NCBI RefSeq assembly: GCF_030124325.1
Contig: NZ_JASKLR010000024.1
Coordinates: 1 to 64,000, forward strand
Length of the DNA stretch: 64,000 nt
Direction of reading: 5' to 3'
Source of the DNA: Sinorhizobium sp. 8-89
GTDB taxonomy: Bacteria > Pseudomonadota > Alphaproteobacteria > Rhizobiales > Rhizobiaceae
Under the pieces are notes generated by a model, which saw only the letters and a program-made list of their open reading frames with translations, searched no databases and was not told the origin of the DNA. How positions within the stretch are numbered: position 1 is the first letter of the stretch; every line of letters begins with the position of its first letter. Positions 1 through 64,000 of this stretch are shown piece by piece. A program made the translations under genes and the position numbers.

Positions 1-747
1 GTTCTCGACATTGCGGATCGTATCCTCCGCAACACCGTCAACAAAGACAGTGGAGTTATTGGCGCCGTTGAGCGTTACGACAACCGCATCCGTCTTCTCC
101 CTGAGGTCAAAAGTGTCGACCCCGGCGCCGCCATCGGCCGTGTCGTTGCCGGCGCCACCGAAGAGTGAATCGTCGCCGCCGCCGCCGTTGAGGGTGTCGC
201 TGCCGGCCTCGCCGCGCAGGACGTTGTTCTGACTGCTGCCGGTCAGGATGTCGTCGCCTGAGCCGCCATAAGCGTTCTCGAAGTTGCTGATTGTATCCTC
301 GGCGAGACCGTTGACGAAGACCGTGGTCGGCGTCGCTCCACCCAGAGTGATCACGACCGACGTGGTCTTGTCGGCATAGTCTACCGTGTCATTGCCGGCG
401 CCGCCGTCGAGCACGTCGCTTCCGCCCCCGCCTCTGATAAGATTGTTTTGTGCGTCGCCGGTGATGGTGTCGGCACCCGAGCCGCCATAGACGTTTTCGA
501 TCTTGCGGAGAATGTCTTCGGCAACACCGCCGACCGTCACCACCGCATCATTGATCCCGTTGAGCGTGACGGTGATCCCTGCCGTCTTCTCCCGATAGTC
601 GGCCGTGTCCACGCCTGAGCCGCCGTCGATGACGTCAGCCCCTCCCAGTCCCTGAATGAGATCGTCACCGGCCGCGCCGAGGATCGTGTCGTCCTGATCC
701 GTGCCGATGAGGGTATTGTTTCCAGATGTGCCGGTGATGACTGCCAT
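1..747 (-). CDS. RTX-type calcium-binding repeat protein (N-terminal part)
   Basis: This is the first 249 codons of a larger gene that runs off the left edge. The ATG at 747 follows GGAGG by 7 nt. The protein has no signal peptide and starts almost at once with glycine/aspartate nonapeptides such as GGSGADTITG and GGAGNDTVD, the Ca-binding RTX beta-roll. Three longer modules of about 75 residues alternate with the nonapeptides; each has a xxKTxxVVxTLNG strand, a VxGxAEDTIxNxEN stretch and a YGGSG turn. RTX proteins usually leave the cell by type I secretion through a C-terminal signal, which would lie outside the window. Beside an exopolysaccharide locus such proteins are often secreted glycanases or matrix proteins; which applies here cannot be seen. 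Confidence 0.88.
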   Translation of the reverse strand, partial: MAVITGTSGNNTLIGTDQDDTILGAAGDDLIQGLGGADVIDGGSGVDTADYREKTAGITVTLNGINDAVVTVGGVAEDILRKIENVYGGSGADTITGDAQNNLIRGGGGSDVLDGGAGNDTVDYADKTTSVVITLGGATPTTVFVNGLAEDTISNFENAYGGSGDDILTGSSQNNVLRGEAGSDTLNGGGGDDSLFGGAGNDTADGGAGVDTFDLREKTDAVVVTLNGANNSTVFVDGVAEDTIRNVEN

Positions 748-851
748 GGCTAATCCTCCCGTTCGGAACCCTGAAGCCGCAAAGCGCGGGGCATTGGGGT
801 TCGTTTCAATGTTTCAGTGCGGTGCCCTTGCGCACTTTTCATTTGTTGCGG

Positions 852-888
852 TGCATGTCGTTAACGCAAACCGTTGCGCATTTCGGCG
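852..888. repeat. Rhizobial intergenic repeat, module A
   Basis: This lies in the gap between the GtrA gene and the RTX gene. The core TGCATGTCGTTAACGCAAAC followed by CGTTGCG matches a second copy at 8972-9000 (TGTATGTCGTCACCGCAAAC then GGCTGCG). It resembles the imperfect palindromic intergenic repeats common in Rhizobium and Sinorhizobium genomes. Function is unknown. Confidence 0.45.
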
Positions 889-895
889 TCGTCCA

Positions 896-1297
896 CTAGG
901 TGCGAAAGACCCACAGGAGCGCGACGAGATAGTTCCAGGCGAAGACCACAGGAACGCTAAGAATTTTTGCAAGAGGCGGCGGAATCAACCTCGCCAGCAG
1001 CGCGACCAGACAGGTCGAAATTACGAGGCCGGTGAGAGTGCCGAGGACGAACTTCAGCGCCTGAACCTGACTGTGCCGTGCGCGGAAGGTCCACGACCGG
1101 TTGAGAATGTAGCTCACGAGAATGCCGCAGGAATAGGATAGGATATTGGCCTGGCCGGGTGCGGCGCCGACGGCAAATAGACCGGTGAAAAGAACGAAAT
1201 CCAAAGTCGTCGTGACCGCACCAACAGTGGCAAAGCGCAGCAACCTGTCGGCGCCTTCCTGCCGGCCGAAGGTGTAGCGGGCGAGAAGATTTCGCAT
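896..1297 (-). CDS. GtrA-like membrane protein
   Basis: This 133-residue protein has four hydrophobic segments, at about residues 20-40, 47-65, 80-103 and 108-130, the size and layout of the GtrA family. GtrA proteins are thought to help move polyprenyl-linked sugars across the inner membrane. Family landmarks visible are the early FATVGAVTTTLDFVLF segment and the loop ILNRSWTFR. The start overlaps the stop of the upstream GT2 gene (TGATG), so the two are translationally coupled. That pairing of a DPM1-like transferase with GtrA is the standard bactoprenol-linked glucosylation arrangement. It is the last gene of the leftward CDP-sugar operon. It probably adds or exports a side-chain sugar on a surface polymer. 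Confidence 0.85.
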   Translation of the reverse strand: MRNLLARYTFGRQEGADRLLRFATVGAVTTTLDFVLFTGLFAVGAAPGQANILSYSCGILVSYILNRSWTFRARHSQVQALKFVLGTLTGLVISTCLVALLARLIPPPLAKILSVPVVFAWNYLVALLWVFRT

Positions 1298-2286
1298 CAG
1301 GCTGACCCCACTCTCGACGGCGCATGTTCAGGCTGACTGTGAAACTCGTCGTTCAGGCTGGCCTCGATTATGGGTGTCGGACGTCGCTTGGATTGCATGA
1401 ATATCCGTCCGATATATTCGCCAATGATCCCGAGGAAAATCGCGTTCAGCGTGATGGAGAGCAGGATCAGGATCGTTGTCGTTGCAAAACCGGCAGGCCA
1501 CTCCTGACCAAAAACCAGCTTGCCGATGACATATCCAATGAGCAGCAGAAAGGTCGCTGTCCCCATGATCAGGCTGGTCATCGAGGCAATCCGCAAAGGC
1601 GTCAGCGAATGATTGAGAATGCCGTCCACAGCCAGCGAGAACATGGCCCTGAACGGAAATTTGCTTTCGCCCGCCACCCGCGCCTCGCGGTCATACTCGA
1701 AACCCATTTGAGAGAAGCCCATCGCGCTGATCAGCCCGCGCAGATAGGGTGACGTGTCGTCGACCCGGCGCAACTCATCCAGGATGCGTCTGTCGACCAG
1801 GCGGAATTCACCGACGTTCAGCGGGAGGTCGTCTTCGCTCAGGGCATTGATGCATCGGTAGAAGGTGCGCCTCATGAAGGCAGTGAACCAATCATCCGTG
1901 AGCGAGCGGCGAATTCCATAGACGACCTGATGCCCCTGCCGCCAGAGGGCCACCATCTGAGGAATGCGGTGCGGCGGGTCCTGAAGATCGCAATCGATCT
2001 GAACGGAGCAATCGCCAGTGGCCGCCTTGTATGCCACGAGGAGCGAGCGCTGATATCCGACATTGCGGCTGAAACGGATGACGCGAACGCAGCGATCCTC
2101 GCGCGCAATCTCCTGGAGGATCTGGAAGGTACGGTCCGATGAATGATTATCAGTGAAGATAATCTCATACCTGTAGCCGGGCATTTCGCCGAACGTATCC
2201 ACGATGGCGGCATAGGCGCGCCGGACGTTCGCCTCCTCGTTGAACGCTGGTACAAGGACAGAAATCAACGGCTTCATGTCAGCCAC
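1297..2286 (-). CDS. GT2 glycosyltransferase (GtrB/DPM1-like)
   Basis: This 329-residue protein has an N-terminal GT-A domain (about 1-235), with LISVLVPAFNEEANV and the metal-binding stretch VQIDCDLQDPP, and two C-terminal membrane helices (about 235-260 and 267-295). That is the GtrB/YfdH layout: transfer of a sugar from a nucleotide donor to undecaprenyl phosphate on the cytoplasmic face. I chose the GTG at 2286 because GGAG lies 7 nt upstream; it shares one base with the upstream TAG stop. ATG at 2277 is an alternative. Downstream it is coupled to the GtrA gene. The donor may be the CDP- or other deoxysugar made by the preceding genes, but that is inference. Confidence 0.9.
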   Translation of the reverse strand: MADMKPLISVLVPAFNEEANVRRAYAAIVDTFGEMPGYRYEIIFTDNHSSDRTFQILQEIAREDRCVRVIRFSRNVGYQRSLLVAYKAATGDCSVQIDCDLQDPPHRIPQMVALWRQGHQVVYGIRRSLTDDWFTAFMRRTFYRCINALSEDDLPLNVGEFRLVDRRILDELRRVDDTSPYLRGLISAMGFSQMGFEYDREARVAGESKFPFRAMFSLAVDGILNHSLTPLRIASMTSLIMGTATFLLLIGYVIGKLVFGQEWPAGFATTTILILLSITLNAIFLGIIGEYIGRIFMQSKRRPTPIIEASLNDEFHSQPEHAPSRVGSA

Positions 2287-3287
2287 TATGGAGCTCCTGT
2301 TCTTTCCCGGCGTGACGTTGTCGGCAAATGGTTATGCGGCTCCTGCAAGCGCAGGTGCTCGCGATACCATGCGACGGTCTGCACGAGACCCTCCGCGAGC
2401 GGAGTGGATGCGCTCCATCCAAGCAGGTTTCGTGCGAGGGCGGTGACGGCGCGGAAATCCGGAATGCCGGACGAACCGTCTGCCGGGCCGTATTGCACGA
2501 GTGTCGGATCGGCGCCGGTTTCGGCGATGATCAGTCGGGCCACGTCGCGCATCGTCGGAGCAAAACCGGTGCCGATATTGATGATCGTGCCGCCAGGCAA
2601 CTGCGCCGCTGCCAAGCGGAGAAGCCCGCCGACGGCGTCGTCGATATAGATCAGATCACGCCGATCCTCCGGATGTCGCACGATCGAAGGCTCTCCGGCC
2701 AGGCATTGGGTAACCAGCGATGGCAGGAGATAGGCGGTGGACTGCCAGGCGCCGTAGACCAGGGCGAGGCGGGCGGTGATGGCCGGGAACGGAAGCCGAC
2801 GCTGAAGGGCGCCGACCAGGTGCGTGGCAGCCACGAGTTCGGCCCCATAGGAGTTGACCGGCATTTCGCGCGTCTCCTCCGGAAAGGGCGCCCGCGCGGA
2901 GCCATATTCGGCGAGCGAGCCGGTCCGGATCATGGTTTTTGGAGGACGAGGCGCGGTCGCGGCTGCGCTCAGCAAGCCGATCAACACTTGCACCTGCTCG
3001 CGCATTCCATCCCTGGCGTCGGAGAAGTCCGGATTTTCCGGCCGGCGCGGACGGGCCGCGAGGTGAAAGATGCACTCGGGCTCGGCGTCGGAAAGACAAT
3101 GCTTGAGCGCTGTTTCTGATTGCAGGTCAAAATTGTGTCGAATGACGTCGCCGCGCAGATCCTGGATCCGCGTATCGTCGGAGCCGGGTCGGATGATGAG
3201 GTGAACCTGGTGGCCGGCCGCAAGACAAGCCCTCGCAAGATGCGAGCCGACGAAGCCTGCGCCACCGGTAATGAGAATACGCGCCAT
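2286..3287 (-). CDS. NAD-dependent epimerase/dehydratase (SDR), possible CDP-sugar reductase
   Basis: This 333-residue extended SDR begins with the Rossmann motif ITGGAGFVGSHLA and has HLAARP and the late IYIDDAVGGLL and NIGTG segments typical of nucleotide-sugar SDRs. Coming after rfbF, rfbG and the RfbH-like gene, it is where a CDP-abequose/paratose synthase or similar 4-ketoreductase would be expected. One oddity: the catalytic YxxxK motif reads Y147-G-A-E-L151, so the lysine seems to be missing, whereas the neighbouring RfbG keeps YSSSK. It may therefore be an altered or inactive reductase, or align differently from my reading. No strong ribosome site precedes the ATG. The substrate is unproven. 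Confidence 0.75.
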   Translation of the reverse strand: MARILITGGAGFVGSHLARACLAAGHQVHLIIRPGSDDTRIQDLRGDVIRHNFDLQSETALKHCLSDAEPECIFHLAARPRRPENPDFSDARDGMREQVQVLIGLLSAAATAPRPPKTMIRTGSLAEYGSARAPFPEETREMPVNSYGAELVAATHLVGALQRRLPFPAITARLALVYGAWQSTAYLLPSLVTQCLAGEPSIVRHPEDRRDLIYIDDAVGGLLRLAAAQLPGGTIINIGTGFAPTMRDVARLIIAETGADPTLVQYGPADGSSGIPDFRAVTALARNLLGWSASTPLAEGLVQTVAWYREHLRLQEPHNHLPTTSRRERTGAP

Positions 3288-3502
3288 CGACTTGGACCCA
3301 GCCTGTCTTGTTGCACCTTGGTCATGCGACCGAAGCCTGCATGCCGCTCAGGAATTGCGAAGCATTACCGCTCATTGAGCGGCACCCATCTTCCGGCGCC
3401 GCCGGATCACCATCGCGGAGGCGGCCCAGAGGTAACGGGATCGTCTCCGATCGTTGAGAGCCGGGCGGAAAACCGCGTACATTACTTCCGCACCTCGCTC
3501 CG

Positions 3503-4741
3503 TTAGGTTCCAGTAGCACTCGCCTGCAGCGGTACTCGTACCTTCGATTTCGCCGAGAAACTGTCGACGAACTCGCGGAACGACGAATGGATATGGTCGA
3601 GTTGCTCCGGAGTGAGACCGTGATGACAGGCGAGCAATATCCCGCCGCGCATCACCCCGTCCGCGACAGGGTAGCCCTCGTCCGAGATGCGGCTGTTGAT
3701 GCCTTCCATTGCCGGTTGGCGCAGGATGTTGCCGGTGAACACGGGGCGAGTCTGAATATCCCTGCGTTCGAGGAAGATCTGCATATCGCGCCTGGTGAAC
3801 GGCGCATCCGGCCGTATCGTCAGCGGGAAGGCAAGCCAGCCGGTACGGGATTCGGGCAATTGCCGCGGCAGGATGAACCAGTCCTCGTATTGTCTAAAGA
3901 AGGCCAACTGGGCGGCAAAGTTGCGCTCCCGGGCGGCAATGTTCTCTTCGAGCCTATCGAGTTGAACAAGCCCGAAGGCGGCGCCTATCTCGGAGGGCTC
4001 CAAATTGAAGCCGAGCGCCTCGAACACGAACTTCGCGTCGTAGGAGAAGCCGTCGATGTCGACATTGAAACGGTTCTCGACCGACTCGGAATCGACGAAC
4101 AGTGAGGAGGTGCGGCCCCAGGAGCGCATCAGCCTCGCGCGGCGCGCCAGCTCATCGTCATTGACGCAGAGCATGCCGCCGTTTCCGGCCGCCGTAATCA
4201 CATGCGAGCCATAGAAGCTGGTCGTGCTGATATCGGAGCGCTTGCCGGTGCTGGCGCCTTTGATGGTGGCGCCGAGCGTATCGCAACTGTCTTCGACGAC
4301 GAATAGACCATGCGCATCGGCAATCGCACGAATGCGCTCCCAATCCGGAAGATTGCCGATCAGTGACGGGATCATCACGGCTCGGGTTTTTGGCGAGATC
4401 ATCCGTTCGATCGCGTCAACATCGATGTTGTAGGTCGCCTCCGCCGCATCGACAAATGCCGGTACGAGACCCGCCCTGACGATGGGCGCGACGGTTGTTG
4501 CAAAGGTCAGGGCCGGAGTGATGACTTCTGCACCTCGCGGCAACTGCAGCATCTCCACGGCGAGGTAATTGGCCGAGGATCCGGAATTGACCATGATGCC
4601 GTGCCGCTTGGCGAAGAGGGCCGCGACGCGCTCCTCCATGCTTCTCACCGCGCGGCCCATTTGGGTCGACGTCCGCATGGCATCCACAACGGCTGCGATT
4701 TCCTTTTCTCCGTAAACGGCCTGCCCATAATTGACACGCAT
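3503..4741 (-). CDS. RfbH-like PLP/PMP-dependent sugar 3-dehydratase (DegT fold), lacking Fe-S cysteines
   Basis: This 412-residue DegT/DnrJ/EryC1-fold enzyme has His180 (SFYGSH) where aminotransferases have the PLP lysine. That change marks the 3-dehydratases RfbH/E1 and ColD, which use PMP to remove a 3-hydroxyl from a 4-keto-6-deoxysugar. Placement after rfbF and rfbG points to CDP-4-keto-6-deoxyglucose as substrate. Classical RfbH/E1 carries a CxC-x7-C type [2Fe-2S] motif right after the RDWGR stretch; here RSWGR (206-210) is followed by TSSLFVDSES with no cysteine. Only Cys153 (EDSCD) remains near the site. Its electron supply or chemistry must therefore differ from E1, perhaps ColD-like. 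GGGAG lies 7 nt before the ATG; 21 nt separate it from rfbG. Confidence 0.8.
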   Translation of the reverse strand: MRVNYGQAVYGEKEIAAVVDAMRTSTQMGRAVRSMEERVAALFAKRHGIMVNSGSSANYLAVEMLQLPRGAEVITPALTFATTVAPIVRAGLVPAFVDAAEATYNIDVDAIERMISPKTRAVMIPSLIGNLPDWERIRAIADAHGLFVVEDSCDTLGATIKGASTGKRSDISTTSFYGSHVITAAGNGGMLCVNDDELARRARLMRSWGRTSSLFVDSESVENRFNVDIDGFSYDAKFVFEALGFNLEPSEIGAAFGLVQLDRLEENIAARERNFAAQLAFFRQYEDWFILPRQLPESRTGWLAFPLTIRPDAPFTRRDMQIFLERRDIQTRPVFTGNILRQPAMEGINSRISDEGYPVADGVMRGGILLACHHGLTPEQLDHIHSSFREFVDSFSAKSKVRVPLQASATGT

Positions 4742-4762
4742 GTGATGCTCCCCATCTGCGGT

Positions 4763-5851
4763 TCAGGCCGCTCGGCCCCAGTCTGCTGCGTATCCGTCAA
4801 GTTGCTGCTGTGAGAACCGGCGCATGTCTGTCGGATCTTCCATGTACCTGCAGTACCAGGCGACGGTCATTGCGACGGCCTCGTCCAGCCCGAGCAAGGG
4901 CTTCCAGCCGAGTTCGACATGCGACTTCGTACTGTCGAGGCGCAGAACGACCGACTCGGCCGGTTCGTCGGCCCGCCGTTCGATGACGTATTCGGGTGGT
5001 CGGCCGCCCCAGTGAGAAACGACCAATTCCGCGAGCGTACCGACATTCACCGTAGCGTCCTTTTCGGGGCCAAAATTCCAGCCACCGGCAAAGCGTGCGC
5101 CGGCATCGACGAGGCCGGCCGCCAGCATGAGGTAGCCGCGAAGCGGCTCAAGAACATGCTGCCATGGTCTCACGTTCTTCGGGTTGCGCAGGCGCGCCGG
5201 GATGCCGGTTTCGGCAGCACGCATCAAGTCCGGAATCAGCCGGTCGGCGCCCCAGTCTCCGCCTCCGATCACGTTGCCTGCCCGCACCGTGGCAAGTTGC
5301 GGACCCCCGGGATCGCTGAAGAAGGAGGAGCGGTAGGCCGCGGCAACCAATTCGGCACATCCTTTCGATGAACTGTAGGGGTCGCGGCCGCCCATCGGGT
5401 CGCTTTCTCGGTATCCCCACACCCATTCCCGGTTCTCGTAACATTTGTCGCTCGTGACAATGACGATGCCGCGCAATGACGGCATGCGGCGCGCCGCCTC
5501 GAGCACCACGGCGGTTCCGATGACGTTGGTCATATAGGTGTCGACCGGCGTCTCGTAGGAGGTTCGCACCACGGCCTGCGCCGCCATGTGAATGACGAGG
5601 TCGAAGTCCTGCCCGCCTATGCTCTCCATGAAGCCTGCCTCGGCGCGAATGTCGCCAACGCGCCCCTCGACGAGGCCCTCGAGGTCAACGGCAGAGCAGA
5701 ACGAAGGGGCGGGCACCGGCAGTGCAACACCAACCACATGCGCGCCGAGACGGCGAAGCCAAAGCGACAGCCATCCGCCCTTGAAACCAGTGTGCCCGGT
5801 GACGAGGACCCGGCGGCCGCGTAGAACCCGTGAGAGATCCGACTCGTTCAC
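4763..5851 (-). CDS. rfbG: CDP-glucose 4,6-dehydratase
   Basis: This 362-residue extended SDR makes CDP-4-keto-6-deoxyglucose from CDP-glucose. It has the family N-terminus VLVTGHTGFKGGWLSLWL, the MAAQAVVRTSY segment, the catalytic PYSSSKGC (YxxxK) and the VRAGNVIGGGDW loop. I start it at GTG 5851, behind a GGAGCGGGAA ribosome site and 14 nt after the rfbF stop. An upstream ATG at 5935 would add 28 unrelated residues and overlap rfbF by 70 bp. The length then matches the usual 355-360 residues. It is the second gene of the operon and supplies the RfbH-like enzyme. Confidence 0.93.
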   Translation of the reverse strand: MNESDLSRVLRGRRVLVTGHTGFKGGWLSLWLRRLGAHVVGVALPVPAPSFCSAVDLEGLVEGRVGDIRAEAGFMESIGGQDFDLVIHMAAQAVVRTSYETPVDTYMTNVIGTAVVLEAARRMPSLRGIVIVTSDKCYENREWVWGYRESDPMGGRDPYSSSKGCAELVAAAYRSSFFSDPGGPQLATVRAGNVIGGGDWGADRLIPDLMRAAETGIPARLRNPKNVRPWQHVLEPLRGYLMLAAGLVDAGARFAGGWNFGPEKDATVNVGTLAELVVSHWGGRPPEYVIERRADEPAESVVLRLDSTKSHVELGWKPLLGLDEAVAMTVAWYCRYMEDPTDMRRFSQQQLDGYAADWGRAA

Positions 5852-5865
5852 GTTTCCCGCTCCGC

Positions 5866-6687
5866 CTAGAGTCTTGCCAGCGGCAACTCGGCCGCGGCAG
5901 ATTGAGGTGTCGGGCTTCGGTCGAATTGCATCCACGGCGGATCGTCGGTTTCCGCAAGGCCGTTCAGATAATCGCGGTCGCGGATCGTATCCATCGGATG
6001 CCAGAAGCCCTTGTGCTTGTAGGCAAAGAGCTCACCATCCCTGGCGAGGTTCGTAAGCGGCGCCATCTCCAACGGATCCGACGGGCCAGAAATGTAATCC
6101 AGAACGCCTGGTTCAAATACGAAGAAGCCGCCATTGATCCAGGTCTCGTGCCTGCGCACCTTTTCCGTGAACTCGACGACCTTGTCGCCCTCGATCTCCA
6201 GATTGCCAAATCTCGCCGGCGGCTGCACGGCGGTGACAGTGGCCAGACGACCGTGCGAGCGGTGGAAGTCGAGCAGCGCTTCGATATCGATATTGCCGAC
6301 GCCATCCGAATAGGTGGCCATGAAGGTCTCGCCGTCGAGCCAGTCGCGCAGCCGAAGCAATCGGCCGCCGGTCATCGTCGAAAGGCCGGTGTCGACCACC
6401 GATACGTTCCAGTCGAGGGGATGAACCGGGCGCAGCACCATGGAACCGTTTCCAAGCGCCACCGTGAAATCCGCGGTCGACAAGTGGAAATTGTGGAAGA
6501 AGTTCTTGATGAACATGCATTTGTAGCCGCCGGCGACGACGAAGTCGTTAAAGCCCCAGCGGCTGTATATGTCCATCACGTGGAGAATGATCGGCTTGCC
6601 GCCGACCTCCACCATGGGCTTTGGAATGCGTGTGGTCTCCTCGGCGAGGCGGGATCCGAGACCCCCTGCGAAAAGAACGACCTTCAT
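5866..6687 (-). CDS. rfbF: Glucose-1-phosphate cytidylyltransferase
   Basis: This enzyme makes CDP-glucose from CTP and glucose-1-phosphate, the entry step to CDP-deoxysugars. The 273-residue protein opens with the nucleotidyltransferase signature VVLFAGGLGSRLAEET followed by IPKPMVEVGGKPI. It keeps YSDGVGN, WINGGFFVFEPG and the C-terminal FWHPMDTIRDRDYLN typical of RfbF. The ATG at 6687 has GGAGG 6 nt upstream; an earlier ATG at 6735 lacks a site. The C-terminus is about 15 residues longer than in enterobacteria. It is the first gene of the leftward operon, so the operon promoter should lie in 6688-7248. Confidence 0.94.
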   Translation of the reverse strand: MKVVLFAGGLGSRLAEETTRIPKPMVEVGGKPIILHVMDIYSRWGFNDFVVAGGYKCMFIKNFFHNFHLSTADFTVALGNGSMVLRPVHPLDWNVSVVDTGLSTMTGGRLLRLRDWLDGETFMATYSDGVGNIDIEALLDFHRSHGRLATVTAVQPPARFGNLEIEGDKVVEFTEKVRRHETWINGGFFVFEPGVLDYISGPSDPLEMAPLTNLARDGELFAYKHKGFWHPMDTIRDRDYLNGLAETDDPPWMQFDRSPTPQSAAAELPLARL

Positions 6688-7248
6688 GACGGCCTCCAAC
6701 AACTTTAGCGACGGAAATCCGATTGGATCATCCAATCGGTGTCGTGCACGCGTCTACCGCGGCGCCCTGCATCCTTTCGGACGCACAAGGTTCGTAAAAC
6801 TATATTCTGCTGCGTCGCTTCGCCTTAAATCAAAGCCGGCCTAAGAAACCATAGAAGTAACGGGTGCGCACAGCGAACCGGTAAAAACGCATCCGCAAGG
6901 GGCGTGAATGAAAAAAGCGAACAAGCCGAGCGGGCGCGAAGATTTCAGTACTAAAACGACTGTAACTAAGCTATATTTCTCCGAAATTATTCGAAAAATA
7001 TCTTATTTAAGCTCATGCTATCCATACTTCCGTGAATCCGCAAGCTGCGCGGTGTCAGGATAATCCCTATGGCGTTGTCGGGAATAACCCGGGATGGTGC
7101 CGAGGAATCGCTTTCGATACAGAGAAGGATGTCATGGGGCCTCGAGACTTGGGCCGTGCTTCCCTAAGGCGAGCAGCGGCTGCGGGCCGGCGGCAACGTG
7201 ATCGATGTCCCAAGTACTGGAATGTCTTTGCGGTCGGGGGAAATCTGA
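6688..7248. promoter_or_regulatory. Divergent intergenic region with AT-rich core
   Basis: These 561 bp separate rfbF (leftward) from the GT39-like gene (rightward) and hold no convincing gene. Positions about 6940-7020 are strikingly AT-rich for this genome, with runs such as CTATATTTCTCC and GAAAAATATCTTATT. Two divergent promoters are expected here. AT-rich tracts of this kind are typical targets of MucR/Ros-type regulators of rhizobial exopolysaccharide genes; that link is inference. Confidence 0.5.
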
Positions 7249-8880
7249 ATGACGGATGTTAAAGAGGTCACTCCATCACAGGTCGCAATGCCCTCGGCAG
7301 ACCTGAGGGCGCTGCTCTATCGCGTTGCGATCGTCATTCTCTCGGCGCTGCTTCTTTTCGCCCTGCTGCTGAGGGTGATGAACTACGAGATGCGCAAGGA
7401 CGAGCAATTATACGTGCCGCCAATCGCGCTCCTCGATCACCATCGCCTCTATGAGGATTTCTTCTACAATCATCCGCCGGGTTCGGCCTGGTTGTTCCAT
7501 TGGGTCGGCGCGATCGTCGGATCGGACCATCTGTTGTTCAGCGGCCGGCTGTCCGTCTTTCTTGCCTGGATGTTGTTGCTGGCGGCGATCGGAGGCATCA
7601 CCTACTCGCTGACGCGATCCGGACTGATCAGTTGGTGCGTGGCCGCTATCACTGTTGCGAACGATCTCTTCCTGACTCAGACGGGCATGGCGGCGACGAA
7701 TAACTTTCTACCGCTGCCTTTCGCGTTCCTCGGCCTCGGGCTGTTTGTGCTCGCTGTCAAAGAGAGGCATCCCAAGCCTTTTCTGCTTGCGATTGCCGGC
7801 TTCTGCCTGTCACTTGCCGCTGCCTTCAAGATCAGTGCCGTGGCCTTCATCCCGCCGGTGGCGATCGCAGCCTTTCTGCTGCCGCGCGCCTGCCGTTTCA
7901 AGGACCGCCTTCTGCGTGTTGTTGCGCCGCTTGCTGTGGGAGGTCTGGTGGGGGGGATGCCGATTCTCATACCCTTGGTCTCGGCGCCCCAGAGATTCCT
8001 TGCCCATGTTGCGCAATATCACACCGGCCCACATCTGCAGTATTGGCGAATAGCAGATGCACCCGGGGAAGAGCAGGCCTTATCTCTGATGGCGAAGCTG
8101 TTGCTCGCACAGAGTATATGGTTCTCCGCGACCTGCGCCGTGGTGATTTCCGTTCTTGTCGCACTTCTTCTAACGGCGCTACAGGCGCCGGACGACGGCG
8201 TGCGAGCACGGCTTTCTCGCATCGTAAACGGGCCGCTTCTCGTTGTCGCCGGCGCGTTCGTTTGCAGCGCCGCCATGAGCCTCTTGCCCACGCCCAGCTT
8301 CCCCCAATATTTCGCGCCGCCGCTGATTTGTCTCCCCTTGGGGCTCGCTCTGCTTTTCGGCAGTCTTGCGCCCGAGACGCGAACACGCTTCCAGCCGGTG
8401 TTTGTCGCCGCGACGATGGTGGTTCTGGCGATCGAGGCGCCGCGTCTTGCTCAGTATATCGGGACGGCTGTCCGGGCGGACCGGTGGACGGTAACGCGGG
8501 TTCACGAGGCAGGTGTTGCTATCTCGCAGCGGATTGCGGTGGCGCGCGCGCAGGGAAAGGTGGCCACGTTGTCGCCGATCTATCCGCTTGAGGGTCATTT
8601 GGAGGTCTATCCGGAACTGGCGACTGGCCCCTTCGCCTATCGAACCGCAGATTTCACCGAACCGGCACTTGCAGCCTGGTACAGGATGACGTCGCCGGGT
8701 CGCATTACGGCCATGTTCGAGGCTGACCCGCCGGCGGCGCTGCTACTAGGCTTCGACGAGGTGCTTGAGCGGCCGATGCTCGATTATGCGCGGCGAAATG
8801 GCTATCTGCCTTCAACCGACCTTGGTTTCAAGGACCGATATGGCAGCCCGGTGCTTTATCTGAAGCCGTCGCCGCAATGA
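7249..8880 (+). CDS. Membrane glycosyltransferase (GT39/ArnT-like fold)
   Basis: This 543-residue polytopic protein has about ten to twelve hydrophobic helices. An acidic first periplasmic loop (MRKDEQLYVPP) is followed by YEDFFYNHPPGSAWLF, the pattern of GT-C enzymes (GT39/GT83) that transfer a sugar from a polyprenyl-phosphate donor on the periplasmic side. The soluble C-terminus (about 400-543) is where such enzymes bind acceptor. A GGGGGAAA ribosome site precedes the ATG. It stands alone in its orientation, divergent from rfbF. It may use the lipid-linked sugar made by the GT2/GtrA pair, but the donor cannot be told from sequence. Confidence 0.78.
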   Translation: MTDVKEVTPSQVAMPSADLRALLYRVAIVILSALLLFALLLRVMNYEMRKDEQLYVPPIALLDHHRLYEDFFYNHPPGSAWLFHWVGAIVGSDHLLFSGRLSVFLAWMLLLAAIGGITYSLTRSGLISWCVAAITVANDLFLTQTGMAATNNFLPLPFAFLGLGLFVLAVKERHPKPFLLAIAGFCLSLAAAFKISAVAFIPPVAIAAFLLPRACRFKDRLLRVVAPLAVGGLVGGMPILIPLVSAPQRFLAHVAQYHTGPHLQYWRIADAPGEEQALSLMAKLLLAQSIWFSATCAVVISVLVALLLTALQAPDDGVRARLSRIVNGPLLVVAGAFVCSAAMSLLPTPSFPQYFAPPLICLPLGLALLFGSLAPETRTRFQPVFVAATMVVLAIEAPRLAQYIGTAVRADRWTVTRVHEAGVAISQRIAVARAQGKVATLSPIYPLEGHLEVYPELATGPFAYRTADFTEPALAAWYRMTSPGRITAMFEADPPAALLLGFDEVLERPMLDYARRNGYLPSTDLGFKDRYGSPVLYLKPSPQ

Positions 8881-8917
8881 TCTGCTGCATGGATCGGAAC
8901 CAGTTTAAGGATAAATA

Positions 8918-9012
8918 CATGCAGCAATTCAAAGTGCGACAGCATCGTGACGCGCTTTGCGTGTCCGAATGTGTATGTCGTCACCGCAAACGGCTGCGTC
9001 CGGTTAAATGCG
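8918..9012. repeat. Composite rhizobial intergenic repeat
   Basis: This lies between convergent genes. The left part (CATGCAGCAATTCAAAGTGC then GACAGCATC) matches, in the other orientation, the repeat upstream of copA at 50721-50768 (CAAAGTGCCACAGCGTC). The right part (8972-9000) matches module A at 852-888. Such mosaics are widespread between genes in Sinorhizobium and Rhizobium. It may act as a weak bidirectional terminator, but no T-tract was seen. Confidence 0.5.
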
Positions 9013-9014
9013 CC

Positions 9015-10160
9015 TCAGGCATGGCGTTGCGCACGAGGGGGAGCAGCGCTTTCGCTATAGGTCGGCTTAAGCGACGGCGGCTTAACGGATCTGGCGATCA
9101 CGTTATCCCATTGCTGCAAAACAGATGAGGTCGCATATCGCGCCGAGGCGGCGGCCGAGCCGCAGGTGGAAAGCTTATTCCTTAAAGCCGGGTCGGCTAT
9201 CAGAGAGAGAATGGCTTCACTCAATTGCCGGATATCGCCAGGGGGAACAAGCAAGCCGGCATCTGGACTGCTGAGAATTTCCGATGGCCCCCACGAACAA
9301 TCGAATGCGATCGACGGTAGCCCAGCGGTCATCGCCTCCAGAAGCACGTTTGGAAAGCCTTCGAAACGCGAGCTGAGCACGAAGATGTCGCCCGCTCCAA
9401 CCCATTCGAGCGGAAACCTGGTAACGCCAGGCATTTTGACGTTATCGCCAATGCCGAGATCTCGGGCGAGGTGCTCGAGGGCGCCGCGCTGGGAGCCGTC
9501 GCCAAAGATGGTCAACTCGGCCGTTGGAACGGATCGTGCCACGTAGCTGAACGCTTGGAGAAGCAAATCGAAACCTTTCTGCTTTTCCAGGCGCCCGACA
9601 GCGACCACGCGGGTGCCTTGGCTCGGAACGCGTGCCACATCGGGCGGGAGCGTCACCGGGTTGGGTATGATCTCCGCCTTCCCGCGCAAGCTCGGTGGCA
9701 GCGATTGAAAGGCATCCTGAGTTTGCATGACCAAGCTCGCTGCACCCTTGACGGCAATCGGCTGAACAAGCCGCCAGAAGAGATGCGTCTCCTGGGACGT
9801 GAAGTTGTTCCGCTCGGACATAATGATCGGCGTGTTGAGCCCACGGGTGGCCAAGCCGACCAGTACGTTGACCTTGGTCAGGAAGGAAACGACAAGATCC
9901 GGTTTGAGCGCCACCAGCCGACGGCGAAGTCTCGACAGCCGTTGTGCGGCTTGCGCGATGCGTGGCATGGCGCGAGTCGAACCTCCAAGCGCCTCGATCG
10001 CTATGGCACTGCGGTAGGGGAAATAGGATTCCGGGCCATCGGCATTGACTGCCAGAACGTGAACAATATCGCCTTGTGCATTGCGATGGTGCGCAAGGAG
10101 ATTGACGACTTTTTCCGCGCCGCCCGCGCCGAGCCCCGAGAGGACGAATGCTATCCGCAC
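9015..10160 (-). CDS. GT4 family glycosyltransferase
   Basis: This 381-residue GT-B transferase has an N-terminal SGLGAGGAEKVVNLLAHH and the C-terminal donor-site region VVAVGRLEKQKGFDLLLQAF, then FVLSSRFEGFPNVLLEAMTAGLP containing the EX7E motif of GT4. I start it at GTG 10160, 5 nt behind GGAGG; upstream in-frame sequence has no family similarity. It is a close paralogue of the transferase at 19941-21119: both share SFLT(K/R)xNVL and a SERNN motif. The pair brackets the sulfotransferase/ExoF/ExoY segment. It probably adds one sugar of the repeat unit in the cytoplasm; linkage and donor are unknown. Confidence 0.9.
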   Translation of the reverse strand: MRIAFVLSGLGAGGAEKVVNLLAHHRNAQGDIVHVLAVNADGPESYFPYRSAIAIEALGGSTRAMPRIAQAAQRLSRLRRRLVALKPDLVVSFLTKVNVLVGLATRGLNTPIIMSERNNFTSQETHLFWRLVQPIAVKGAASLVMQTQDAFQSLPPSLRGKAEIIPNPVTLPPDVARVPSQGTRVVAVGRLEKQKGFDLLLQAFSYVARSVPTAELTIFGDGSQRGALEHLARDLGIGDNVKMPGVTRFPLEWVGAGDIFVLSSRFEGFPNVLLEAMTAGLPSIAFDCSWGPSEILSSPDAGLLVPPGDIRQLSEAILSLIADPALRNKLSTCGSAAASARYATSSVLQQWDNVIARSVKPPSLKPTYSESAAPPRAQRHA

Positions 10161-10383
10161 GGTAACCTCCAATGCTTTGCCCCAGGGCCTTCTCGCAAAT
10201 GATTTTTTGTCGGCGGGGCAGTTCCGGTCGGATCGCTTGGCCGGGTGAGGAATGTGGGTTCGCTGTAGAATGGTGGCCAACCGCGTTGCGGCCACTTCAG
10301 ATTTCTAGCTGGCACGTTGCCCCCTTGATCCTACGGGAAACGTCCGAGAATAACGAACTCGGTCGGTGAACGGTTTACTGGCA

Positions 10384-11043
10384 TCAATTGACGCTCATCC
10401 AGCCGTGGGTCAAAGCGAAGTGCACGATTTGCGCCCGCGAGCGCAGGTTGAGCTTTTCAGTGGCCCGCGCCTTGTAGGTCTCGATCGACTTGACGCTGAT
10501 GTTCGCGTGGGCGCCGATCTCCTTGTTCGAATATCCGAGCGCGACCAGCCGAAGGACGGCCTGTTCGCGGGCGGTTAGCCCCAGTGCACCGATCGAAGCC
10601 GAGCGTGCCGCACTCCGGTCGGCGACGGACGTCGCCATCTCGCGCGCCGTCAGAGAGTCGAAGAAGAGCCCGCCGAGCATCACCGAACGTATCGCCAGCA
10701 ACAGGTTCTCCGCGGCCGAACATTTCTGAACAAATCCCTTCACGCCAACCTGCAGCGCTTGCTGAACGTAAGAACGGTCATGATAATGGGTCATTATCAC
10801 CACGTGAGCGGCGTGACCGTTGGCTATGACCTTCGCGGCAAGTTCGAGACCGCTCATGTCCGGAAGTGACACGTCGAGTATGGCGACATCCGGCGCAGTC
10901 TGGCTGATCTGCGTCATGGCCTCCGCGCCGGTCTTGGCTTCTCCGACGCAAAGAATATCCCCGGATGTCTCGATAAGCGTTCGCGCGCCCGCAATCACCA
11001 GCGGGTGATCATCGACAATAACGGTGCGGATGGGCGGCTTCAT
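10384..11043 (-). CDS. NarL/FixJ-type response regulator, orphan
   Basis: This 219-residue two-domain regulator has a receiver (about 5-120) with D11-D12 and the phospho-acceptor Asp57 (AILDVSLPDM), then Lys in the GVKGFVQK loop. The LuxR-type HTH (about 150-212) has LTAREQAVLRLVALGYSNKEIG and ISVKSIETYKARATEKL. GGAGCGCCAGC precedes the ATG, which overlaps the stop of the upstream kinase scrap (ATGA). This was therefore once a kinase-regulator operon. With the kinase gone, it must be driven by a distant kinase, act without phosphorylation, or be decaying. Its setting in the polysaccharide locus suggests, without proof, control of surface genes. Confidence 0.92.
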   Translation of the reverse strand: MKPPIRTVIVDDHPLVIAGARTLIETSGDILCVGEAKTGAEAMTQISQTAPDVAILDVSLPDMSGLELAAKVIANGHAAHVVIMTHYHDRSYVQQALQVGVKGFVQKCSAAENLLLAIRSVMLGGLFFDSLTAREMATSVADRSAARSASIGALGLTAREQAVLRLVALGYSNKEIGAHANISVKSIETYKARATEKLNLRSRAQIVHFALTHGWMSVN

Positions 11044-11189
11044 GCTGGCGCTCCTTCCTGGTGTACAGCCGGGGAGAATTGCATGGGAACTGTCGCTTTA
11101 AGCCGCGTGCGTCGCCGGACTCGATCTTCGACGCTCAGGGTGCCACCGAATTTCACCACGCGATCCTGCACGCCGGCAATACCGACAGG
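11040..11189 (-). pseudogene. C-terminal remnant of a sensor histidine kinase
   Basis: The last 49 codons before the response regulator read IAGVQDRVVKFGG then TLSVEDRVRRRTRLKATVPM. This is the end of a NarX/DegS-type HATPase domain, where intact family members have GLxGMxERVxxLGGxLxIxSxxGxGTxLxxxxP. Everything upstream in the open frame (to 11324) is unrelated, and no HisKA_3 dimerisation domain, N, G1 or full G2 box exists before the next gene. The glycine-rich GRGT turn has become RRRT. The 4-bp overlap with the regulator start is preserved, showing the original operon. Confidence 0.7.
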
Positions 11190-11572
11190 ACAAAAGTGCA
11201 TTTGTTTCAATCGCACGGTCACCAGCGAAGCCGTAACCGAATGTTTTACCAAGGGGAAATTGCTTTGTGAGTTCGTCATGACAAAAGTTACTCCGCCAAG
11301 ACATAAAATAAGTTTGTTCGTCAACCAATCCGTTGATTAATAGTCATTGGTCCTGGTGACCGGGAAAACAATAAAAGAAAGTCATGCATTGCGCTTTAGG
11401 TTTGAGCATAACAGATAGTTCCGGTGCGTCAACTTTGCGAGGCACCGGCAATAGTCGTCGTGCCAGAGGCGATGGGCTGCAGGGGCGTGATCGCGCAAGA
11501 CCCATCTCTTCAGCATCGCCCCGGCAGCATCTGATCATGGGTCGCATACACGCCCGGCAAATTGGCCACCGG

Positions 11573-12412
11573 TCATTGCTGAACGCTTCCATTTCTCAGC
11601 CACCCATCAAGATCCCTGCCGACGATGGTACCGAGCTTCTCTATCTCCGCCGCGTAGAAGTCGCTCATGCGCGCGCGAAGCTCACCGCTCAACGGTGCGT
11701 ACTGCACTTCGGCGGCGGCGATCGACCGTAGCTTTTTGAAGCTCGCACTTTTCCTGAAAGGCGCGACTAAAGGCTTCAACGGGCGCAGCAGACGGCGCAG
11801 CGTCGGGTTGATCACCGGCTCGGCCTTGTCTTTGACTTTCTTTTCCAGGGGGCGAAGCGGCAGGTCGTTCGTCATCTTCATGAATCTTCGGACGCGATCG
11901 AGCTGTGCACTCGCATCGATTTTCATGTCCTCGTAAAGAACGACGAGGATCTGCTCGGCAGGAAACCGGTCGAGATAGGCTTGCAATTGCTGAAAATACA
12001 GCCCGCCGTTCAGGAAGCGTCCGCCGGCACCGCTGCGGGGGTCAAGATATCTTGCGATGTCGCGATCCACCTCGCCCCTGCGATAGAGCATGCAGTAGTC
12101 CGAGTAGGCGCGCTCGATGGGGTTGCGTAGCTGGGCGATCAGCAGCGCCTTCGGAAGCTTCTGTTTTATCCGTTCCGCCGCGCCCTCCGTGTCCATGTAG
12201 GAATTGGACTTTTCGCCGACGAGACGTTGATCCTTCTGTCCTTCGAAGTTCGAAAGGTACCACTCTTCTCCACGATCATAGTAACGACTGAAATAATGCA
12301 ATTCCGGAGCCGGCATGTATATGTTCGGGTCTTGCTGCAGTGATTGCTGGAGCCACGTCGTGGCGCTCTTGGTCGCGCCAATGATCAGGAAATCGATGTC
12401 CTGCAACTTCAT
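11573..12412 (-). CDS. Sulfotransferase
   Basis: This 279-residue PAPS-dependent sulfotransferase-fold protein has the 5'-phosphosulfate loop FLIIGATKSATTWLQQSL and, about 75 residues on, the 3'-phosphate site LLIAQLRNPIERAYSDY (Arg and Ser conserved). FLNGGLYFQQLQAYLDRFP and ILVVLYEDM follow, as in heparan/NodH-like carbohydrate sulfotransferases. The ATG at 12412 follows GAGGGGG by 6 nt; an ATG 16 codons earlier has no site. It lies between the flippase and the degraded kinase, in a polysaccharide cluster with a second sulfotransferase at 18606. Its likely acceptor is therefore a lipid-linked or polymeric glycan. Confidence 0.88.
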   Translation of the reverse strand: MKLQDIDFLIIGATKSATTWLQQSLQQDPNIYMPAPELHYFSRYYDRGEEWYLSNFEGQKDQRLVGEKSNSYMDTEGAAERIKQKLPKALLIAQLRNPIERAYSDYCMLYRRGEVDRDIARYLDPRSGAGGRFLNGGLYFQQLQAYLDRFPAEQILVVLYEDMKIDASAQLDRVRRFMKMTNDLPLRPLEKKVKDKAEPVINPTLRRLLRPLKPLVAPFRKSASFKKLRSIAAAEVQYAPLSGELRARMSDFYAAEIEKLGTIVGRDLDGWLRNGSVQQ

Positions 12413-12866
12413 ATTGTTCCCCCTCACAGAGCTCGCGCGGAGCTGAAGATAGGCGTCCACAAGATCACGCGCAGCGAACGCTCATCATTTGGATCGGCCT
12501 GAAATTCGCAATTCTCCTGAGCGCACCTGGCGACACGCTCGGTCGGGACCATGAGCCGAGGCGAGCATCATGCGCGCCGCGAACACACGGCTGTCGCGCG
12601 GTTCATCGCTCGCAAAGGGAAAGGCCATGACATTTTTTCCGGAACTGGGAGGAAGGCGTTCTTCCTCAGCGCCAATGACGTAAGCCACGTAAGTAGGTCC
12701 TTCTATTCAAAAGCCGGTGCAGGAAAAGCATTCGTGCTCGAAATCGACAAAGTGCATCAAGGAACTACAGGGAATGTGAGCATCATGATAATAAACGTGT
12801 GCGGGTTGGGCAAGCAGTGGCCACGAGTGTCGAGCAATCGCGTGGTGGCGAGGCGTCGAGAGAGTC
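12413..12866. other. Non-coding gap between sulfotransferase and flippase
   Basis: No open frame here resembles a known family on either strand, and no T-tailed hairpin was seen. Both flanking genes point left, so a promoter for the sulfotransferase is expected. An AT-richer patch lies at about 12690-12800. I see nothing else in it. Confidence 0.4.
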
Positions 12867-14207
12867 CTACCGTACCGCCAAGGCCCGGCGATACGCGACC
12901 GCCATCATCGAGAGCCAGATCAACGCCATCACGATATGAGCCATGTTGGCCCCCATCGGGCCGACCCGCGGGATCAGGATCAGCGCGGTGACGTGGAACG
13001 CAACTGTTGCCACGAGCACGCCCTTCAAGACTCGGTCTTCCCGCCCCATGGCCAGAAGCGCAGAGCGGGTAACGGTGCCATACAACGTCATCGTCACGGC
13101 AATGGATTGAACGACGACCAACGGGGCCGCCGCCTCGAATTCCGGACCGACAGCCAGTCTTAACAGCGGATCGATCGTCAAATAAACCCCGCCAACCAGC
13201 AATAATCCGAAGCCGAGGAGGAGCGTCCGCATTTGTACGACGGCCCGATGAAACTCCTTGATTGCGCTTGCGGCCCAGGCCCGGGCCAGATCCGGGTAGA
13301 GCACGGCCTGGACATGGTCACCGATTTGCAGTGCCATGCGGCCGATGCGCTTAGCGATGTGATAAAGACCCGCGGCGGCCGGGTTGGCCAGGTAGCCGAC
13401 GAGAAGCGTGTCGAGCTGGTTGGCACTCGAGCGCAGCGTCAATGACAGGTTCGTCGAAATCGCGAATTTCCAAAGCCCGGGAAAGTGGGAGGTAATACCG
13501 CGAACAGAAGCAGTGAGCATGCTCGCCAGCATTCCCCGTTTTCGCAGTTCTGCAAGCGCAAGGACGACGAGGGTCAGCGAGCCGACGATCTGGGCTGCCA
13601 TCCATATCAGGACGAATTCACGCAAGGTGCCGCCGGTGGCAAAGCCGATCGCGCACAATATAATGCGGAAAATGCTCGAAGCGACCTGGCCATAGGCGAT
13701 GGATCGAAACTTGCCGAACAGGCGCAGCACGGCCATCGGCATGCCGGAGATCTGAAACGGCAGAATGGCGCAATAGAGGGTGACGAGCCCCAACATCTCG
13801 GACGAGATCCCGAGCCACGGACCGAAGGCCCACGCGAGAGCCACGGCGATCACGCATCCGGTCGCTGCGGCGGACACGTCAAGCAGGAGGCCGAATTTGA
13901 ACAACGAATTGAGCTTTTCGGTGCTCTCCGATTGCGCACCGAACTTGATCAGCGGCTGCCAGGACTGGAAGTTTACAAGCCGTTCCACCGCACTCGTGTA
14001 TGTGAAGCAAAGTGCCAGAATGCCATATTCGGACGGACCGAGCGCCCTTGCCGTCAAGGCGAATCCAACGAGGCCTAACAGCGAGGTGAGCGCGTTTCCG
14101 GTAAGTAGATGTGCTATATTTCCCAGGCGGCCCTTCAGACTTTGTTCCCGGGCGAATATCTTGTTGAGGCCGTTGAAATTTTTGGCAAGTTTTTTCCGGA
14201 TCGCCAA
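12867..14207 (-). CDS. Wzx-like polysaccharide flippase/translocase
   Basis: This 446-residue protein has about twelve hydrophobic helices and the polysaccharide-synthase N-terminus LLTGNALTSLLGLVGFALTA then RALGPSEYGILAL, typical of Wzx/MviN-superfamily lipid-linked oligosaccharide flippases. It would turn the completed undecaprenyl-linked repeat to the periplasm. The start is TTG at 14207, 6 nt behind a perfect GGAGG. It is divergent from the ExoF-like gene across 300 bp. The window shows no Wzy polymerase or ExoP/Wzc co-polymerase beside it, so the rest of the export machine must lie elsewhere. Confidence 0.87.
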   Translation of the reverse strand: MAIRKKLAKNFNGLNKIFAREQSLKGRLGNIAHLLTGNALTSLLGLVGFALTARALGPSEYGILALCFTYTSAVERLVNFQSWQPLIKFGAQSESTEKLNSLFKFGLLLDVSAAATGCVIAVALAWAFGPWLGISSEMLGLVTLYCAILPFQISGMPMAVLRLFGKFRSIAYGQVASSIFRIILCAIGFATGGTLREFVLIWMAAQIVGSLTLVVLALAELRKRGMLASMLTASVRGITSHFPGLWKFAISTNLSLTLRSSANQLDTLLVGYLANPAAAGLYHIAKRIGRMALQIGDHVQAVLYPDLARAWAASAIKEFHRAVVQMRTLLLGFGLLLVGGVYLTIDPLLRLAVGPEFEAAAPLVVVQSIAVTMTLYGTVTRSALLAMGREDRVLKGVLVATVAFHVTALILIPRVGPMGANMAHIVMALIWLSMMAVAYRRALAVR

Positions 14208-14514
14208 ACGATACCTCCTGCCTCCAACTAGGTCAGCTGATAAAAGAGGCGCCGCCCTACGGCCGTGGCACGGGGTTGACGCCCTTGTTAAATCTTAAAT
14301 CTGTTGGGGTGGCCTGACATCGGGGGCAAGAACACCCGGCGCCACTCGTACATATGGGTTGGTGTATGAAGCCTCGTGGAAAGTCGTCTTGTCAATCACA
14401 GCCCGGCGCAAAAAAATAGCTAAAATCCTTTGACGTGACAGTGCGAGGGAGAATATAGTCGCTCAATATATTTTGACAGCTTTTTCTTTAATGCTTTTTT
14501 GGGGTGCGGTTGCG

Positions 14515-15768
14515 ATGGGGATATTACCTGCGCTAACGGCCGTGAGCTTGCCTTTGCGGGCTTGGGGCGCATATATTTTTGCGGTCCTGTTGCTGGCAGT
14601 CGTATTTTCAATGGGCCCGCCGTCGCGCGGCTACGCCAATGAATACCGGCTCAACACGGGCGATGTTCTGACCTTTGACTTGCTCGACGATGCCGAATTG
14701 CCTGTCACCGCGACTATTTCCGGTAATGGCGAAGCACAGTTCCCCCTCATCGGTGGAGTTAAGGTCGCGGGTCTGACGATAACGGAGGCCTTGGACAAGC
14801 TTCGCAACGAATTCCGTAGTCGCGATATCCTTGTCGATCCAAAGCTGTCCCTTAACGTTTCGACCTTCCGGCCAATTTTCGTTCTCGGCGAGGTCAGGAA
14901 CCCGGGGTCGTTTCCCTTCTACAACGGCCTAACGGTCGAGCAGGGCATCGGCCTTGCAGGTGGTATGCAGGTCATCGCGGCGAACGCATCCGACCGGCTC
15001 ATCGCACGCGCCCGTCTGCGCGCGGAAATAGAGGCCGCAAGAGCCGAAATCGTTCATGAAGCCGTCTATGCGGCAAGACTTGCGGCGCAGTTGGAATCCA
15101 GTGAGAACATCGAGCTGAACGACGTCCCGGAGTTCGCGCGCGCGTATGTCGATGGCGTGCCGCTTGATGGCGTCATCGAGCTTGAGGCGAAAATCCTGAA
15201 GGAGGATCTCGCCGCCCACAAATCGCAGACGCAAATTCTCACGGAAGGAATCGCCCAGGCCGAGGGTGGGATAGAGATCCTGAACGAGCTCGTGCAGCAG
15301 CAAAAGGATGTCGTTAAGAACAGCGTTGAAGATCTGGCGCGTGTCGGCGCGCTTCGTAAACGCGGGCTGAACACCGAAAGCGAGCTTTCTCGTGCCGAGA
15401 ACAGCGCGTCTGCCGAGAAGGCCCAGCTCCTGCAAACCTTCGCGACCCTCGCGCGGACACGCCAGGAATTGAGCGAGCTGAAGCTGGAACTTGCAAAGCT
15501 TGCAGCCGACAGGAAGAAGGAGATTCTCACCCAGCTCCAACAGCGTGAAATTGCCATCAAGAAGCTGATTTCGAACCAGCACTCCGCGGAAGAACAAATC
15601 CTGCTCATGGCCGCGGTGGCCGAAGATGAAACCAAAAAAAATCAGATTTCATATACCTATGAGATCCGTCGAAACCCGGTCGGCGGAAAACCGACCAGCC
15701 TACAGGCATCCCTCGTGACAGAATTGCTGCCGGGCGATGTCGTCGTCGTGGGTATCGCGGGCATGTAA
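14515..15768 (+). CDS. ExoF/Wza-type polysaccharide export protein
   Basis: This 417-residue ExoF-like protein has a hydrophobic N-terminal export segment (about 18-33) and a polysaccharide-export domain YRLNTGDVLTFDLLDDAELP. A SLBB-like stretch contains PIFVLGEVRNPGSFPFYNGL. A long helical coiled-coil region (about 170-370, rich in A, E, K, L) precedes a short C-terminal ELLPGDVVVV strand. ExoF proteins of Sinorhizobium share this coiled-coil Wza-like plan and length (about 420). I start at ATG 14515 (GGGG 10 nt upstream), which keeps the export segment near the N-terminus. TTG 14473 and ATG 14491 are possible. It is followed at 56 bp by the ExoY-like gene. Confidence 0.87.
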   Translation: MGILPALTAVSLPLRAWGAYIFAVLLLAVVFSMGPPSRGYANEYRLNTGDVLTFDLLDDAELPVTATISGNGEAQFPLIGGVKVAGLTITEALDKLRNEFRSRDILVDPKLSLNVSTFRPIFVLGEVRNPGSFPFYNGLTVEQGIGLAGGMQVIAANASDRLIARARLRAEIEAARAEIVHEAVYAARLAAQLESSENIELNDVPEFARAYVDGVPLDGVIELEAKILKEDLAAHKSQTQILTEGIAQAEGGIEILNELVQQQKDVVKNSVEDLARVGALRKRGLNTESELSRAENSASAEKAQLLQTFATLARTRQELSELKLELAKLAADRKKEILTQLQQREIAIKKLISNQHSAEEQILLMAAVAEDETKKNQISYTYEIRRNPVGGKPTSLQASLVTELLPGDVVVVGIAGM

Positions 15769-15824
15769 GGATCGTCGGCAAGTAATAAGTCCATAAGTCC
15801 GCCGCGCGCCAAAGGGACATTAAC

Positions 15825-16514
15825 TTGAAGCCCAATCGAGAGCATGCAGTCTCCGCTTTCAGTTTGCCTGCCTCCTCGGGATCATACCATCTCAAGCGTA
15901 TTCTTGAGTGCGCGCTTGGCGGGACGCTTTTCGTCCTCTGCCTACCGCTGATGGCGATGACGGCGGTGGTCGTTTGGATGAGCCTTGGCTTGCCGCTGTT
16001 CTTCACCCAGGCGCGCGCCGGCGCGGGCATGCGTGTCATCACGGTCGCCAAGTTTCGGACGATGACGAATGCGCGCGGACCTGACGGCGCCCTGTTGCCG
16101 GACCAGATGCGGCAGACCGCCGCGACCGCGCTGTTGCGCAGACTCCGCTTTGACGAGTTGCCGCAGCTCCTTGCCGTCATCTCAGGCGACATGTCGATGG
16201 TGGGGCCGCGCCCGCTGCCGGTGGCGACGGTTGCAAACTTCGGTGAGCTTGGCCGCATGCGCTCGATGGTTGCCCCGGGCATGACGGGCTGGGCGCAGGT
16301 GAATGGCAATACGCTGCTCTCGGATGAGGAAAAGATCGCGCTCGATCTCTGGTATGTCGCGCACGCCAGTCTGTGGCTCGATGTGCGAATTCTCCTGTTG
16401 ACGCTGAAGACGCTCGTAACTGGAGAACATATCGATGAGCGGCATCTAAAGGTTGCCAAGGATTTTCTTTTGCATCACCCTTGCGGTCAGCAGCCGCGAA
16501 TGATGATGCGATAG
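15825..16514 (+). CDS. ExoY-like undecaprenyl-phosphate sugar-1-phosphate transferase
   Basis: This 229-residue initiating transferase attaches the first sugar phosphate of the repeat unit to undecaprenyl phosphate. One N-terminal hydrophobic reentrant helix (about 25-55) leads to the catalytic core: VAKFRTMTNARGPDG, RRLRFDELPQLLAVISGDMS, MVGPRPLP and APGMTGWAQVNG. All are conserved in the bacterial sugar transferase family. Length and lack of extra N-terminal helices match ExoY rather than WbaP. The start is TTG with AAGGGA 8 nt upstream. It is in the same operon as the ExoF-like gene. Substrate (galactose, glucose or other) is not readable. Confidence 0.92.
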   Translation: MKPNREHAVSAFSLPASSGSYHLKRILECALGGTLFVLCLPLMAMTAVVVWMSLGLPLFFTQARAGAGMRVITVAKFRTMTNARGPDGALLPDQMRQTAATALLRRLRFDELPQLLAVISGDMSMVGPRPLPVATVANFGELGRMRSMVAPGMTGWAQVNGNTLLSDEEKIALDLWYVAHASLWLDVRILLLTLKTLVTGEHIDERHLKVAKDFLLHHPCGQQPRMMMR

Positions 16515-16588
16515 CATGCCCTTCGGCTGGCCGATTAGATGGCCGAGGGTTAGGCGCGTGCATGGCGGCAAGGTCTTTTGGGGGTCCC

Positions 16589-17275
16589 ATGGATGGTTCG
16601 CATTTCTCTTTTGGACGCACTTTGGTCGTCGCTCCGCATCCTGATGACGAGGTGCTCGGCGCCGGCGGAACGATCGCGAAGCTGGCGGCGCAGGGCGAGG
16701 AGGTCTTCGTCGCGATCGTAACCGAGGGAAAGCCGCCGGCCTTCGACGCGGCGACCATCGCCAAGACGCAAGCCGAGGCGAGGGAGGCGCACCGGGCTCT
16801 GGGAGTGCGAGAAACCTTGTGGCTGCGTCTGCCTGCCGCCCAGCTGGCGGAGACGGCGCATGCCACCGTCAACAGCGCGCTGCTTGACGTGGTTCGCCGC
16901 CTGTCGCCGCGAACCGTGCTCGTGCCGTTTGCGGGCGATATGCACATGGATCATCAACTGACCTTCACCTCGGCGCTGGTCGCCTGCCGGCCACACCAGA
17001 CCGAGTATCCGAAGCTGATTCTCGCCTACGAAACGCTCTCGGAAACGAACTGGAATGCTCCGTATCTATCGCCAGGATTTCTTCCAAATGTATTTGTCGA
17101 CATTACCGAGCACCTCGAAGTGAAGGTGAAGGCAATGCAGCTGTTCGCATCGCAGCTGCGCGAGGCACCGCACGAGCGTTCCATAGCGACACTGCGCGCG
17201 CTCGCCACACTGCGCGGTGCGACCGTGATGCGCCAGGCGGCCGAAGCGTTCGTCCTGGTTAGGCAGGTCATTTGA
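16589..17275 (+). CDS. PIG-L family deacetylase
   Basis: This 228-residue LmbE/PIG-L zinc deacetylase has the metal-binding VVAPHPDDEVLGAGGTI near the N-terminus and the third ligand in MHMDHQLTF (HxxDH). The family removes N-acetyl groups from GlcNAc-containing lipids or glycans. ATG 16589 gives the normal short lead before the first motif (GGGGG 4 nt upstream, rather close); ATG 16562 is the alternative. It follows the ExoY-like gene by about 75 bp and precedes an aminotransferase. An amino sugar with a free amine is a likely component of the polymer. N-acetyl-hexosamine on a carrier lipid is a plausible substrate, by inference. Confidence 0.86.
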   Translation: MDGSHFSFGRTLVVAPHPDDEVLGAGGTIAKLAAQGEEVFVAIVTEGKPPAFDAATIAKTQAEAREAHRALGVRETLWLRLPAAQLAETAHATVNSALLDVVRRLSPRTVLVPFAGDMHMDHQLTFTSALVACRPHQTEYPKLILAYETLSETNWNAPYLSPGFLPNVFVDITEHLEVKVKAMQLFASQLREAPHERSIATLRALATLRGATVMRQAAEAFVLVRQVI

Positions 17276-17378
17276 GTTTTGTGGGAACCGGCCGGCGCCA
17301 TCGCCGGCCATCCCCGACTATCCGATGCGCCTTCGGTACGTGGCCGGAGACCGATCAAATGCAGATCTGGAGGGATAA

Positions 17379-18569
17379 ATGGGACGCTGGCCGGTTTACG
17401 ACGAGGAGCAGATCGAGGATGTCGTGTCCGTCCTGAGATCGGGCGAGGTGAATGCATGGACGGGGCCGCATGTCCGTGACTTCGAGGCTGCATATGAGCG
17501 CTATCTTGGTGTCGAGCATGCGGTGGCCGTGGCGAACGGAACGGTGGCGCTCGATCTCGCGCTCTTTGCGCTTGGACTTCAGTCCGGCGACGAAGTGATC
17601 GTTACCCCACGCAGCTTCATCGCTTCGGCATCCACGGTGCCGATGGCAGGCGGGGTTGCGGTCTTCGCTGACGTCGATCGCGACAGCCAGAACATCACCG
17701 TCGAAACCATCAGGGCGAAGCTGACGTCGAGGACCAAGGGCATCATCGTCGTGCACCTCGCCGGCTGGCCCTGCGACATGCCGGCGATCATGGCCTTCGC
17801 CCGCGAGAGGGGGCTGTGGGTCATCGAGGACTGCGCCCAGGCGCACGGTGCCGAAATCGACGGCCGGCCGGTCGGCAGCTTCGCCGATATCGCGGCTTTC
17901 TCCTTCTGTCAGGACAAGATCATCACCACCGGAGGCGAGGGTGGACTGGTGGCCATGAACGATGACGAGCTGTGGAAGAAGGCCTGGAGCCGCAAGGACC
18001 ACGGCAAGTCCTATGATGCCGTTTACAACAGGCATCATCCACCGGGTTTCCGCTGGCTGCACGAATCCATCGGGACGAACTGGCGCATGATGTCCATCCA
18101 GGCGGTATTGGGATCACGGCAACTACAGCGCCTTGAGCAATGGCGCGGCATCAGGGCGCATAATGCAGCGATCCTCGCCAGGGCCGCCGAGGAGATCGAT
18201 GCTCTGCGTACGCCTCTGCCGCCCCCGGGCATGCGACATGCGTGGTACCGGTTCTACACCTTTCTCAGGCCGGAGCTCCTGAAGCCGAACTGGAGCAGGG
18301 ACCGGATCGTAGCGGAGATCAATGGAGCGGGGGTCGTCTGCTTCAGCGGCAGTTGCTCGGAGATTTATCTGGAGAAGGCATTTGCCGACATCGGCATGGG
18401 CTCGGCCGAGCGACTGCCGAACGCTCGGGAGCTCGGGGAGACGAGCCTGGCATTTCTCGTCGATCCAGCCCTCGATACGGCCGCGATGGAGAAGGGTGCG
18501 CACGTCCTGCGTGAAGTGGTTGCGAGTGCCAGCCACGCCAAGGAAGCGCGTTTCGCCGCACGAACGTAG
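17379..18569 (+). CDS. DegT/DnrJ/EryC1 sugar aminotransferase
   Basis: This 396-residue PLP enzyme should transfer an amino group to a keto-sugar nucleotide. The active-site lysine is Lys180 (FCQDKIITTGGEGG). EDCAQAHGAEIDG (150-162), VGSFADIAAFSF and the C-terminal NWRMMSIQAVLGSRQL also match the family. Having Lys, unlike His in the RfbH-like gene at 3503, it should be a true aminotransferase. GGAGGG lies 5 nt before the ATG. It is the last of four rightward genes (ExoF-like, ExoY-like, deacetylase, aminotransferase). No 4,6-dehydratase sits next to it, so its keto-sugar comes from elsewhere in the genome or from the RfbG product. Confidence 0.9.
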   Translation: MGRWPVYDEEQIEDVVSVLRSGEVNAWTGPHVRDFEAAYERYLGVEHAVAVANGTVALDLALFALGLQSGDEVIVTPRSFIASASTVPMAGGVAVFADVDRDSQNITVETIRAKLTSRTKGIIVVHLAGWPCDMPAIMAFARERGLWVIEDCAQAHGAEIDGRPVGSFADIAAFSFCQDKIITTGGEGGLVAMNDDELWKKAWSRKDHGKSYDAVYNRHHPPGFRWLHESIGTNWRMMSIQAVLGSRQLQRLEQWRGIRAHNAAILARAAEEIDALRTPLPPPGMRHAWYRFYTFLRPELLKPNWSRDRIVAEINGAGVVCFSGSCSEIYLEKAFADIGMGSAERLPNARELGETSLAFLVDPALDTAAMEKGAHVLREVVASASHAKEARFAART

Positions 18570-18605
18570 CAATAGAATCAGGATGCGGGTATGCAATTGC
18601 CGCGA

Positions 18606-19448
18606 TCAGACCTGCATTCCGGTGCGGCTGACAAGGCGCCTGGCAGCTGTCGTCAGATCCGCGGCGCACAAGCGCTCGATTTCCGCCACTTGCGCATCGT
18701 CCAGATAGTCTCTGAATCCGCCTGCCTTGCCGCGCCGCATGCGCAGGCTTTCGACGTCGTTTCGGTCATAGTCATGGGCCGGAATGCCTTCGGCACGCTC
18801 TCGAGCCTGCATGGCTTCGAAGCGGCCCGCCTCGACTGCTGCCCGAAGCGCCTTTCGATCTATTGGGCAGCCGAGAAATTCAAGAGCCGCTTCCACTTGC
18901 CGCTCTGTATCGGCAGAGAGAGCCTCATAACTCAGAACGAAGTGAGCGCGATTGGATAAGCCGCCGGCCCAACCATTCAGATAATCGATCATTGCGGGCA
19001 GCCCCTGGTCGCGGTCCGCTATGAAATCCGAAAGGCTGCCGGCGAAACGGTGCTTGTGGCGGCTCGCGTGGAAGTAGGCCGAGACGATCACGTCACGCGG
19101 GTCCCGGACCATCATTATGACCGGGCGTTTGAGGAAGAGGCTTGCGCTATAGTCGAGGTGGCTGACAAAGACCGTGGGGGTCACGCTCTTCGCCCCGCGA
19201 AAGCGAGAGCCGGGAATTCCGCGCACCGGGTCGAGATCGAAATTTGGCACGATCGAAAACATGTTGTGAAGGTCTACAGGCTCGGAAATGCCTGCGGTCG
19301 CAGCGAGGTAGTGGGAAAGAATGTAGCGGAACCATGTGCGGCCCGATTTCGGATAGGAGATCAGGAAACTGTCGGCGTGAGCCGCATGTACGGTAAGCCG
19401 TACGCGCCTCTCCACCCGACGCCATGCTCGCTTGACAATGCTGACCAT
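18606..19448 (-). CDS. Sulfotransferase (second)
   Basis: This 280-residue PAPS sulfotransferase has the 5'-PSB motif SFLISYPKSGRTWFRYIL, the 3'-PB motif VIMMVRDPRDVIVSAYFH and the C-terminal RRGKAGGFRDYLDD that corresponds to the RKGxxGDW nucleotide-binding loop. It is closer to the Sulfotransfer_1 (estrogen/flavonol) type than the protein at 11573, so the two probably use different acceptors. ATG 19448 follows GGAGA by 7 nt; an ATG 21 codons earlier lacks a site. It ends 36 bp from the convergent aminotransferase. Two distinct sulfotransferases in one cluster strongly suggest a sulfated surface glycan. Confidence 0.88.
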   Translation of the reverse strand: MVSIVKRAWRRVERRVRLTVHAAHADSFLISYPKSGRTWFRYILSHYLAATAGISEPVDLHNMFSIVPNFDLDPVRGIPGSRFRGAKSVTPTVFVSHLDYSASLFLKRPVIMMVRDPRDVIVSAYFHASRHKHRFAGSLSDFIADRDQGLPAMIDYLNGWAGGLSNRAHFVLSYEALSADTERQVEAALEFLGCPIDRKALRAAVEAGRFEAMQARERAEGIPAHDYDRNDVESLRMRRGKAGGFRDYLDDAQVAEIERLCAADLTTAARRLVSRTGMQV

Positions 19449-19940
19449 TATAGTCTCCACAACCCGGCGTTGCCGAGAAAGTATAAAACTGCCATGCTTC
19501 AAAGAGGGCAATAAATGCTATATAGCGTAACTCATCTGACTTGCAGCTTTGAACGCTCAGAGCGGATAGAAGCAATCAAGAGGTGGAAAAATATTCGTTC
19601 CGCGTTTTCTGGGTGCGATTGGACCTCATAGGGTATCTCTGCCGGAAATGCTTTTTATGTCCGCAAGTGCCGATAAAATTAATGTTGATTCTCCGAATAT
19701 CGCCAAATACAGTCCGGAAAACAGCTAGAGCTTATTGACGCGATTGTTGAAAATCAATTCGGTTAGTTGATTCTGAAATAAAAAACTTGCATCCTGTCAA
19801 TAGCGCACTCGCCATTGCACCTGGGGGAGCGTCCGTGCCGACGCCGATAATTCTGTTTACCCGTTCTGAGGTCAATAGAGTCTGCACGATGAGACGAGAT
19901 TCGCCCCGATCCTTGGGCCGTCGGGGGAGGGGCATTCGAT
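19449..19940. promoter_or_regulatory. Divergent intergenic region, AT-rich
   Basis: These 492 bp between the second sulfotransferase and the GT4 gene have no credible gene. Positions 19660-19800 are AT-rich (TATGTCCGCAAG, AATATCGCCAAATAC, TTCTGAAATAAAAAACTTGC). Promoters for both divergent genes are expected here. No operator could be named. Confidence 0.45.
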
Positions 19941-21119
19941 ATGAATGAGAGTGCGGATTCCCGGACCTTTGGATTGTCGAAGATCGCCGGCGCGCGAGTA
20001 ACGATCGTCGTTCCAGGCCTTGGAGCGGGCGGCACCGAGCACGTGGTGAACGTCGTCAGTAATCACTGGAATGAGCTCGGCTGCACGGTGACGCTGATCA
20101 CCCTGGAGCCGCCGGATGCGCAGCCCTATTACGATTTCGATCCCAAGATTGCCGTCGTGCGCCTGGGGGTGCCTCCTCGCAGAGCTTCGAAGATGCGGTC
20201 CGGCTCCCTCGTGTTTCGGCGATTTCAACGGCTTCGGACGGCTATCCGCGATTCGCGGCCGGACCTCGTCCTAAGTTTTCTGACGCGAACGAATGTCCTG
20301 ACGCTCCTGGCCACAATCGGCCTTGCGGTTCCGGTCATCGTTTCCGAGCGCAACAACCCGACTCTGCAGCCGCTCGGACCGTTTTGGAGATGGCTCCAGA
20401 GGGGTCTGTATCCGCGAGCATTCGGCATGGTCACAATGACCCAGGGGGCCCTCGACCAGTTCCCAGCGAGAATACGCCGCAATGGATGGGTAATCGCCAA
20501 TCCTGTCGATTTGCCCGACGGCTGGCAGAAAAGGCGTGGAAAAAACATTCTGGCGGCGGTGGGCCGCCTGACCCGCCAAAAGGGATTCGACCTTTTGCTG
20601 GAAGCATTCTCGAAGATCGCCGAGATCCATCCCGAATGGAAGTTGGTGATTTGGGGTGAAGGTGATGAAAGGCGCAGCCTGGAGGCTTTGCGAGATGCCC
20701 TCGGCCTACAAGAGCGCGTGGAAATGCCGGGGCTGACCCGGCGACCGGGGCTTTGGATTGAGAACGCGGACGTCTTCGTCCTGTCTTCACGTTACGAAGG
20801 GTGGGGGATCGTCTTGCTGGAAGCCATGGCCGCGGGCCTGCCCGTCGTTTCCTACGAATGCGATTGGGGACCGCGCGTCATGATAACGCATGATAGCGAC
20901 GGCATACTGGTGCCGAGGGAGGATGTCGAAGCCCTTGCGAAGGCACTTGCACGGGTAATGGCAGATCGGGACCTCAGGGAACGGCTGGGGACGAGGGCGG
21001 AGGCGAGCGCTCAAAGGTACATGCCGGAGCAGATACTCGCCGAGTGGGACCTACTAGCCTCCTGCGCATTGAAGCATGCGTCGAAGATGCACATACAGGC
21101 ACCTGATAACGCCGTCTAA
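19941..21119 (+). CDS. GT4 family glycosyltransferase (paralogue of 9015-10160)
   Basis: This 392-residue GT-B enzyme has the N-terminal VPGLGAGGTEHVVNVVSNHW, a SERNN acceptor-side motif, and donor-site ILAAVGRLTRQKGFDLLLEAF. FVLSSRYEGWGIVLLEAMAAGLP carries the EX7E pair. It is clearly paralogous to the protein at 9015-10160, sharing VLSFLTRTNVL and SERNNPTLQ in the same positions, and points the opposite way. It probably adds a related sugar to the same repeat unit. No other gene follows in the same operon; after it the sequence is gene-poor for about 780 bp. Confidence 0.9.
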   Translation: MNESADSRTFGLSKIAGARVTIVVPGLGAGGTEHVVNVVSNHWNELGCTVTLITLEPPDAQPYYDFDPKIAVVRLGVPPRRASKMRSGSLVFRRFQRLRTAIRDSRPDLVLSFLTRTNVLTLLATIGLAVPVIVSERNNPTLQPLGPFWRWLQRGLYPRAFGMVTMTQGALDQFPARIRRNGWVIANPVDLPDGWQKRRGKNILAAVGRLTRQKGFDLLLEAFSKIAEIHPEWKLVIWGEGDERRSLEALRDALGLQERVEMPGLTRRPGLWIENADVFVLSSRYEGWGIVLLEAMAAGLPVVSYECDWGPRVMITHDSDGILVPREDVEALAKALARVMADRDLRERLGTRAEASAQRYMPEQILAEWDLLASCALKHASKMHIQAPDNAV

Positions 21120-21322
21120 TCGGGCATTCCTCTCGTCGTGATTACTCGACGCCGTGTTGGCGGAGCGGGTCACGCTGGCCGGCATCGCGAAGGGGATTTC
21201 AATCTCTCCGGTCGCTGAAGACCAAGCTGGGTCGGAGGAGACACCGGCGCGCACGCTTTCGAGGAGGTTCATCGAGGTCGACGGTGTCTACGGCGTTCAA
21301 GTTTATCGCGCGTCGCGCGCCG

Positions 21323-21679
21323 CTATCTCGAAGTCGCCTGTGAGAAGGCTAGGCCATCGATCTGGCCGCCTTTCAGGCGGTAGACCGGGGATTGCGAGAT
21401 GCCGGCGCCCGCATTGCCGCCCGGATTCTCGTGAGCATGGCGCACGATGCCCTCGTCCGGAGCGTTGCCGAAACGCTGCCGAAGGTCGTGCGGGCTATCG
21501 CCGAGCGTGGGAACCGGCAGTCTCCAACTCGAAACGTCGAACTGGCCCTTGTCGCAATCATCACGGCGCTCTTCGGTCTCTTCGGTAGAAACCATGGTAA
21601 GCGTGGGCTTCGCCCCGGAGGCATCTTCGCCGTCGGCAACGAACCACACCCGGCGCTGATCGTCCCTTGCAGGGATCAT
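21323..21679 (-). CDS. Small hypothetical protein, uncertain
   Basis: A 118-codon open frame in the 780-bp gap between the GT4 and MscS genes. The predicted product is hydrophilic, with stretches such as VWFVADGEDASGAKPTLTMV and QSPVYRLKGGQIDGLA whose composition looks like real protein. I do not recognise a family. No strong ribosome site precedes the ATG at 21679. The frames on the other strand here look less protein-like. The rest of 21120-21898 shows nothing I can name. Confidence 0.3.
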   Translation of the reverse strand: MIPARDDQRRVWFVADGEDASGAKPTLTMVSTEETEERRDDCDKGQFDVSSWRLPVPTLGDSPHDLRQRFGNAPDEGIVRHAHENPGGNAGAGISQSPVYRLKGGQIDGLAFSQATSR

Positions 21680-21898
21680 GTAGCAAGCGGAGCGCCAACG
21701 AAGGGCTGCGCGAATGCGTGCACGTCAACGAAACACGCAACCGCCTTGCACGAGCGTACTCCCGATCTCGATCAATCATAAACCAGATCACGCAGGATGG
21801 TGTTGCGCTCTGACACTGTTACAAGGCATCTGATATGTAATGTATGGTCGTGGCTGGGAACCTCATGGCGGTCGGCCGCAAACGGGAGGGCGGGGTCC

Positions 21899-24016
21899 AT
21901 GAATGTAGCTTCAAGTCATTGCAGGAATGGCGTGTTTCTCGCCTCGTCTGTCCTGTTTCTCCAGCTGGTTTTTGCGCTCATCGGCCCTGTGGCCGCACAG
22001 GAACCGACGGTTACGGCACCCCCGGCCAAGGTGCAGCAGTTGATCGGACTGCTTGATGATCCCGAGGTCCGCCAGTGGCTCGCGTCCAAGCAGACCGCCA
22101 CACCAGAGGCACAAGCGCCGTCGACGGGGCTTGCCTCCCGATTGGTCGCCCAAATCAAGAAGCACCTTGGCGGCATGCGGGATGCGGTTCCCCGGATGGT
22201 TCCGGAATGGCAGGCGGCGAGAGAGCGCATGGCAAGCGACATGCAGAACCATGGGACGATGCCCGTTCTGCGGGGCTTTGCCTTCATATTGTTCCTCGGC
22301 TACGGCGCCGAATTCTTGCTGCGCTATTTCCTGCGACGCGGCGCGGGCCGCAGTGCCGCGCATGACGGGTGGGCCCTCAACGCGTTTACAAACATCGCGC
22401 CTCTTGTGGCTTTCGCAATCGTTGGTATTGCAGCCTTCGTGCTATCCGGTTGGCCACCGCGGCTGGAAGCGGCTGTCGCGCCGCTGCTCATAGCCTGGAT
22501 CGTCGCCCGCTTACTGATTGCCGTCGCATCCGCTGTGTTCAAGCCGGCGGCCACGGCAGCCGCGACATCGGGAGCAGAAGGGGAGCATGCCACGCTTGCT
22601 CCGGACGACGCCAGGTTCTGGTTCAATCGATCCGTGTTGTTTATCTGCGCGTTCGCCGTTGCGTGGGCGATTGGCGATCTCATGGAGGCGCTGTCATTTC
22701 CGGCCGATGTCCGCGACCTCGCCACGGCGATTCTAGGGCTTGTCGTTCTCGGCCTGGCGATCGACACGGTGCGTCGCCGGCCTGGCCAGGCGGTGATGGC
22801 CGGGCGCCGGATGCTCCGCAACGCGATGATCGTCGCCTTTCTGGTGCTGCTCTGGCTCCTTTGGGTTGCCGGCATGAAAGTCTTGTTCTGGATTGGCATC
22901 TATGTTCTCGGCTTGCCGCCGCTGTTGCGCTTTACCAGTGCGACCACGAGAGCGATACTCGACACTTCTGGAACCGACGGTGTTCTCGTGTTGCGCAATG
23001 TGTTGATCGAAAGAGGTGCCCGGCTGGTGATCATCGCGCTGGCGGCTGCCTGGCTCGCCATCGTCTTCCGCTTTAATGGCAGCACGATGATGCAGGACGA
23101 TGCCTTCAACCGCATCTTCCGCGGCATTCTCGCCGGTGTCGTCATCTTGCTCGCGGCAGATCTCATCTGGCAACTGGCGAAGGAGATCATCAATCTGCGC
23201 GTGAACCAGGCCAGCGTCGAAGTCGCGGATCCGGCGCAACTCGCCCGCAATATGCGCATGCGCACGCTGCTGCCGATCCTGCGCAACTTTCTGGCCGCCT
23301 TCATTGCCGTGGTTGCCGTGCTCATGGTCCTTTCCGGCCTCGGCGTCGCGATCGGTCCGCTGATCGCGGGCGCAGGCGTGTTCGGCGTCGCGATCGGCTT
23401 CGGCTCGCAGACCTTGGTCAAGGACATCATAAGCGGCATTTTCTACATGATGGACGATGCCTTCCGCGTCGGCGAATACATCCAGAGCGGCAGCTATATG
23501 GGGACGGTCGAATCCTTCAGCATCCGCTCCGTCAAGCTGCGCCACCACCGCGGTCCGGTGTTCACCGTGCCGTTCGGCTCGCTTGGGGCAGTCCAGAACA
23601 TGAGCCGCGATTGGGTGATCGACAAGTTCAAGATCAACGTTTCCTACGACACTGATGTTGCCAAAGTGAAGAAGGTGGTGAAGGGTGTCGGGGCCGCGCT
23701 GCTCGAGGATCCAGAACTCGCGCCGCTGATCATCGAAACGGTGAAGATGAAGGGCGTCGAGCAGTTCGGTGATTATGGCGTCACCCTGAGCTTCGCCATG
23801 ACCACCAAGCCGGGGCATCAGACTCAGGTCAGACGGCGCGCCCAAGCCCTGATCAAGGAAGCATTCAAGACGCACGGCATTTCGTTTGCCTCGCCGACGG
23901 TGCAGGTCGCGGGTGACGAGGCGCAGTCCACGACGGTCGCCGCCGCCGCGACACGTGACGCGATCGCCAAGAAGAACGCGGCCCTCGCCCAGGCGCAGGG
24001 GGCGCCGACGGAATAA
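21899..24016 (+). CDS. Large MscS-family mechanosensitive channel
   Basis: This 705-residue protein has a Sec signal peptide (FLASSVLFLQLVFALIGPVAAQ), a periplasmic N-terminal part (about 25-110) and around ten hydrophobic segments. The MscS core lies at about 475-690: IAGAGVFGVAIGFGSQTLVKD is the pore helix TM3 and beta hinge, then GTVESFSIRSVKLRHHRGPV and a VPFGSLG beta domain. It should release solutes on hypo-osmotic shock. I place the start at ATG 21899, behind GGGAGGGCGGGG, because it sits right before the signal peptide; an ATG at 21797 would bury it. The C-terminal tail (about 665-705) is Ala/Gln-rich. It is not obviously tied to its neighbours. Confidence 0.9.
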   Translation: MNVASSHCRNGVFLASSVLFLQLVFALIGPVAAQEPTVTAPPAKVQQLIGLLDDPEVRQWLASKQTATPEAQAPSTGLASRLVAQIKKHLGGMRDAVPRMVPEWQAARERMASDMQNHGTMPVLRGFAFILFLGYGAEFLLRYFLRRGAGRSAAHDGWALNAFTNIAPLVAFAIVGIAAFVLSGWPPRLEAAVAPLLIAWIVARLLIAVASAVFKPAATAAATSGAEGEHATLAPDDARFWFNRSVLFICAFAVAWAIGDLMEALSFPADVRDLATAILGLVVLGLAIDTVRRRPGQAVMAGRRMLRNAMIVAFLVLLWLLWVAGMKVLFWIGIYVLGLPPLLRFTSATTRAILDTSGTDGVLVLRNVLIERGARLVIIALAAAWLAIVFRFNGSTMMQDDAFNRIFRGILAGVVILLAADLIWQLAKEIINLRVNQASVEVADPAQLARNMRMRTLLPILRNFLAAFIAVVAVLMVLSGLGVAIGPLIAGAGVFGVAIGFGSQTLVKDIISGIFYMMDDAFRVGEYIQSGSYMGTVESFSIRSVKLRHHRGPVFTVPFGSLGAVQNMSRDWVIDKFKINVSYDTDVAKVKKVVKGVGAALLEDPELAPLIIETVKMKGVEQFGDYGVTLSFAMTTKPGHQTQVRRRAQALIKEAFKTHGISFASPTVQVAGDEAQSTTVAAAATRDAIAKKNAALAQAQGAPTE

Positions 24017-24154
24017 ATCGACGATGCGGAGTGAGAGCCTCAGGTGACGCGCGTGGGCTGCGGCTCCGCCCGCTTGCTGCGGTGCCGGTAGCCGATCGGA
24101 CGCATGCCGGGCCATGTTGACAACCGATCAGGAAGGCGAGATAGCTCGCCTCGA

Positions 24155-25252
24155 ATGAAGATCGCCTTTTACGCGCCTTTGAAATCGCCCGATCATGCCG
24201 TCCCTTCCGGCGACAGGCAGATGGCGCGCCTGTTGATCGACGCGCTTCGACTGGGCGGACATGATGTCGGGATCGCGTCGCACTTGCGCAGCTTTTCACG
24301 CCAGGCCTCCGACGAACAGCTCTCGTCCCTCAGAACGGAGGCCGAGCGAGAGGTTCGCCGTCTCCGACGCCTTTGGCGCGACGAGGGACCGCCGGACGCG
24401 TGGTTCTGCTATCATCCCTATTACAAGGCGCCGGACCTGATCGGTCCTCGCATTTCGGCGGAATTCTCCATTCCCTATGTCACTGCCGAAAGCTCCTACT
24501 CCCACCGCCGCAATGTGGGCGCCAGGAAGCCGGCTCAGGATGAAGTCGCGGCCGGCGCCAGGCAGGCCGCCGTCAACATCTGCTTTACGCAGCGCGACCG
24601 CGAAGGGCTGGAAGAAGCGATTCCGGGTGTCCGCCATGCCATGCTCGCGCCGTTCACAGACGTGGCGCCGTTCCACGAACCACGACAATCCACGGACGGC
24701 GTTTGCCGGCTGTTGGCGGTGGCGATGATGCGGCCGGGTGACAAGATGGATAGTTATCGGATGTTGGCCAAGGCGCTGACGCTCTTGGTCGATCTGCCCT
24801 GGAAAATGTCGATCGTCGGCGACGGCCCCGCTCGGGCGCAAGTGCATGAGGTGTTTGCCGGGCTGCCGGCCGAGAGGCTGGACTGGCTCGGCGAGAAGGA
24901 GCCTGGGGCGATCGCCGGGATTCTCGCACGTGGCGATCTCTATGTCTGGCCGGGCTGCGGCGAGGCCTATGGCCTCTCCTATCTTGAGGCGCAAGCGGCT
25001 GGCCTGCCGGTCGTCGCGCAACGAACCGCCGGCGTTCCGGAAGTGGTCAGGGATGAGGAAACAGGTTTGCTGACGAAGGCGGGTGAGATCGACCTGTTCG
25101 CCGCAGCGATTCGGCGGCTGATCAGTGACACCGCCCTGCGGGCCGAGTTCGGGGCAAACGCGCGCCGCTTCGTTATCGAGCAACGGTCGCTGCAGGCGGC
25201 GGCAAGACGCCTCGGCGAGATCTTCAGGGATTTTGTGGAGAAGGCGGCATGA
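24155..25252 (+). CDS. GT4-type glycosyltransferase
   Basis: This 365-residue GT-B enzyme begins MKIAFYAPLKSPDHAVPSGD. Its donor-binding half has MSIVGDGPARAQV and VWPGCGEAYGLSYLEAQAAG (E-x7-E), the GT4 pattern. An earlier in-frame ATG (24104) adds 17 unrelated residues, so I use 24155. Its stop overlaps the start of the next gene by 4 bp (ATGA), so the two are coupled. Pairing with a deacetylase-fold protein suggests a small two-gene unit that makes and trims an amino-sugar glycan or lipid, but the product is unknown. Confidence 0.85.
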   Translation: MKIAFYAPLKSPDHAVPSGDRQMARLLIDALRLGGHDVGIASHLRSFSRQASDEQLSSLRTEAEREVRRLRRLWRDEGPPDAWFCYHPYYKAPDLIGPRISAEFSIPYVTAESSYSHRRNVGARKPAQDEVAAGARQAAVNICFTQRDREGLEEAIPGVRHAMLAPFTDVAPFHEPRQSTDGVCRLLAVAMMRPGDKMDSYRMLAKALTLLVDLPWKMSIVGDGPARAQVHEVFAGLPAERLDWLGEKEPGAIAGILARGDLYVWPGCGEAYGLSYLEAQAAGLPVVAQRTAGVPEVVRDEETGLLTKAGEIDLFAAAIRRLISDTALRAEFGANARRFVIEQRSLQAAARRLGEIFRDFVEKAA

Positions 25253-26040
25253 CGGAGACCTCGACATGGCAACCGCTGATCGACAGGCTGGATCGCTTGC
25301 GTGCCGGGCAGCGCGTCGATTTCTGGTTGCGCGACGATGACGCGGTCGAGCCGACTCCGGCGCTCGACCGGCTGGTGGAACTGACGGATCGCTTTTCGGT
25401 GCCGGCGACCTTGGCCGTTATCCCGGCGCATACGAACGGCGAGCTCTCGCATTATCTCGACCGCCGTGACGATATCAGCATTGCCGTTCATGGCTGGGCG
25501 CACCGAAACCATGCGTTACCCGCGGAAAAGCGGCAGGAACTCGGTGACCACCGGCCACGGGAGATTGTTCTCGACGAGTTAAACAGGGGGTACTCCCGTC
25601 TGAGAATGCTCCATCCCTCCTCCTTCGTGCCGCTGCTCGTCCCGCCATGGAACCGGATCGATGTAGCCCTGCTTGGCGGATTGCCGGAGATGGGCTTCAG
25701 GGCCCTCTCGGTGTTCGGTCCCGAACGGAAACCCGCGCGCAAGGCGGCGTACGAGAAAGCGAGTTCGCTATCCGCTTTTCCGCGGCTGAGGCTCATCAAC
25801 ACGCATGTGGATGTAATGGATTGGCGCGGAACGCGCGGCTGTCGGGATCACCGGGAAATCATTCGAGATATCGTACGGCGTCTGGACGAGATGGACCTGG
25901 ACGAAGAGGCGGTCGGTATTCTCACGCACCATCTGGTCCACGACGAGAGCGTGTGGGAATTTCTGTCGCGACTGTTCGATCTCACCGCCGCACACCCCGT
26001 CTGCCGCTGGCGCAAGGTTGGTGATCTCATAGCTCGATGA
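25249..26040 (+). CDS. Polysaccharide deacetylase-like protein (NodB fold)
   Basis: This 263-residue protein has the first NodB-type motif VDFWLRDDDAVEP (two consecutive Asp for catalysis and metal) and a His pair in SIAVHGWAHRNHA corresponding to HxxxH. LLVPPWNRI is motif 3 and GILTHHLVHD is the last histidine motif. The family hydrolyses N- or O-acetyl groups on polysaccharides with a divalent metal. There is no signal peptide, so it acts in the cytoplasm, unlike most family members. It is translationally coupled to the GT4 gene upstream. Its 3' end overlaps the convergent MBL gene by 14 bp. Confidence 0.84.
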   Translation: MTETSTWQPLIDRLDRLRAGQRVDFWLRDDDAVEPTPALDRLVELTDRFSVPATLAVIPAHTNGELSHYLDRRDDISIAVHGWAHRNHALPAEKRQELGDHRPREIVLDELNRGYSRLRMLHPSSFVPLLVPPWNRIDVALLGGLPEMGFRALSVFGPERKPARKAAYEKASSLSAFPRLRLINTHVDVMDWRGTRGCRDHREIIRDIVRRLDEMDLDEEAVGILTHHLVHDESVWEFLSRLFDLTAAHPVCRWRKVGDLIAR

Positions 26041-26857
26041 TCTGGTGATCGCGGGCCGCAAAGGCTCCCTCGAAAAAGGCCTGTACTTCCTCTTCCATCG
26101 CCGCGATCTCGACATCCGTCCGCGACGGATCATGGTGAAACATTGCCAAGCGCGATACGCCGGCAGCTTGCGCCAGCTTGGCGCCGTGCATGCCGGTCGA
26201 GTGTCCGTAGCCTCGATAGGTCGGCATCTCCGATTCGAGATAGGTGCAGTCGTAGACCATGAGGTCGGCACCGGCGATGAACTCGAGGAGGGTAGGGTCG
26301 AGAATGCCGGCCTCGTGTTCCGTGTCGTAGATCAAGGCGACGGCGCGGCCGCCCCAATCGACCCTGTAGCCGACGCAACCGCCTGGATGAACGAGGCTCA
26401 TCGTGCGGATGGAAACGCCCTTTCGCGGTGAAAGGGTCTCGCCGGGGCGAAAATCCACGCAGTCGAGGCTTGCCTGACAGATGCCTGGGCCAACCGGAAA
26501 CCAGGGCGGCCGCATGAAATCGTTGATCATTTCCTGGGTAGACATCGTGCCGTGAAGATGGCCGGACCAGAACCGCACCGCCGAACTGCAGCGATAGATC
26601 GGCTTGAAATAGGGAAGCCCGATAATGTGGTCATAGTGTGTGTGGGTGAAGAAGACATCGTACTCGGCGACGCCCTCGGCCATCAGCGCCAGCCCCGCCT
26701 CGCGCAACCCCGAGCCGGCGTCGAAGATCAGGACTTCGGTGCCGCAACGGACTTCAATGCAAGGTGTATTGCCACCATAGCGTAGGAACTGTTCGCCGGA
26801 TACCGGCAAACTGCCTCTTACTCCCCAGAACCGGACTCGAAAGGTGTTTTCCTGCAT
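26027..26857 (-). CDS. Metallo-beta-lactamase fold hydrolase, phosphodiesterase-like
   Basis: This 276-residue MBL-fold protein begins VRFWGVRGSLPVSG then YGGNTPCIEV. The zinc motif is THTHYDHIIGLPYF (HxHxDH), with further ligands in SLVHPGG and LIYDTEHE and a final MFHHDPSRTD. This RFWGxRGSxP subgroup lies nearest to RNase Z-like and cyclic-nucleotide phosphodiesterase-like hydrolases. It is divergent from the cyclase-like DUF3095 gene, and another cyclase lies 3 kb away, so a role in cyclic-nucleotide turnover is reasonable but unproven. I chose ATG 26857 because similarity starts there; the in-frame ATG at 26959 adds 34 unrelated residues. Confidence 0.82.
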   Translation of the reverse strand: MQENTFRVRFWGVRGSLPVSGEQFLRYGGNTPCIEVRCGTEVLIFDAGSGLREAGLALMAEGVAEYDVFFTHTHYDHIIGLPYFKPIYRCSSAVRFWSGHLHGTMSTQEMINDFMRPPWFPVGPGICQASLDCVDFRPGETLSPRKGVSIRTMSLVHPGGCVGYRVDWGGRAVALIYDTEHEAGILDPTLLEFIAGADLMVYDCTYLESEMPTYRGYGHSTGMHGAKLAQAAGVSRLAMFHHDPSRTDVEIAAMEEEVQAFFEGAFAARDHQIIEL

Positions 26858-27113
26858 TCCTGTTTTGGCTTCGTGCTGCCCGCCTCGGCGCTTTTGCCTG
26901 CGTGCATTTTCTCTAGACAAGCACAGATCATAAGGGTCCTGCAACGCCATAAGTTCCAATCAGATTGTAGGGGTTGCTTTATTTCTAAGTTCTGCACTCC
27001 AAAGCCTGTATTGAAACTTTATCTACCGATCTAACGTGATCTGGAGCAAAACGAAGAATTGAGAAGCGATTTTCAGCCGCATTCGGGCTGAAGGCGAAAG
27101 GTTGGACGCAATC

Positions 27114-28274
27114 ATGGTGCAGGCAGCTGACATGCAGTTTTACGACAGCCTCCTCCTCTTCGAGGCATTCGAAGGGGTTGCCGACGAGGCCAACTACCGG
27201 CCCTTGCCGGATGGATGGGTGCTGGCGGTTGCAGACATCGTCGATTCGACCGGCGCCATCGCGGAAGGTCGCTACAAGAGCGTCAACATGGCAGGCGCAA
27301 GTGTCATATCGGCGCTGATGAATGCGCTCGATGAACGAAACCTGCCTTTCGTCTTTGGGGGTGACGGGGCGCTCGCGGCAGTACCCGAGGCAATGGCGGC
27401 AAGGGCACGAACGGCGTTGGCGGCCGCAAAGACCTGGGTCGCGGAAGAGCTGAACCTCGATCTGCGCGCCGCACTTGTTCCGGTCAGCGACATACGCGCC
27501 AGCGGCCTCGACATGCGTGTCGCGCGCTTCAAGGCAAGCGAGGAAGTGTCCTACGCCATGTTTTCTGGCGGTGGCGCCAGTTGGGCAGAGGCGCAGATGA
27601 AGGCCGGGCGCTATCAGATCGAGGCCGCCGCGCCAGGAAGCAGGCCGGATTTGACCGGACTGTCCTGCCGCTGGAATCCGATTGTCTCTCGCCATGGGGC
27701 GATCGTCTCGATCATTGCTGTTCCAGGCCCGCAAGGCAATGGTCCGGACTTCCAGGCGCTTGTCGGCGACATCGTGGCGTTGGCGGAAGGCGAGGAGCGT
27801 GGCGGACACCCTGTGCCGGAAAATGGTCCCGAGCCGCGGCTTTCCATGCAAGGGGTCGCGGTCGAATCGCGCGCCGTGGCGCCCAGAGGTCGACGTTTCC
27901 TCGCCTGGTCGTGGATAACCCTGCAGAGCCTGGTGCTGTTCTTGTGCTTCAAGCTCGGCTGGAACCTCGGCAAGTTCGATGTCACGCAATACAAGCGTGA
28001 TCTGGTCCGCAACTCCGACTTTCGCAAATTCGACGACGGGCTGAAGATGACGATCGATATCGGCGTCGAGCGGCTGCGCCAGATCGAAGAGCGGTTGAAG
28101 AGGGCGGCTGACGCCGGCGTGTCCAGCTACGGGTTGCATCAGCAGGATTCCGCGCTGATGACCTGCATCGTACCGGCGGCAATGAGCCGCGACCATGTGC
28201 ACTTCGTCGACGGAGCAGCCGGTGGTTACGCAATGGCGGCGAAGAATCTCAAGACGGCGCTCGCTCCAGCCTAG
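27114..28274 (+). CDS. DUF3095 protein, class III cyclase-related
   Basis: This roughly 386-residue protein matches the DUF3095 family. Its first half carries a cyclase-like metal pair: Asp41 in AVADIVDSTGA and Asp84 in FVFGGDGALAAVP, spaced as in class III nucleotide cyclases. The second half, from about residue 250, has one hydrophobic segment (SWITLQSLVLFLCFKLGWNL) and a helical C-terminus. No full catalytic VNxxxR motif is visible, so activity is uncertain. TTG 27102 is a possible alternative start. It is divergent from the MBL hydrolase across 256 bp, a pairing that suggests they share a small-nucleotide substrate. Confidence 0.8.
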   Translation: MVQAADMQFYDSLLLFEAFEGVADEANYRPLPDGWVLAVADIVDSTGAIAEGRYKSVNMAGASVISALMNALDERNLPFVFGGDGALAAVPEAMAARARTALAAAKTWVAEELNLDLRAALVPVSDIRASGLDMRVARFKASEEVSYAMFSGGGASWAEAQMKAGRYQIEAAAPGSRPDLTGLSCRWNPIVSRHGAIVSIIAVPGPQGNGPDFQALVGDIVALAEGEERGGHPVPENGPEPRLSMQGVAVESRAVAPRGRRFLAWSWITLQSLVLFLCFKLGWNLGKFDVTQYKRDLVRNSDFRKFDDGLKMTIDIGVERLRQIEERLKRAADAGVSSYGLHQQDSALMTCIVPAAMSRDHVHFVDGAAGGYAMAAKNLKTALAPA

Positions 28275-28331
28275 CAATTCGAGGAAAAGCGCGTCACGGT
28301 TTTCCGTCCGCTCGCAAAACGCGACGTCGTC

Positions 28332-29669
28332 TCAGGCCTTGACCACCTGGTCCGCAGCAATGCCGAGCCGGGAGAAAACGTTACGCGTATCGACGATCAG
28401 CGTCGCCCAGTCCGCCAGCGCCTTATAGTCGATGCCGTCGTGGTCCGTTGCGATGAGCACCGCATCGAACCGGCGCACGTTTTCCTCGTTGAAGGAAATC
28501 GATCGACGGCCCTTCAAGGGGAGATGCTCGCGGGTCGACGGGATTTCTTCGACATGCGGATCGTAGAACGCGGCGCTGCCGCCGCGCTCCTCGATGAGTT
28601 CGATCAGCCTGAGAGAGGGACTCTCGCGAATGTCCGGCACGTTCTTCTTGTAGGCGAGGCCGATGACGAGAACGTTCGAGCGGCTGAGCGCCTTGCCCTG
28701 CCTTCTGTCGAGCGCTTCGGCGAGCCGGCTGACGACATGGCGCGGCATCGCCGAGTTGATTTCGCCGGCAAGTTCGATGAAGCGGGTCGGCAGTTCGTAT
28801 TCGCGCGATTTCCAGGTGAGGTAAAAAGGGTCGATCGGGATGCAATGCCCGCCGAGTCCCGGTCCGGGATAGAAGGGCATATAGCCGAACGGCTTCGTCT
28901 TGGCCGCTTCGATGACTTCCCAGATGTCGATTCCCATGGCCTCGTAGACGACCTTGAGCTCGTTGACGAGGGCAATGTTGACGGCGCGGAAGATGTTCTC
29001 GGTAAGCTTTACGGCTTCGGCCGTGGCGTTCGACGAGACCGGAACGACGGTCTTGACCACGGCGGCATAGAAGTGCTGCATCAGTGCTGCCGCCCGCGGT
29101 CCGTCACCGGCCACAACCTTGGGGATGCTCGCGGTTTCAAAGGCGCGGTTGCCCGGGTCTTCGCGCTCCGGAGAGAAGCCGATGAAGAAGTCTTCGCCGG
29201 ATTTCAGACCCGTTTCTTCCAGGATCGAGCGGACGATACCGTCGGTGGTGCCAGGATAGGTGGTCGACTCTAGCACGACGAGCTGGCCCGGCCTGAGGGC
29301 GGCGGCGATCGAGCGCGCCGTTCCCTCGACGAAGGAGAGGTCGGGATCGCGATGCTTGGTCAGTGGCGTCGGTACGCAAATGACGATCACGTCGCAAAGA
29401 GCAAGATCGGCGAAATCGGTCGTCGAACGGAACCGGCCTGCGGCGATCTCGCGGCCAAGCGCATCGTCCGTAACCGCCTCGATATAGGAGCGGCCGTCGT
29501 CGAGGGCGACGATCTTCGAAGGATCGATATCGAAACCGATCACCGGAAAACCGGAGCGGGCCACCGCAACCGCGAGCGGCAGACCGACATAGCCGAGGCC
29601 GATGACACCGATACGCGCCTGGCGTTGAGCGATCGATTCAAGCAGCCTGTCGTGATGAAGGGAGGTCAA
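28332..29669 (-). CDS. UDP-N-acetylhexosamine 6-dehydrogenase (WbpA/TviB-type)
   Basis: This 445-residue nucleotide-sugar dehydrogenase oxidises C6 of a UDP-HexNAc to the uronic acid, with two NAD per turn. It has the Rossmann motif RIGVIGLGYVGLPLAVAVA, the ESTTYPGTT segment and GFSPEREDPG. KLTENIFRAVNIALVNEL and the catalytic GPGLGGHCIPIDPFYL (Cys276) follow, with the third domain at 320-440. The IPIDPFYL form is typical of WbpA/WbpO (UDP-GlcNAcA or GalNAcA) rather than UDP-glucose dehydrogenase. The start is a TTG; no better in-frame start keeps the Rossmann fold. It stands alone between two cyclase genes and probably supplies uronic acid to the polymers made here. Confidence 0.88.
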   Translation of the reverse strand: MTSLHHDRLLESIAQRQARIGVIGLGYVGLPLAVAVARSGFPVIGFDIDPSKIVALDDGRSYIEAVTDDALGREIAAGRFRSTTDFADLALCDVIVICVPTPLTKHRDPDLSFVEGTARSIAAALRPGQLVVLESTTYPGTTDGIVRSILEETGLKSGEDFFIGFSPEREDPGNRAFETASIPKVVAGDGPRAAALMQHFYAAVVKTVVPVSSNATAEAVKLTENIFRAVNIALVNELKVVYEAMGIDIWEVIEAAKTKPFGYMPFYPGPGLGGHCIPIDPFYLTWKSREYELPTRFIELAGEINSAMPRHVVSRLAEALDRRQGKALSRSNVLVIGLAYKKNVPDIRESPSLRLIELIEERGGSAAFYDPHVEEIPSTREHLPLKGRRSISFNEENVRRFDAVLIATDHDGIDYKALADWATLIVDTRNVFSRLGIAADQVVKA

Positions 29670-30064
29670 GATAGGGTTCCATCTTTCAGGGGCGGGCGAT
29701 CACGGCGATCTCGATTGCCGGAGCATGCGCCGCCGGAGCATGCGTCGTTTGTTGGCGAGAAAGCAGCCGCAAGTCAAGCACGACGCATACCGCAGGCCAC
29801 CCCAACAATTACAGGGTGCAATTACGCGATCAATCCCGTGTACGATCGACGCATGATCAAAAATTTCGAACGTCTCTGGAAATCGGGCTCGCCGGTGAAT
29901 ATCTCCAGGCAAGAAGATGCTGCGATTCAATCGCCGCAACGCCTGCCGCCAAGCGCGGCACACGCCGTTCGTTACAACGGGCATCACACGGCAGACGTGG
30001 CCTTGATCGCAAGGTCCGCGCGATAGCTGTCGTTGCTGGCCGTCATGCCGATATGAGGAATGCG
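29670..30064. other. Divergent intergenic region with a short tandem repeat
   Basis: These 395 bp separate the dehydrogenase from the cyclase and hold no gene I can support. At 29717-29748 the 15-mer GCCGGAGCATGCGCC occurs twice head to tail (the second copy ends GTC). Two divergent promoters should lie here. I see no terminator. Confidence 0.4.
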
Positions 30065-31414
30065 ATGAGCCCGATCAACAACAGCGTTTCCGAGATTCTT
30101 CTGGACAAGGTCGCAGACTGGCTGATGCGAGCATCGCTCAGCGACGAGACGCTCGAAACTCTCGTGCGCGGCTTCTGCGAACGCCTGGCCGCCGCGGGCC
30201 TGCCGCTCATGCGCGTCCATCTGTCCTTTTCGATGCTGCATCCGCTCTATGACGCGCTTGGGTTCACCTGGTGGCGCGGCAAGGGCGTGGAGGTAAGCGG
30301 TTTGCGCCACGAGGAGCTGGCGCTCAATCCCGACCGTTTTCTGCGCAGTCCCTATTACTATCTGCTCAACAACAACCTCGATCACGTCAGGCGGCGGATC
30401 GATCCGGCAGAACCGTCGGAGTTTCCGATTTTCGACGAGTTGAAAGAGCACGGTGCCACCGATTATCTCGCCTTCATGCAGCCGCTCGGGACCGATTCCG
30501 ACCATGGCATGGTGGGATCCTGGACGACGGATCGCCATGGCGGCTTCAGCGACGACGTGATCGCGGCGCTGCTCAAGCTTCAGAATCATCTGGCGGTTGC
30601 TGCCAAGGTCGCCGTCCTCGGCAAGCTTGCCGACAACATGCTCACGACCTATCTCGGCGCCAATGCCGGACGGCGCGTGATGAGCGGCCAGGTGCGGCGC
30701 GGCGACGGCGAGACGGTTCGCGCCGTCCTGGTGATGGCGGACATGCGGGAATCGACCATGCTCGCCGAGAAGGAGGGTCGCCAGGCCTATATCGAGACGC
30801 TCAACGGTTTCTTCGATGCGATCGCGACGCCGTTCAATCGAAACGGCGGGCAGATCCTGAGCTTCGTCGGAGACGGGTTCATTGCCGTCTATCCGTGCGG
30901 CCGCCACAAGGAGCCTTCGGAAATGGCCAGCCGTGAGGCGTTTGCCGCGGTGAGCGCGGCGACGGCGCGCGTGGCGGCGCTGAACGCGGAGAGGAAGAGG
31001 CAGGGACGCGATCCGATCGGCTATGGAATTGGCCTCCATGTCGGCAACGTCATGTTCGGAAATGTCGGGCTTCGTGACCGGCTGACCTTTTCCGTCTTCG
31101 GCTCGGCGGTGAACGAAGTGCAGCGGCTGCAGAACCTGACGAAAAAATACGCCCACAACGTTGTCGCCAGCGAAGCCTTCGTCAACTATTGCGGCGGCGA
31201 CTGGGCGACGCTCGGGCAGGAGAAACTGCGCGGCGTCAGGCAGAAATTCACCATCCTCTATCCCAAGGACGCAGCGCTTGCGGCAATTGCGGAAGAGCGT
31301 CCCGACGATGCAACTCAGGATGGACTTTCGGAGGCGGAGCATGTCATGCTGCTCTATCGCAACACGAAGCAATCGCCGGGGCCGCGCGGCCTCATCGACA
31401 AGATGTTGCAATAG
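30065..31414 (+). CDS. Class III adenylate/guanylate cyclase
   Basis: This 449-residue protein has an N-terminal domain with no transmembrane segment (about 1-210, containing HLSFSMLHPLYDALGF) seen in rhizobial soluble cyclases. The C-terminal class III catalytic domain has metal Asp226 (VMADMREST) and Asp270 (SFVGDGFIAVYP), then GYGIGLHVGNVMFGNVG. The transition-state Asn/Arg pair is in SAVNEVQRLQ. All catalytic positions look intact, so it should make cAMP or cGMP. ATG 30065 is preceded by GAGGA at 5 nt; longer frames upstream are not family-like. It lies 31 bp before the polysaccharide lyase gene and may be cotranscribed with it. Confidence 0.9.
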   Translation: MSPINNSVSEILLDKVADWLMRASLSDETLETLVRGFCERLAAAGLPLMRVHLSFSMLHPLYDALGFTWWRGKGVEVSGLRHEELALNPDRFLRSPYYYLLNNNLDHVRRRIDPAEPSEFPIFDELKEHGATDYLAFMQPLGTDSDHGMVGSWTTDRHGGFSDDVIAALLKLQNHLAVAAKVAVLGKLADNMLTTYLGANAGRRVMSGQVRRGDGETVRAVLVMADMRESTMLAEKEGRQAYIETLNGFFDAIATPFNRNGGQILSFVGDGFIAVYPCGRHKEPSEMASREAFAAVSAATARVAALNAERKRQGRDPIGYGIGLHVGNVMFGNVGLRDRLTFSVFGSAVNEVQRLQNLTKKYAHNVVASEAFVNYCGGDWATLGQEKLRGVRQKFTILYPKDAALAAIAEERPDDATQDGLSEAEHVMLLYRNTKQSPGPRGLIDKMLQ

Positions 31415-31445
31415 ATCGGCAAGACGCTCGCTTTGAGGAGGTTCG

Positions 31446-32414
31446 ATGTTCCGTGTCGTTTTTCTGGCCGCAGCACTCGCCGCAACAAGCGTTGCGCATG
31501 CCCAATCGACGGAACAGCAACCGACCTTGGAGCAGAAGCTGGTCGACGGGTTCGAGGGTAGGGACTTTGCCCCTGAAGGCGGGCTCTACTATCGCGACAA
31601 CTTCGAACAGAGCGCCGGCTCCTATGTATTTCAGAGTGACGTCAAGCGGACCGGAAATGGTGGGTTGAAACTGTCCATCGTGCCGAAATGCCCGCCGTCG
31701 GACGACGGGTGCAGCGAGCGGGCGGAGATCTGGGAGAAGACCGCATTGCGCGTGGCTTACGACCAGGGAGTCTGGTACGGCTTTTCGGTCAAGTTCGCCG
31801 ATCCCGTTCCAAGTGGAGACCATCGCTACCTCATTGCGCAGTGGAAACGTGAAATCGATCACGGCGCCAACGGAGACTTCAGCCCCTTCCTGGCGTTCCG
31901 CATGAGCTTGGGTAAGCTCTTCGTTACCGTCGAGACCAATTATCTGCCGCCAGTGTCCACCGGGCCTGCGAACACGCCGGCGCGCTGCGCGCCGGGGGAG
32001 GTTCCCGTCTGGGTTCGCCCCGAACTGAACCAGATGCGCATGCTGGTTGCGACGGACGCAAACTGGAAGGCGGAAGATGGCCGCCTTTTTAATTCGTGCA
32101 CGACCGCGGTCACCGTGACCAATCACGGCAATCCGCTGCCGGAACCCAAGTCCGGCTGGATCGACTTTGCCGTCTTCACCAAACCCGGACCCGACGGGTC
32201 CGGACATATAGAGCTGTTCGCCAATGGACAGCCGGTCATTACCGTGAAGGGGCATATCGGCCACGCGGACAAGGGGCTGGGCGAAAACCAGTATTTCAAG
32301 TTCGGGCCGTACCGGGCGGCGGATACTACGAACTGGACGCTTTACTATGACGATTTCCGTCGCTCGACGCGTTGCGCCGACGTCCTGCCGAGCGGCATTT
32401 GTCCCTTCTCATAG
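31446..32414 (+). CDS. Secreted polysaccharide lyase (PL20/heparin lyase I-like fold)
   Basis: This 322-residue protein has a clear Sec signal peptide (FRVVFLAAALAATSVAHAQS). The jelly-roll lyase family pattern follows: GLYYRDNFEQ near the start, GVWYGFSVKFADPVP, HRYLIAQWKRE, SGWIDFAVFTKP and a terminal NWTLYYDDFRRS. Relatives cleave uronic-acid glycans such as glucuronan. The acidic substrate fits the uronic-acid-making dehydrogenase 2 kb away. Four cysteines (CPPSDDGC, CAPGE, and one near the C-terminus) could form periplasmic disulfides. GAGGAGG lies 5 nt before the ATG. Probable role: trimming or recycling of a self-made or plant uronate polymer. Confidence 0.82.
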   Translation: MFRVVFLAAALAATSVAHAQSTEQQPTLEQKLVDGFEGRDFAPEGGLYYRDNFEQSAGSYVFQSDVKRTGNGGLKLSIVPKCPPSDDGCSERAEIWEKTALRVAYDQGVWYGFSVKFADPVPSGDHRYLIAQWKREIDHGANGDFSPFLAFRMSLGKLFVTVETNYLPPVSTGPANTPARCAPGEVPVWVRPELNQMRMLVATDANWKAEDGRLFNSCTTAVTVTNHGNPLPEPKSGWIDFAVFTKPGPDGSGHIELFANGQPVITVKGHIGHADKGLGENQYFKFGPYRAADTTNWTLYYDDFRRSTRCADVLPSGICPFS

Positions 32415-32633
32415 GCTGCGCCGCCCGCGCAAATACAGCACCTCTGGCGCTTCGGGTGGTGTGCTGGACAGCCCGTTGAAGCTAGGCTACTCTTTTTTTG
32501 GGGCCGGACGCTACGCCATCGCCGAGCGCGGAGTCGCTTTCGGGCAATGATGCGTAGAACCAAAGAGGAGAGCGTCCATGTGCGTTCCGGGACGACGTAC
32601 GACGCTCTGGGGTAGTGAGGAAAGCGTGCTGCA

Positions 32634-34526
32634 ATGACATCAGGAGCGGACCTGCTGCGAGTTGAGGGTCTGCGGATCACATTCTCGGTGCTCGGCGGCG
32701 AAGTCGAAGCCGTCAGGGGTGCAAATTTCAGGATTTTGCCAGGCAAGGTAACTGCGCTCGTCGGCGAGTCCGGGTCCGGCAAGTCGGCGATCAGCCAAGC
32801 CATCATGGGCATTCTGCCGAGCGTCGCAAGGGTTAGCGGACGCGTCCTGTTCAACGACCCGGCCGTCGCGGGCAAGCCTGTCGACCTGCTTTCGCTCGAC
32901 CCGGACGGGGGCGATATCCAGGACATTCGTGGCGCGCGCATCAGCAAGATCTTCCAGGAGCCGATGACCTCGCTGTCGCCGCTCCACACGATCGGAAACC
33001 AGATTTCCGAGGTGATGGCGATACACACGGACGCCGAAAAGGCCGAGCGGAGAGCGAGGACCGAGCAGCTGCTGGGCTATGTCGGATTTGCCAATCCGAC
33101 GCGCGCTTACGACATGTACCCTTTCGAACTCTCCGGCGGGATGCGCCAGCGCGCGATGATCGCCATGGCGCTGATCTGCCGCCCGGCGCTCCTGATTGCC
33201 GACGAGCCGACAACTGCGCTCGATGTGACGGTGCAGGCACAAATTTTGCAACTTCTGCGCGAGCTTCAAGCGAAGCTCAACATGGCCATGCTGTTGATCA
33301 CGCATGATCTCGGCGTCGTCGCCAACATGGCCGACGAAGTCGTCGTCATCTATCACGGCGAGATCGTCGAGGCGGGACCGGTCGATGCGATCTTCCGAAA
33401 CCCGCAGCATCCCTATCTGAAGGGGCTGATGGCCGCTGTGCCGCACTTCGACATGAAGCCCGGAGAGCGGTTGAAGGCATTGCGCGAGGTGCCGGTCAAG
33501 GCTGAAAACCTTCTTGGAAACAAGCCATCTCAAAAGACCTCGGGCTCGGACATTCTGATCTCCGTCCGTAACGTGACGAAAACGTTCACCACTCGAAGCT
33601 CGGGTTGGTTCGGCAGCAACGGTGATTCTGAGCACCGCGCCGTCGACAATGTCAGCTTCGACATTCGCCGCGGCGAATGCCTCGGTCTTGTCGGCGAAAG
33701 CGGCTGCGGCAAGACGACGGTGAGCAAGATCCTGATGCGTGCGGTGAGCCCCGATGCAGGATCGATAACCTACGACGACGGCGAGGGGGCGATTGACCTC
33801 CTGAAGCTCGAGGGCGCGGCACTGAAGGAGTTGCGCGCAAAAATCCAGATGGTCTTCCAGGACCCGGTATCGTCGCTTTCACCGCGCATGACGGTCAAGA
33901 ACATTCTCAGCGAACCGCTCGAGATCCACGGTCGCGGAACGGCAAAGTCCCGGGTCGAAACCGTCCGCTCGCTGCTTCAGGCCGTCGGGCTCGACCAGCG
34001 TTTCATCAACCGCTATCCGCACAGTTTCTCCGGCGGTCAGAGGCAGCGTATCGGCATCGCCCGCGCGCTCGCGCTCGTTCCGGAGTTGCTGATCTGCGAC
34101 GAGCCCGTCTCCGCGCTCGATGTTTCGGTGCAAGCCCAGATTCTCAACCTTCTCAAGGACTTGCAGAAGGAATTGGGCCTGACATCGCTCTTCATCTCGC
34201 ACAATCTCGCGGTGGTGGACTATATGGCGGATCGGATCGCGGTGATGTGCGCCGGCCGGATTGTCGAGCTGGCGCCGCGCGAAGTGCTGATGCGTAATCC
34301 CGTGCACCCCTATACCAAATCACTGCTCGCAGCCGTGCCCTATCCGGATCTCGATCGGAAGCTCGATTTCGATGCCCTCCAGGCGAGTGGGGGATCGGAC
34401 AAGGGGCGGTGGGGAGCACAGTTCTCGGACGATGGTGATGAAGACGCCCTCTTTCCCGCGAATCTCGGCGGCGATCATTTCGTCCTTGCCCGAAAGTCGG
34501 TGGATGCAAGGGAGCTACGCCCATGA
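32634..34526 (+). CDS. ABC importer ATPase, two fused domains (DppD-DppF type)
   Basis: This 630-residue protein holds both ATPase domains of a peptide/nickel/oligosaccharide-type importer in one chain. Domain 1 has Walker [11 protein letters not shown], signature [17 protein letters not shown] and Walker [13 protein letters not shown]. Domain 2 (from about 300) has [28 protein letters not shown] and [12 protein letters not shown]. The post-signature oligopeptide-type tails [12 protein letters not shown] and [12 protein letters not shown] occur after each. It is the first of four tightly packed genes; the stop overlaps the solute-binding gene start by 4 bp. It powers uptake through the two permeases at 36426 and 37421. 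Confidence 0.95.
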
Positions 34527-36424
34527 TCACCCGCAGAACCGCACTTGCCATGCTCGCTTCCACCGTTCTGCCGCCGCGCCTGCTTGCGGCGGGAACGGAG
34601 GCCGAAGCGCTCGCGCCGCTGGTCGCGGAAGGCAAGCTTCCTCCACTCAACGAACGGCTGCCGAAAACGCCGCGCGTGATCAATGTCGCAGCAATGGGGC
34701 GCACGCCCGGCAGGCACGGCGGCGTCATCCGGAGCCTGATCGGCAGCGCCAAGGACATCCGTCTGATGACGGTCTATGGCTATTGCCGGCTGGTCGGCTA
34801 CGACGAGGCGCTGAACCTCAAGGCGGACGTTCTCGAAAGCTACGAAACGGTCGAGGACCGCATCTTTACGCTGCGTCTGCGCGAGGGCCACAAGTGGTCG
34901 GATGGAACGCCGCTTACGACGGAAGACTTCCGCTACTGCTGGGAGGACGTGCTGCTGAATGAGGACCTGTCTCCGGCGGGTCTCCCGACGGCGCTGGTCA
35001 TGGATGGCGAGGCGGGCAAATTCGAGATCATCGACGAACGGACCGTGCGTTATTCCTGGACGAAGCCCAATCCGGATTTCCTGCAGAAGCTCGCCGCTCC
35101 GCAGCCGTTGGTCATCGTCATGCCGGCCGCCTACCTCAAGCAGTTCCACAAGAAGTATCAGGACGAGGACAAGCTCAAGGCAACGATGAAGGAAGAGCGG
35201 GTCAAGAAGTGGAGCCAGTTGCACATGCGCATGGCACGCTCCTATCGTCCGGAAAACCCCGACCTGCCGACGCTCGATCCCTGGCGCAACACCACGCCGC
35301 TTCCGGCCGAGCAGTTCATTTTCGAGCGCAATCCATATTTCCACCGGGTCGACGAAAACGGCCTGCAACTGCCCTATATCGACAAGTTCGTGCTGAATGT
35401 CAGTTCCTCCTCGCTCATTCCGGCGAAAACCGGTACGGGCGAAAGCGACCTCCAGGCGACGGGCATTGATTTCGTCGACTACACTTATCTGAAGGATGCC
35501 GAGAAGCGCTATCCAGTGAAGATCAAGCTGTGGAAGAAGACGCAAGGGTCGCGCCTGGCGCTGCTTCCCAATCTCAACTGCTCCGATCCGATATGGCGCC
35601 CGCTTTTGCAGGATGTCCGTGTCAGGCGCGCGCTGTCGCTGGCGATCGACAGGCGCGAAATCAACATGGCGGTCTTCTATGGTCTTACCAAGGAGAGCGC
35701 CGATACGGTGCTGCCGGATAGTCCGCTGTTCCGTCCCGAATTCGCAAGCGCCTGGGCGGCCCACGATCCGGCTCAGGCCAACAGCTTGCTCGACGCGGCG
35801 GGTCTGGCCAAGCGCGGCAGCAACGGAATCCGTATCCTGCCGGATGGACGGGCGGCGCAGATCGTCGTCGAGACGGCGGGCGAAAGCACGCTTGAGACCG
35901 ATGTTCTGCAACTCATAACCGATTATTGGCAGAAGGTCGGCATATCCCTCTTCATCCGGACATCCCAGCGCGACACCTTCCGCAGCCGTGCGGTCGGCGG
36001 CGAGATCATCATGTCGATGTGGTTCGGCATCGACAACGGCGTTCCCACCGCAGACATGAATCCGGGCCAGCTTGCACCCACCGCCGACGACCAGTTGCAA
36101 TGGCCGGTCTGGGGACTCAACTATCTCTCGCACGGCGAAATGGGCGAGGCGCCGGAGCTGCCGCCGGTGGTCGAGCTTCTGGATTTGCTCAAACGCTGGC
36201 GGCATTCGTCGACCGACGCCGAGCGGGCGGAGATCTGGACATCGATGCTGTCGATCTACACCGATCAGGTCTTCTCGATCGGCCTCGTGAATGCATCGCT
36301 GCAGCCGATTCTCGTCTCCGCGAAGCTCCGGAACGTGCCGGAAAAGGCGCTCTACGGCTTCGACCCGACGAGCTATTTCGGCGTATACAATCCTGACACC
36401 TTCTGGCTTGAACAGGACGCCTGA
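34523..36424 (+). CDS. ABC importer solute-binding protein, family 5
   Basis: This 633-residue periplasmic protein is larger than DppA (about 535) and near the size of the OppA-like oligosaccharide or peptide binders. The N-terminus [23 protein letters not shown] is a twin-arginine-like or Sec signal. The SBP_bac_5 fold shows in [20 protein letters not shown] and [19 protein letters not shown]. Family 5 proteins bind peptides, nickel or oligosaccharides; the polysaccharide lyase 220 bp before the operon makes a sugar ligand attractive here, but the sequence cannot decide. It is coupled to the ATPase gene by ATGA and followed after 1 bp by the first permease. Confidence 0.92.
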
Positions 36425-36425
36425 C

Positions 36426-37424
36426 ATGCTGCGATACATTCTCTGGCGTATCGCCGCGATGGTCCCGACCCTCCTCATCATTTCGGCTCTGGTGTTCGCG
36501 ATCATCGAACTGCCGCCGGGAGATTATTTCGAGAGCTATATCGCCGAGATCAGGGCGCAGGGCGAAGGCGTCAACATGGAGCAGATAGACGCCCTGCGCA
36601 AAGAGTACGGCTTCGATCAACCGCCGGTGCTGCGCTACATCTATTGGGTCGCCGGCATGCTGCAGGGGGACTTCGGCTATTCGTTCGAATACGAACTTCC
36701 GGTGAGCGAGGTCGTGGGAGACCGGCTCTGGCTGACGATCCTCGTCTCGTTCTTCACCATCATGCTGACCTGGATCATCGCGTTCCCGATCGGCATCTAT
36801 GCCGCGACGCATCAGTATAGCTGGGGCGACTATGGACTTTCCCTGATCGGCCTCATCGGGATTGCGGTGCCGAATTTCATGCTGGCGCTCATCCTCATGT
36901 ATTTTGCCAACATCTGGTTCGGCACCTCGATCGGCCATCTCATGGATCAGAAATTCCTTTCCGAGCCGATGAGTTGGGCCAAGGCCAAGTCGATGCTCGA
37001 GCACATGTGGATACCGGTGATCATAATAGGCGCGGCGGGAACGGCGGGCATGATCCGGCGGCTCAGGGCCAACCTGCTCGACGAACTTCAAAAGCAATAT
37101 GTCGTCACCGCGAGGGCGAAGGGGCTCTCACCTACCAAGACCCTCCTCAAGTACCCGTTGCGCATGGCGCTCAACTTCTTCATCTCCGACATCGGCTCGA
37201 TCCTGCCGGCGATCATTTCCGGCGCCGAGATCACGGCGATCGTCCTCTCGCTTGAAACGACAGGACCGATGTTGATCAAGGCGCTGCAGAGCCAGGACAT
37301 GTATCTCGCTGGTTCGTTCCTGATGTTTCTCGCATTTCTCACAGTCATCGGTGTGCTGATTTCCGATCTTGCGCTCGCCGTTCTCGATCCCAGAATCCGT
37401 CTGCAAGGCAGGAGTACGAAGTGA
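36426..37424 (+). CDS. ABC importer permease (DppB/OppB type)
   Basis: This 332-residue inner-membrane protein has about six helices and starts MLRYILWRIAAMVPTLLIIS, the usual OppB N-terminus. A large first periplasmic loop contains DQPPVLRYIYWVAGMLQGDFG. The EAA coupling loop reads RANLLDELQKQYVVTARAKG. It begins 1 bp after the solute-binding gene. Its TGA is embedded in the GTG start of the next permease, so all four transporter genes form one coupled operon. Confidence 0.93.
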   Translation: MLRYILWRIAAMVPTLLIISALVFAIIELPPGDYFESYIAEIRAQGEGVNMEQIDALRKEYGFDQPPVLRYIYWVAGMLQGDFGYSFEYELPVSEVVGDRLWLTILVSFFTIMLTWIIAFPIGIYAATHQYSWGDYGLSLIGLIGIAVPNFMLALILMYFANIWFGTSIGHLMDQKFLSEPMSWAKAKSMLEHMWIPVIIIGAAGTAGMIRRLRANLLDELQKQYVVTARAKGLSPTKTLLKYPLRMALNFFISDIGSILPAIISGAEITAIVLSLETTGPMLIKALQSQDMYLAGSFLMFLAFLTVIGVLISDLALAVLDPRIRLQGRSTK

Positions 37425-38596
37425 CGTCACCTATACCGGCGCCCGGCGAACCCCTGCCGCATTATGTATCCACCGCCCCGTTCGATCCCTATTCCGTCGA
37501 GGTCATGACGGAGGAGCAGGTGCGCGTGAACCAGGCGTCGCAGTTGCGCCTGATGTGGTGGAAGTTCAAGCGACACAAGCTGGCGCTCGCCTCTGGCATT
37601 TTCCTTGCAGCCCTTTACGTCATGATTCTCTTTTGCGAGTTTCTGGCGCCGTACAACCTCCACACGCGCAACGTCGATTTCATCTACACGCCGCCGCAGC
37701 CCGTTCACTTTTTCCATGACGGCGCATTTGTCGGCCCCTTCGTCTACGGCCGGACGATGACACTGGACATGGATACGCTGAAGCGGAACTATGCGGACAA
37801 TCCTTCGGACGTGGAACCGATCCGCTTCTTCTGCCGCGGCGACAGCTATCGTTTCTGGGGTCTTTTCGAGACCAATCTGCATCTGGCCTGCCCCGCAGAG
37901 GGTGGCCAGCTCTTTCTCCTGGGGACCGACCGGCTGGGGCGCGACGTGCTGTCGCGTATCATATACGGCGCGCGGATTTCACTGACGATCGGCCTTCTTG
38001 GCATTACCGTGAGCTTTGTGCTCGGGATCGTCATCGGCGGGCTCGCCGGCTATCATGGCGGCGTTTTCGATCTCATTGTCCAGAGATTGATCGAGGTGCT
38101 TCAATCGATTCCGAGCATTCCGCTGTGGCTGTCGCTCGCGGCGATCATGCCCGCAACATGGAGCCCGATCCTCATCTATCTCGGCATCACCGTGATTCTG
38201 GGGCTTCTCGACTGGACGGGCCTTGCGCGGGCCGTTCGCTCGAAGCTGCTTGCGCTGCGCGAGGAGGACTATGTCCTTGCGGCACAGCTGATGGGCGCGC
38301 GAAGCAGCCGCATCATCGGGCGCCATCTTGTGCCGGGATTCATGTCCCATCTCATTGCCACTGCGACGATCTCCATACCCGGCATGATCCTCGGCGAGAC
38401 GGCGCTGAGCTTCCTCGGGTTGGGTTTGCGCCCGCCGATAACGAGCTGGGGCATTCTGCTGACGGAGGCAAAGAGCGTCAGCGTCATCGCTTTCTATCCC
38501 TGGCTGCTCTTTCCGACTATACCGGTCATTCTTGTGATTTTGGCGTTCAACTTCCTGGGAGACGGCTTGCGCGACGCGGCCGATCCCTACAAATAA
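37421..38596 (+). CDS. ABC importer permease (DppC/OppC type, long N-terminus)
   Basis: This 391-residue permease is longer than DppC (about 300). It carries a cytoplasmic lead of about 55 residues and an extended first periplasmic loop (about 80-160) before the LFLLGTDRLGRDVLSRIIYG motif that marks OppC proteins. The EAA loop reads SKLLALREEDYVLAAQLMGA, and the end is LIVILAFNFLGDGLRDAADP-like. The GTG at 37421 has GGAG 6 nt upstream and overlaps the previous stop. The long-loop form is usual for rhizobial importers with large solute-binding proteins. It is the last gene of the transporter operon. Confidence 0.92.
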   Translation: MTSPIPAPGEPLPHYVSTAPFDPYSVEVMTEEQVRVNQASQLRLMWWKFKRHKLALASGIFLAALYVMILFCEFLAPYNLHTRNVDFIYTPPQPVHFFHDGAFVGPFVYGRTMTLDMDTLKRNYADNPSDVEPIRFFCRGDSYRFWGLFETNLHLACPAEGGQLFLLGTDRLGRDVLSRIIYGARISLTIGLLGITVSFVLGIVIGGLAGYHGGVFDLIVQRLIEVLQSIPSIPLWLSLAAIMPATWSPILIYLGITVILGLLDWTGLARAVRSKLLALREEDYVLAAQLMGARSSRIIGRHLVPGFMSHLIATATISIPGMILGETALSFLGLGLRPPITSWGILLTEAKSVSVIAFYPWLLFPTIPVILVILAFNFLGDGLRDAADPYK

Positions 38597-38674
38597 GGCC
38601 GACATGCCATTGACTGCCCGCGGGCGCTGTAACGTGTTGCAGGCTTTCTAAATAATGAGCGAAAGGTTCTTCGC

Positions 38675-39889
38675 ATGGTACGGCGTTTCGAGGATGCCCG
38701 GATCCTCATGTACAGCCACGACACGTTCGGCCTCGGTCACCTGCGGCGCTGTCGGACGATCGCGCATGCGCTCGTGGAAGACTATAGCGGATTGCAGATC
38801 TTGATCATCTCCGGCGCAACGATCGCCGGAGCCTTTGATTATCGCGCGCGCGTTGACTTCGTGAAGATACCGAGCGTCATCAAACTCAGAAACGGTGAAT
38901 ACACATCGCTCGACCGGCATATCGAATTGCACGAGACGCTGAAGATGCGCCAGTCGATCATCCGCTCGACGGCGGAGACGTTCAAGCCGGACATCTTCAT
39001 CGTCGACAAAGAGCCCATGGGCCTGCGCGGAGAGGTCGAGGATACACTCACCTATCTCAAGACCCGTGGCACGAAGTTGGTTCTTGGGCTTCGGGAAATC
39101 ATGGACGCCCCGCACCTGCTCGAAGTCGAATGGAAGCGTCGCGACACCATGCGCAAGATCGAGCAGTTCTACGATGCGATCTGGGTCTATGGCCCGCCGG
39201 ATTTTTACGATCCGCTGGTGGGCCTTGAGGTGCCTGCGGCGGTGCGCGAACGCATGAACTTCGTCGGTTTCCTGCAACGAAGCGTGCCGCATGACGGGCT
39301 GCCCGACCACAGGCCCGAAGGGGACTATATCCTCGTCACCACCGGTGGAGGCGGTGACGGCGCTGAACTCATTCATGACGTGATCCATGCCTATCAGCAG
39401 GATCCCGAACTGACGCACAACGCCCTCGTGGTGCTCGGGCCTTACATGCCGGCGAAGCAACGCAACAAGCTGATCAAGAAGGGCGGTCGTATTCCTTTCA
39501 TAAAGATAATCGAGTTCGACAATCGCATGGAGGAACTGATCGCCGGCGCGAGAGGGGTGGTCTCGATGGGCGGCTATAACACCTACTGCGAGATTCTCTC
39601 CTTTGACAAACCGGCCTTGATTGTGCCGCGTCTCGAGCCGCGCGAGGAGCAGTTGATCCGCGCTCGACGCGCGTCCGATCTTGGCCTCGTCGAGATGCTG
39701 CTTCCCGATGAAGCCGAGGATCCGCTGCGGTTTGCGGCTGCGTTGAAGGCGTTGCCGGGACGTGCGCCCCCGTCGCGCGCCGCCAATGGCCTGAGGCTTG
39801 AGGGCCTTGTCCACATCTCCGAGCTTGTCGGCAGCTGGCTCGATCATAGATCGAAAGAGCACCTGAGCATCGTGAAGCAAACGAGCTGA
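38675..39889 (+). CDS. Predicted GT-B glycosyltransferase, COG4671/MurG-like (1)
   Basis: This 404-residue protein starts ILMYSHDTFGLGHLRRCRTI, where GLGHLRR is the substrate-side glycine/histidine loop of the COG4671 family. The second domain has LVTTGGGGDGAELI and a donor-site ARGVVSMGGYNTYCEILSFD resembling the GT28/MurG C-terminal fold. The donor and acceptor are not known for the family. AAAGG lies 9 nt before the ATG. The stop is 4 bp from the GTG of a GT4 gene, which in turn overlaps a second COG4671-like gene. The three form a transferase operon that could build a short glycan on a lipid or protein. Confidence 0.82.
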   Translation: MVRRFEDARILMYSHDTFGLGHLRRCRTIAHALVEDYSGLQILIISGATIAGAFDYRARVDFVKIPSVIKLRNGEYTSLDRHIELHETLKMRQSIIRSTAETFKPDIFIVDKEPMGLRGEVEDTLTYLKTRGTKLVLGLREIMDAPHLLEVEWKRRDTMRKIEQFYDAIWVYGPPDFYDPLVGLEVPAAVRERMNFVGFLQRSVPHDGLPDHRPEGDYILVTTGGGGDGAELIHDVIHAYQQDPELTHNALVVLGPYMPAKQRNKLIKKGGRIPFIKIIEFDNRMEELIAGARGVVSMGGYNTYCEILSFDKPALIVPRLEPREEQLIRARRASDLGLVEMLLPDEAEDPLRFAAALKALPGRAPPSRAANGLRLEGLVHISELVGSWLDHRSKEHLSIVKQTS

Positions 39890-39893
39890 GCCA

Positions 39894-41141
39894 GTGTCGC
39901 CAAATCGCAAGATTGCCGTAGTCCTGAAAGGCTATCCGCGCCTGTCGGAAACCTTTATCGCCCAGGAACTGCTTGGCCTTGAAAAAGCGGGACACGAACT
40001 CGTTCTGGTCGCACTCCGTCGTCCGACTGATGGCAAGCGACATCCCGTGCACGACGAAATCCGCGCCGACGTCTACTATTTGCCGGAATATTTGCACGAG
40101 GAACCGTGGCGCGTGTTTCGCGCGTCGCTGCGGCTGATGCCGAAAGCCGGCTTCTGGCGAGCGCTCGGCCCATTCCTCGCGGACCTCGTGCGCGACCCGA
40201 CGCGCAACCGGTTCCGGCGGTTCGGGCAGGCACTGGTACTGGTCGCCGAATGGCCGGGCGCTGCGACCTGGCTTCACGCACATTTCATCCACACGCCCGC
40301 CTCGGTGACCGGCTATGCCAGCATCATCGCAGGCGTCCCCTGGACCTGCTCCGCCCATGCCAAGGATATCTGGACGTCGTCCGATTGGGAGCTTTCCGAA
40401 AAGCTCGATCGGGCCCGCTGGACCGTTACCTGCACACGCAGCGGTTTCGAGCACCTGCAAAGCCTGACGGCATCGAAATCAAGGGTGCATTTGAGCTATC
40501 ATGGCCTTGACCTGGACCGCTTCCCGACGTTTGGAGGCGACCACTCCGGCCGCGACGGCTCCGATCCGGCCGATCCCGTTCGCATCGTCAGCGTCGGGCG
40601 CGCAGTCGCCAAGAAGGGCTATGATATCCTGCTGAAGGCCTTGTCGCTTTTGCCTGGCGATCTCAACTGGCGCTTCGAGCATATCGGCGCGGGTGAACTT
40701 GCCGGCGATCTCAAGAAGCTAGCCCGCGAACTCGGCCTTGCCGACCGTGTCAGCTGGAAAGGTGCGCTCGACCAGACTGACGTGCTCCAGCATTACCGCG
40801 ACAGCGACATGTTCGCGTTGGCGTGCCGGGTTGCAGCCGATGGCGATCGCGACGGCCTGCCCAACGTTCTGGTCGAAGCGTCGAGCCAGAGGTTGCCTTG
40901 CGTCTCGACATCCGTTTCGGGCGTCCCGGAATTGCTGGCGGACAATCAGAACGGCCTTCTCGTGCCCCCCGAAAACCCTCGTGCGCTCGCCGTGGCGATC
41001 GAGCGGCTGGCTCGCGACCCGGATCTCAGGCGGCAGCTTGGCACGGCCGCCGAACGGCGCGTTCGCGCCGAGTTCGATCATCATTCGAGTGTTAGCCAAC
41101 TGATCGGGCTCTTTGAAAGCGAGTGGAGCAAGGTCTCTTGA
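39894..41141 (+). CDS. GT4 family glycosyltransferase
   Basis: This 415-residue GT-B enzyme has an N-terminal VVLKGYPRLSETFIAQELLG then LEKAGHELVLVAL, characteristic of colanic-acid WcaL-like transferases. The donor half has VSVGRAVAKKGYDILLKALS and GLPNVLVEASSQRLPCVSTS (EX7E-type region). It starts with GTG 4 bp after the upstream gene, with only weak GAG ahead. Its last codons overlap the next transferase start (TTGA). It sits between two COG4671-like enzymes and probably works with them on the same acceptor. Confidence 0.88.
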   Translation: MSPNRKIAVVLKGYPRLSETFIAQELLGLEKAGHELVLVALRRPTDGKRHPVHDEIRADVYYLPEYLHEEPWRVFRASLRLMPKAGFWRALGPFLADLVRDPTRNRFRRFGQALVLVAEWPGAATWLHAHFIHTPASVTGYASIIAGVPWTCSAHAKDIWTSSDWELSEKLDRARWTVTCTRSGFEHLQSLTASKSRVHLSYHGLDLDRFPTFGGDHSGRDGSDPADPVRIVSVGRAVAKKGYDILLKALSLLPGDLNWRFEHIGAGELAGDLKKLARELGLADRVSWKGALDQTDVLQHYRDSDMFALACRVAADGDRDGLPNVLVEASSQRLPCVSTSVSGVPELLADNQNGLLVPPENPRALAVAIERLARDPDLRRQLGTAAERRVRAEFDHHSSVSQLIGLFESEWSKVS

Positions 41142-42265
41142 CCAAGCGTGTCTTCTTCTATGTGCAGCATCTGCTCGGTATCGGGCATCTGGCACGAGCG
41201 AGCCGGATCGCCAAAGCGTTGTCCGCCGACGGGTTCGACGTGACGATGGTCACCGGCGGTGCGCCTGTTCCGGGATTTCCGGGAGATGGTCTGACGACGG
41301 TCGCGCTACCTTCGGTAACGGCCGGCGATAAGGGCTTCTCCGGTCTGACCGACGGCGACGGCAATCCGGTGACGGACGCTTTCCAGCAGCACCGCAGGAA
41401 CCTGCTGATCGAGGCGCTACACGCTTCGAAACCTGATGTCGTCATCATCGAAGCTTTCCCCTTTGGCCGCAGGCAGATGCGTTTCGAACTGCTGCCGCTG
41501 CTGGATGCCATTGCGGCGATGGAGCGGCGGCCGTTGGTGGCGACTTCGCTGCGCGACATTCTGCAGGAACGGGTCAAACCCGGTCGTGCAGAGGAGACGG
41601 TGGAACTCGTCAAGGCGCATTTCGATCTCGTGCTCGTTCACGGCGATCCAGCCTTTGCTCGGCTTGAGGAAACCTTTCCGCTCGCGGGCGAGATCGCCCA
41701 GAAGGTCGCCTACACCGGTCTTGTCGCACCGCCGCCACCTGCCGAGCCGAATGAGAAATTCGATGTCGTGGTTTCGGCGGGCGGGGGCGCCGTCGGCAAG
41801 GATCTGATCGGCGCAGCGCTCGGAGCCGCAGCAATCCTGCCGACAACGTTTCGCTGGTGCCTCGTAACCGGGCCCAACCTGCCGCAGGCTGATTTCGATG
41901 CCCTCGCCGCCGTAGCTCCAGCCGGCGTTGGCCTCTTTCGCTTTCGGCAGGATTTTGCGGCCCTGCTCGCCGGGGCGCGGCTCTCGGTCTCTCAAGCCGG
42001 ATACAACACGGTTTGCGATATTCTTCGCGCCGGCTGCGGCTCGTTGCTCATTCCCTTCACGGCGGGTGGGGAAACCGAGCAGAGCACACGCGCGACACGG
42101 CTCGAGAGACTCGGCCTTGCCCGCGTTCTGCCGGAGGAAGACATCACGTCCGATCGGCTCGCACGGGATATCGAGGCGATGCTTGCCCGGCCGAAACCGG
42201 AAGTCCCGCCGCTTGATCTTGACGGCGCCGCCCGGACTGCAACGATCCTCCGGGAGCACCTGTAA
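41138..42265 (+). CDS. Predicted GT-B glycosyltransferase, COG4671/MurG-like (2)
   Basis: This 375-residue protein opens VFFYVQHLLGIGHLARASRI, the same GIGHLxRxxRI loop as the protein at 38675. The C-terminal half has VVVSAGGGAVGKDLIG and ARLSVSQAGYNTVCDILRAG, again like GT28/MurG. It is a diverged paralogue of the first gene of this operon. I prefer TTG 41138, which overlaps the previous TGA (TTGA) and has AAGG 5 nt upstream; GTG 41123 is an alternative. It ends 9 bp before a convergent methyltransferase-like gene. Confidence 0.8.
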   Translation: MTKRVFFYVQHLLGIGHLARASRIAKALSADGFDVTMVTGGAPVPGFPGDGLTTVALPSVTAGDKGFSGLTDGDGNPVTDAFQQHRRNLLIEALHASKPDVVIIEAFPFGRRQMRFELLPLLDAIAAMERRPLVATSLRDILQERVKPGRAEETVELVKAHFDLVLVHGDPAFARLEETFPLAGEIAQKVAYTGLVAPPPPAEPNEKFDVVVSAGGGAVGKDLIGAALGAAAILPTTFRWCLVTGPNLPQADFDALAAVAPAGVGLFRFRQDFAALLAGARLSVSQAGYNTVCDILRAGCGSLLIPFTAGGETEQSTRATRLERLGLARVLPEEDITSDRLARDIEAMLARPKPEVPPLDLDGAARTATILREHL

Positions 42266-42273
42266 GCGGGAGG

Positions 42274-42942
42274 TCAGACCGTCCCGATCAGCATGAAGCG
42301 GTTGTATTTTTTCATCGGCAACGTGCCTGCGAAGTCAACTTTCGCCAGGCCGGCTCGTGCCTGAAACTCCTCAAGCGACGAGACACAGCTTATGTGGGCC
42401 GGTTCGCTGAAATAGTCGTTTGACTGCAGCAGTACGCGGGTCGCCCGTGGAAGAAGCTCGAGCCAGAGTCCGAGATCGGCAATGTGCTCGCAGCTCGTAT
42501 TGACGATCAAGTCGGCCCCGATGGTTCGGTAGTCGAGAGCATACATGTCCGCCGTTATTGCCCGGAATCGGTCGCCATGCGCAGAATTCAGCGTGCGTGC
42601 GACCTCCTCCACCGCAGGATCGATGTCGTAGCTGTCGATCGCGCCGATGTTGAAACGCGCGTCTTCGAAGAGCATTGCCGGCAAAATGCCATACCACCCG
42701 CCCAGCACGGCGATTCGACCGAAGGCTGGGCCACAGCTTTCGAGCAGCTTGTCACGCGCCCAGATTTTGCAGCCGACCTGTTTGTAGTTGAACGCGTTCG
42801 CGATGTCCGCGTCCCGGTGCTTGGCTATCACCTTGCCGATGCCCGCCACGACGGCGCTGCCGGAATAAACGGCGATCCCGCGTACGAGATCATAGGCGTT
42901 CTCGTGCCAATCTTCGGGGGGAGAATGGGTGGCATGCATCAT
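42274..42942 (-). CDS. Class I SAM methyltransferase-like protein
   Basis: This 222-residue protein has a nucleotide-binding-like first strand and loop IAVLGGWYGILPAML followed by NIGAIDSYDIDPAVEEVART, the acidic-tipped second strand of Rossmann methyltransferases. TADMYALDY and LIVNTSCEHI lie at the third and fourth strand positions. The glycine loop is GGWYG rather than GxGxG, so SAM binding is plausible but not certain. The N-terminal 70 residues are helical. It is convergent with the transferase operon and alone on its strand. Possible role: methylation of a glycan or of a metabolite of the neighbouring pathway. Confidence 0.6.
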   Translation of the reverse strand: MMHATHSPPEDWHENAYDLVRGIAVYSGSAVVAGIGKVIAKHRDADIANAFNYKQVGCKIWARDKLLESCGPAFGRIAVLGGWYGILPAMLFEDARFNIGAIDSYDIDPAVEEVARTLNSAHGDRFRAITADMYALDYRTIGADLIVNTSCEHIADLGLWLELLPRATRVLLQSNDYFSEPAHISCVSSLEEFQARAGLAKVDFAGTLPMKKYNRFMLIGTV

Positions 42943-43252
42943 GAGCCTGTTGTAAGCTGACGGGTAGGCGAGTGCAAGCCATGCGCGAGGACGCCGCAGG
43001 CCGAAGATGCTCGCGACATATGCAAGGGACCGTCAGGCTTTGCTGAAGGGGCGATCTGTTCGACGGATCTTATTCGCGGTTCGTGTCCGCTTGACATGGG
43101 GCAGGGCTCTGTTCTCATGCCGGGCAGTCACGATTTCGTGGACCATGCGCGAGTCCATTGACGATCTGGTGGACTGGAACCATCTGCGACAGGAACCCGC
43201 CGGCCCAATCGGTTCGGCGATCCGTATTTAAGTTAGGTCACATTGCCGGCAC
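42943..43252. promoter_or_regulatory. Intergenic region before the pseudo-ABC gene
   Basis: These 310 bp lie between divergent genes and encode nothing recognisable. A TTGACA at 43092 could be a -35 element for the rightward gene, but no convincing -10 follows at 17 bp. I see no hairpin terminator. Confidence 0.35.
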
Positions 43253-45964
43253 ATGGAAACACGTCTTTCCCGCTACATCTGGACCCACACACGCAAGCAG
43301 CAGCTTTGGATACTGCTGGTCGTTGCGCTGTCGATGGTACCCTATTTCCTGTCCTTTGATCTCCCCAAGCAGATCGTCAACGGACCGATTCAGGGCGCGG
43401 GTTTCGAAAGCCCCGAGGCAACCCAGGCGTTCCTGCCGATTTCCTTCGATCTGCCCTTTTTTGGCGAGGTCAATCTGTTTTCGGGCATTCAGCTTGAGCG
43501 GGAGGGAATGCTGCTTGCCCTCAGCCTTGTCTTCCTGCTGCTCGTCATCATCAATGGACTCTTCAAGTTCTACATCAATACCTATAAGGGCCGCCTCGGC
43601 GAGCGCCTCCTGCGGCGCATCCGTTTCGAGCTTGTCGACCGCGTGCTTCGCTTCCCACCGGGTCACTTCAAGCGCGTGAAGCCCGCCGAAATCTCGACCA
43701 TGATCAAGGATGAGGTCGAGCCCCTTGGCGGATTCACCGGCGATGCCTTCGTACAGCCGGCGCTGCTTGGCGGGCAGGCCTTGACGGCGCTGATCTTCAT
43801 CCTGCTCCAGAGCTTGTGGCTCGGTCTCATCGCCGCCTTTATCGTCGCGATACAGGCGGTGATCATCCCACGCATGCGCCGGCGGCTGATCGTCCTCGGG
43901 CGCGAACGCCAACTGACGGCGCGCGAATTGTCGGGCCGGGTCAGCGAGATCGTGGACGGCATCGGTACCATTCGCGGGCATGATACGTCCAACTATGAAA
44001 GAGCCGACATCGCCGCCCGCCTCGGCCGGATATTCAAGATCCGCTATGATCTCTATCAGTGGAAATTCCTGGTCAAGTTCCTGAACAACTTCCTGGCTCA
44101 GGTCACTCCGTTCCTGTTCTACTCGATCGGCGGCTATTTCGCCCTGCAAGGCCGGCTCGACATCGGCCAGCTCGTTGCGGTGATCGGCGCCTACAAGGAC
44201 CTGCCTGGCCCGCTGAAAGAACTCATTGACTGGGATCAGGCGCGTCAGGACGTGCAGGTCAAGTACGCCCAGGTCGTCGAGCAGTTCAGTGTCCAGCCGT
44301 TGATCGATCCCGGTGTCCAGGCGATCTCGGTCACCGCTGCGGCGCCGATCACGGGCGCGCTTGCGGCCGTCAATCTTTCCGTGGCCGATGACGGCGGTTC
44401 GAAGCTCGTGGAACATGTGTCGCTCCAGGTGCGCCCCGGCGAAGCTGTCGCGATCACGGGCGGCTCGACCGGCGGGGGAGAGGCGCTTGCCGAGGCCTTC
44501 GGACGCCTGACATGGCCCGAAAGCGGCAGGATCGTCGTCGGCGACGATGATATCCACGACATGCCGGAATCGGTCGTCGGACGGCGAATCTCCTACGCCT
44601 CGTCGGAGGTCTACACCTTCCAGGGCAGCCTCGGCGACAATCTGCTTTACGGCCTCAAGCACGCGCCTCTGCAGGAGGTGACTTACGAGGGCGACAAGGC
44701 TGCCCATCGTCGGTGGGAGGTGCTCGAAGCAAAACTTGCCGGCAATCCCTCGCTCGATCTCAACAGCGACTGGATCGATTATGGGGCCGCGGGTGCGACC
44801 AGCCCGGATGATCTCTTCGCGAAGGTCAGAGCCGTGCTCGATACCGTGCTTCTCACGAACGACATCATGGCGCTCGCGGGCCGCGCGACCATCAATCCTG
44901 AGGAACACGAGGCTTTTGCCGCTGAAATCGTGGAGATGCGTGGAGCCCTTCGCAGACGTCTCGAAGCCGAGAAGCTCAGCGATCTCGTCGTGTTCTTCGA
45001 ACCGGGCTCCTACAATATCGAAGCGACGGTCGGCGAAAACCTGCTCTTCGGGACGGTGACCGATCATGCGCGCTGGGAAAGGGCGCTCGAAGACCACCCC
45101 TTCTTCAAGACGGTCTTGAGAAGAGCCGGGCTGCACGAGATCTTCTACGAGATGGGCCTGGAAATTGCCGGCAACGTCGTCGAACTGTTCCGCGACCTGC
45201 CGCCGGACCACCCATTCTTCCAGCAACTCACTTTCATGGCGGCAGAAGAGATTCCGGTCTATGAAGCGCTGCTCCAGAAGGTGAGGGGACGAGCGCTCGA
45301 CGAGGTTTCCGAAGATGACGCCATCAAGGTCATCCGGCTGTGCTTCGGCTATATCGAGCCACGCCACCGCTTCGGTCTGTTGTCGGAAGAATTGATGACG
45401 AAGATCGTCGAGGCGCGGCGAGAGTTCAGCGAAGGTTTGCCCGAGGATCTCGTCGGCATCATCGAGCACTACCAGCCGAACCGTTACATAGCCTCGGCCA
45501 GCATCATCGATAACGTGCTCTTCGGCCGCATCGGCCACAAGCACACCGACGGTTCCGAGAGAATTCGCGCAATCGTGCGCGATCTCTTCGAGTCGCTCGG
45601 GCTCTACAACGATGTGCTTGCCTTCGGACTGGACTTCAACGTCGGCGCGGGCGGCAAGCGGCTGACCGCGGGCCAGCGGCAGAAGCTCAATCTTGCGCGC
45701 GCATTGATCCGCATATCGGACTTCTACATCTTCAATCAACCGCTGCTCGCCCTCGACCAGCGAGCACAGGAGCAGATCACCCGCAACGTCTTTGCCTTCC
45801 TGCGCCAGGACGAACGCAAACCGGCGATCGTCTGGGTTCTCGCCAATCCGGCTCTTTCCGAGTTGTTCGATCGCGAGGCGAACTTCGAAAACGGGCGGCT
45901 CGTGAGCGACGAAGCTGTGGAAACAAGTGTGAAAGACACCGACTATAAGGAACTGGCATCTTGA
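43253..45964 (+). CDS. ABC exporter homologue with degenerate ATPase domain and large insertion
   Basis: This 903-residue protein starts with a type-1 ABC exporter membrane domain (about 1-335, five to six helices). Its nucleotide-binding domain has lost the catalytic set. Walker A reads GSTGGGEA with Glu410 for Lys and Ala411 for Ser/Thr. The Q-loop Gln is Ser450. Walker B DE is Asn828-Gln829 (FYIFNQPLLALD). The H-loop His is Asn865. A signature-like LTAGQRQ (804-810) remains. Q-loop and signature lie about 350 residues apart instead of about 85, so roughly 265 residues are inserted. The segment (S/T)xxxNLLFG occurs three times (459, 592, 750), suggesting internal duplication. It probably no longer hydrolyses ATP. 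The gene after it encodes a cyclic-nucleotide-binding protein. Confidence 0.85.
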   Translation: METRLSRYIWTHTRKQQLWILLVVALSMVPYFLSFDLPKQIVNGPIQGAGFESPEATQAFLPISFDLPFFGEVNLFSGIQLEREGMLLALSLVFLLLVIINGLFKFYINTYKGRLGERLLRRIRFELVDRVLRFPPGHFKRVKPAEISTMIKDEVEPLGGFTGDAFVQPALLGGQALTALIFILLQSLWLGLIAAFIVAIQAVIIPRMRRRLIVLGRERQLTARELSGRVSEIVDGIGTIRGHDTSNYERADIAARLGRIFKIRYDLYQWKFLVKFLNNFLAQVTPFLFYSIGGYFALQGRLDIGQLVAVIGAYKDLPGPLKELIDWDQARQDVQVKYAQVVEQFSVQPLIDPGVQAISVTAAAPITGALAAVNLSVADDGGSKLVEHVSLQVRPGEAVAITGGSTGGGEALAEAFGRLTWPESGRIVVGDDDIHDMPESVVGRRISYASSEVYTFQGSLGDNLLYGLKHAPLQEVTYEGDKAAHRRWEVLEAKLAGNPSLDLNSDWIDYGAAGATSPDDLFAKVRAVLDTVLLTNDIMALAGRATINPEEHEAFAAEIVEMRGALRRRLEAEKLSDLVVFFEPGSYNIEATVGENLLFGTVTDHARWERALEDHPFFKTVLRRAGLHEIFYEMGLEIAGNVVELFRDLPPDHPFFQQLTFMAAEEIPVYEALLQKVRGRALDEVSEDDAIKVIRLCFGYIEPRHRFGLLSEELMTKIVEARREFSEGLPEDLVGIIEHYQPNRYIASASIIDNVLFGRIGHKHTDGSERIRAIVRDLFESLGLYNDVLAFGLDFNVGAGGKRLTAGQRQKLNLARALIRISDFYIFNQPLLALDQRAQEQITRNVFAFLRQDERKPAIVWVLANPALSELFDREANFENGRLVSDEAVETSVKDTDYKELAS

Positions 45965-46023
45965 TGTAGTATTAGTGTCAAGGCGCAAGCATATTTTCCC
46001 GCTCGCCGGGGGAAAGGGTGCTT

Positions 46024-46521
46024 ATGCCCGCGACACACTCGGAGAAACGGACTGTTATGCTCCTAAAAGATGAAGTGGAAATGCTGCGCCGGATCACGCT
46101 GTTTTCCGGCTTGCCACCCGCCAAGCTCAAGCTTCTGGCATTCACCTCCGACAGGGTAATGTACAGCGCGGGAGAAAATCTGTTTCATCAGGGCGATATC
46201 GGCGACGCGGCCTATGTGATCCTCTCCGGCAAAGCCGACGTTTTGGTTACGACGCCAACTGGACAATTGAAGGTCGCCGAGGTGGAACAGAATTCGATCG
46301 TCGGCGAGATCGCCATCCTCTGCAACACACCGCGCACCGCTACCGTCAAGACAAGTACGGCGCTCGAAGCGTTGCGCATTCGCAAGGACGATTTCCTGAA
46401 ATTGCTGGCGGACTTCCCGGAGATGGCGGTGGAAATCATGCGGGTGCTCGCCGACCGCCTCAGCCAGACCACCTCCGAACTCACCGAAGCGCGCAGCCGC
46501 GCTCAGAGGGCAGAGGCGTAA
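46024..46521 (+). CDS. Stand-alone cyclic nucleotide-binding (CNB) domain protein
   Basis: This 165-residue protein is essentially one CNB beta-roll (about 15-135). It has GENLFHQGDIGDAAYVILSG and the phosphate-binding cassette VGEIAILCNTPRTATV, which keeps the Glu and Arg that contact the cyclic phosphate. It has no HTH, unlike CRP/FNR; the C-terminus (about 140-165) is a short charged helix, SQTTSELTEARSRAQRAEA, that could form a coiled coil. ATG 46024 follows AAGG by 6 nt; GTG 46018 is less likely. It starts 59 bp after the pseudo-ABC gene and probably reports cAMP/cGMP to it. Confidence 0.86.
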   Translation: MPATHSEKRTVMLLKDEVEMLRRITLFSGLPPAKLKLLAFTSDRVMYSAGENLFHQGDIGDAAYVILSGKADVLVTTPTGQLKVAEVEQNSIVGEIAILCNTPRTATVKTSTALEALRIRKDDFLKLLADFPEMAVEIMRVLADRLSQTTSELTEARSRAQRAEA

Positions 46522-46648
46522 GCACCATTCGGCCGCCTTGACGTTTTGCCAATGGGCAGCGGCGCCGCATTGCCCTAACTCCTTGTTTCCTCGCATTTCC
46601 CTGGGGAACCGCTTCACACCTCCCCCCGAAATGCATTAAAGAGGCGCG

Positions 46649-47398
46649 ATGCGCGCGATTACTTATTTTCAGAAGACCGTTTATTTTCCCGAAAAGCCGG
46701 AGAAGGCGCGCTTCTTTGCTCGGCTGCAAGGCGGGCAATGGGAGCCCGGTACGTTCCGCAATATAGAGCGCCTCGTCGACGGGACGACGACGTTCATCGA
46801 CATCGGCGGCTGGATCGGCGTAACGCCCTACTGGACAGCGCAGATCGCGGACAATGTCATCACGGTCGAGCCCGATCCGGTGTGCTTCGACATACTCACG
46901 CAGATGCAACGCGAAAATGCGGGCGAGGTGAAGCTCATCAATGCGGCGCTATCCGAGGACGAATGCCTGGTGCTGCACTCGGTCGGCGGCGGCTTCGGCA
47001 GTTCCGAAACTTCGGCGCTGATTGCCGACGACACGGGCATGGCTGTGACGGCGCAGACCGTCACCGTTGCCGACCTTCAGACAATGGCAAGAACGGAACG
47101 GCTCTGCTTCAAGATCGACATCGAAGGCTACGAGTACAAGGCGCTCGATCAGTTCCGGGCGATCGACCGCAAGAGAACGGCGGGCGTGCTAATCGCGGTG
47201 CATCCGCAGATCCTCGCCGCCTCCCTATCCGGTCCGCGGTTCATCCGCGTGCTGCGAACGATCGCGGCCACGGTGCGCCTGGTCCGGAGCTTTCGCGGGT
47301 TCAGGCTCGAAAACCCGTCCGCCATCTGGGCGGCGATCCGCAAATCGGTGGCGCGGCGCGAATTCAAGGGCTTCGATCTGCTCTTCGTCGCGAAATGA
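46649..47398 (+). CDS. FkbM family methyltransferase
   Basis: This 249-residue SAM-dependent methyltransferase has motif I in TTFIDIGGWIGVTPYW and the acidic strand VITVEPDPVCFDIL. The FkbM signature LCFKIDIEGYEYKALDQF is followed by a VLIAVHPQIL strand. FkbM enzymes O-methylate sugars or polyketides; in rhizobia they often decorate surface glycans. GAGG lies 5 nt before the ATG. It follows the CNB gene by 127 bp in the same direction and may share its transcript. The lead MRAITYFQKTVYFPE is typical of glycan FkbM proteins. Confidence 0.87.
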   Translation: MRAITYFQKTVYFPEKPEKARFFARLQGGQWEPGTFRNIERLVDGTTTFIDIGGWIGVTPYWTAQIADNVITVEPDPVCFDILTQMQRENAGEVKLINAALSEDECLVLHSVGGGFGSSETSALIADDTGMAVTAQTVTVADLQTMARTERLCFKIDIEGYEYKALDQFRAIDRKRTAGVLIAVHPQILAASLSGPRFIRVLRTIAATVRLVRSFRGFRLENPSAIWAAIRKSVARREFKGFDLLFVAK

Positions 47399-47532
47399 CC
47401 GCAGGCGCCGGGGCGCGTTCGAAGGACACAGTCGGGACCGCGCCGGCCTCCATTTCAGCCGGTACGGCGAAGCGGCTCTTGGCCGCCGCCGCGTCGTTCA
47501 AATTGTGACTTCGACGGCGAACCCGCCAGTCT

Positions 47533-48000
47533 TCATCGTGCCTTGACCCGCAACGGATCGATACCGCTGCGGCCGAAACGGGCTGGTTCCTGTGCCTTGT
47601 CGGAGTTCGCTTCCGCTTCGGCAAGGTCATCGAGAATCGGGCAATCCGGCCGCTCGTCGCCGTGGCAATGGGCGGCGAGGTGCTTGAGCGTCCGGCTCAT
47701 CGCCTTCAGTTCTTCCGCCTTGCGCTCCAGGATTTCCACTTGATCGAGCGCGATCTTCTTGACCTCGCTGCTTGCACGGGAGCGGTCGCGCCAGAGTGCA
47801 AGCAGATCCGCCATCTGCTCGACCGTGAAGCCGAGATCACGCGCGCGGCGGATGAAGCGCAGCGTATGGACGTCGTTGTCGCCATAGTTGCGGTAACCGG
47901 ATTCGCTGCGGTGGGCGGGCGGAATGAGGCCGATCGTCTCGTAGTAGCGGATCATTTTCGTCGAGACGCCGGAGGCGCGCGCGACATCGCCGATATTCAT
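47533..48000 (-). CDS. cueR: Copper-responsive MerR-family activator
   Basis: This 155-residue regulator has the MerR HTH at the N-terminus (MNIGDVARASGVSTKMIRYY then ETIGLI), a long dimerisation helix (about 80-110) and the Cu(I)/Ag(I) loop Cys112-x7-Cys120 (CHGDERPDC). These cysteine positions equal those of E. coli CueR. The His/Asp-rich tail beyond 120 is longer than in enterobacteria. ATG 48000 is preceded by AAAGGTG; an ATG 13 codons earlier is unlikely. It is the last gene of the copper operon, 166 bp after copA, so it should be autoregulated through the operator at 51724. Confidence 0.94.
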   Translation of the reverse strand: MNIGDVARASGVSTKMIRYYETIGLIPPAHRSESGYRNYGDNDVHTLRFIRRARDLGFTVEQMADLLALWRDRSRASSEVKKIALDQVEILERKAEELKAMSRTLKHLAAHCHGDERPDCPILDDLAEAEANSDKAQEPARFGRSGIDPLRVKAR

Positions 48001-48166
48001 GACATCACCTTTCAGGGCAATTCCAGGAAAAGCGTGCAACAGTCTTCCGTCCGGAATTGCGTTAATTTCAAAGAGTTAGATCATTCGCTGACTGTTTCAA
48101 TGATCGATGCAAGCATATGCCGCTGATATAGGACTTTCGCCCGGGAGGCGCCAACGGCGCCAAGCG

Positions 48167-50689
<2,523 letters not shown>

Positions 50690-50720
50690 GTCGTGCTCCT
50701 TGCAATTCGATTGCGAACCA

Positions 50721-50768
50721 GAGCGCCGTGCGTTCAAATGAACGCACAAAGGACGCTGTGGCACTTTG
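50721..50768 (-). repeat. Rhizobial intergenic repeat with perfect hairpin upstream of copA
   Basis: Read on the minus strand, CAAAGTGCCACAGCGTC is followed by the hairpin GTGCGTTCA/TGAACGCAC (50728-50747, 9-bp perfect arms, 2-nt loop). The left part matches the repeat at 8930-8951. The hairpin ends 38 bp before the copA start, so it lies in the leader or between copA and the upstream gene. It may only be repeat structure, or may attenuate or protect the mRNA. Confidence 0.55.
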
Positions 50769-50774
50769 GTTCTA

Positions 50775-50817
50775 GAGCATGCCGCTTTCAGTGATTCCGC
50801 CTGAAAGCGGGATGCTC
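50775..50817. repeat. Long inverted repeat (stem-loop) between DUF4396 gene and copA
   Basis: Arms GAGCATGCCGCTTTCAG (50775-50791) and CTGAAAGCGGGATGCTC (50801-50817) pair over 17 positions with one mismatch and a 9-nt loop. Hairpins beginning near TCTAGAGCAT are frequent between genes in rhizobia. With no T-tract it is more likely an mRNA-stabilising or processing structure than a strong terminator. Confidence 0.6.
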
Positions 50818-50899
50818 CAGGATGAGGCTTCTGGCGTAAGGTCAAGCTTGCCTTGCCCGTTCGCTCGCTTTTTCCGCCTTTCGAAAATGCATCGTGAGT

Positions 50900-51409
50900 T
50901 CAATGTTTGTGGTGGGCGTGGATGACGGCGTGCCCCCTGCCGCGGGCGATCAGCCAGCGGTTGACAGGAAAGGCGGCGCCGCCGGCGATAACGAGCGATA
51001 CGGCGAGGCTGATCCAGAAGTGTGGCGATGAGAGACCAGCGTCCATTGCGCCCGGGATCGCCAGCATCATTGCGTTGTCGACAAGTTCCATAATTGCGAT
51101 CGACGCCGTGTCCGAAGCGAGCGCCAGTTTGAGCACGGCGGCGAATGGCATGCCAGCCCGCAGCAGCGGGAACATCGTCAGCCCATAGCCGAAGATGAAC
51201 GCCAGCAGGACGGCCAACACGATCGTCTTCATATTGCCCCATCCAAGCGCGGTGCCGATCACCATGCCCAAAGCCTCACCGATGGCACAGCCGGTCAGAC
51301 AGTGCACGGTGGCGGAAAAAGCCAATCGGTTCAGCGATGTCGCTGCGGCGGACACGTTAGCGGAATGACCGCCGTGGCCGTGATGATGGGCGTGTCGGTG
51401 CTGTTGCAT
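50900..51409 (-). CDS. DUF4396 membrane protein
   Basis: This 169-residue protein has a very histidine-rich N-terminus (MQQHRHAHHHGHGGHS) that could bind copper, then four hydrophobic helices, and a histidine-rich end (HAVIHAHHKH). The core LAFSATVHCLTGCAIGEALGM is the DUF4396 signature, with a conserved His-x-x-x-Gly-Cys inside the first helix. I start at ATG 51409, which has GGAG 8 nt upstream; ATG 51430 has no site. It sits between copZ and copA, so it is a likely copper-handling membrane protein; its biochemical role is not established. Confidence 0.85.
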   Translation of the reverse strand: MQQHRHAHHHGHGGHSANVSAAATSLNRLAFSATVHCLTGCAIGEALGMVIGTALGWGNMKTIVLAVLLAFIFGYGLTMFPLLRAGMPFAAVLKLALASDTASIAIMELVDNAMMLAIPGAMDAGLSSPHFWISLAVSLVIAGGAAFPVNRWLIARGRGHAVIHAHHKH

Positions 51410-51490
51410 GTTCAAGCTCCGATTCTTCATGGGAAGAATAGAGGGGCAGCGCTCGGGCTGTGCCGGGCGCTGTGGCGACCGTATCCAGCT

Positions 51491-51688
51491 TTACAGCCGC
51501 AGACTGTCGTAACCGGCCGTCTTCAACGCCTGCGCGATCATGCCGCTGTCCGCGGTCGTTTCGACGCTTACTTCCTTCGTGCCGAGATCCACGTTGACCT
51601 TGGCGGCCGGATCAATTCCCCGGATCGCCTTTTCGACCGTGCTGACACAGTGGCCGCAGCTCATGTCGTCGATCTTGTAGCGTTGCAT
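51491..51688 (-). CDS. copZ: Copper chaperone, heavy-metal-associated domain
   Basis: This 65-residue protein is a single ferredoxin-like HMA domain with metal motif MSCGHC (Cys11, Cys14). It ends TAGYDSLRL. It ferries Cu(I) in the cytoplasm, normally to CopA. ATG 51688 is preceded by AAGGAG at 6 nt; an ATG at 51748 would read through the operator. It is the first gene of the operon, with its promoter immediately upstream. Confidence 0.92.
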   Translation of the reverse strand: MQRYKIDDMSCGHCVSTVEKAIRGIDPAAKVNVDLGTKEVSVETTADSGMIAQALKTAGYDSLRL

Positions 51689-51723
51689 GCTTGTCTCCTT
51701 TGTTTCGCTATGGCATGAAGATG

Positions 51724-51750
51724 GAGCTTCCCATCGTTGGAAGGTCAAGG
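51724..51750 (-). promoter_or_regulatory. CueR-type operator/promoter for copZ operon
   Basis: On the minus strand a TTGACC -35 box is followed by the dyad ACCTTCC-AACGAT-GGGAAGCT and, 19 bp after the -35, a weak -10 (CATCTT). An overlong 19-bp spacer filled by a dyad is the hallmark of MerR-family promoters, and ACCTTCC/GGAAG matches the CueR box. It lies 36 bp before the copZ start. Cu(I)-loaded CueR from the same operon should activate it. Confidence 0.78.
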
Positions 51751-51754
51751 CCTC

Positions 51755-52488
51755 GTCTGAAGAAATTTTCCCCGGCTTTCTGATGGGGCAAATTTAGTTT
51801 GAAGCAAAACCAAACACAGGTGAGGCACCAGCAAAGAAGCCTGATGCGTCCGTTTGCTGCTTTCCGCCGTATGTCGATGATTTTACATCGTTTCCGCGGA
51901 GGAGGAGATTCTGCTCGTGACACGGTTTGGTCACATTCCGCTTTTGCCGAATTTGACGCATGTAGCTCTCGCCTTGCCGGAAGATGTCCGTTAACTCCAG
52001 GCGAGGTGAAGCAACGGCGTGACCCCGGTGAGCCGCATCGCCCGCAGTCGGCCCAGGTTCCCGGCCTTTCGGCCGGCGCTGATGCTGAACCTCCTGCGGC
52101 TACCCTGTTAACCGGTCAAGCTGCGCGCGAACGGGCTTCGGCGCTTCAAGCGCCTGCGCCTGGTATGCTCATTGTTGGTGGCGCGCGCGTGCCTCGATCA
52201 TCAATGGCGTCCCGCCGATGGCGATGCGTCACAATATCGTCGATCCCTATCTCCACATCGGCGAGATCAGAATGAAGACGCGGGATTTCCGATTGACGTA
52301 ATGGCGGGGTCGCAAGTCCGGATCCGTTCAAGGCGGTCGATCAGGATGCGGGAACATTATTTGCGTCGATTCGCTATGGCATGACTGCCGTTGGCGCGAA
52401 GCAACCATAGAAAAAGAGCGTCGCGGCGGACCAAAAACTCACGGGACTTTCGTCCAATCTTCATTGTTGCCATTGCAAGTCACGATGG
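51755..52488. other. Gene-poor stretch between copper operon and regulator
   Basis: About 730 bp without a gene I can support. Short open frames occur on both strands but none has a ribosome site with family-like sequence. A fragment near 52197-52300 reads SIINGVPPMAMRHNIVDPYL and looks protein-like but has no credible start; it could be debris of an old gene. No terminator or transposon end was seen. The promoter of the regulator gene should lie near the right end. Confidence 0.4.
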
Positions 52489-52500
52489 TTGCTTGCAAAC

Positions 52501-55308
52501 ATGCGGCCGATAGAGCAGTGCCATTATTCCGACTACAGCATTTTTCATAATCCATTCGCGAGACAAGCGTTGAGCGACATACATTTCGGACCGTTCACGA
52601 TCGTGCCGAGCCGGCGCATGCTACTGCGTGACGGGCAGACCGTGTCGCTCGGCAGCCGTGCGGCCGAAATCCTCGTCTTCCTCGCCCAGCATCCCGGTGC
52701 GATCAAGACGAACGCGGAGATCATCAAGCACGTCTGGCCGGACACTTTCGTCGAGGAGGCAAACCTCCGCGTCCATATTTCCGCGTTGAGGAAGGCCCTG
52801 GATGATACCCAACGTGAGTCCAAAATCATCGCGAACGTTCCAGGACGCGGCTACACCTTCATCGCAAAATTGTCCGTCGACAAGGCCGAAGCTCCGGCCG
52901 TGGTGGTGCCGTTCTTCCGCTCGACAAGCGGCTCATACGCACCTCGTATCTTCGGCCGCGAGCAGTCGATCGTTCAAATCGCCACGCAGTTGCGCCGTTC
53001 TCGGCTGCTGACGATCGTCGGGCCGGGCGGCATCGGCAAGTCCACGGTCGCGCGCGCCGTGATGGCGGGCGAGGGGATGCCCGAGGCCGTCTGGATCGAT
53101 CTGTCGGAAGTCACCCAGGCAGGCTTGATCCCGACCACGATTGCTTCGGCGCTAGGCATCCTGGCCAGGAGCGAGGACATCGTCGGCGACATCGCCGACC
53201 ATCTTGCCAGCCGCGAGTTGATCCTGGTGCTCGACAGTTGCGAGCAAGCCGTCGACGGCGTCGCGCCCACTGTCGAGGCCATCATGTCCGTATGTCCGGC
53301 CGCGCGCATCCTCGCCACAAGCCGCGAGCCTCTTCGAGCGGAGGGCGAGCGGGTTCACCGGTTGCCGCCTTTGGAGGTGCCGACGAAGATCGGCGGAGCA
53401 AGTGACGCCCTGGCGTCGCCCGCGGTGCAGCTGTTCGTCGAACGGGCCGACGCCTGCCTCGGAGACTATGAACTCACCGACGAGGACGCCCCCTATGTCG
53501 TCGAAATCTGCTCGCAGTTGGACGGAATCGCGCTCGCTATCGAGCTGGCCGCCGGCCGCTTGGAGGCAATCAGCGTGCAGGGCCTGGCGGCTTCGCTTTC
53601 GGACTGCTTCCGACTCCTGACCCGTGGCCGACGCACCGCCTTGCCCAGACACCAGACCCTCCGGGCCACTCTCGACTGGAGCTACACCACACTGTCGCGG
53701 ATAGAGCGGACGGCACTGCAGGAGCTTTCCGTCTTCCGGGGATGGTTCAGTGGCGAGGCCGCAGCGAAGGTGCTGTCGGGCGACCTTCCGGAAGACGATC
53801 TGGCTTCACTGGTGTCGAAGTCTCTGGTGAGCGCGGACACGCAGTCGGCCGGGACGCGTTACCGACTCTTGGATACGACACGTATCTATGCAGCCGAGAA
53901 ACTGGTGGAGTCCGACGGCACGAACGGAACGATGTCCCGCCTCGCCGGGTATCTCGAAGAGAGGCTCGGGCGCGCCGAGCAGGAACTCTATGCCGTCGCC
54001 GTGGACGACTGGTCGGAGGACTACGCCTCGCTCGTAGCGAACCTGCGCGCGGCGCTCGATTGGTCATTTGGCGCGCAGGGCGATAAATTGCTTGGAGTGA
54101 GGCTCACGGTGGCGGGGCTTCCCCTTCTGTTCCGGCTGTCTCTCTTGGACGAATGCTTCGTAGCGGTCACCAGAGCCATCAATTTCCTCGAATCGCGACC
54201 GGGACTGGACGAGCGCAGCCGCATGAAACTGTACGCCGCGCTCGGTTGGCCGCAGATGCGGGCGACAGACGCGCCGGAATACGGAATCCAAGCCTGGTCC
54301 ACCGCGCTCAAGATCGCCGAGGAAATCGGCGATGTCGACCATCAGCTTCGCGCCATCTGGGCTTTGTGGGTCGACGCCATCAACCGCGCGCAACCCGGCT
54401 TGGGTATGGAGTTCGCCGAGCGGTTCGGTGAACTAGCGGTGTCCTCGACCGATCCTACCGACACGATCATAGGCAGGCGTATGCGCGGTGCTACTCTGCA
54501 CTGGCTCGGCCGTCATGCCGAATCCTGTGACGAACTGCGGCAGATGCTGCGGGAATATTCCAGCCTGCGGGGCGCCCAACATTCCATACGCTTCCAGTTC
54601 GACCAGCGCGTGACCGCTCGCATCATCCTGGCGCGGGCCCTGTGGGTTCTCGGCGAGGAGGCTGAGGCGTTGCGGGAGGTGCGCGAGACCGTCGACTATG
54701 CTCTCGACATAGGCCATACCCTATCCCTCTCCAATGTCCTGGCCGAGGCCGCGTGCCCGATAGCGCTTCTATCCGGACGCGACGATCTTGCGGCCGACTA
54801 CATCGCCCAATTGAAGGAGCATACCAAGGCACTCTCGCTCGACGTCTGGCACTGCTACGCCGACTGCTTCGAAGCCGAGTTGATGTTGCGCGAGGGCAGG
54901 GCGGAGGAATGCGTCCGGACCTTGAGAGTCGGGATGGAAACGCTTTCGTCGGCCGGCTTCACTTTGTTCATGACCCACTTTCAATCGGTCGCCGCACGCG
55001 CCATGGCCGAGCTCTCGCGCCATTCCGAGGCGCTTAGGCTGATGGATGACGCCATCGAGCATTGTGGTGCCTCCGGCGAACGGTGGTGCCTGCCGGAACT
55101 CTACCGCGTGAAGGCGGCAGTCATCCTGTCCGAAAACCCGGGCCAAGCCGTTCGTCTCGCGATGGAACAGCTGGCGCTTGGAGCCGATGCCGCACGCCAC
55201 GGCGATGCCCCTGCCTGGAAAAGGAGGATCGATCGCGACCTGGCGGCGTTGTCGTCGAACGACGCCGAGATGATGGCTGTCGCGAAGAGCGATGCTTCCG
55301 GTGCCTGA
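52501..55308 (+). CDS. Winged-helix (OmpR/CadC-type) regulator fused to NB-ARC ATPase
   Basis: This roughly 935-residue regulator has an N-terminal Trans_reg_C winged helix (about 20-125: FGPFTIVPSRRMLL, HVWPDTFVEEANLRVHISAL, IANVPGRGYTFIA). An NB-ARC/STAND P-loop (LLTIVGPGGIGKSTVARAV) and Walker B LILVLDSCEQ follow. The ILATSREPLR sensor segment and a long helical, TPR-like C-terminal half (about 470-900) complete it. STAND regulators switch on ligand and ATP binding; here the winged helix should bind DNA direct repeats. ATG 52501 is used (TTG 52489 possible); the ribosome site is weak. The three genes downstream each carry TTTAC-type repeats with 10-bp period in their promoters, which are its likely targets. 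Confidence 0.85.
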   Translation: MRPIEQCHYSDYSIFHNPFARQALSDIHFGPFTIVPSRRMLLRDGQTVSLGSRAAEILVFLAQHPGAIKTNAEIIKHVWPDTFVEEANLRVHISALRKALDDTQRESKIIANVPGRGYTFIAKLSVDKAEAPAVVVPFFRSTSGSYAPRIFGREQSIVQIATQLRRSRLLTIVGPGGIGKSTVARAVMAGEGMPEAVWIDLSEVTQAGLIPTTIASALGILARSEDIVGDIADHLASRELILVLDSCEQAVDGVAPTVEAIMSVCPAARILATSREPLRAEGERVHRLPPLEVPTKIGGASDALASPAVQLFVERADACLGDYELTDEDAPYVVEICSQLDGIALAIELAAGRLEAISVQGLAASLSDCFRLLTRGRRTALPRHQTLRATLDWSYTTLSRIERTALQELSVFRGWFSGEAAAKVLSGDLPEDDLASLVSKSLVSADTQSAGTRYRLLDTTRIYAAEKLVESDGTNGTMSRLAGYLEERLGRAEQELYAVAVDDWSEDYASLVANLRAALDWSFGAQGDKLLGVRLTVAGLPLLFRLSLLDECFVAVTRAINFLESRPGLDERSRMKLYAALGWPQMRATDAPEYGIQAWSTALKIAEEIGDVDHQLRAIWALWVDAINRAQPGLGMEFAERFGELAVSSTDPTDTIIGRRMRGATLHWLGRHAESCDELRQMLREYSSLRGAQHSIRFQFDQRVTARIILARALWVLGEEAEALREVRETVDYALDIGHTLSLSNVLAEAACPIALLSGRDDLAADYIAQLKEHTKALSLDVWHCYADCFEAELMLREGRAEECVRTLRVGMETLSSAGFTLFMTHFQSVAARAMAELSRHSEALRLMDDAIEHCGASGERWCLPELYRVKAAVILSENPGQAVRLAMEQLALGADAARHGDAPAWKRRIDRDLAALSSNDAEMMAVAKSDASGA

Positions 55309-55321
55309 GGGGCCGACGAAA

Positions 55322-55356
55322 TTTACACGGATTTACAACTCTAAACTCGTTCTACG
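55322..55356 (+). promoter_or_regulatory. TTTAC direct-repeat element 1
   Basis: Half-sites TTTAC (55322), TTTAC (55332), TAAAC (55342) and CTACG (55352) recur every 10 bp. The core ATTTACAACTCTAAACTCG is almost identical to elements 2 and 3. It ends 42 bp before the ATG of the PfpI-like gene and begins 13 bp after the regulator stop. The spacing suits tandem OmpR-type winged helices on one DNA face. Confidence 0.7.
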
Positions 55357-55398
55357 TCCTCGCACGCGTGATGATTATGCGGATAGCAGGAGACTACC

Positions 55399-55941
55399 AT
55401 GAACGAAGAAGCCGCCATTCGCTTTCTGATATTGATCGTCGAAGGCGAAGGTGGGGCGGGTAACCCCGAAGTGGATTTGGCGAGGATCGCGACCACTTAT
55501 TACGCGTTCAAGAACGTCGGGTCGGAGGTCGTCATGGCCACACCCCTGGGCGGCCCGCCGTTGATCGTGGACGGTATGCGGTACGCCGACATGTCTGATG
55601 AATCCGTCAGGAGGTTCAAGGGCGACCGGGACGCTCGCGATGAACTCGCCGACACTCTTGCTCTTGACCAGATCGTCGTCGAGGATTTCGCGGCCGCTTT
55701 CTGTATCGGCCTCTCCGGAAGAATTTGGACGGACTCCGCCGACGGTGTCACGGCGCTCGTCAGGGCATTCCTCGGTGTAGGCAAACCCGTGGCCCTGGTC
55801 CCGGGCAAGCACCTGCTGGTCGCGCCGGAAGGTGCGGGAAACGGGCTGCTGATCCTCGGGGACAACGACGACTCTCCACTCTGCGCCGCCCGCGCCTTGA
55901 TCAACGTCGTCGCCGACATGCGCCAGGACGGCCGGGTCTGA
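55399..55941 (+). CDS. DJ-1/PfpI-fold protein lacking the catalytic cysteine
   Basis: This 180-residue protein has the DJ-1/PfpI layout: FLILIVEGEGG, GSEVVMATPLGGPPLIVDG, a region where the glycine-rich PGGHG turn should be (CIGLSGRIW, 102-110), and GKPVALVPGKHLLVAPEGAG. At the nucleophile elbow, where active members have AxCHGP, it has VPGKH, so the cysteine is replaced (Pro135). It is probably not a classical glyoxalase/protease; it could bind a ligand or partner. An AGGAGAC site precedes the ATG. It is preceded by TTTAC element 1 and followed by element 2, so it is likely induced with the hydrolases. Confidence 0.7.
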   Translation: MNEEAAIRFLILIVEGEGGAGNPEVDLARIATTYYAFKNVGSEVVMATPLGGPPLIVDGMRYADMSDESVRRFKGDRDARDELADTLALDQIVVEDFAAAFCIGLSGRIWTDSADGVTALVRAFLGVGKPVALVPGKHLLVAPEGAGNGLLILGDNDDSPLCAARALINVVADMRQDGRV

Positions 55942-55959
55942 CGCTCTCTGCGGCCCGAC

Positions 55960-55993
55960 TTTTCATCGATTTACGACACTTAACTCGCCCGCG
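55960..55993 (+). promoter_or_regulatory. TTTAC direct-repeat element 2
   Basis: Half-sites TTTTC (55960), TTTAC (55970) and TTAAC (55980) lie exactly 10 bp apart. The core ATTTACGACACTTAACTCG differs from element 3 at one position. It ends 75 bp before the ATG of the Tat-exported MBL hydrolase, the position of an activator site. Confidence 0.7.
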
Positions 55994-56068
55994 TCCGCAC
56001 CCCGACCTACCCTCCAGACATCGCGACCGGTGATCAACTGGTCGACGAATGCAAAGAGGAGATCAGGC

Positions 56069-57007
56069 ATGTCCAACTTCGACACCAATGTTGACGCCAC
56101 CAGAAGGCAGTTGCTCGTCGGCTCGGCCGCCGTCGCGGCCGCCATGGCCTTGCCGGGCGACATCTTCGCCGCTTCGTTCCACAACTTCGCGCATGGAGCG
56201 TTCGACATCACTGTGATGAGCGACGGCTTTATCACCCTTCCGCCGGAAGTCCTGCTTCCGGACGCCGAGGCTGACGAGCGGGCCGACTTCCTCAAGCGCC
56301 TCGGAGGCGGGGAGAAAGGCGCGCCGGTGCAGACGAACATCCCCTTAATACGACACGGCAACGACCTGATCCTCGTCGACAACGGCTCTGGGACCAACTT
56401 CCAGCCGACCGCTGGCAAGCTCGCGGACAATCTCCGGACTTTAGGTGTCGGGCCGGAGGCGATCACCAAGGTGGTGTTCACCCATGTGCACCCGGACCAC
56501 TCTGGCGCGACGACCACGACCGACGGCAAGGTTCTGTATCCGAACGCCCAGTACTATGTGAGCCAGACCGAGTGGGATTTCTGGACCGACAAGCGATTCG
56601 AGGCAAAGAGGCCGACGGCGTTGCACGGCTTCGCCAAGGGCGCTCAACGCGACTTGTTCGCCGTCGAGGATCGGATCACGAGGATTAAGGCGGGCGATGA
56701 GATCGTCCCTGGAATGTCGATCGTCAGCACGCCCGGCCATACACCGGGCCACGTCTCGGTCGAAATCAAGGGCAGGGACAATCTCCTCATCACGGGCGAC
56801 GCCTGCACCAACGACGCGATCTTCTTCACAAGACCGGACTGGCACTTCGGTTTCGACACCGACGCGGAAGCCGCCCTTGCCAGCCGCCAGATGCTCTTGG
56901 ATCGTGCGGCCGCCGAAAGGCTGAAGCTGCTCGGATATCATTGGACTTATCCTGGCGTCGGCTATGCCGAGCGCCGTGGCGATGCCTATGAGTTTGTGCC
57001 CGCCTGA
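56069..57007 (+). CDS. Tat-exported metallo-beta-lactamase fold hydrolase
   Basis: This 312-residue protein has a twin-arginine signal (TRRQLLVGSAAVAAAMALPG) and an MBL domain with zinc motifs FTHVHPDHSGATT (HxHxDH) and VSTPGHTPGHVSVEI. LLITGDACTN and GYHWTYPGVG complete it. This MBL group includes lactonases and other ester or organophosphate hydrolases; substrate is unknown. Folding with metal before export fits the Tat route. ATG 56069 is behind AGAGGAGAT; an earlier ATG at 56030 would spoil the signal. TTTAC element 2 lies upstream and a rho-independent terminator follows, so it is its own transcription unit. Confidence 0.88.
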   Translation: MSNFDTNVDATRRQLLVGSAAVAAAMALPGDIFAASFHNFAHGAFDITVMSDGFITLPPEVLLPDAEADERADFLKRLGGGEKGAPVQTNIPLIRHGNDLILVDNGSGTNFQPTAGKLADNLRTLGVGPEAITKVVFTHVHPDHSGATTTTDGKVLYPNAQYYVSQTEWDFWTDKRFEAKRPTALHGFAKGAQRDLFAVEDRITRIKAGDEIVPGMSIVSTPGHTPGHVSVEIKGRDNLLITGDACTNDAIFFTRPDWHFGFDTDAEAALASRQMLLDRAAAERLKLLGYHWTYPGVGYAERRGDAYEFVPA

Positions 57008-57027
57008 ACACCTTAGTTTTCATCCAA

Positions 57028-57053
57028 GGGTCGGATCAATCCGACCCCTTTTT
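57028..57053 (+). terminator. Rho-independent terminator after the MBL gene
   Basis: Perfect 9-bp stem GGGTCGGAT/ATCCGACCC with a 2-nt loop, followed by CTTTTT. It begins 21 bp after the MBL stop codon and ends 30 bp before TTTAC element 3. Confidence 0.92.
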
Positions 57054-57082
57054 GCTTGCCTTCGCAGCGGCGAGATTTCTGA

Positions 57083-57118
57083 TTTTCATCAATTTACGAC
57101 CCTTAACTCGTTTTACGG
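57083..57118 (+). promoter_or_regulatory. TTTAC direct-repeat element 3
   Basis: Half-sites TTTTC (57083), TTTAC (57093), TTAAC (57103) and TTACG (57113) recur every 10 bp, with core ATTTACGACCCTTAACTCG. It ends 54 bp before the ATG of the Tat-exported alpha/beta hydrolase. It is the best-preserved of the three copies. Confidence 0.72.
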
Positions 57119-57171
57119 CAGTCCGTGGGGCACCGTCCTCTTCGTCAACACAGGCTTCCACGGAGACGGAC

Positions 57172-58149
57172 ATGAACGGCACCGCAATCGCAATGCACCA
57201 GAGCGCCACCAGGCGTGACTTCGTCCTCGCAGGAGGTGCGGCGGTGGCCGTCGCGACTCTTCCGAAATGGGCCTCGGCCGCCACCCAATCCAACTCGACC
57301 GAACAGGGGAATATGACGATGGGCTACATCACCACGACCGACGGAACCGAAATCTTCTACAAGGACTGGGGCCCGAAGGACGCCCAGGCGATCGTCTTTC
57401 ATCATGGCTGGCCTCTGTCGGCCGACGACTGGGACAACCAGATGATGTTCTTCTTCGGGAAGGGTTTCCGCGTCATCGCCCATGACCGCCGGGGCCATGG
57501 TCGCTCGACGCAGACCGACACCGGAAACGAGATGGACACCTATGCGGCCGACGTTGCCGAACTCGCCGAGAAGCTCGACCTCAAAGACGCGATCCATGTC
57601 GGCCATTCAACCGGCGGCGGCGAAGTCGTCCACTATGTCGCCCGCGCCAAGCCCGGCCGCGTCTCGAAGGCCGTAATCATCGGAGCCGTACCGCCGATCA
57701 TGGTGAAGTCCGAAAAGAACCCGGGCGGCATGCCTATCGAAGTGTTCGACGGATTCCGTGCCGCGCTGATCGCAAACCGCGCCCAGTTCTTCCGCGACGT
57801 GCCGGCCGGACCCTTCTACGGTTACAACCGTCCCGGTGCCCAAGCACCCGAAGGCGTCATTCAGAATTGGTGGCGGCAGGGCATGATGGGCGGAGCCAAA
57901 GCCCATTACGACTGCATCAAGGCCTTCTCGGAGACCGACTTCACGGAAGACCTCAAGAACATCGATCTGCCGGTCCTGGTGATGCATGGCGACGACGACC
58001 AGATCGTGCCTTACGCCGACTCCGCGCCGCTCTCCGTCAAGTTGCTTAAGAACGGAACGCTGAAGACCTATCCGGGTCTGCCGCACGGCCTGTGCACGAC
58101 CCACCCGGATGTCGTCAATCCTGACCTGCTGGCCTTCTTCCAGAGCTGA
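57172..58149 (+). CDS. Tat-exported alpha/beta hydrolase, non-heme chloroperoxidase-like
   Basis: This 325-residue protein has a twin-arginine signal (ATRRDFVLAGGAAVAVATLP). The alpha/beta-hydrolase domain has the oxyanion stretch VFHHGWPLSADDWDNQM, nucleophile elbow HVGHSTGGGEVV (Ser), acid in VLVMHGDDDQIVPY and the final His in LPHGLCTTHP. The whole matches cofactor-free haloperoxidases/esterases (arylesterase type). ATG 57172 is behind GGAGACGGAC; the open frame to 57052 runs through the promoter element and is not coding. TTTAC element 3 lies upstream. With the next hydrolase 36 bp downstream it may form a two-gene operon. Confidence 0.9.
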   Translation: MNGTAIAMHQSATRRDFVLAGGAAVAVATLPKWASAATQSNSTEQGNMTMGYITTTDGTEIFYKDWGPKDAQAIVFHHGWPLSADDWDNQMMFFFGKGFRVIAHDRRGHGRSTQTDTGNEMDTYAADVAELAEKLDLKDAIHVGHSTGGGEVVHYVARAKPGRVSKAVIIGAVPPIMVKSEKNPGGMPIEVFDGFRAALIANRAQFFRDVPAGPFYGYNRPGAQAPEGVIQNWWRQGMMGGAKAHYDCIKAFSETDFTEDLKNIDLPVLVMHGDDDQIVPYADSAPLSVKLLKNGTLKTYPGLPHGLCTTHPDVVNPDLLAFFQS

Positions 58150-58185
58150 GGCGGCAAATTCCAACCGTCAAGATGGAGAGCTCCA

Positions 58186-59007
58186 ATGACCAAGACCATC
58201 ATGCTTATTCACGGGGCCTGGCTCAACGCGAAGAGCTGGGAGGCCTTCAAGGCCCGCTACGAAGCGAAGGGCTACACGGTAATTGCGCCCAATTGGCCGT
58301 ATGACGACCGCGACCCGGCTGATCTCCGCGCCAATCCGCACCCCAAGCTCAAGGATGTCGGCGTGAAGGGCATTGTCGACCATCTCGAGGCCGAAATCCG
58401 CAAGTTGCCGGAGCAGCCGATTTTGATCGGCCATTCCGCCGGGGGCGTCTTCACGCAGGTCCTGCTCGACCGCGGCCTCGGGGTTGCCGGCGTCGCAATC
58501 GATCCCGCGCCGACCACGGGCGTCAGGCTCGGCATCCATGCCATCGTCTCGGCGTTTCCGGTGCTCGGATCGTGGGGTAGTTGGGGCCGCGTCATGCATA
58601 TGTCGCGCAAGTTCTTCGCCAAGCGCTTCGCGAACACACTGCCGCCGGAGAAGGTCGACTACTATTACGATCGCTACATCGTGCCGACGGCAGGCAAGGT
58701 CTACTGGGACGGCATCCTGACCTCGGTCGGCAAGATTCGCTGGGACAATCCCAACCGTGCACCGTTGCTCCTCATCGGCGGTGGCCTGGACCTGATCGCC
58801 GACGCCAGCATGACGAAGGCGATCTATGACAAGCAGAAGCGGGCAGCGTCACAGACCGCCATCAAAATTTTCGAGGATCGTTCCCACTGGACCTGTATTG
58901 ATCCCGGTTGGGGAGAGGTCGCAGATTACGCACTCGATTGGGCGCTGCGTCATGCACGGTCCGGCACTTCGAACGTCACGCCGCTGCATATCATCAAAGC
59001 CGCTTGA
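58186..59007 (+). CDS. Alpha/beta hydrolase, cytosolic
   Basis: This 273-residue protein has no export signal. The hydrolase pattern is IMLIHGAWLNAKSWEAF (oxyanion loop), ILIGHSAGGVFTQVLL (nucleophile Ser), LLLIGGGLDLIADASM (acid) and DRSHWTCIDPGW (His). It resembles the EstA/RsbQ-like esterases that often accompany chloroperoxidase-type genes. GGAGAGCTCC precedes the ATG and the gene begins 36 bp after the upstream hydrolase, so cotranscription from TTTAC element 3 is likely. The substrate is not known. Confidence 0.87.
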   Translation: MTKTIMLIHGAWLNAKSWEAFKARYEAKGYTVIAPNWPYDDRDPADLRANPHPKLKDVGVKGIVDHLEAEIRKLPEQPILIGHSAGGVFTQVLLDRGLGVAGVAIDPAPTTGVRLGIHAIVSAFPVLGSWGSWGRVMHMSRKFFAKRFANTLPPEKVDYYYDRYIVPTAGKVYWDGILTSVGKIRWDNPNRAPLLLIGGGLDLIADASMTKAIYDKQKRAASQTAIKIFEDRSHWTCIDPGWGEVADYALDWALRHARSGTSNVTPLHIIKAA

Positions 59008-59195
59008 CGTGTCCTGTGCGGGGGCAGCGATGGCATCGTACCAGCTTCCCTGTAACGCCCTTTGGTGTCGGATCGACGCGACCCGCCGCGCACGACACCC
59101 GTGGGGCGGACTGTTCCGCCCTCCCGGTCCGCCCCCATTTCTCATAGCCCGTCGACGCGAGCTCCGCCTCCGCCCAACCTGCAAGGAACGAAGCA

Positions 59196-59430
59196 ATGAG
59201 ATACGCAATCGCATTATTCATACTTCTCGTCTGGCTGCCGTTCGACGTCCTCGCCAAAGACACCGCCTCAACCGCCGAGACGAAATACGTCGAGGTCGGA
59301 GGCGTTAGGCTCGGTTACCGGGAGGTCGGGTCCGGCGACCCGATCATCATGTTCACCCGGCTTCGGGGAACGATCGACACCTGGGACCCGGCCTTCATCG
59401 ACGCCCTCGCCGAGGGTTACCGCGTCATAC
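59196..59430 (+). pseudogene. Truncated secreted alpha/beta hydrolase (N-terminus only)
   Basis: The frame starts well: AAGGAACGAAG ribosome site, signal peptide YAIALFILLVWLPFDVLAK, then YVEVGGVRLGYREVGSGDPI and ALAEGYRVI, the first strands of an alpha/beta hydrolase. After about codon 78 the similarity stops and the frame continues into unrelated arginine-rich sequence to a stop at 59600. The usual HGxxG is replaced by FTRLRG. The nucleophile, acid and His regions are absent. A deletion or insertion scar is the simplest explanation. Confidence 0.6.
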
Positions 59431-59783
59431 ATTCGTCGAAACTAGGACGCATTCCCACGCCCCGACGATATGACTTTATTGCGCATTTGAGACGTTGTCG
59501 TAGTACTCGCAATGAGAGGGTCGATTGTTCGATTCTCATAAAGGCAGGGGATTCAGAGCCGGGCTTTCGAAGGGCCGCCGGTCCATCGGTCTGGCAGTAA
59601 CCGTCGGGAATGGGTGGAGAGCGGTCGTTCGCGTCGTTGATCAGAACGAGTAGGGTGCACCAATTGACTGACGTTCGAGCCGCTCCTCCACTTCGGACAT
59701 TCACATGATCGTCGCCCACAGAGGGAGCCGTAGGCCCCCGCGTGCGAGATCGGCTCCGAAAGAACCCGAAGCGGGGTGCGTTT

Positions 59784-59819
59784 TATCAGCGCCACCTTCC
59801 CATCCAGGAATCTGCCCAT
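59784..59819 (-). pseudogene. Possible short-chain dehydrogenase start, truncated
   Basis: From ATG 59819 the minus strand reads GRFLDGKVALI, the usual first strand of classical SDR enzymes, and then loses all similarity where TGxxxGIG should follow. Together with the truncated hydrolase facing it, this suggests that DNA between about 59430 and 59784 replaced the bodies of two genes. Eleven residues are little evidence, so this is tentative. The rest of 59431-59954 shows nothing else. Confidence 0.3.
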
Positions 59820-59954
59820 GGCCGAAAGCTGGGGGGCGTATTTTCGATTTGTCCAGACGCTTTGTATTGTTCGCCACAATATGCAGGCGTAGAATTTTTT
59901 TGGACTGCTCCCGGCGGTTCACTGGGGGCAGCCACCTCAGACGGGAGATTTGTC

Positions 59955-60431
59955 ATGAAAATCGCGCAGGCATTCATGATTGGTACTGCTGCGCTGGCGG
60001 CCAGCCTATTCGTGGTTCCAGCCCAAGCGGGAGAAAAGCATGTTCTCGTTTCGCCGGACAATATCCAATGGGGGCCAGCTCCGCCGGTCCTTCCGAAGGG
60101 CGCCCAGGCCGCGGTACTCTTTGGTGATCCGACCAAGGAAGGTCAGTTCGCGCTCCGCATCAAAGTACCAGCCGGTTATCACGTCCCTCCGCACTCGCAT
60201 CCAGTGGATGAAAATGTCACCGTAATCTCTGGCACGTTCAAACTCGGCATGGGAGAAACCGCTGATCAAAGCAAGGCCGAGGCTTTGCCTGCAGGCAGCT
60301 TCATTTCGCTGCCTCCTGGAATGAACCACTACGTCTATACGGACGAAGAAACGGTGGTTCAGATCAACACCGTTGGTCCATGGGCTCTCGATTACGTCAA
60401 TCCGCAGGACGATCCACGCAAAAAGATGTGA
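59955..60431 (+). CDS. Secreted cupin-domain protein
   Basis: This 158-residue protein has a Sec signal peptide (KIAQAFMIGTAALAASLFVV then PAQA) and a single cupin barrel. The metal motif is GYHVPPHSHPVDENVTVISG (two His and Glu), with the second motif LPPGMNHYVYTDEETVVQ (His). It is probably a periplasmic metal-bound dioxygenase-like or sugar/redox-binding protein; the family does not define substrate. ATG 59955 has GGGAG 9 nt upstream; the longer frame from 59742 would lead with non-coding sequence. It ends with a strong terminator 31 bp on. No TTTAC element is present. Confidence 0.85.
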   Translation: MKIAQAFMIGTAALAASLFVVPAQAGEKHVLVSPDNIQWGPAPPVLPKGAQAAVLFGDPTKEGQFALRIKVPAGYHVPPHSHPVDENVTVISGTFKLGMGETADQSKAEALPAGSFISLPPGMNHYVYTDEETVVQINTVGPWALDYVNPQDDPRKKM

Positions 60432-60462
60432 CGGGTCCTTGCGCCCTCCTATAAAGCTGAGC

Positions 60463-60485
60463 GGGCGGCGAAAGCCGCCCTTTTC
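60463..60485 (+). terminator. Rho-independent terminator after the cupin gene
   Basis: Stem GGGCGGC/GCCGCCC with a GAAA tetraloop and a TTTT tail, starting 31 bp after the cupin stop codon. Confidence 0.93.
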
Positions 60486-60671
60486 CTCTTCTCTTTCGAT
60501 CGGGCCGGGCGGAAACAATTGAAAGCTTGGGCGACGGCAGCCCCGATGCACCCGCCCTCCTTGATAGATGTCAGACCGTCTTGCCGCCATCAGCATACGT
60601 AGCGCTGTCTAGGTCTGCAACGGGTCGATCATTCCGGTACAGATTAAGCAGCAGCAGGGTGGAAAATAACC

Positions 60672-60711
60672 GTTTGGCGCGGTTCGGCCGAACGGCTTAA
60701 TAGCGCCAAAC
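60672..60711. repeat. Nested inverted repeat in the intergenic region
   Basis: Outer arms GTTTGGCGC (60672-60680) and GCGCCAAAC (60703-60711) are perfect and enclose the 12-bp palindrome GTTCGGCCGAAC (60682-60693). The surrounding gap 60486-60842 holds no gene I can support. It could be a dyad for a regulator or an extruded hairpin; there is no T-tract. Confidence 0.6.
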
Positions 60712-60842
60712 AGGCCTCGAACCCGCAAACCCTCGAGACAACCGGCCGCGAGCAGCCTCGGCGAATGCGGCGCAGACCCAAGGCACTTCGGTGAGCCCAG
60801 ACACGCTAACCGGGTTTGGCGAGCCATCCTCGTGGAGATCCT

Positions 60843-61742
60843 TCAAACACTTCCCCACGCTCCCATCAGCATCTTGAGAAATCTCTCCGCTGCCGGCGAT
60901 AAGATGCCGCCCCGGCGGCGGACCACGCCGATCGTGCGTGATATCTCGGGATCGCGAATGGGGCGTGTAATCAAGAATGGATGGTCATCTTGCGGGGTCG
61001 CCATTCGTGGTAAGACCGATATTCCGAGGCCCGCCTCCACTAAACCGAGCGAGGTGGACAGATGGGTTACCTCGTAGAACCACCGCAACTTGATGTTGGA
61101 TTTAGCCAGGGCCGCGTCCAGCAAGGTTCTGTTGCCGCTTGAACGATGAACGGTAATCAGGTGATAGGGTTCAAGCTCCGCCCAGCCGACCGAGGGCCTG
61201 GCGGCGAGGGGATGATCCCTGCGCGCTGCCAGCACGAAAGGGTCTTCCACAAGCCGGTCGAAGATCAAGTCCGGATCCGATGTGCCCATGATATTTATGC
61301 CGAACTCCACCTCGCCGCGTGCCACGGCCTGGAGGCCGTCGGTCGCCGGCAGGTCGAGGATGCGAAAGCGGATATTGGGATACTCTTCGTTGAACTGGCG
61401 AATGACGGTCGGCAGGAAGTAGAATGCTGCGGTCGGGAGGCAGGCGATCGTTACCAGACCGCCTCGATTGGTACCAACGTCACGGACGGCGAACAAGGAA
61501 CCGTCGAATTCCTCCAACATGCGTCGGACAAGAGGAATGAGTTCTGTCCCGAGGGCCGTCGCCGACACATGCCTCGTCGTTCGCTCCAGGAGGGGCGCTC
61601 CGATCGTCTGTTCGAGCTTCTGAATCCGGCGGCTCAGCGCCGGCTGCGACAGGTGCAGCGCCTCGGCAGCGCGATGAAAGCTCTCCAGCTCTACCACGCT
61701 TAGAAAAGCTCGAAGATCTAGGATCTCGCAATTAATGTTCAT
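60843..61742 (-). CDS. LysR-type transcriptional regulator
   Basis: This 299-residue LTTR has an N-terminal winged HTH (FLSVVELESFHRAAEALHLS then QPALSRRIQKLEQTIGAPLL) and a two-lobed effector domain (about 92-295) with GLVTIACLPTAAFYFLP. It is divergent from the tautomerase gene across 113 bp, the classic layout in which an LTTR controls its neighbour. An ATTG-N5-CAAT box overlaps its own start. The effector is probably an intermediate of the pathway the tautomerase belongs to, perhaps gallate or protocatechuate 4,5-cleavage, by analogy to GalR. Confidence 0.9.
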   Translation of the reverse strand: MNINCEILDLRAFLSVVELESFHRAAEALHLSQPALSRRIQKLEQTIGAPLLERTTRHVSATALGTELIPLVRRMLEEFDGSLFAVRDVGTNRGGLVTIACLPTAAFYFLPTVIRQFNEEYPNIRFRILDLPATDGLQAVARGEVEFGINIMGTSDPDLIFDRLVEDPFVLAARRDHPLAARPSVGWAELEPYHLITVHRSSGNRTLLDAALAKSNIKLRWFYEVTHLSTSLGLVEAGLGISVLPRMATPQDDHPFLITRPIRDPEISRTIGVVRRRGGILSPAAERFLKMLMGAWGSV

Positions 61743-61753
61743 TGTGCATCAAT
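61741..61753. promoter_or_regulatory. Candidate LysR box
   Basis: The perfect dyad ATTG-TGCAT-CAAT (T-N11-A type) overlaps the LysR start codon. A second, wider dyad CCAAT/ATTGG spans 61775-61801 in the same divergent region. Either could be the binding site of the adjacent LTTR. Confidence 0.45.
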
Positions 61754-61855
61754 TACACGATTCTTAGCATTTCACCAATCAACCGTATTTCCGATAATTG
61801 GATCAAACAGGCCGATTGATACGGCGATGACATAATTCCGATGGAAGCACAAGCG

Positions 61856-62923
61856 ATGAACGACCTGCTGGCGATCCCTTGCGTCTTGATGAGAGGCGGC
61901 ACCTCGAAAGGTCCGTTCTTCCTGGCGAGCGACCTTCCTGCAGATGCCAGCGAGCGGGACAAGATCCTGCTGTCCGTCATGGGTTCGGGCCATCCATTGC
62001 AGATTGACGGCATCGGTGGCGGCAATCCGGTCACGAGCAAGGTGGCCATCGTCGGACCTGCCACCGTCCCTGGTGCTGACGTGGACTACCTTTTTGCCCA
62101 GGTGCGGGTCGATCAACGGATCGTCGACACCTCACCGAACTGCGGCAACATGCTTGCTGCGGTCGGCCCTTTCGCCATCGAGGCGGGTCTCGTTCCGGCC
62201 CGCGGCGAAACGACTCTCGTCCGAATCCACAACGTCAACACCGGCAAGATGATCGAAGCCGACGTTCCCACGCCGAATGGCAACGTCTCCTATCTCGGCG
62301 AAGCGGCGATCGACGGTGTACCGGGCAGCGCAGCGCCGATCGCGCTGACCTTCATGGACGCAGCGGGGGCTCGTACCGGACAGCTCTTCCCCACCGGCAG
62401 GCCTATCGATTCGATCGACGGTGTAGCTGTCACATGCATCGATTGCGCCATGCCGATGATGTTGGTCGAGGCTGGCGCGATCGGCGCAAGCGGCTTCGAG
62501 ACGACAGCCCAGCTCAATGCCGATAAGACGCTGCTTGACCGTTTGGAGAAGCTGCGCATCGCTGCCGGAGAACGGATGGGCCTCGGCGACGTTCGGAACC
62601 AGGTGACCCCGAAGCCCGTGCTCATTTCCCGACCGAGGTCAGGAGGGGATGTCAACGTGCGCTATTTCATGCCGCATCAATGTCACCCTTCGCTGGCGAC
62701 GACCGGGGCCGTGGGGATTGCCACCGCCTGCATCAATGAAGGCACCGTTGCTTCCTTTCTCGTCGGCACGCGCGAACCGCCGGTGGTGCTTTCGATTGAG
62801 CACCCGAGCGGCCACCTGGACGTCAAGCTTCATGAAAGGGACGGCAAGGTCGTTGCCGGCATCCTTCGCACGGCCAGGCGGGACGACTGTCCGGGCCGGA
62901 CCCACTCTGACCGCCATGGATGA
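61856..62923 (+). CDS. PrpF/GalD-type tautomerase (4-oxalomesaconate tautomerase family)
   Basis: This 355-residue protein of the PrpF fold, two diaminopimelate-epimerase-like halves, starts IPCVLMRGGTSKGPFFLASD. It has IGGGNPVTSKVAIV, the catalytic-Cys segment SPNCGNMLAAVGPFAIEAG and a second half with MPHQCHPSLATTGAVGIAT. This matches 4-oxalomesaconate tautomerase (GalD, gallate catabolism) better than PrpF, but substrates vary in the family. ATG 61856 has GGAAG 9 nt upstream; ATG 61841 lacks a site. The last 15 residues (DDCPGRTHSDRHG region) do not resemble relatives, which usually end soon after RTAR-L-xxG; a late frameshift is possible. Confidence 0.82.
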   Translation: MNDLLAIPCVLMRGGTSKGPFFLASDLPADASERDKILLSVMGSGHPLQIDGIGGGNPVTSKVAIVGPATVPGADVDYLFAQVRVDQRIVDTSPNCGNMLAAVGPFAIEAGLVPARGETTLVRIHNVNTGKMIEADVPTPNGNVSYLGEAAIDGVPGSAAPIALTFMDAAGARTGQLFPTGRPIDSIDGVAVTCIDCAMPMMLVEAGAIGASGFETTAQLNADKTLLDRLEKLRIAAGERMGLGDVRNQVTPKPVLISRPRSGGDVNVRYFMPHQCHPSLATTGAVGIATACINEGTVASFLVGTREPPVVLSIEHPSGHLDVKLHERDGKVVAGILRTARRDDCPGRTHSDRHG

Positions 62924-63166
62924 GATCCGACGGAGGGTGGTGGACTGGTCGCGTAGCTGACGTCAGGCGCTTGCAGATGAGTGATCTCGTTCCGCCACGC
63001 GGCGTCTGCTCGCTAATGATGACAATACGGATTGTCTGGTTGGGCGCCGTTAAAGACCGCATTGCGCCCACGACCGGCTATGCCGGCTTTGGGTCGATTC
63101 TGCTTGTTCCTGTAAGTCTCACCAGGGTGGACTGCGGTGGCTCCCTCGCGTGTCCCGCCAACTGCT

Positions 63167-63850
63167 TCAATTGCTCGGCTTACCCGCACTGCAATGCTGC
63201 TGGATGAAGTCCGACAGGAAGGTTGAAGCGTGAACGCACCTCCGATGCACAGCGATCGCCTGAGGCACTTTCAAGAATGTCCCCTCAACAAGGCGGAAAT
63301 CTGGATTCTCTTCGCAGAAACGTGACAGGGACTCGGTCAAGCCCGCAGCCGCATCGCACTGGGAGGATACAAGCATGTCCAGGGCGGAGGCGGGATTTTC
63401 GGTATGGAGGAGGATTGCATTTCTAATCTGTCGCTCAAGCTGCTTTGTATACGCAGCGATTCTGGCTGCGGCAATGCGCACCCCTTGGACGTCGACATGC
63501 CTCACGCTGCGCAGCGGGCTACTGTCTGACACCAGAAAGGTGGCGGTCACTGTGGTATAGGGTGGCGAGAAGGAGAACCTGTCGGCACGTGATGGATCGG
63601 AAGCAATGAATGCAATGTCCCACTCGTTGCCTTCGGCAGCCGCAAGAATTTCAGCCGCCGATTCATATCGAACCAGCGACAAACTGCAGTCGAGTTCTGC
63701 CGCAAGTGCGATCGCGATCTGCGCGCTCGGCCCTGTTAGAACGCCTGTCACTGGATCGAGTTGGACAAGTGTGGCATTCGACATGTTGACCGCCGCTCTG
63801 ATGACTCCCGTCGGTGCGATTTCAGTGAGGAGTTCATCACGTTCCGGCAT
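63167..63850 (-). CDS. Solute-binding-like (PBP2 fold) protein without signal peptide
   Basis: This 227-residue protein has the SBP_bac_3 fold: PTGVIRAAVNMSNATL, DPVTGVLTGPSAQIAIALAA then ELDCSL, EWDIAFIASDPSRADRFSFS then PPYTTV, and a hinge near LRSVRHVDVQG. Classical members are periplasmic, but the ATG at 63850 (AAGGAG 9 nt upstream) leaves no signal peptide, and the frame extended upstream gives none either. It overlaps the aldolase gene by 14 bp. It may act as a cytosolic sensor or enzyme-like binder of an organic acid handled by the aldolase, rather than as part of an ABC importer; no permease is near. Confidence 0.75.
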   Translation of the reverse strand: MPERDELLTEIAPTGVIRAAVNMSNATLVQLDPVTGVLTGPSAQIAIALAAELDCSLSLVRYESAAEILAAAEGNEWDIAFIASDPSRADRFSFSPPYTTVTATFLVSDSSPLRSVRHVDVQGVRIAAARIAAYTKQLERQIRNAILLHTENPASALDMLVSSQCDAAAGLTESLSRFCEENPDFRLVEGTFLKVPQAIAVHRRCVHASTFLSDFIQQHCSAGKPSN

Positions 63851-64000
63851 CGCGGTACGCTCCTTGCGATGCAAATCGTGCCGCGAGTGCTTCCGATCCC
63901 CTTGCCAGAACAGCGACATCGACACCAACGGCAGTAAATAGCGTTCCCAGTGAGATGCACCGTGCCGCGAACTTCTCATCCGGGGTAAGAATGCCAGCCG
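63837..64000 (-). CDS. HpcH/HpaI aldolase family protein (C-terminal end)
   Basis: The last 53 codons of a gene entering from the right edge. AGILTPDEKFAARCISLG then TLFTAVGVDVAVLARGSEAL is the end of the HpcH/HpaI class II aldolase barrel (family usual: GILxPDExxARRYLELG, xxAVGxDxxLLARxxxxLA). It would cleave a 4-hydroxy-2-oxo acid to pyruvate or oxaloacetate plus an aldehyde or keto acid. Its stop lies 14 bp inside the next gene, so the two are coupled. With the tautomerase 1 kb away it suggests an aromatic or hydroxy-acid catabolic unit. Confidence 0.75.
   Translation of the reverse strand, partial: AGILTPDEKFAARCISLGTLFTAVGVDVAVLARGSEALAARFASQGAYRDAGT

Follow-up and report, generated by a model that had tools for sequence, protein, structure and literature searches.

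In the heterodimeric exporters TmrAB, TM287/288 and MsRv1273c/72c, one site has a degenerate Walker B and H-loop, and the degenerate halves of such exporters keep an intact signature. SUR and CFTR are ABC proteins turned regulator or channel that still bind ATP. The cyclic-nucleotide-binding (CNB) domain of the TIGR03896 bacteriocin-type loci is, by its family name, associated with an exporter, and those exporters have canonical motifs. S. meliloti Clr, a cAMP/cGMP receptor of the Crp/Fnr family, contacts its ligand through G85, E86, R95 and S96, as stated in an available excerpt of one report (PMC10127613).

The locus described here, in a window of 64,000 nucleotides from Sinorhizobium sp. 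8-89, resembles each of these systems in part (Table 1). Its exporter belongs to the same membrane-domain family as the MsbA- and NdvA-type homodimers and shares the overall fold of their nucleotide-binding domain (NBD), but it differs from them by the loss of the catalytic residues, an insert of about 265 residues, an obligate CNB partner and a reversed pattern of conservation. Degenerate Walker B and H-loop motifs are shared with the heterodimers, whereas here the Walker A and signature are degenerate as well, and no conserved partner half lies adjacent. As in SUR and CFTR, we propose a non-pumping use of the ABC architecture tied to a signalling input, although here a separate CNB subunit would likely provide that input, and the context is a glycan pathway in bacteria. 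The TIGR03896 loci also link a CNB domain to an exporter-type ABC protein, but the pathway here is one of glycosyltransferases, and our CNB protein scores 52.9 bits against that family, below the cut-off of 161.05. Finally, the cassette contacts of Clr (G, E, R and Ser/Thr) recur in the CNB protein, which differs from Clr in having no helix-turn-helix match and only 154–167 aa.

Table 1. Features of the exporter/CNB locus and its neighbourhood in the Sinorhizobium window
Feature	Coordinates	Strand	Basis or remark
GT28-like glycosyltransferase A	38675..39889	+	PF04101
GT4 glycosyltransferase	39894..41141	+	PF00534; best NCBIfam EpsE, below cut-off
GT28/MurG-like glycosyltransferase B	41123..42265	+	PF04101
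Pseudo-ABC exporter, 903 aa	43253..45964	+	Open frame
Transmembrane domain, residues 1-345	43253..44287	+	Best conserved part among 72 non-redundant members
Degenerate Walker A, residues 403-411	44459..44485	+	Family and MsbA alignments
Helical insert of ~265 residues, 471-735, Q-loop to signature	44663..45457	+	AF2
Internal repeat copy A, residues ~573-637, with NLLFG	44969..45163	+	hhalign of sub-profiles
Internal repeat copy B, residues ~731-794, with NVLFG	45443..45634	+	hhalign; ends directly before signature
Signature region LTAGQ, residues 804-808	45662..45676	+	Family and MsbA alignments
Degenerate Walker B, residues 824-829	45722..45739	+	N828 Q829 replace D E; family and MsbA alignments
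H-loop His position, here Ala864	45842..45844	+	Family and MsbA alignments
Stand-alone CNB protein	46018..46521	+	PF00027, E 5.5e-21
Phosphate-binding cassette, residues 96-107 from GTG 46018	46303..46338	+	Intact
FkbM-family methyltransferase, downstream	46649..47398	+	TIGR01444 above cut-off

The Pfam match to the exporter membrane domain PF00664 (E 1.6e-19), the AF2 model and Foldseek agree that the protein contains the six-helix membrane domain of the ABC exporter (type IV) superfamily. The match to PF00005 (ABC_tran) is limited to residues 387-475, the N-terminal half of the NBD only. The AF2 model of the whole protein (pLDDT 78.5, pTM 0.70; weak at residues 153-172 and 319-349) retrieved ABC exporters in Foldseek, with a best E of 1.1e-13 and TM-scores of 0.34 (query) and 0.52 (target). 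MsbA is the best sequence match in the PDB and the best NCBIfam score (TIGR02203, 153.9 bits), but the score is under the cut-off of 602 and the protein is not an MsbA equivalog.

The family alignment and an alignment to the solved MsbA place Gly409 at the Walker A Lys, Glu410 at the Mg-binding Ser/Thr, Ser451 at the Q-loop Gln and Asn865 at the Arg that follows the H-loop His. None of the five catalytic residues (Walker A Lys and Ser/Thr, Walker B Asp-Glu, H-loop His) is left. The first-pass annotation had indeed described all catalytic residues as replaced and the frame of the exporter and its membrane domain as intact; the exporter and CNB frames are both open. Its Q-loop Ser and Walker B NQ (828-829) were correctly placed, whereas Glu410 as the Lys and Asn865 as the His were each off by one. 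True ATPase motifs elsewhere in the protein are ruled out, since the MsbA alignment spans residues 90-486 and 791-882 with the motifs as placed. Judging from these substitutions, the exporter half probably does not hydrolyze ATP.

The extra ~265 residues proposed between the Q-loop and the signature are real, and AF2 predicts a folded helical domain for residues 468-745 (pLDDT 79.2, pTM 0.63). The insert matched no known Pfam domain and, with a model of fair confidence, no PDB fold at E<=0.001. A threefold repeat of the NLLFG segment had also been proposed. The second and third copies do repeat each other (64 columns aligned by hhalign with a probability of 98.7), but the first copy is the site of the usual exporter segment after the Q-loop, and aligns with the other two over 23 and 22 columns only (probability 57.9 and 91.1).

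Exporter relatives were matched in 70 of the 151 genomes of the family and in 132 of the 385 genomes of the class. A search for homologs with canonical motifs found none: among 72 non-redundant members, none of K, S/T, D, E and H is kept in 34, one in 17, two in 11, three in 6, four in 4 and all five in no member, nor are all five present in any of 178 aligned members. N828 is common to 53 of the 72. The Walker A Lys is retained in 21, and ATP binding without hydrolysis is therefore possible in those members. In the family tree, whose outgroup branch is very long and where several forks are open, the decay of the motifs is graded. An NdvA-like control exporter, found in 27 of 28 genomes that are almost identical, has all five residues in 27/27.

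The pattern of conservation is reversed as well. Over 29 relatives, the mean identity is 81% in the transmembrane domain and 62% and 58% in the two NBD parts, with the NBD lower in 29/29, while the control exporter has 75% in the transmembrane domain and 79% in the NBD, the latter higher in 18/27. K105, R121, R124, R264, K271, K275, N278 and N279 of the transmembrane domain are invariant or nearly so among the 72 members. In 12 comparisons, dN/dS, computed with our own NG86 code at dS values of about 0.8-1.0 that are close to saturation, was 0.052 for the transmembrane domain, 0.121 for the N-terminal and 0.097 for the C-terminal NBD part, and 0.095 for the insert. These values and the spread of relatives bear out the proposal that the gene is maintained. 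A pseudogene or sequencing artefact, as the alteration of every catalytic motif and the stops inside the matched stretch of a few database rows (G038 and G134 in the family, G360 in the class) might suggest, is rejected with near certainty by the low dN/dS, the spread over the class, a decay that is family-wide and the lack of inner stops in nearly all rows. Paralogs with the membrane domain but without an NBD in the same protein also exist, which suggests that this membrane domain can manage without ATP.

It is very improbable that a canonical ABC half encoded at another site joins the protein, as the degenerate half, in a heterodimeric exporter modulated by the CNB protein. No adjacent half is conserved, as another ABC-cluster ORF of at least 500 aa occurs in the sequence retrieved around the exporter in only 4 of 45 loci (L066, L106, L117 and L194), and the best-scoring other match in the genome of the window is only 22% identical. 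Moreover, the signature is degenerate, with the second Gly (column 807) kept in 8/72 members and the first (column 806) in 7/72. In favor of such a half, TmrAB is among the top Foldseek matches, and exporters with one degenerate site are described in the accessible part of one report (PMC12038006).

The downstream gene has three candidate starts, GTG 46018 (167 aa), ATG 46024 (165 aa) and ATG 46057 (154 aa). The 59-bp gap first given after the exporter gene applies if translation begins at ATG 46024; the S. meliloti annotation, a 465-bp gene of 154 aa, corresponds to ATG 46057. PF00027 (74.8 bits, cut-off 27.5) is the sole Pfam match of the protein, and no helix-turn-helix or other DNA-binding match was found, in line with the original description of a CNB protein with an intact phosphate cassette and no DNA-binding part. 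The sequence does not support the name Crp/Fnr regulator given in public records. The cassette residues match the nucleotide-contacting residues of Clr, and G96, E97, R106 and T107 are conserved in 94%, 83%, 92% and 79% of the relatives (71, non-redundant), with gaps entered for truncated sequences. The protein would thus be expected to bind cAMP or cGMP, and the Thr behind the cassette Arg predicts that cGMP is bound at least as well as cAMP. In a few divergent CNB proteins the cassette is incomplete: L172 has Val in place of E97, and L170 has Asp in place of E97 and Tyr in place of R106. This would fit a purely structural subunit that no longer senses a cyclic nucleotide, but the conservation of G96, E97 and R106 and the enrichment of cyclases beside distant relatives make that role improbable.

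Among the distant loci, 24 have a known cyclase count, and in 13 of these the ~12 kb retrieved include a class III cyclase cluster member, against 0.86 expected, but in only 6 of 17 close-relative loci, and none is found in positions 34001-56000 of the window. The Sinorhizobium genome has 36 PF00211 matches, none of those listed lying on the contig of the window, and the 24 genomes searched have from 1 to 36 each. To our knowledge, the class III cyclases of these genomes mostly have no known role. Of the other neighbors, the FkbM gene occurs in 4 of 17 near and 0 of 27 far loci, only in Sinorhizobium/Ensifer among those sampled. An MBL-fold neighbor was considered as a candidate cyclic-nucleotide phosphodiesterase; one member gives 65.8 bits to RNase Z and 41.7 bits to NF041851, under the respective cut-offs of 292.95 and 400, and the PDB matches of another are RNase Z and ELAC1.

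In the 151 genomes of the family, the exporter and CNB genes occur together in 69 and are both missing from 81; the one exception (G039) encodes a fused ABC-CNB protein. Among 68 non-redundant loci, the CNB gene is adjacent to the exporter gene in 61, fused to it in 4 (one doubtful) and not seen in 3 (one locus incomplete). The CNB domain is C-terminal in the fusions of some lineages, and Pfam confirmed the fusion in 4/4 proteins scanned. In two of the three genomes without an adjacent CNB gene (G307 and G374), an ortholog is located at another site, next to genes for the same GT4 and GT28-like A enzymes, and the third (G405) is 63% complete. The proposed co-occurrence of the two genes is thereby upheld, and it is well supported that the CNB gene is the obligate partner of the exporter. 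Taken together, the family-wide loss of catalytic residues, purifying selection, phyletic co-occurrence and natural fusions strongly support an exporter that is dead, maintained and CNB-paired.

The channel or receptor suggested in the first-pass annotation, if free-standing, fared less well, as three glycosyltransferases had been missed. GT28-like A was found in 69/70 exporter-positive genomes of the family (E<=1e-40), GT4 in 68/70 (E<=1e-70) and GT28/MurG-like B in 66/70 (E<=1e-40), and each in 0/81 negative ones. Across the class, GT4 (E<=1e-50) and the exporter are both present in 125 genomes and both absent from 251, with GT4 only in 2 and the exporter only in 7. The Fisher P values, for these enzymes as for the CNB pairing, ignore shared ancestry and are overstated, and our argument rests on the unlinked cases: of 68 genomes, 29 have GT4 on a different contig or at a distance of >20 kb. 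It is thus well supported that the pair belongs to a conserved, undescribed glycan pathway with three glycosyltransferases, and the co-occurrence points to glycan or glycolipid work.

We give roughly even credence to the pair being a membrane switch that is gated by a cyclic nucleotide and independent of ATP, and that may act as a passive glycolipid flippase. The two genes would form one membrane unit, in which the exporter half does not hydrolyze ATP and the CNB protein, separate or as a C-terminal fusion, docks on the dead NBDs and provides the conformational input for which a normal exporter relies on ATP. Once bound, cGMP or cAMP would shift the placement of the NBDs and thereby switch the transmembrane domain, which has conserved polar and basic residues and would serve the pathway of GT4 and the two GT28-like enzymes. 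The most likely role would be gated, energy-independent flipping of a glycan, lipid-linked or anionic, that these enzymes produce. We infer the ligand, the docking site, the gating and the transport; cyclic-nucleotide gating would fit the intact cassette and the cyclase neighbors of distant relatives. Against a gating unit count the lack of a cyclase at positions 34001-56000 of the window and its presence at only 6 of 17 close loci, the Lys kept in some members and the cassette losses in L170 and L172, and it counts against a flippase that a polar glycolipid moved without ATP can only go downhill.

A regulatory scaffold, on which the pseudo-ABC and CNB proteins form a cyclic-nucleotide-responsive platform for recruitment or control of the glycosyltransferases, with no passage across the membrane, accounts for the CNB pairing and the glycosyltransferase co-occurrence equally well. 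SUR, an ABC relative that regulates instead of transporting, is among the PDB sequence matches of the exporter. Given that conservation is highest in the membrane domain and extends to polar residues inside its helices, beyond what mere anchoring would seem to require, we regard such a scaffold as unlikely, though a serious contender. Returning to the gated switch, its broadest form is held only tentatively: a class-wide family may have swapped ATP for a cyclic nucleotide, with the dead NBDs as CNB docking and relay elements of a second-messenger-gated glycolipid flippase or channel.

We found no study of the exporter/CNB pair in the open-licence literature. SMb20813 is presumably the S. meliloti ortholog of the window exporter. 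It is termed the msbA homolog of S. meliloti in the accessible part of one paper (PMC10945364), and another deals, in the part available, with SMb20811 (PMC6180224).

Our findings suggest that an ABC-exporter relative with a worn-out ATP engine, found in many alphaproteobacteria and almost invariably accompanied by a CNB sensor and the same sugar-adding enzymes, works as a switch in the membrane, with a signal molecule in place of ATP as its driver. If true, this would be a new use of the ABC exporter fold, with second-messenger control through a separate sensor and no ATP hydrolysis, and would tie class III cyclases to surface glycan synthesis. Annotations as ABC transporter ATP-binding protein or as Crp/Fnr regulator would be corrected, and the family would be a natural case in which to test lipid movement by ABC membrane domains in the absence of ATP. 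It would also parallel CFTR and SUR as a prokaryotic counterpart that arose separately.

The pseudo-ABC protein is an ABC exporter by descent. Its motif positions were set by alignment to its relatives and to solved MsbA, which places Gly409 at the Walker A Lys, Glu410 at the Mg-binding Ser/Thr, Ser451 at the Q-loop Gln, N828-Q829 at the Walker B DE and Ala864 at the H-loop His, with LTAGQ as the signature. The first-pass annotation had assigned the Q-loop Ser and the Walker B NQ correctly, and had placed the Lys at Glu410 and the His at Asn865, each one residue too late. In a set of 72 members made non-redundant at 75% identity (three others, whose membrane domain has diverged, are not counted), the Walker A K is retained in 21, S/T in 9, the Walker B D in 14, E in 19 and the H-loop H in 10, K and S/T occur together in two members and D and E in four, and the Q-loop Gln persists in eight. 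No member keeps all five ATPase residues, and the homologues with canonical motifs that had been allowed for were thus not found in this set. Position 410 is Glu or Asp in 48/72 and position 828 is Asn in 53/72. In a tree rooted with the canonical exporter NdvA, several better-preserved members branch closest to the outgroup, all 19 rows of the clade holding the window protein keep none of the five residues, and the pattern requires at least 21 changes. The decay is graded and old, and ATP hydrolysis has, judging from the motifs, almost surely been lost.

Coordinates of features in the window and at other loci of ABC relatives (L-numbers)
Feature	Location	Length	Remarks
Pseudo-ABC exporter ORF	window 43253-45964 (+)	903 aa	exporter-type membrane domain; ABC_tran scores over only half of the NBD (Pfam)
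CNB ORF	window 46018-46521 (+)		CNB domain, no DNA-binding match (Pfam)
Antisense open frame	window 43238-45988 (-)	916 aa	runs opposite nearly all of the pseudo-ABC gene; probably a by-product of codon bias
Putative copper-efflux cluster	window 47533-51748		by eye: MerR-type regulator, P-type ATPase, small metal-binding protein
Class III cyclase, 2Fe-2S ferredoxin domain	L116:1272-3128		beside the pair; among those scanned
Class III cyclase, 2Fe-2S ferredoxin domain	L113:9045-10751		beside the pair; among those scanned
DUF3095-cluster protein	L085:14274-15449		near the pair; clustering, Pfam
DUF3095-cluster protein	L106:14207-15376		near the pair; clustering
DUF3095-cluster protein	L113:1700-2917		near the pair; clustering

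The gene is nevertheless maintained, as had been proposed: against 12 Sinorhizobium/Ensifer orthologues, dN/dS is 0.052 in the membrane domain, 0.121 in NBD-N, 0.095 in the insert and 0.097 in NBD-C. Mean identity over 29 relatives is 81% in the membrane domain and 62% and 58% in the two NBD parts, and the NBD falls below the membrane domain in all 29. In contrast, NdvA, present in 27/28 of nearly the same genomes, averages 75% in its membrane domain and 79% in its NBD (the latter higher in 18/27), and all 27 copies retain the five residues. Constraint on the pseudo-ABC is thus shifted relative to a canonical exporter. Within its membrane domain, E117, R121, R124, R224, E232 and R264 are conserved in 72/72 members, K105 and N279 in 71/72, and K271 and K275 in 70/72; within helices 2 and 5, the basic residues form a putative site for an anionic substrate.

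Eight loci (L184-L191) hold membrane-domain-only relatives, of 335-413 aa in seven and broken by a stop in L188. Neither a meaningful CNB hit in the eight stretches read nor a canonical NBD (E<=1e-3) was found, save one NBD hit in L187, which falls within another ORF, of 1031 aa. Since such relatives occur, this type of membrane domain can apparently exist without an NBD of its own. These genes adjoin a CopB-cluster gene in L184 and L186 (Pfam CopB in L186), a pirin-cluster gene in L187 and L190, and in L191 a gene that we take, by its motif, to be cytochrome c'-like. L196, L197 and L181-L183 encode 850-866 aa proteins that have the NBD and insert in common with the pseudo-ABC (29-30% identity there for L196 and L197) and a diverged membrane domain; these loci gave no CNB hit. 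The insert (residues 471-735) is predicted with fair confidence to be helical, and residues 468-745 modelled alone matched no solved fold at E<=0.001. Of the three NLLFG segments described earlier, two lie in true repeats (residues ~573-637 and ~731-794), while the first copy, NLLYG, is the segment native to exporters and resembles both repeats over a short stretch.

Relatives of the ABC protein (E<=1e-60) occur in 70 of 151 Rhizobiaceae genomes. Of these 70, 69 also have a CNB orthologue (E<=1e-30), which no other genome has; the co-occurrence put forward for testing is thus borne out. The exception, G039, carries the two as a single protein. At E<=1e-20, CNB matches without the ABC gene appear in seven further genomes (best 6e-27) and are taken as paralogues. 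In 61/68 non-redundant loci the CNB gene immediately follows the ABC gene on its strand, and in four it is fused to it (one, L149, partial and doubtful); Pfam places CNB after ABC in all four fused proteins scanned. It is unseen at three: L177, where the sequence ends 333 bases past the ABC gene, and L141 and L142, where no CNB gene adjoins. The genomes of the latter two (G374 and G307) have a 51-56% identical CNB orthologue elsewhere, adjacent to and divergent from counterparts of the window's GT4 and GT28-like A genes. Both ABC proteins retain four of the five ATPase residues, which may be meaningful or chance.

The closest named genome among the matches listed for the ABC protein is S. psoraleae (99% protein identity), and pSymB of S. 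meliloti 1021 carries the orthologue (841723-844992 of NC_003078.1). In an annotated S. meliloti record the ABC protein is named 'ABC transporter ATP-binding protein' and the CNB protein 'Crp/Fnr family transcriptional regulator'; the latter is the name found in public annotation at L206 (CP050512.1) and L204 (CP050561.1). It stands although the window orthologue has, as first noted, no DNA-binding domain by Pfam. Pfam gave only general domains for both proteins; in NCBIfam, none of the best 25 of 114 models matching the ABC protein, and none of the five matching the CNB protein, exceeded its cut-off.

Three glycosyltransferase genes lie upstream in the window. Among the 70 ABC-positive Rhizobiaceae genomes, 69 carry GT28-like A, 68 GT4 and 66 GT28/MurG-like B, against none of the 81 ABC-negative ones. 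GT4 lies within 20 kb of the ABC gene in 39/68, farther on the same contig in 5 and on another contig in 24, where draft contigs may split true neighbours. A class-wide draw of 385 alphaproteobacterial genomes, overlapping the first in the window's genome only, gave ABC relatives (E<=1e-25) in 132, a few of them partial or membrane-domain-only; 125 genomes have ABC and GT4, 7 ABC only, 2 GT4 only and 251 neither, and the two genes lie within 6 kb in 93/125 (median gap 1480 bp). In a phylum draw, 32/398 genomes matched at this same E<=1e-25, one of them outside the class (G636, membrane domain only). Given this co-occurrence in both draws, the ABC-CNB pair is part of a conserved glycan module. 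Passage of a glycolipid through the membrane domain is suggested by the glycosyltransferase link together with the conservation of that domain; the main rival reading is that the pair is a scaffold for the glycosyltransferases.

A candidate source of the signal lies near some loci. Class III cyclase cluster members occur in 13/27 distant and 6/17 close loci; 12 of the 13 are backed by a PF00211 match and L199 by blastp clustering alone. Chance expectation for 24 distant loci is 0.86 with per-genome cyclase counts, or 2.45 if these are tripled; in a million simulations the count never came to 13. The 2Fe-2S-bearing cyclases suggest a redox input. An MBL-fold protein recurs in 11/17 close and 10/27 distant loci, and DUF3095 proteins, possible cyclase relatives, in 2/17 and 1/27. 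In the CNB protein, the Thr following the cassette Arg is of the cGMP type seen in protein kinase G. The phosphate cassette is intact, as originally read, and retains residues matching the cNMP contacts of S. meliloti Clr (PMC10127613).

Among open-licence papers we found no study of the ABC-CNB pair, and we know of no bacterial precedent for its likely mode of action. ATP hydrolysis is almost surely lost and the CNB protein is constantly present as partner; most simply, then, a cyclic nucleotide would take over from ATP as the switch.
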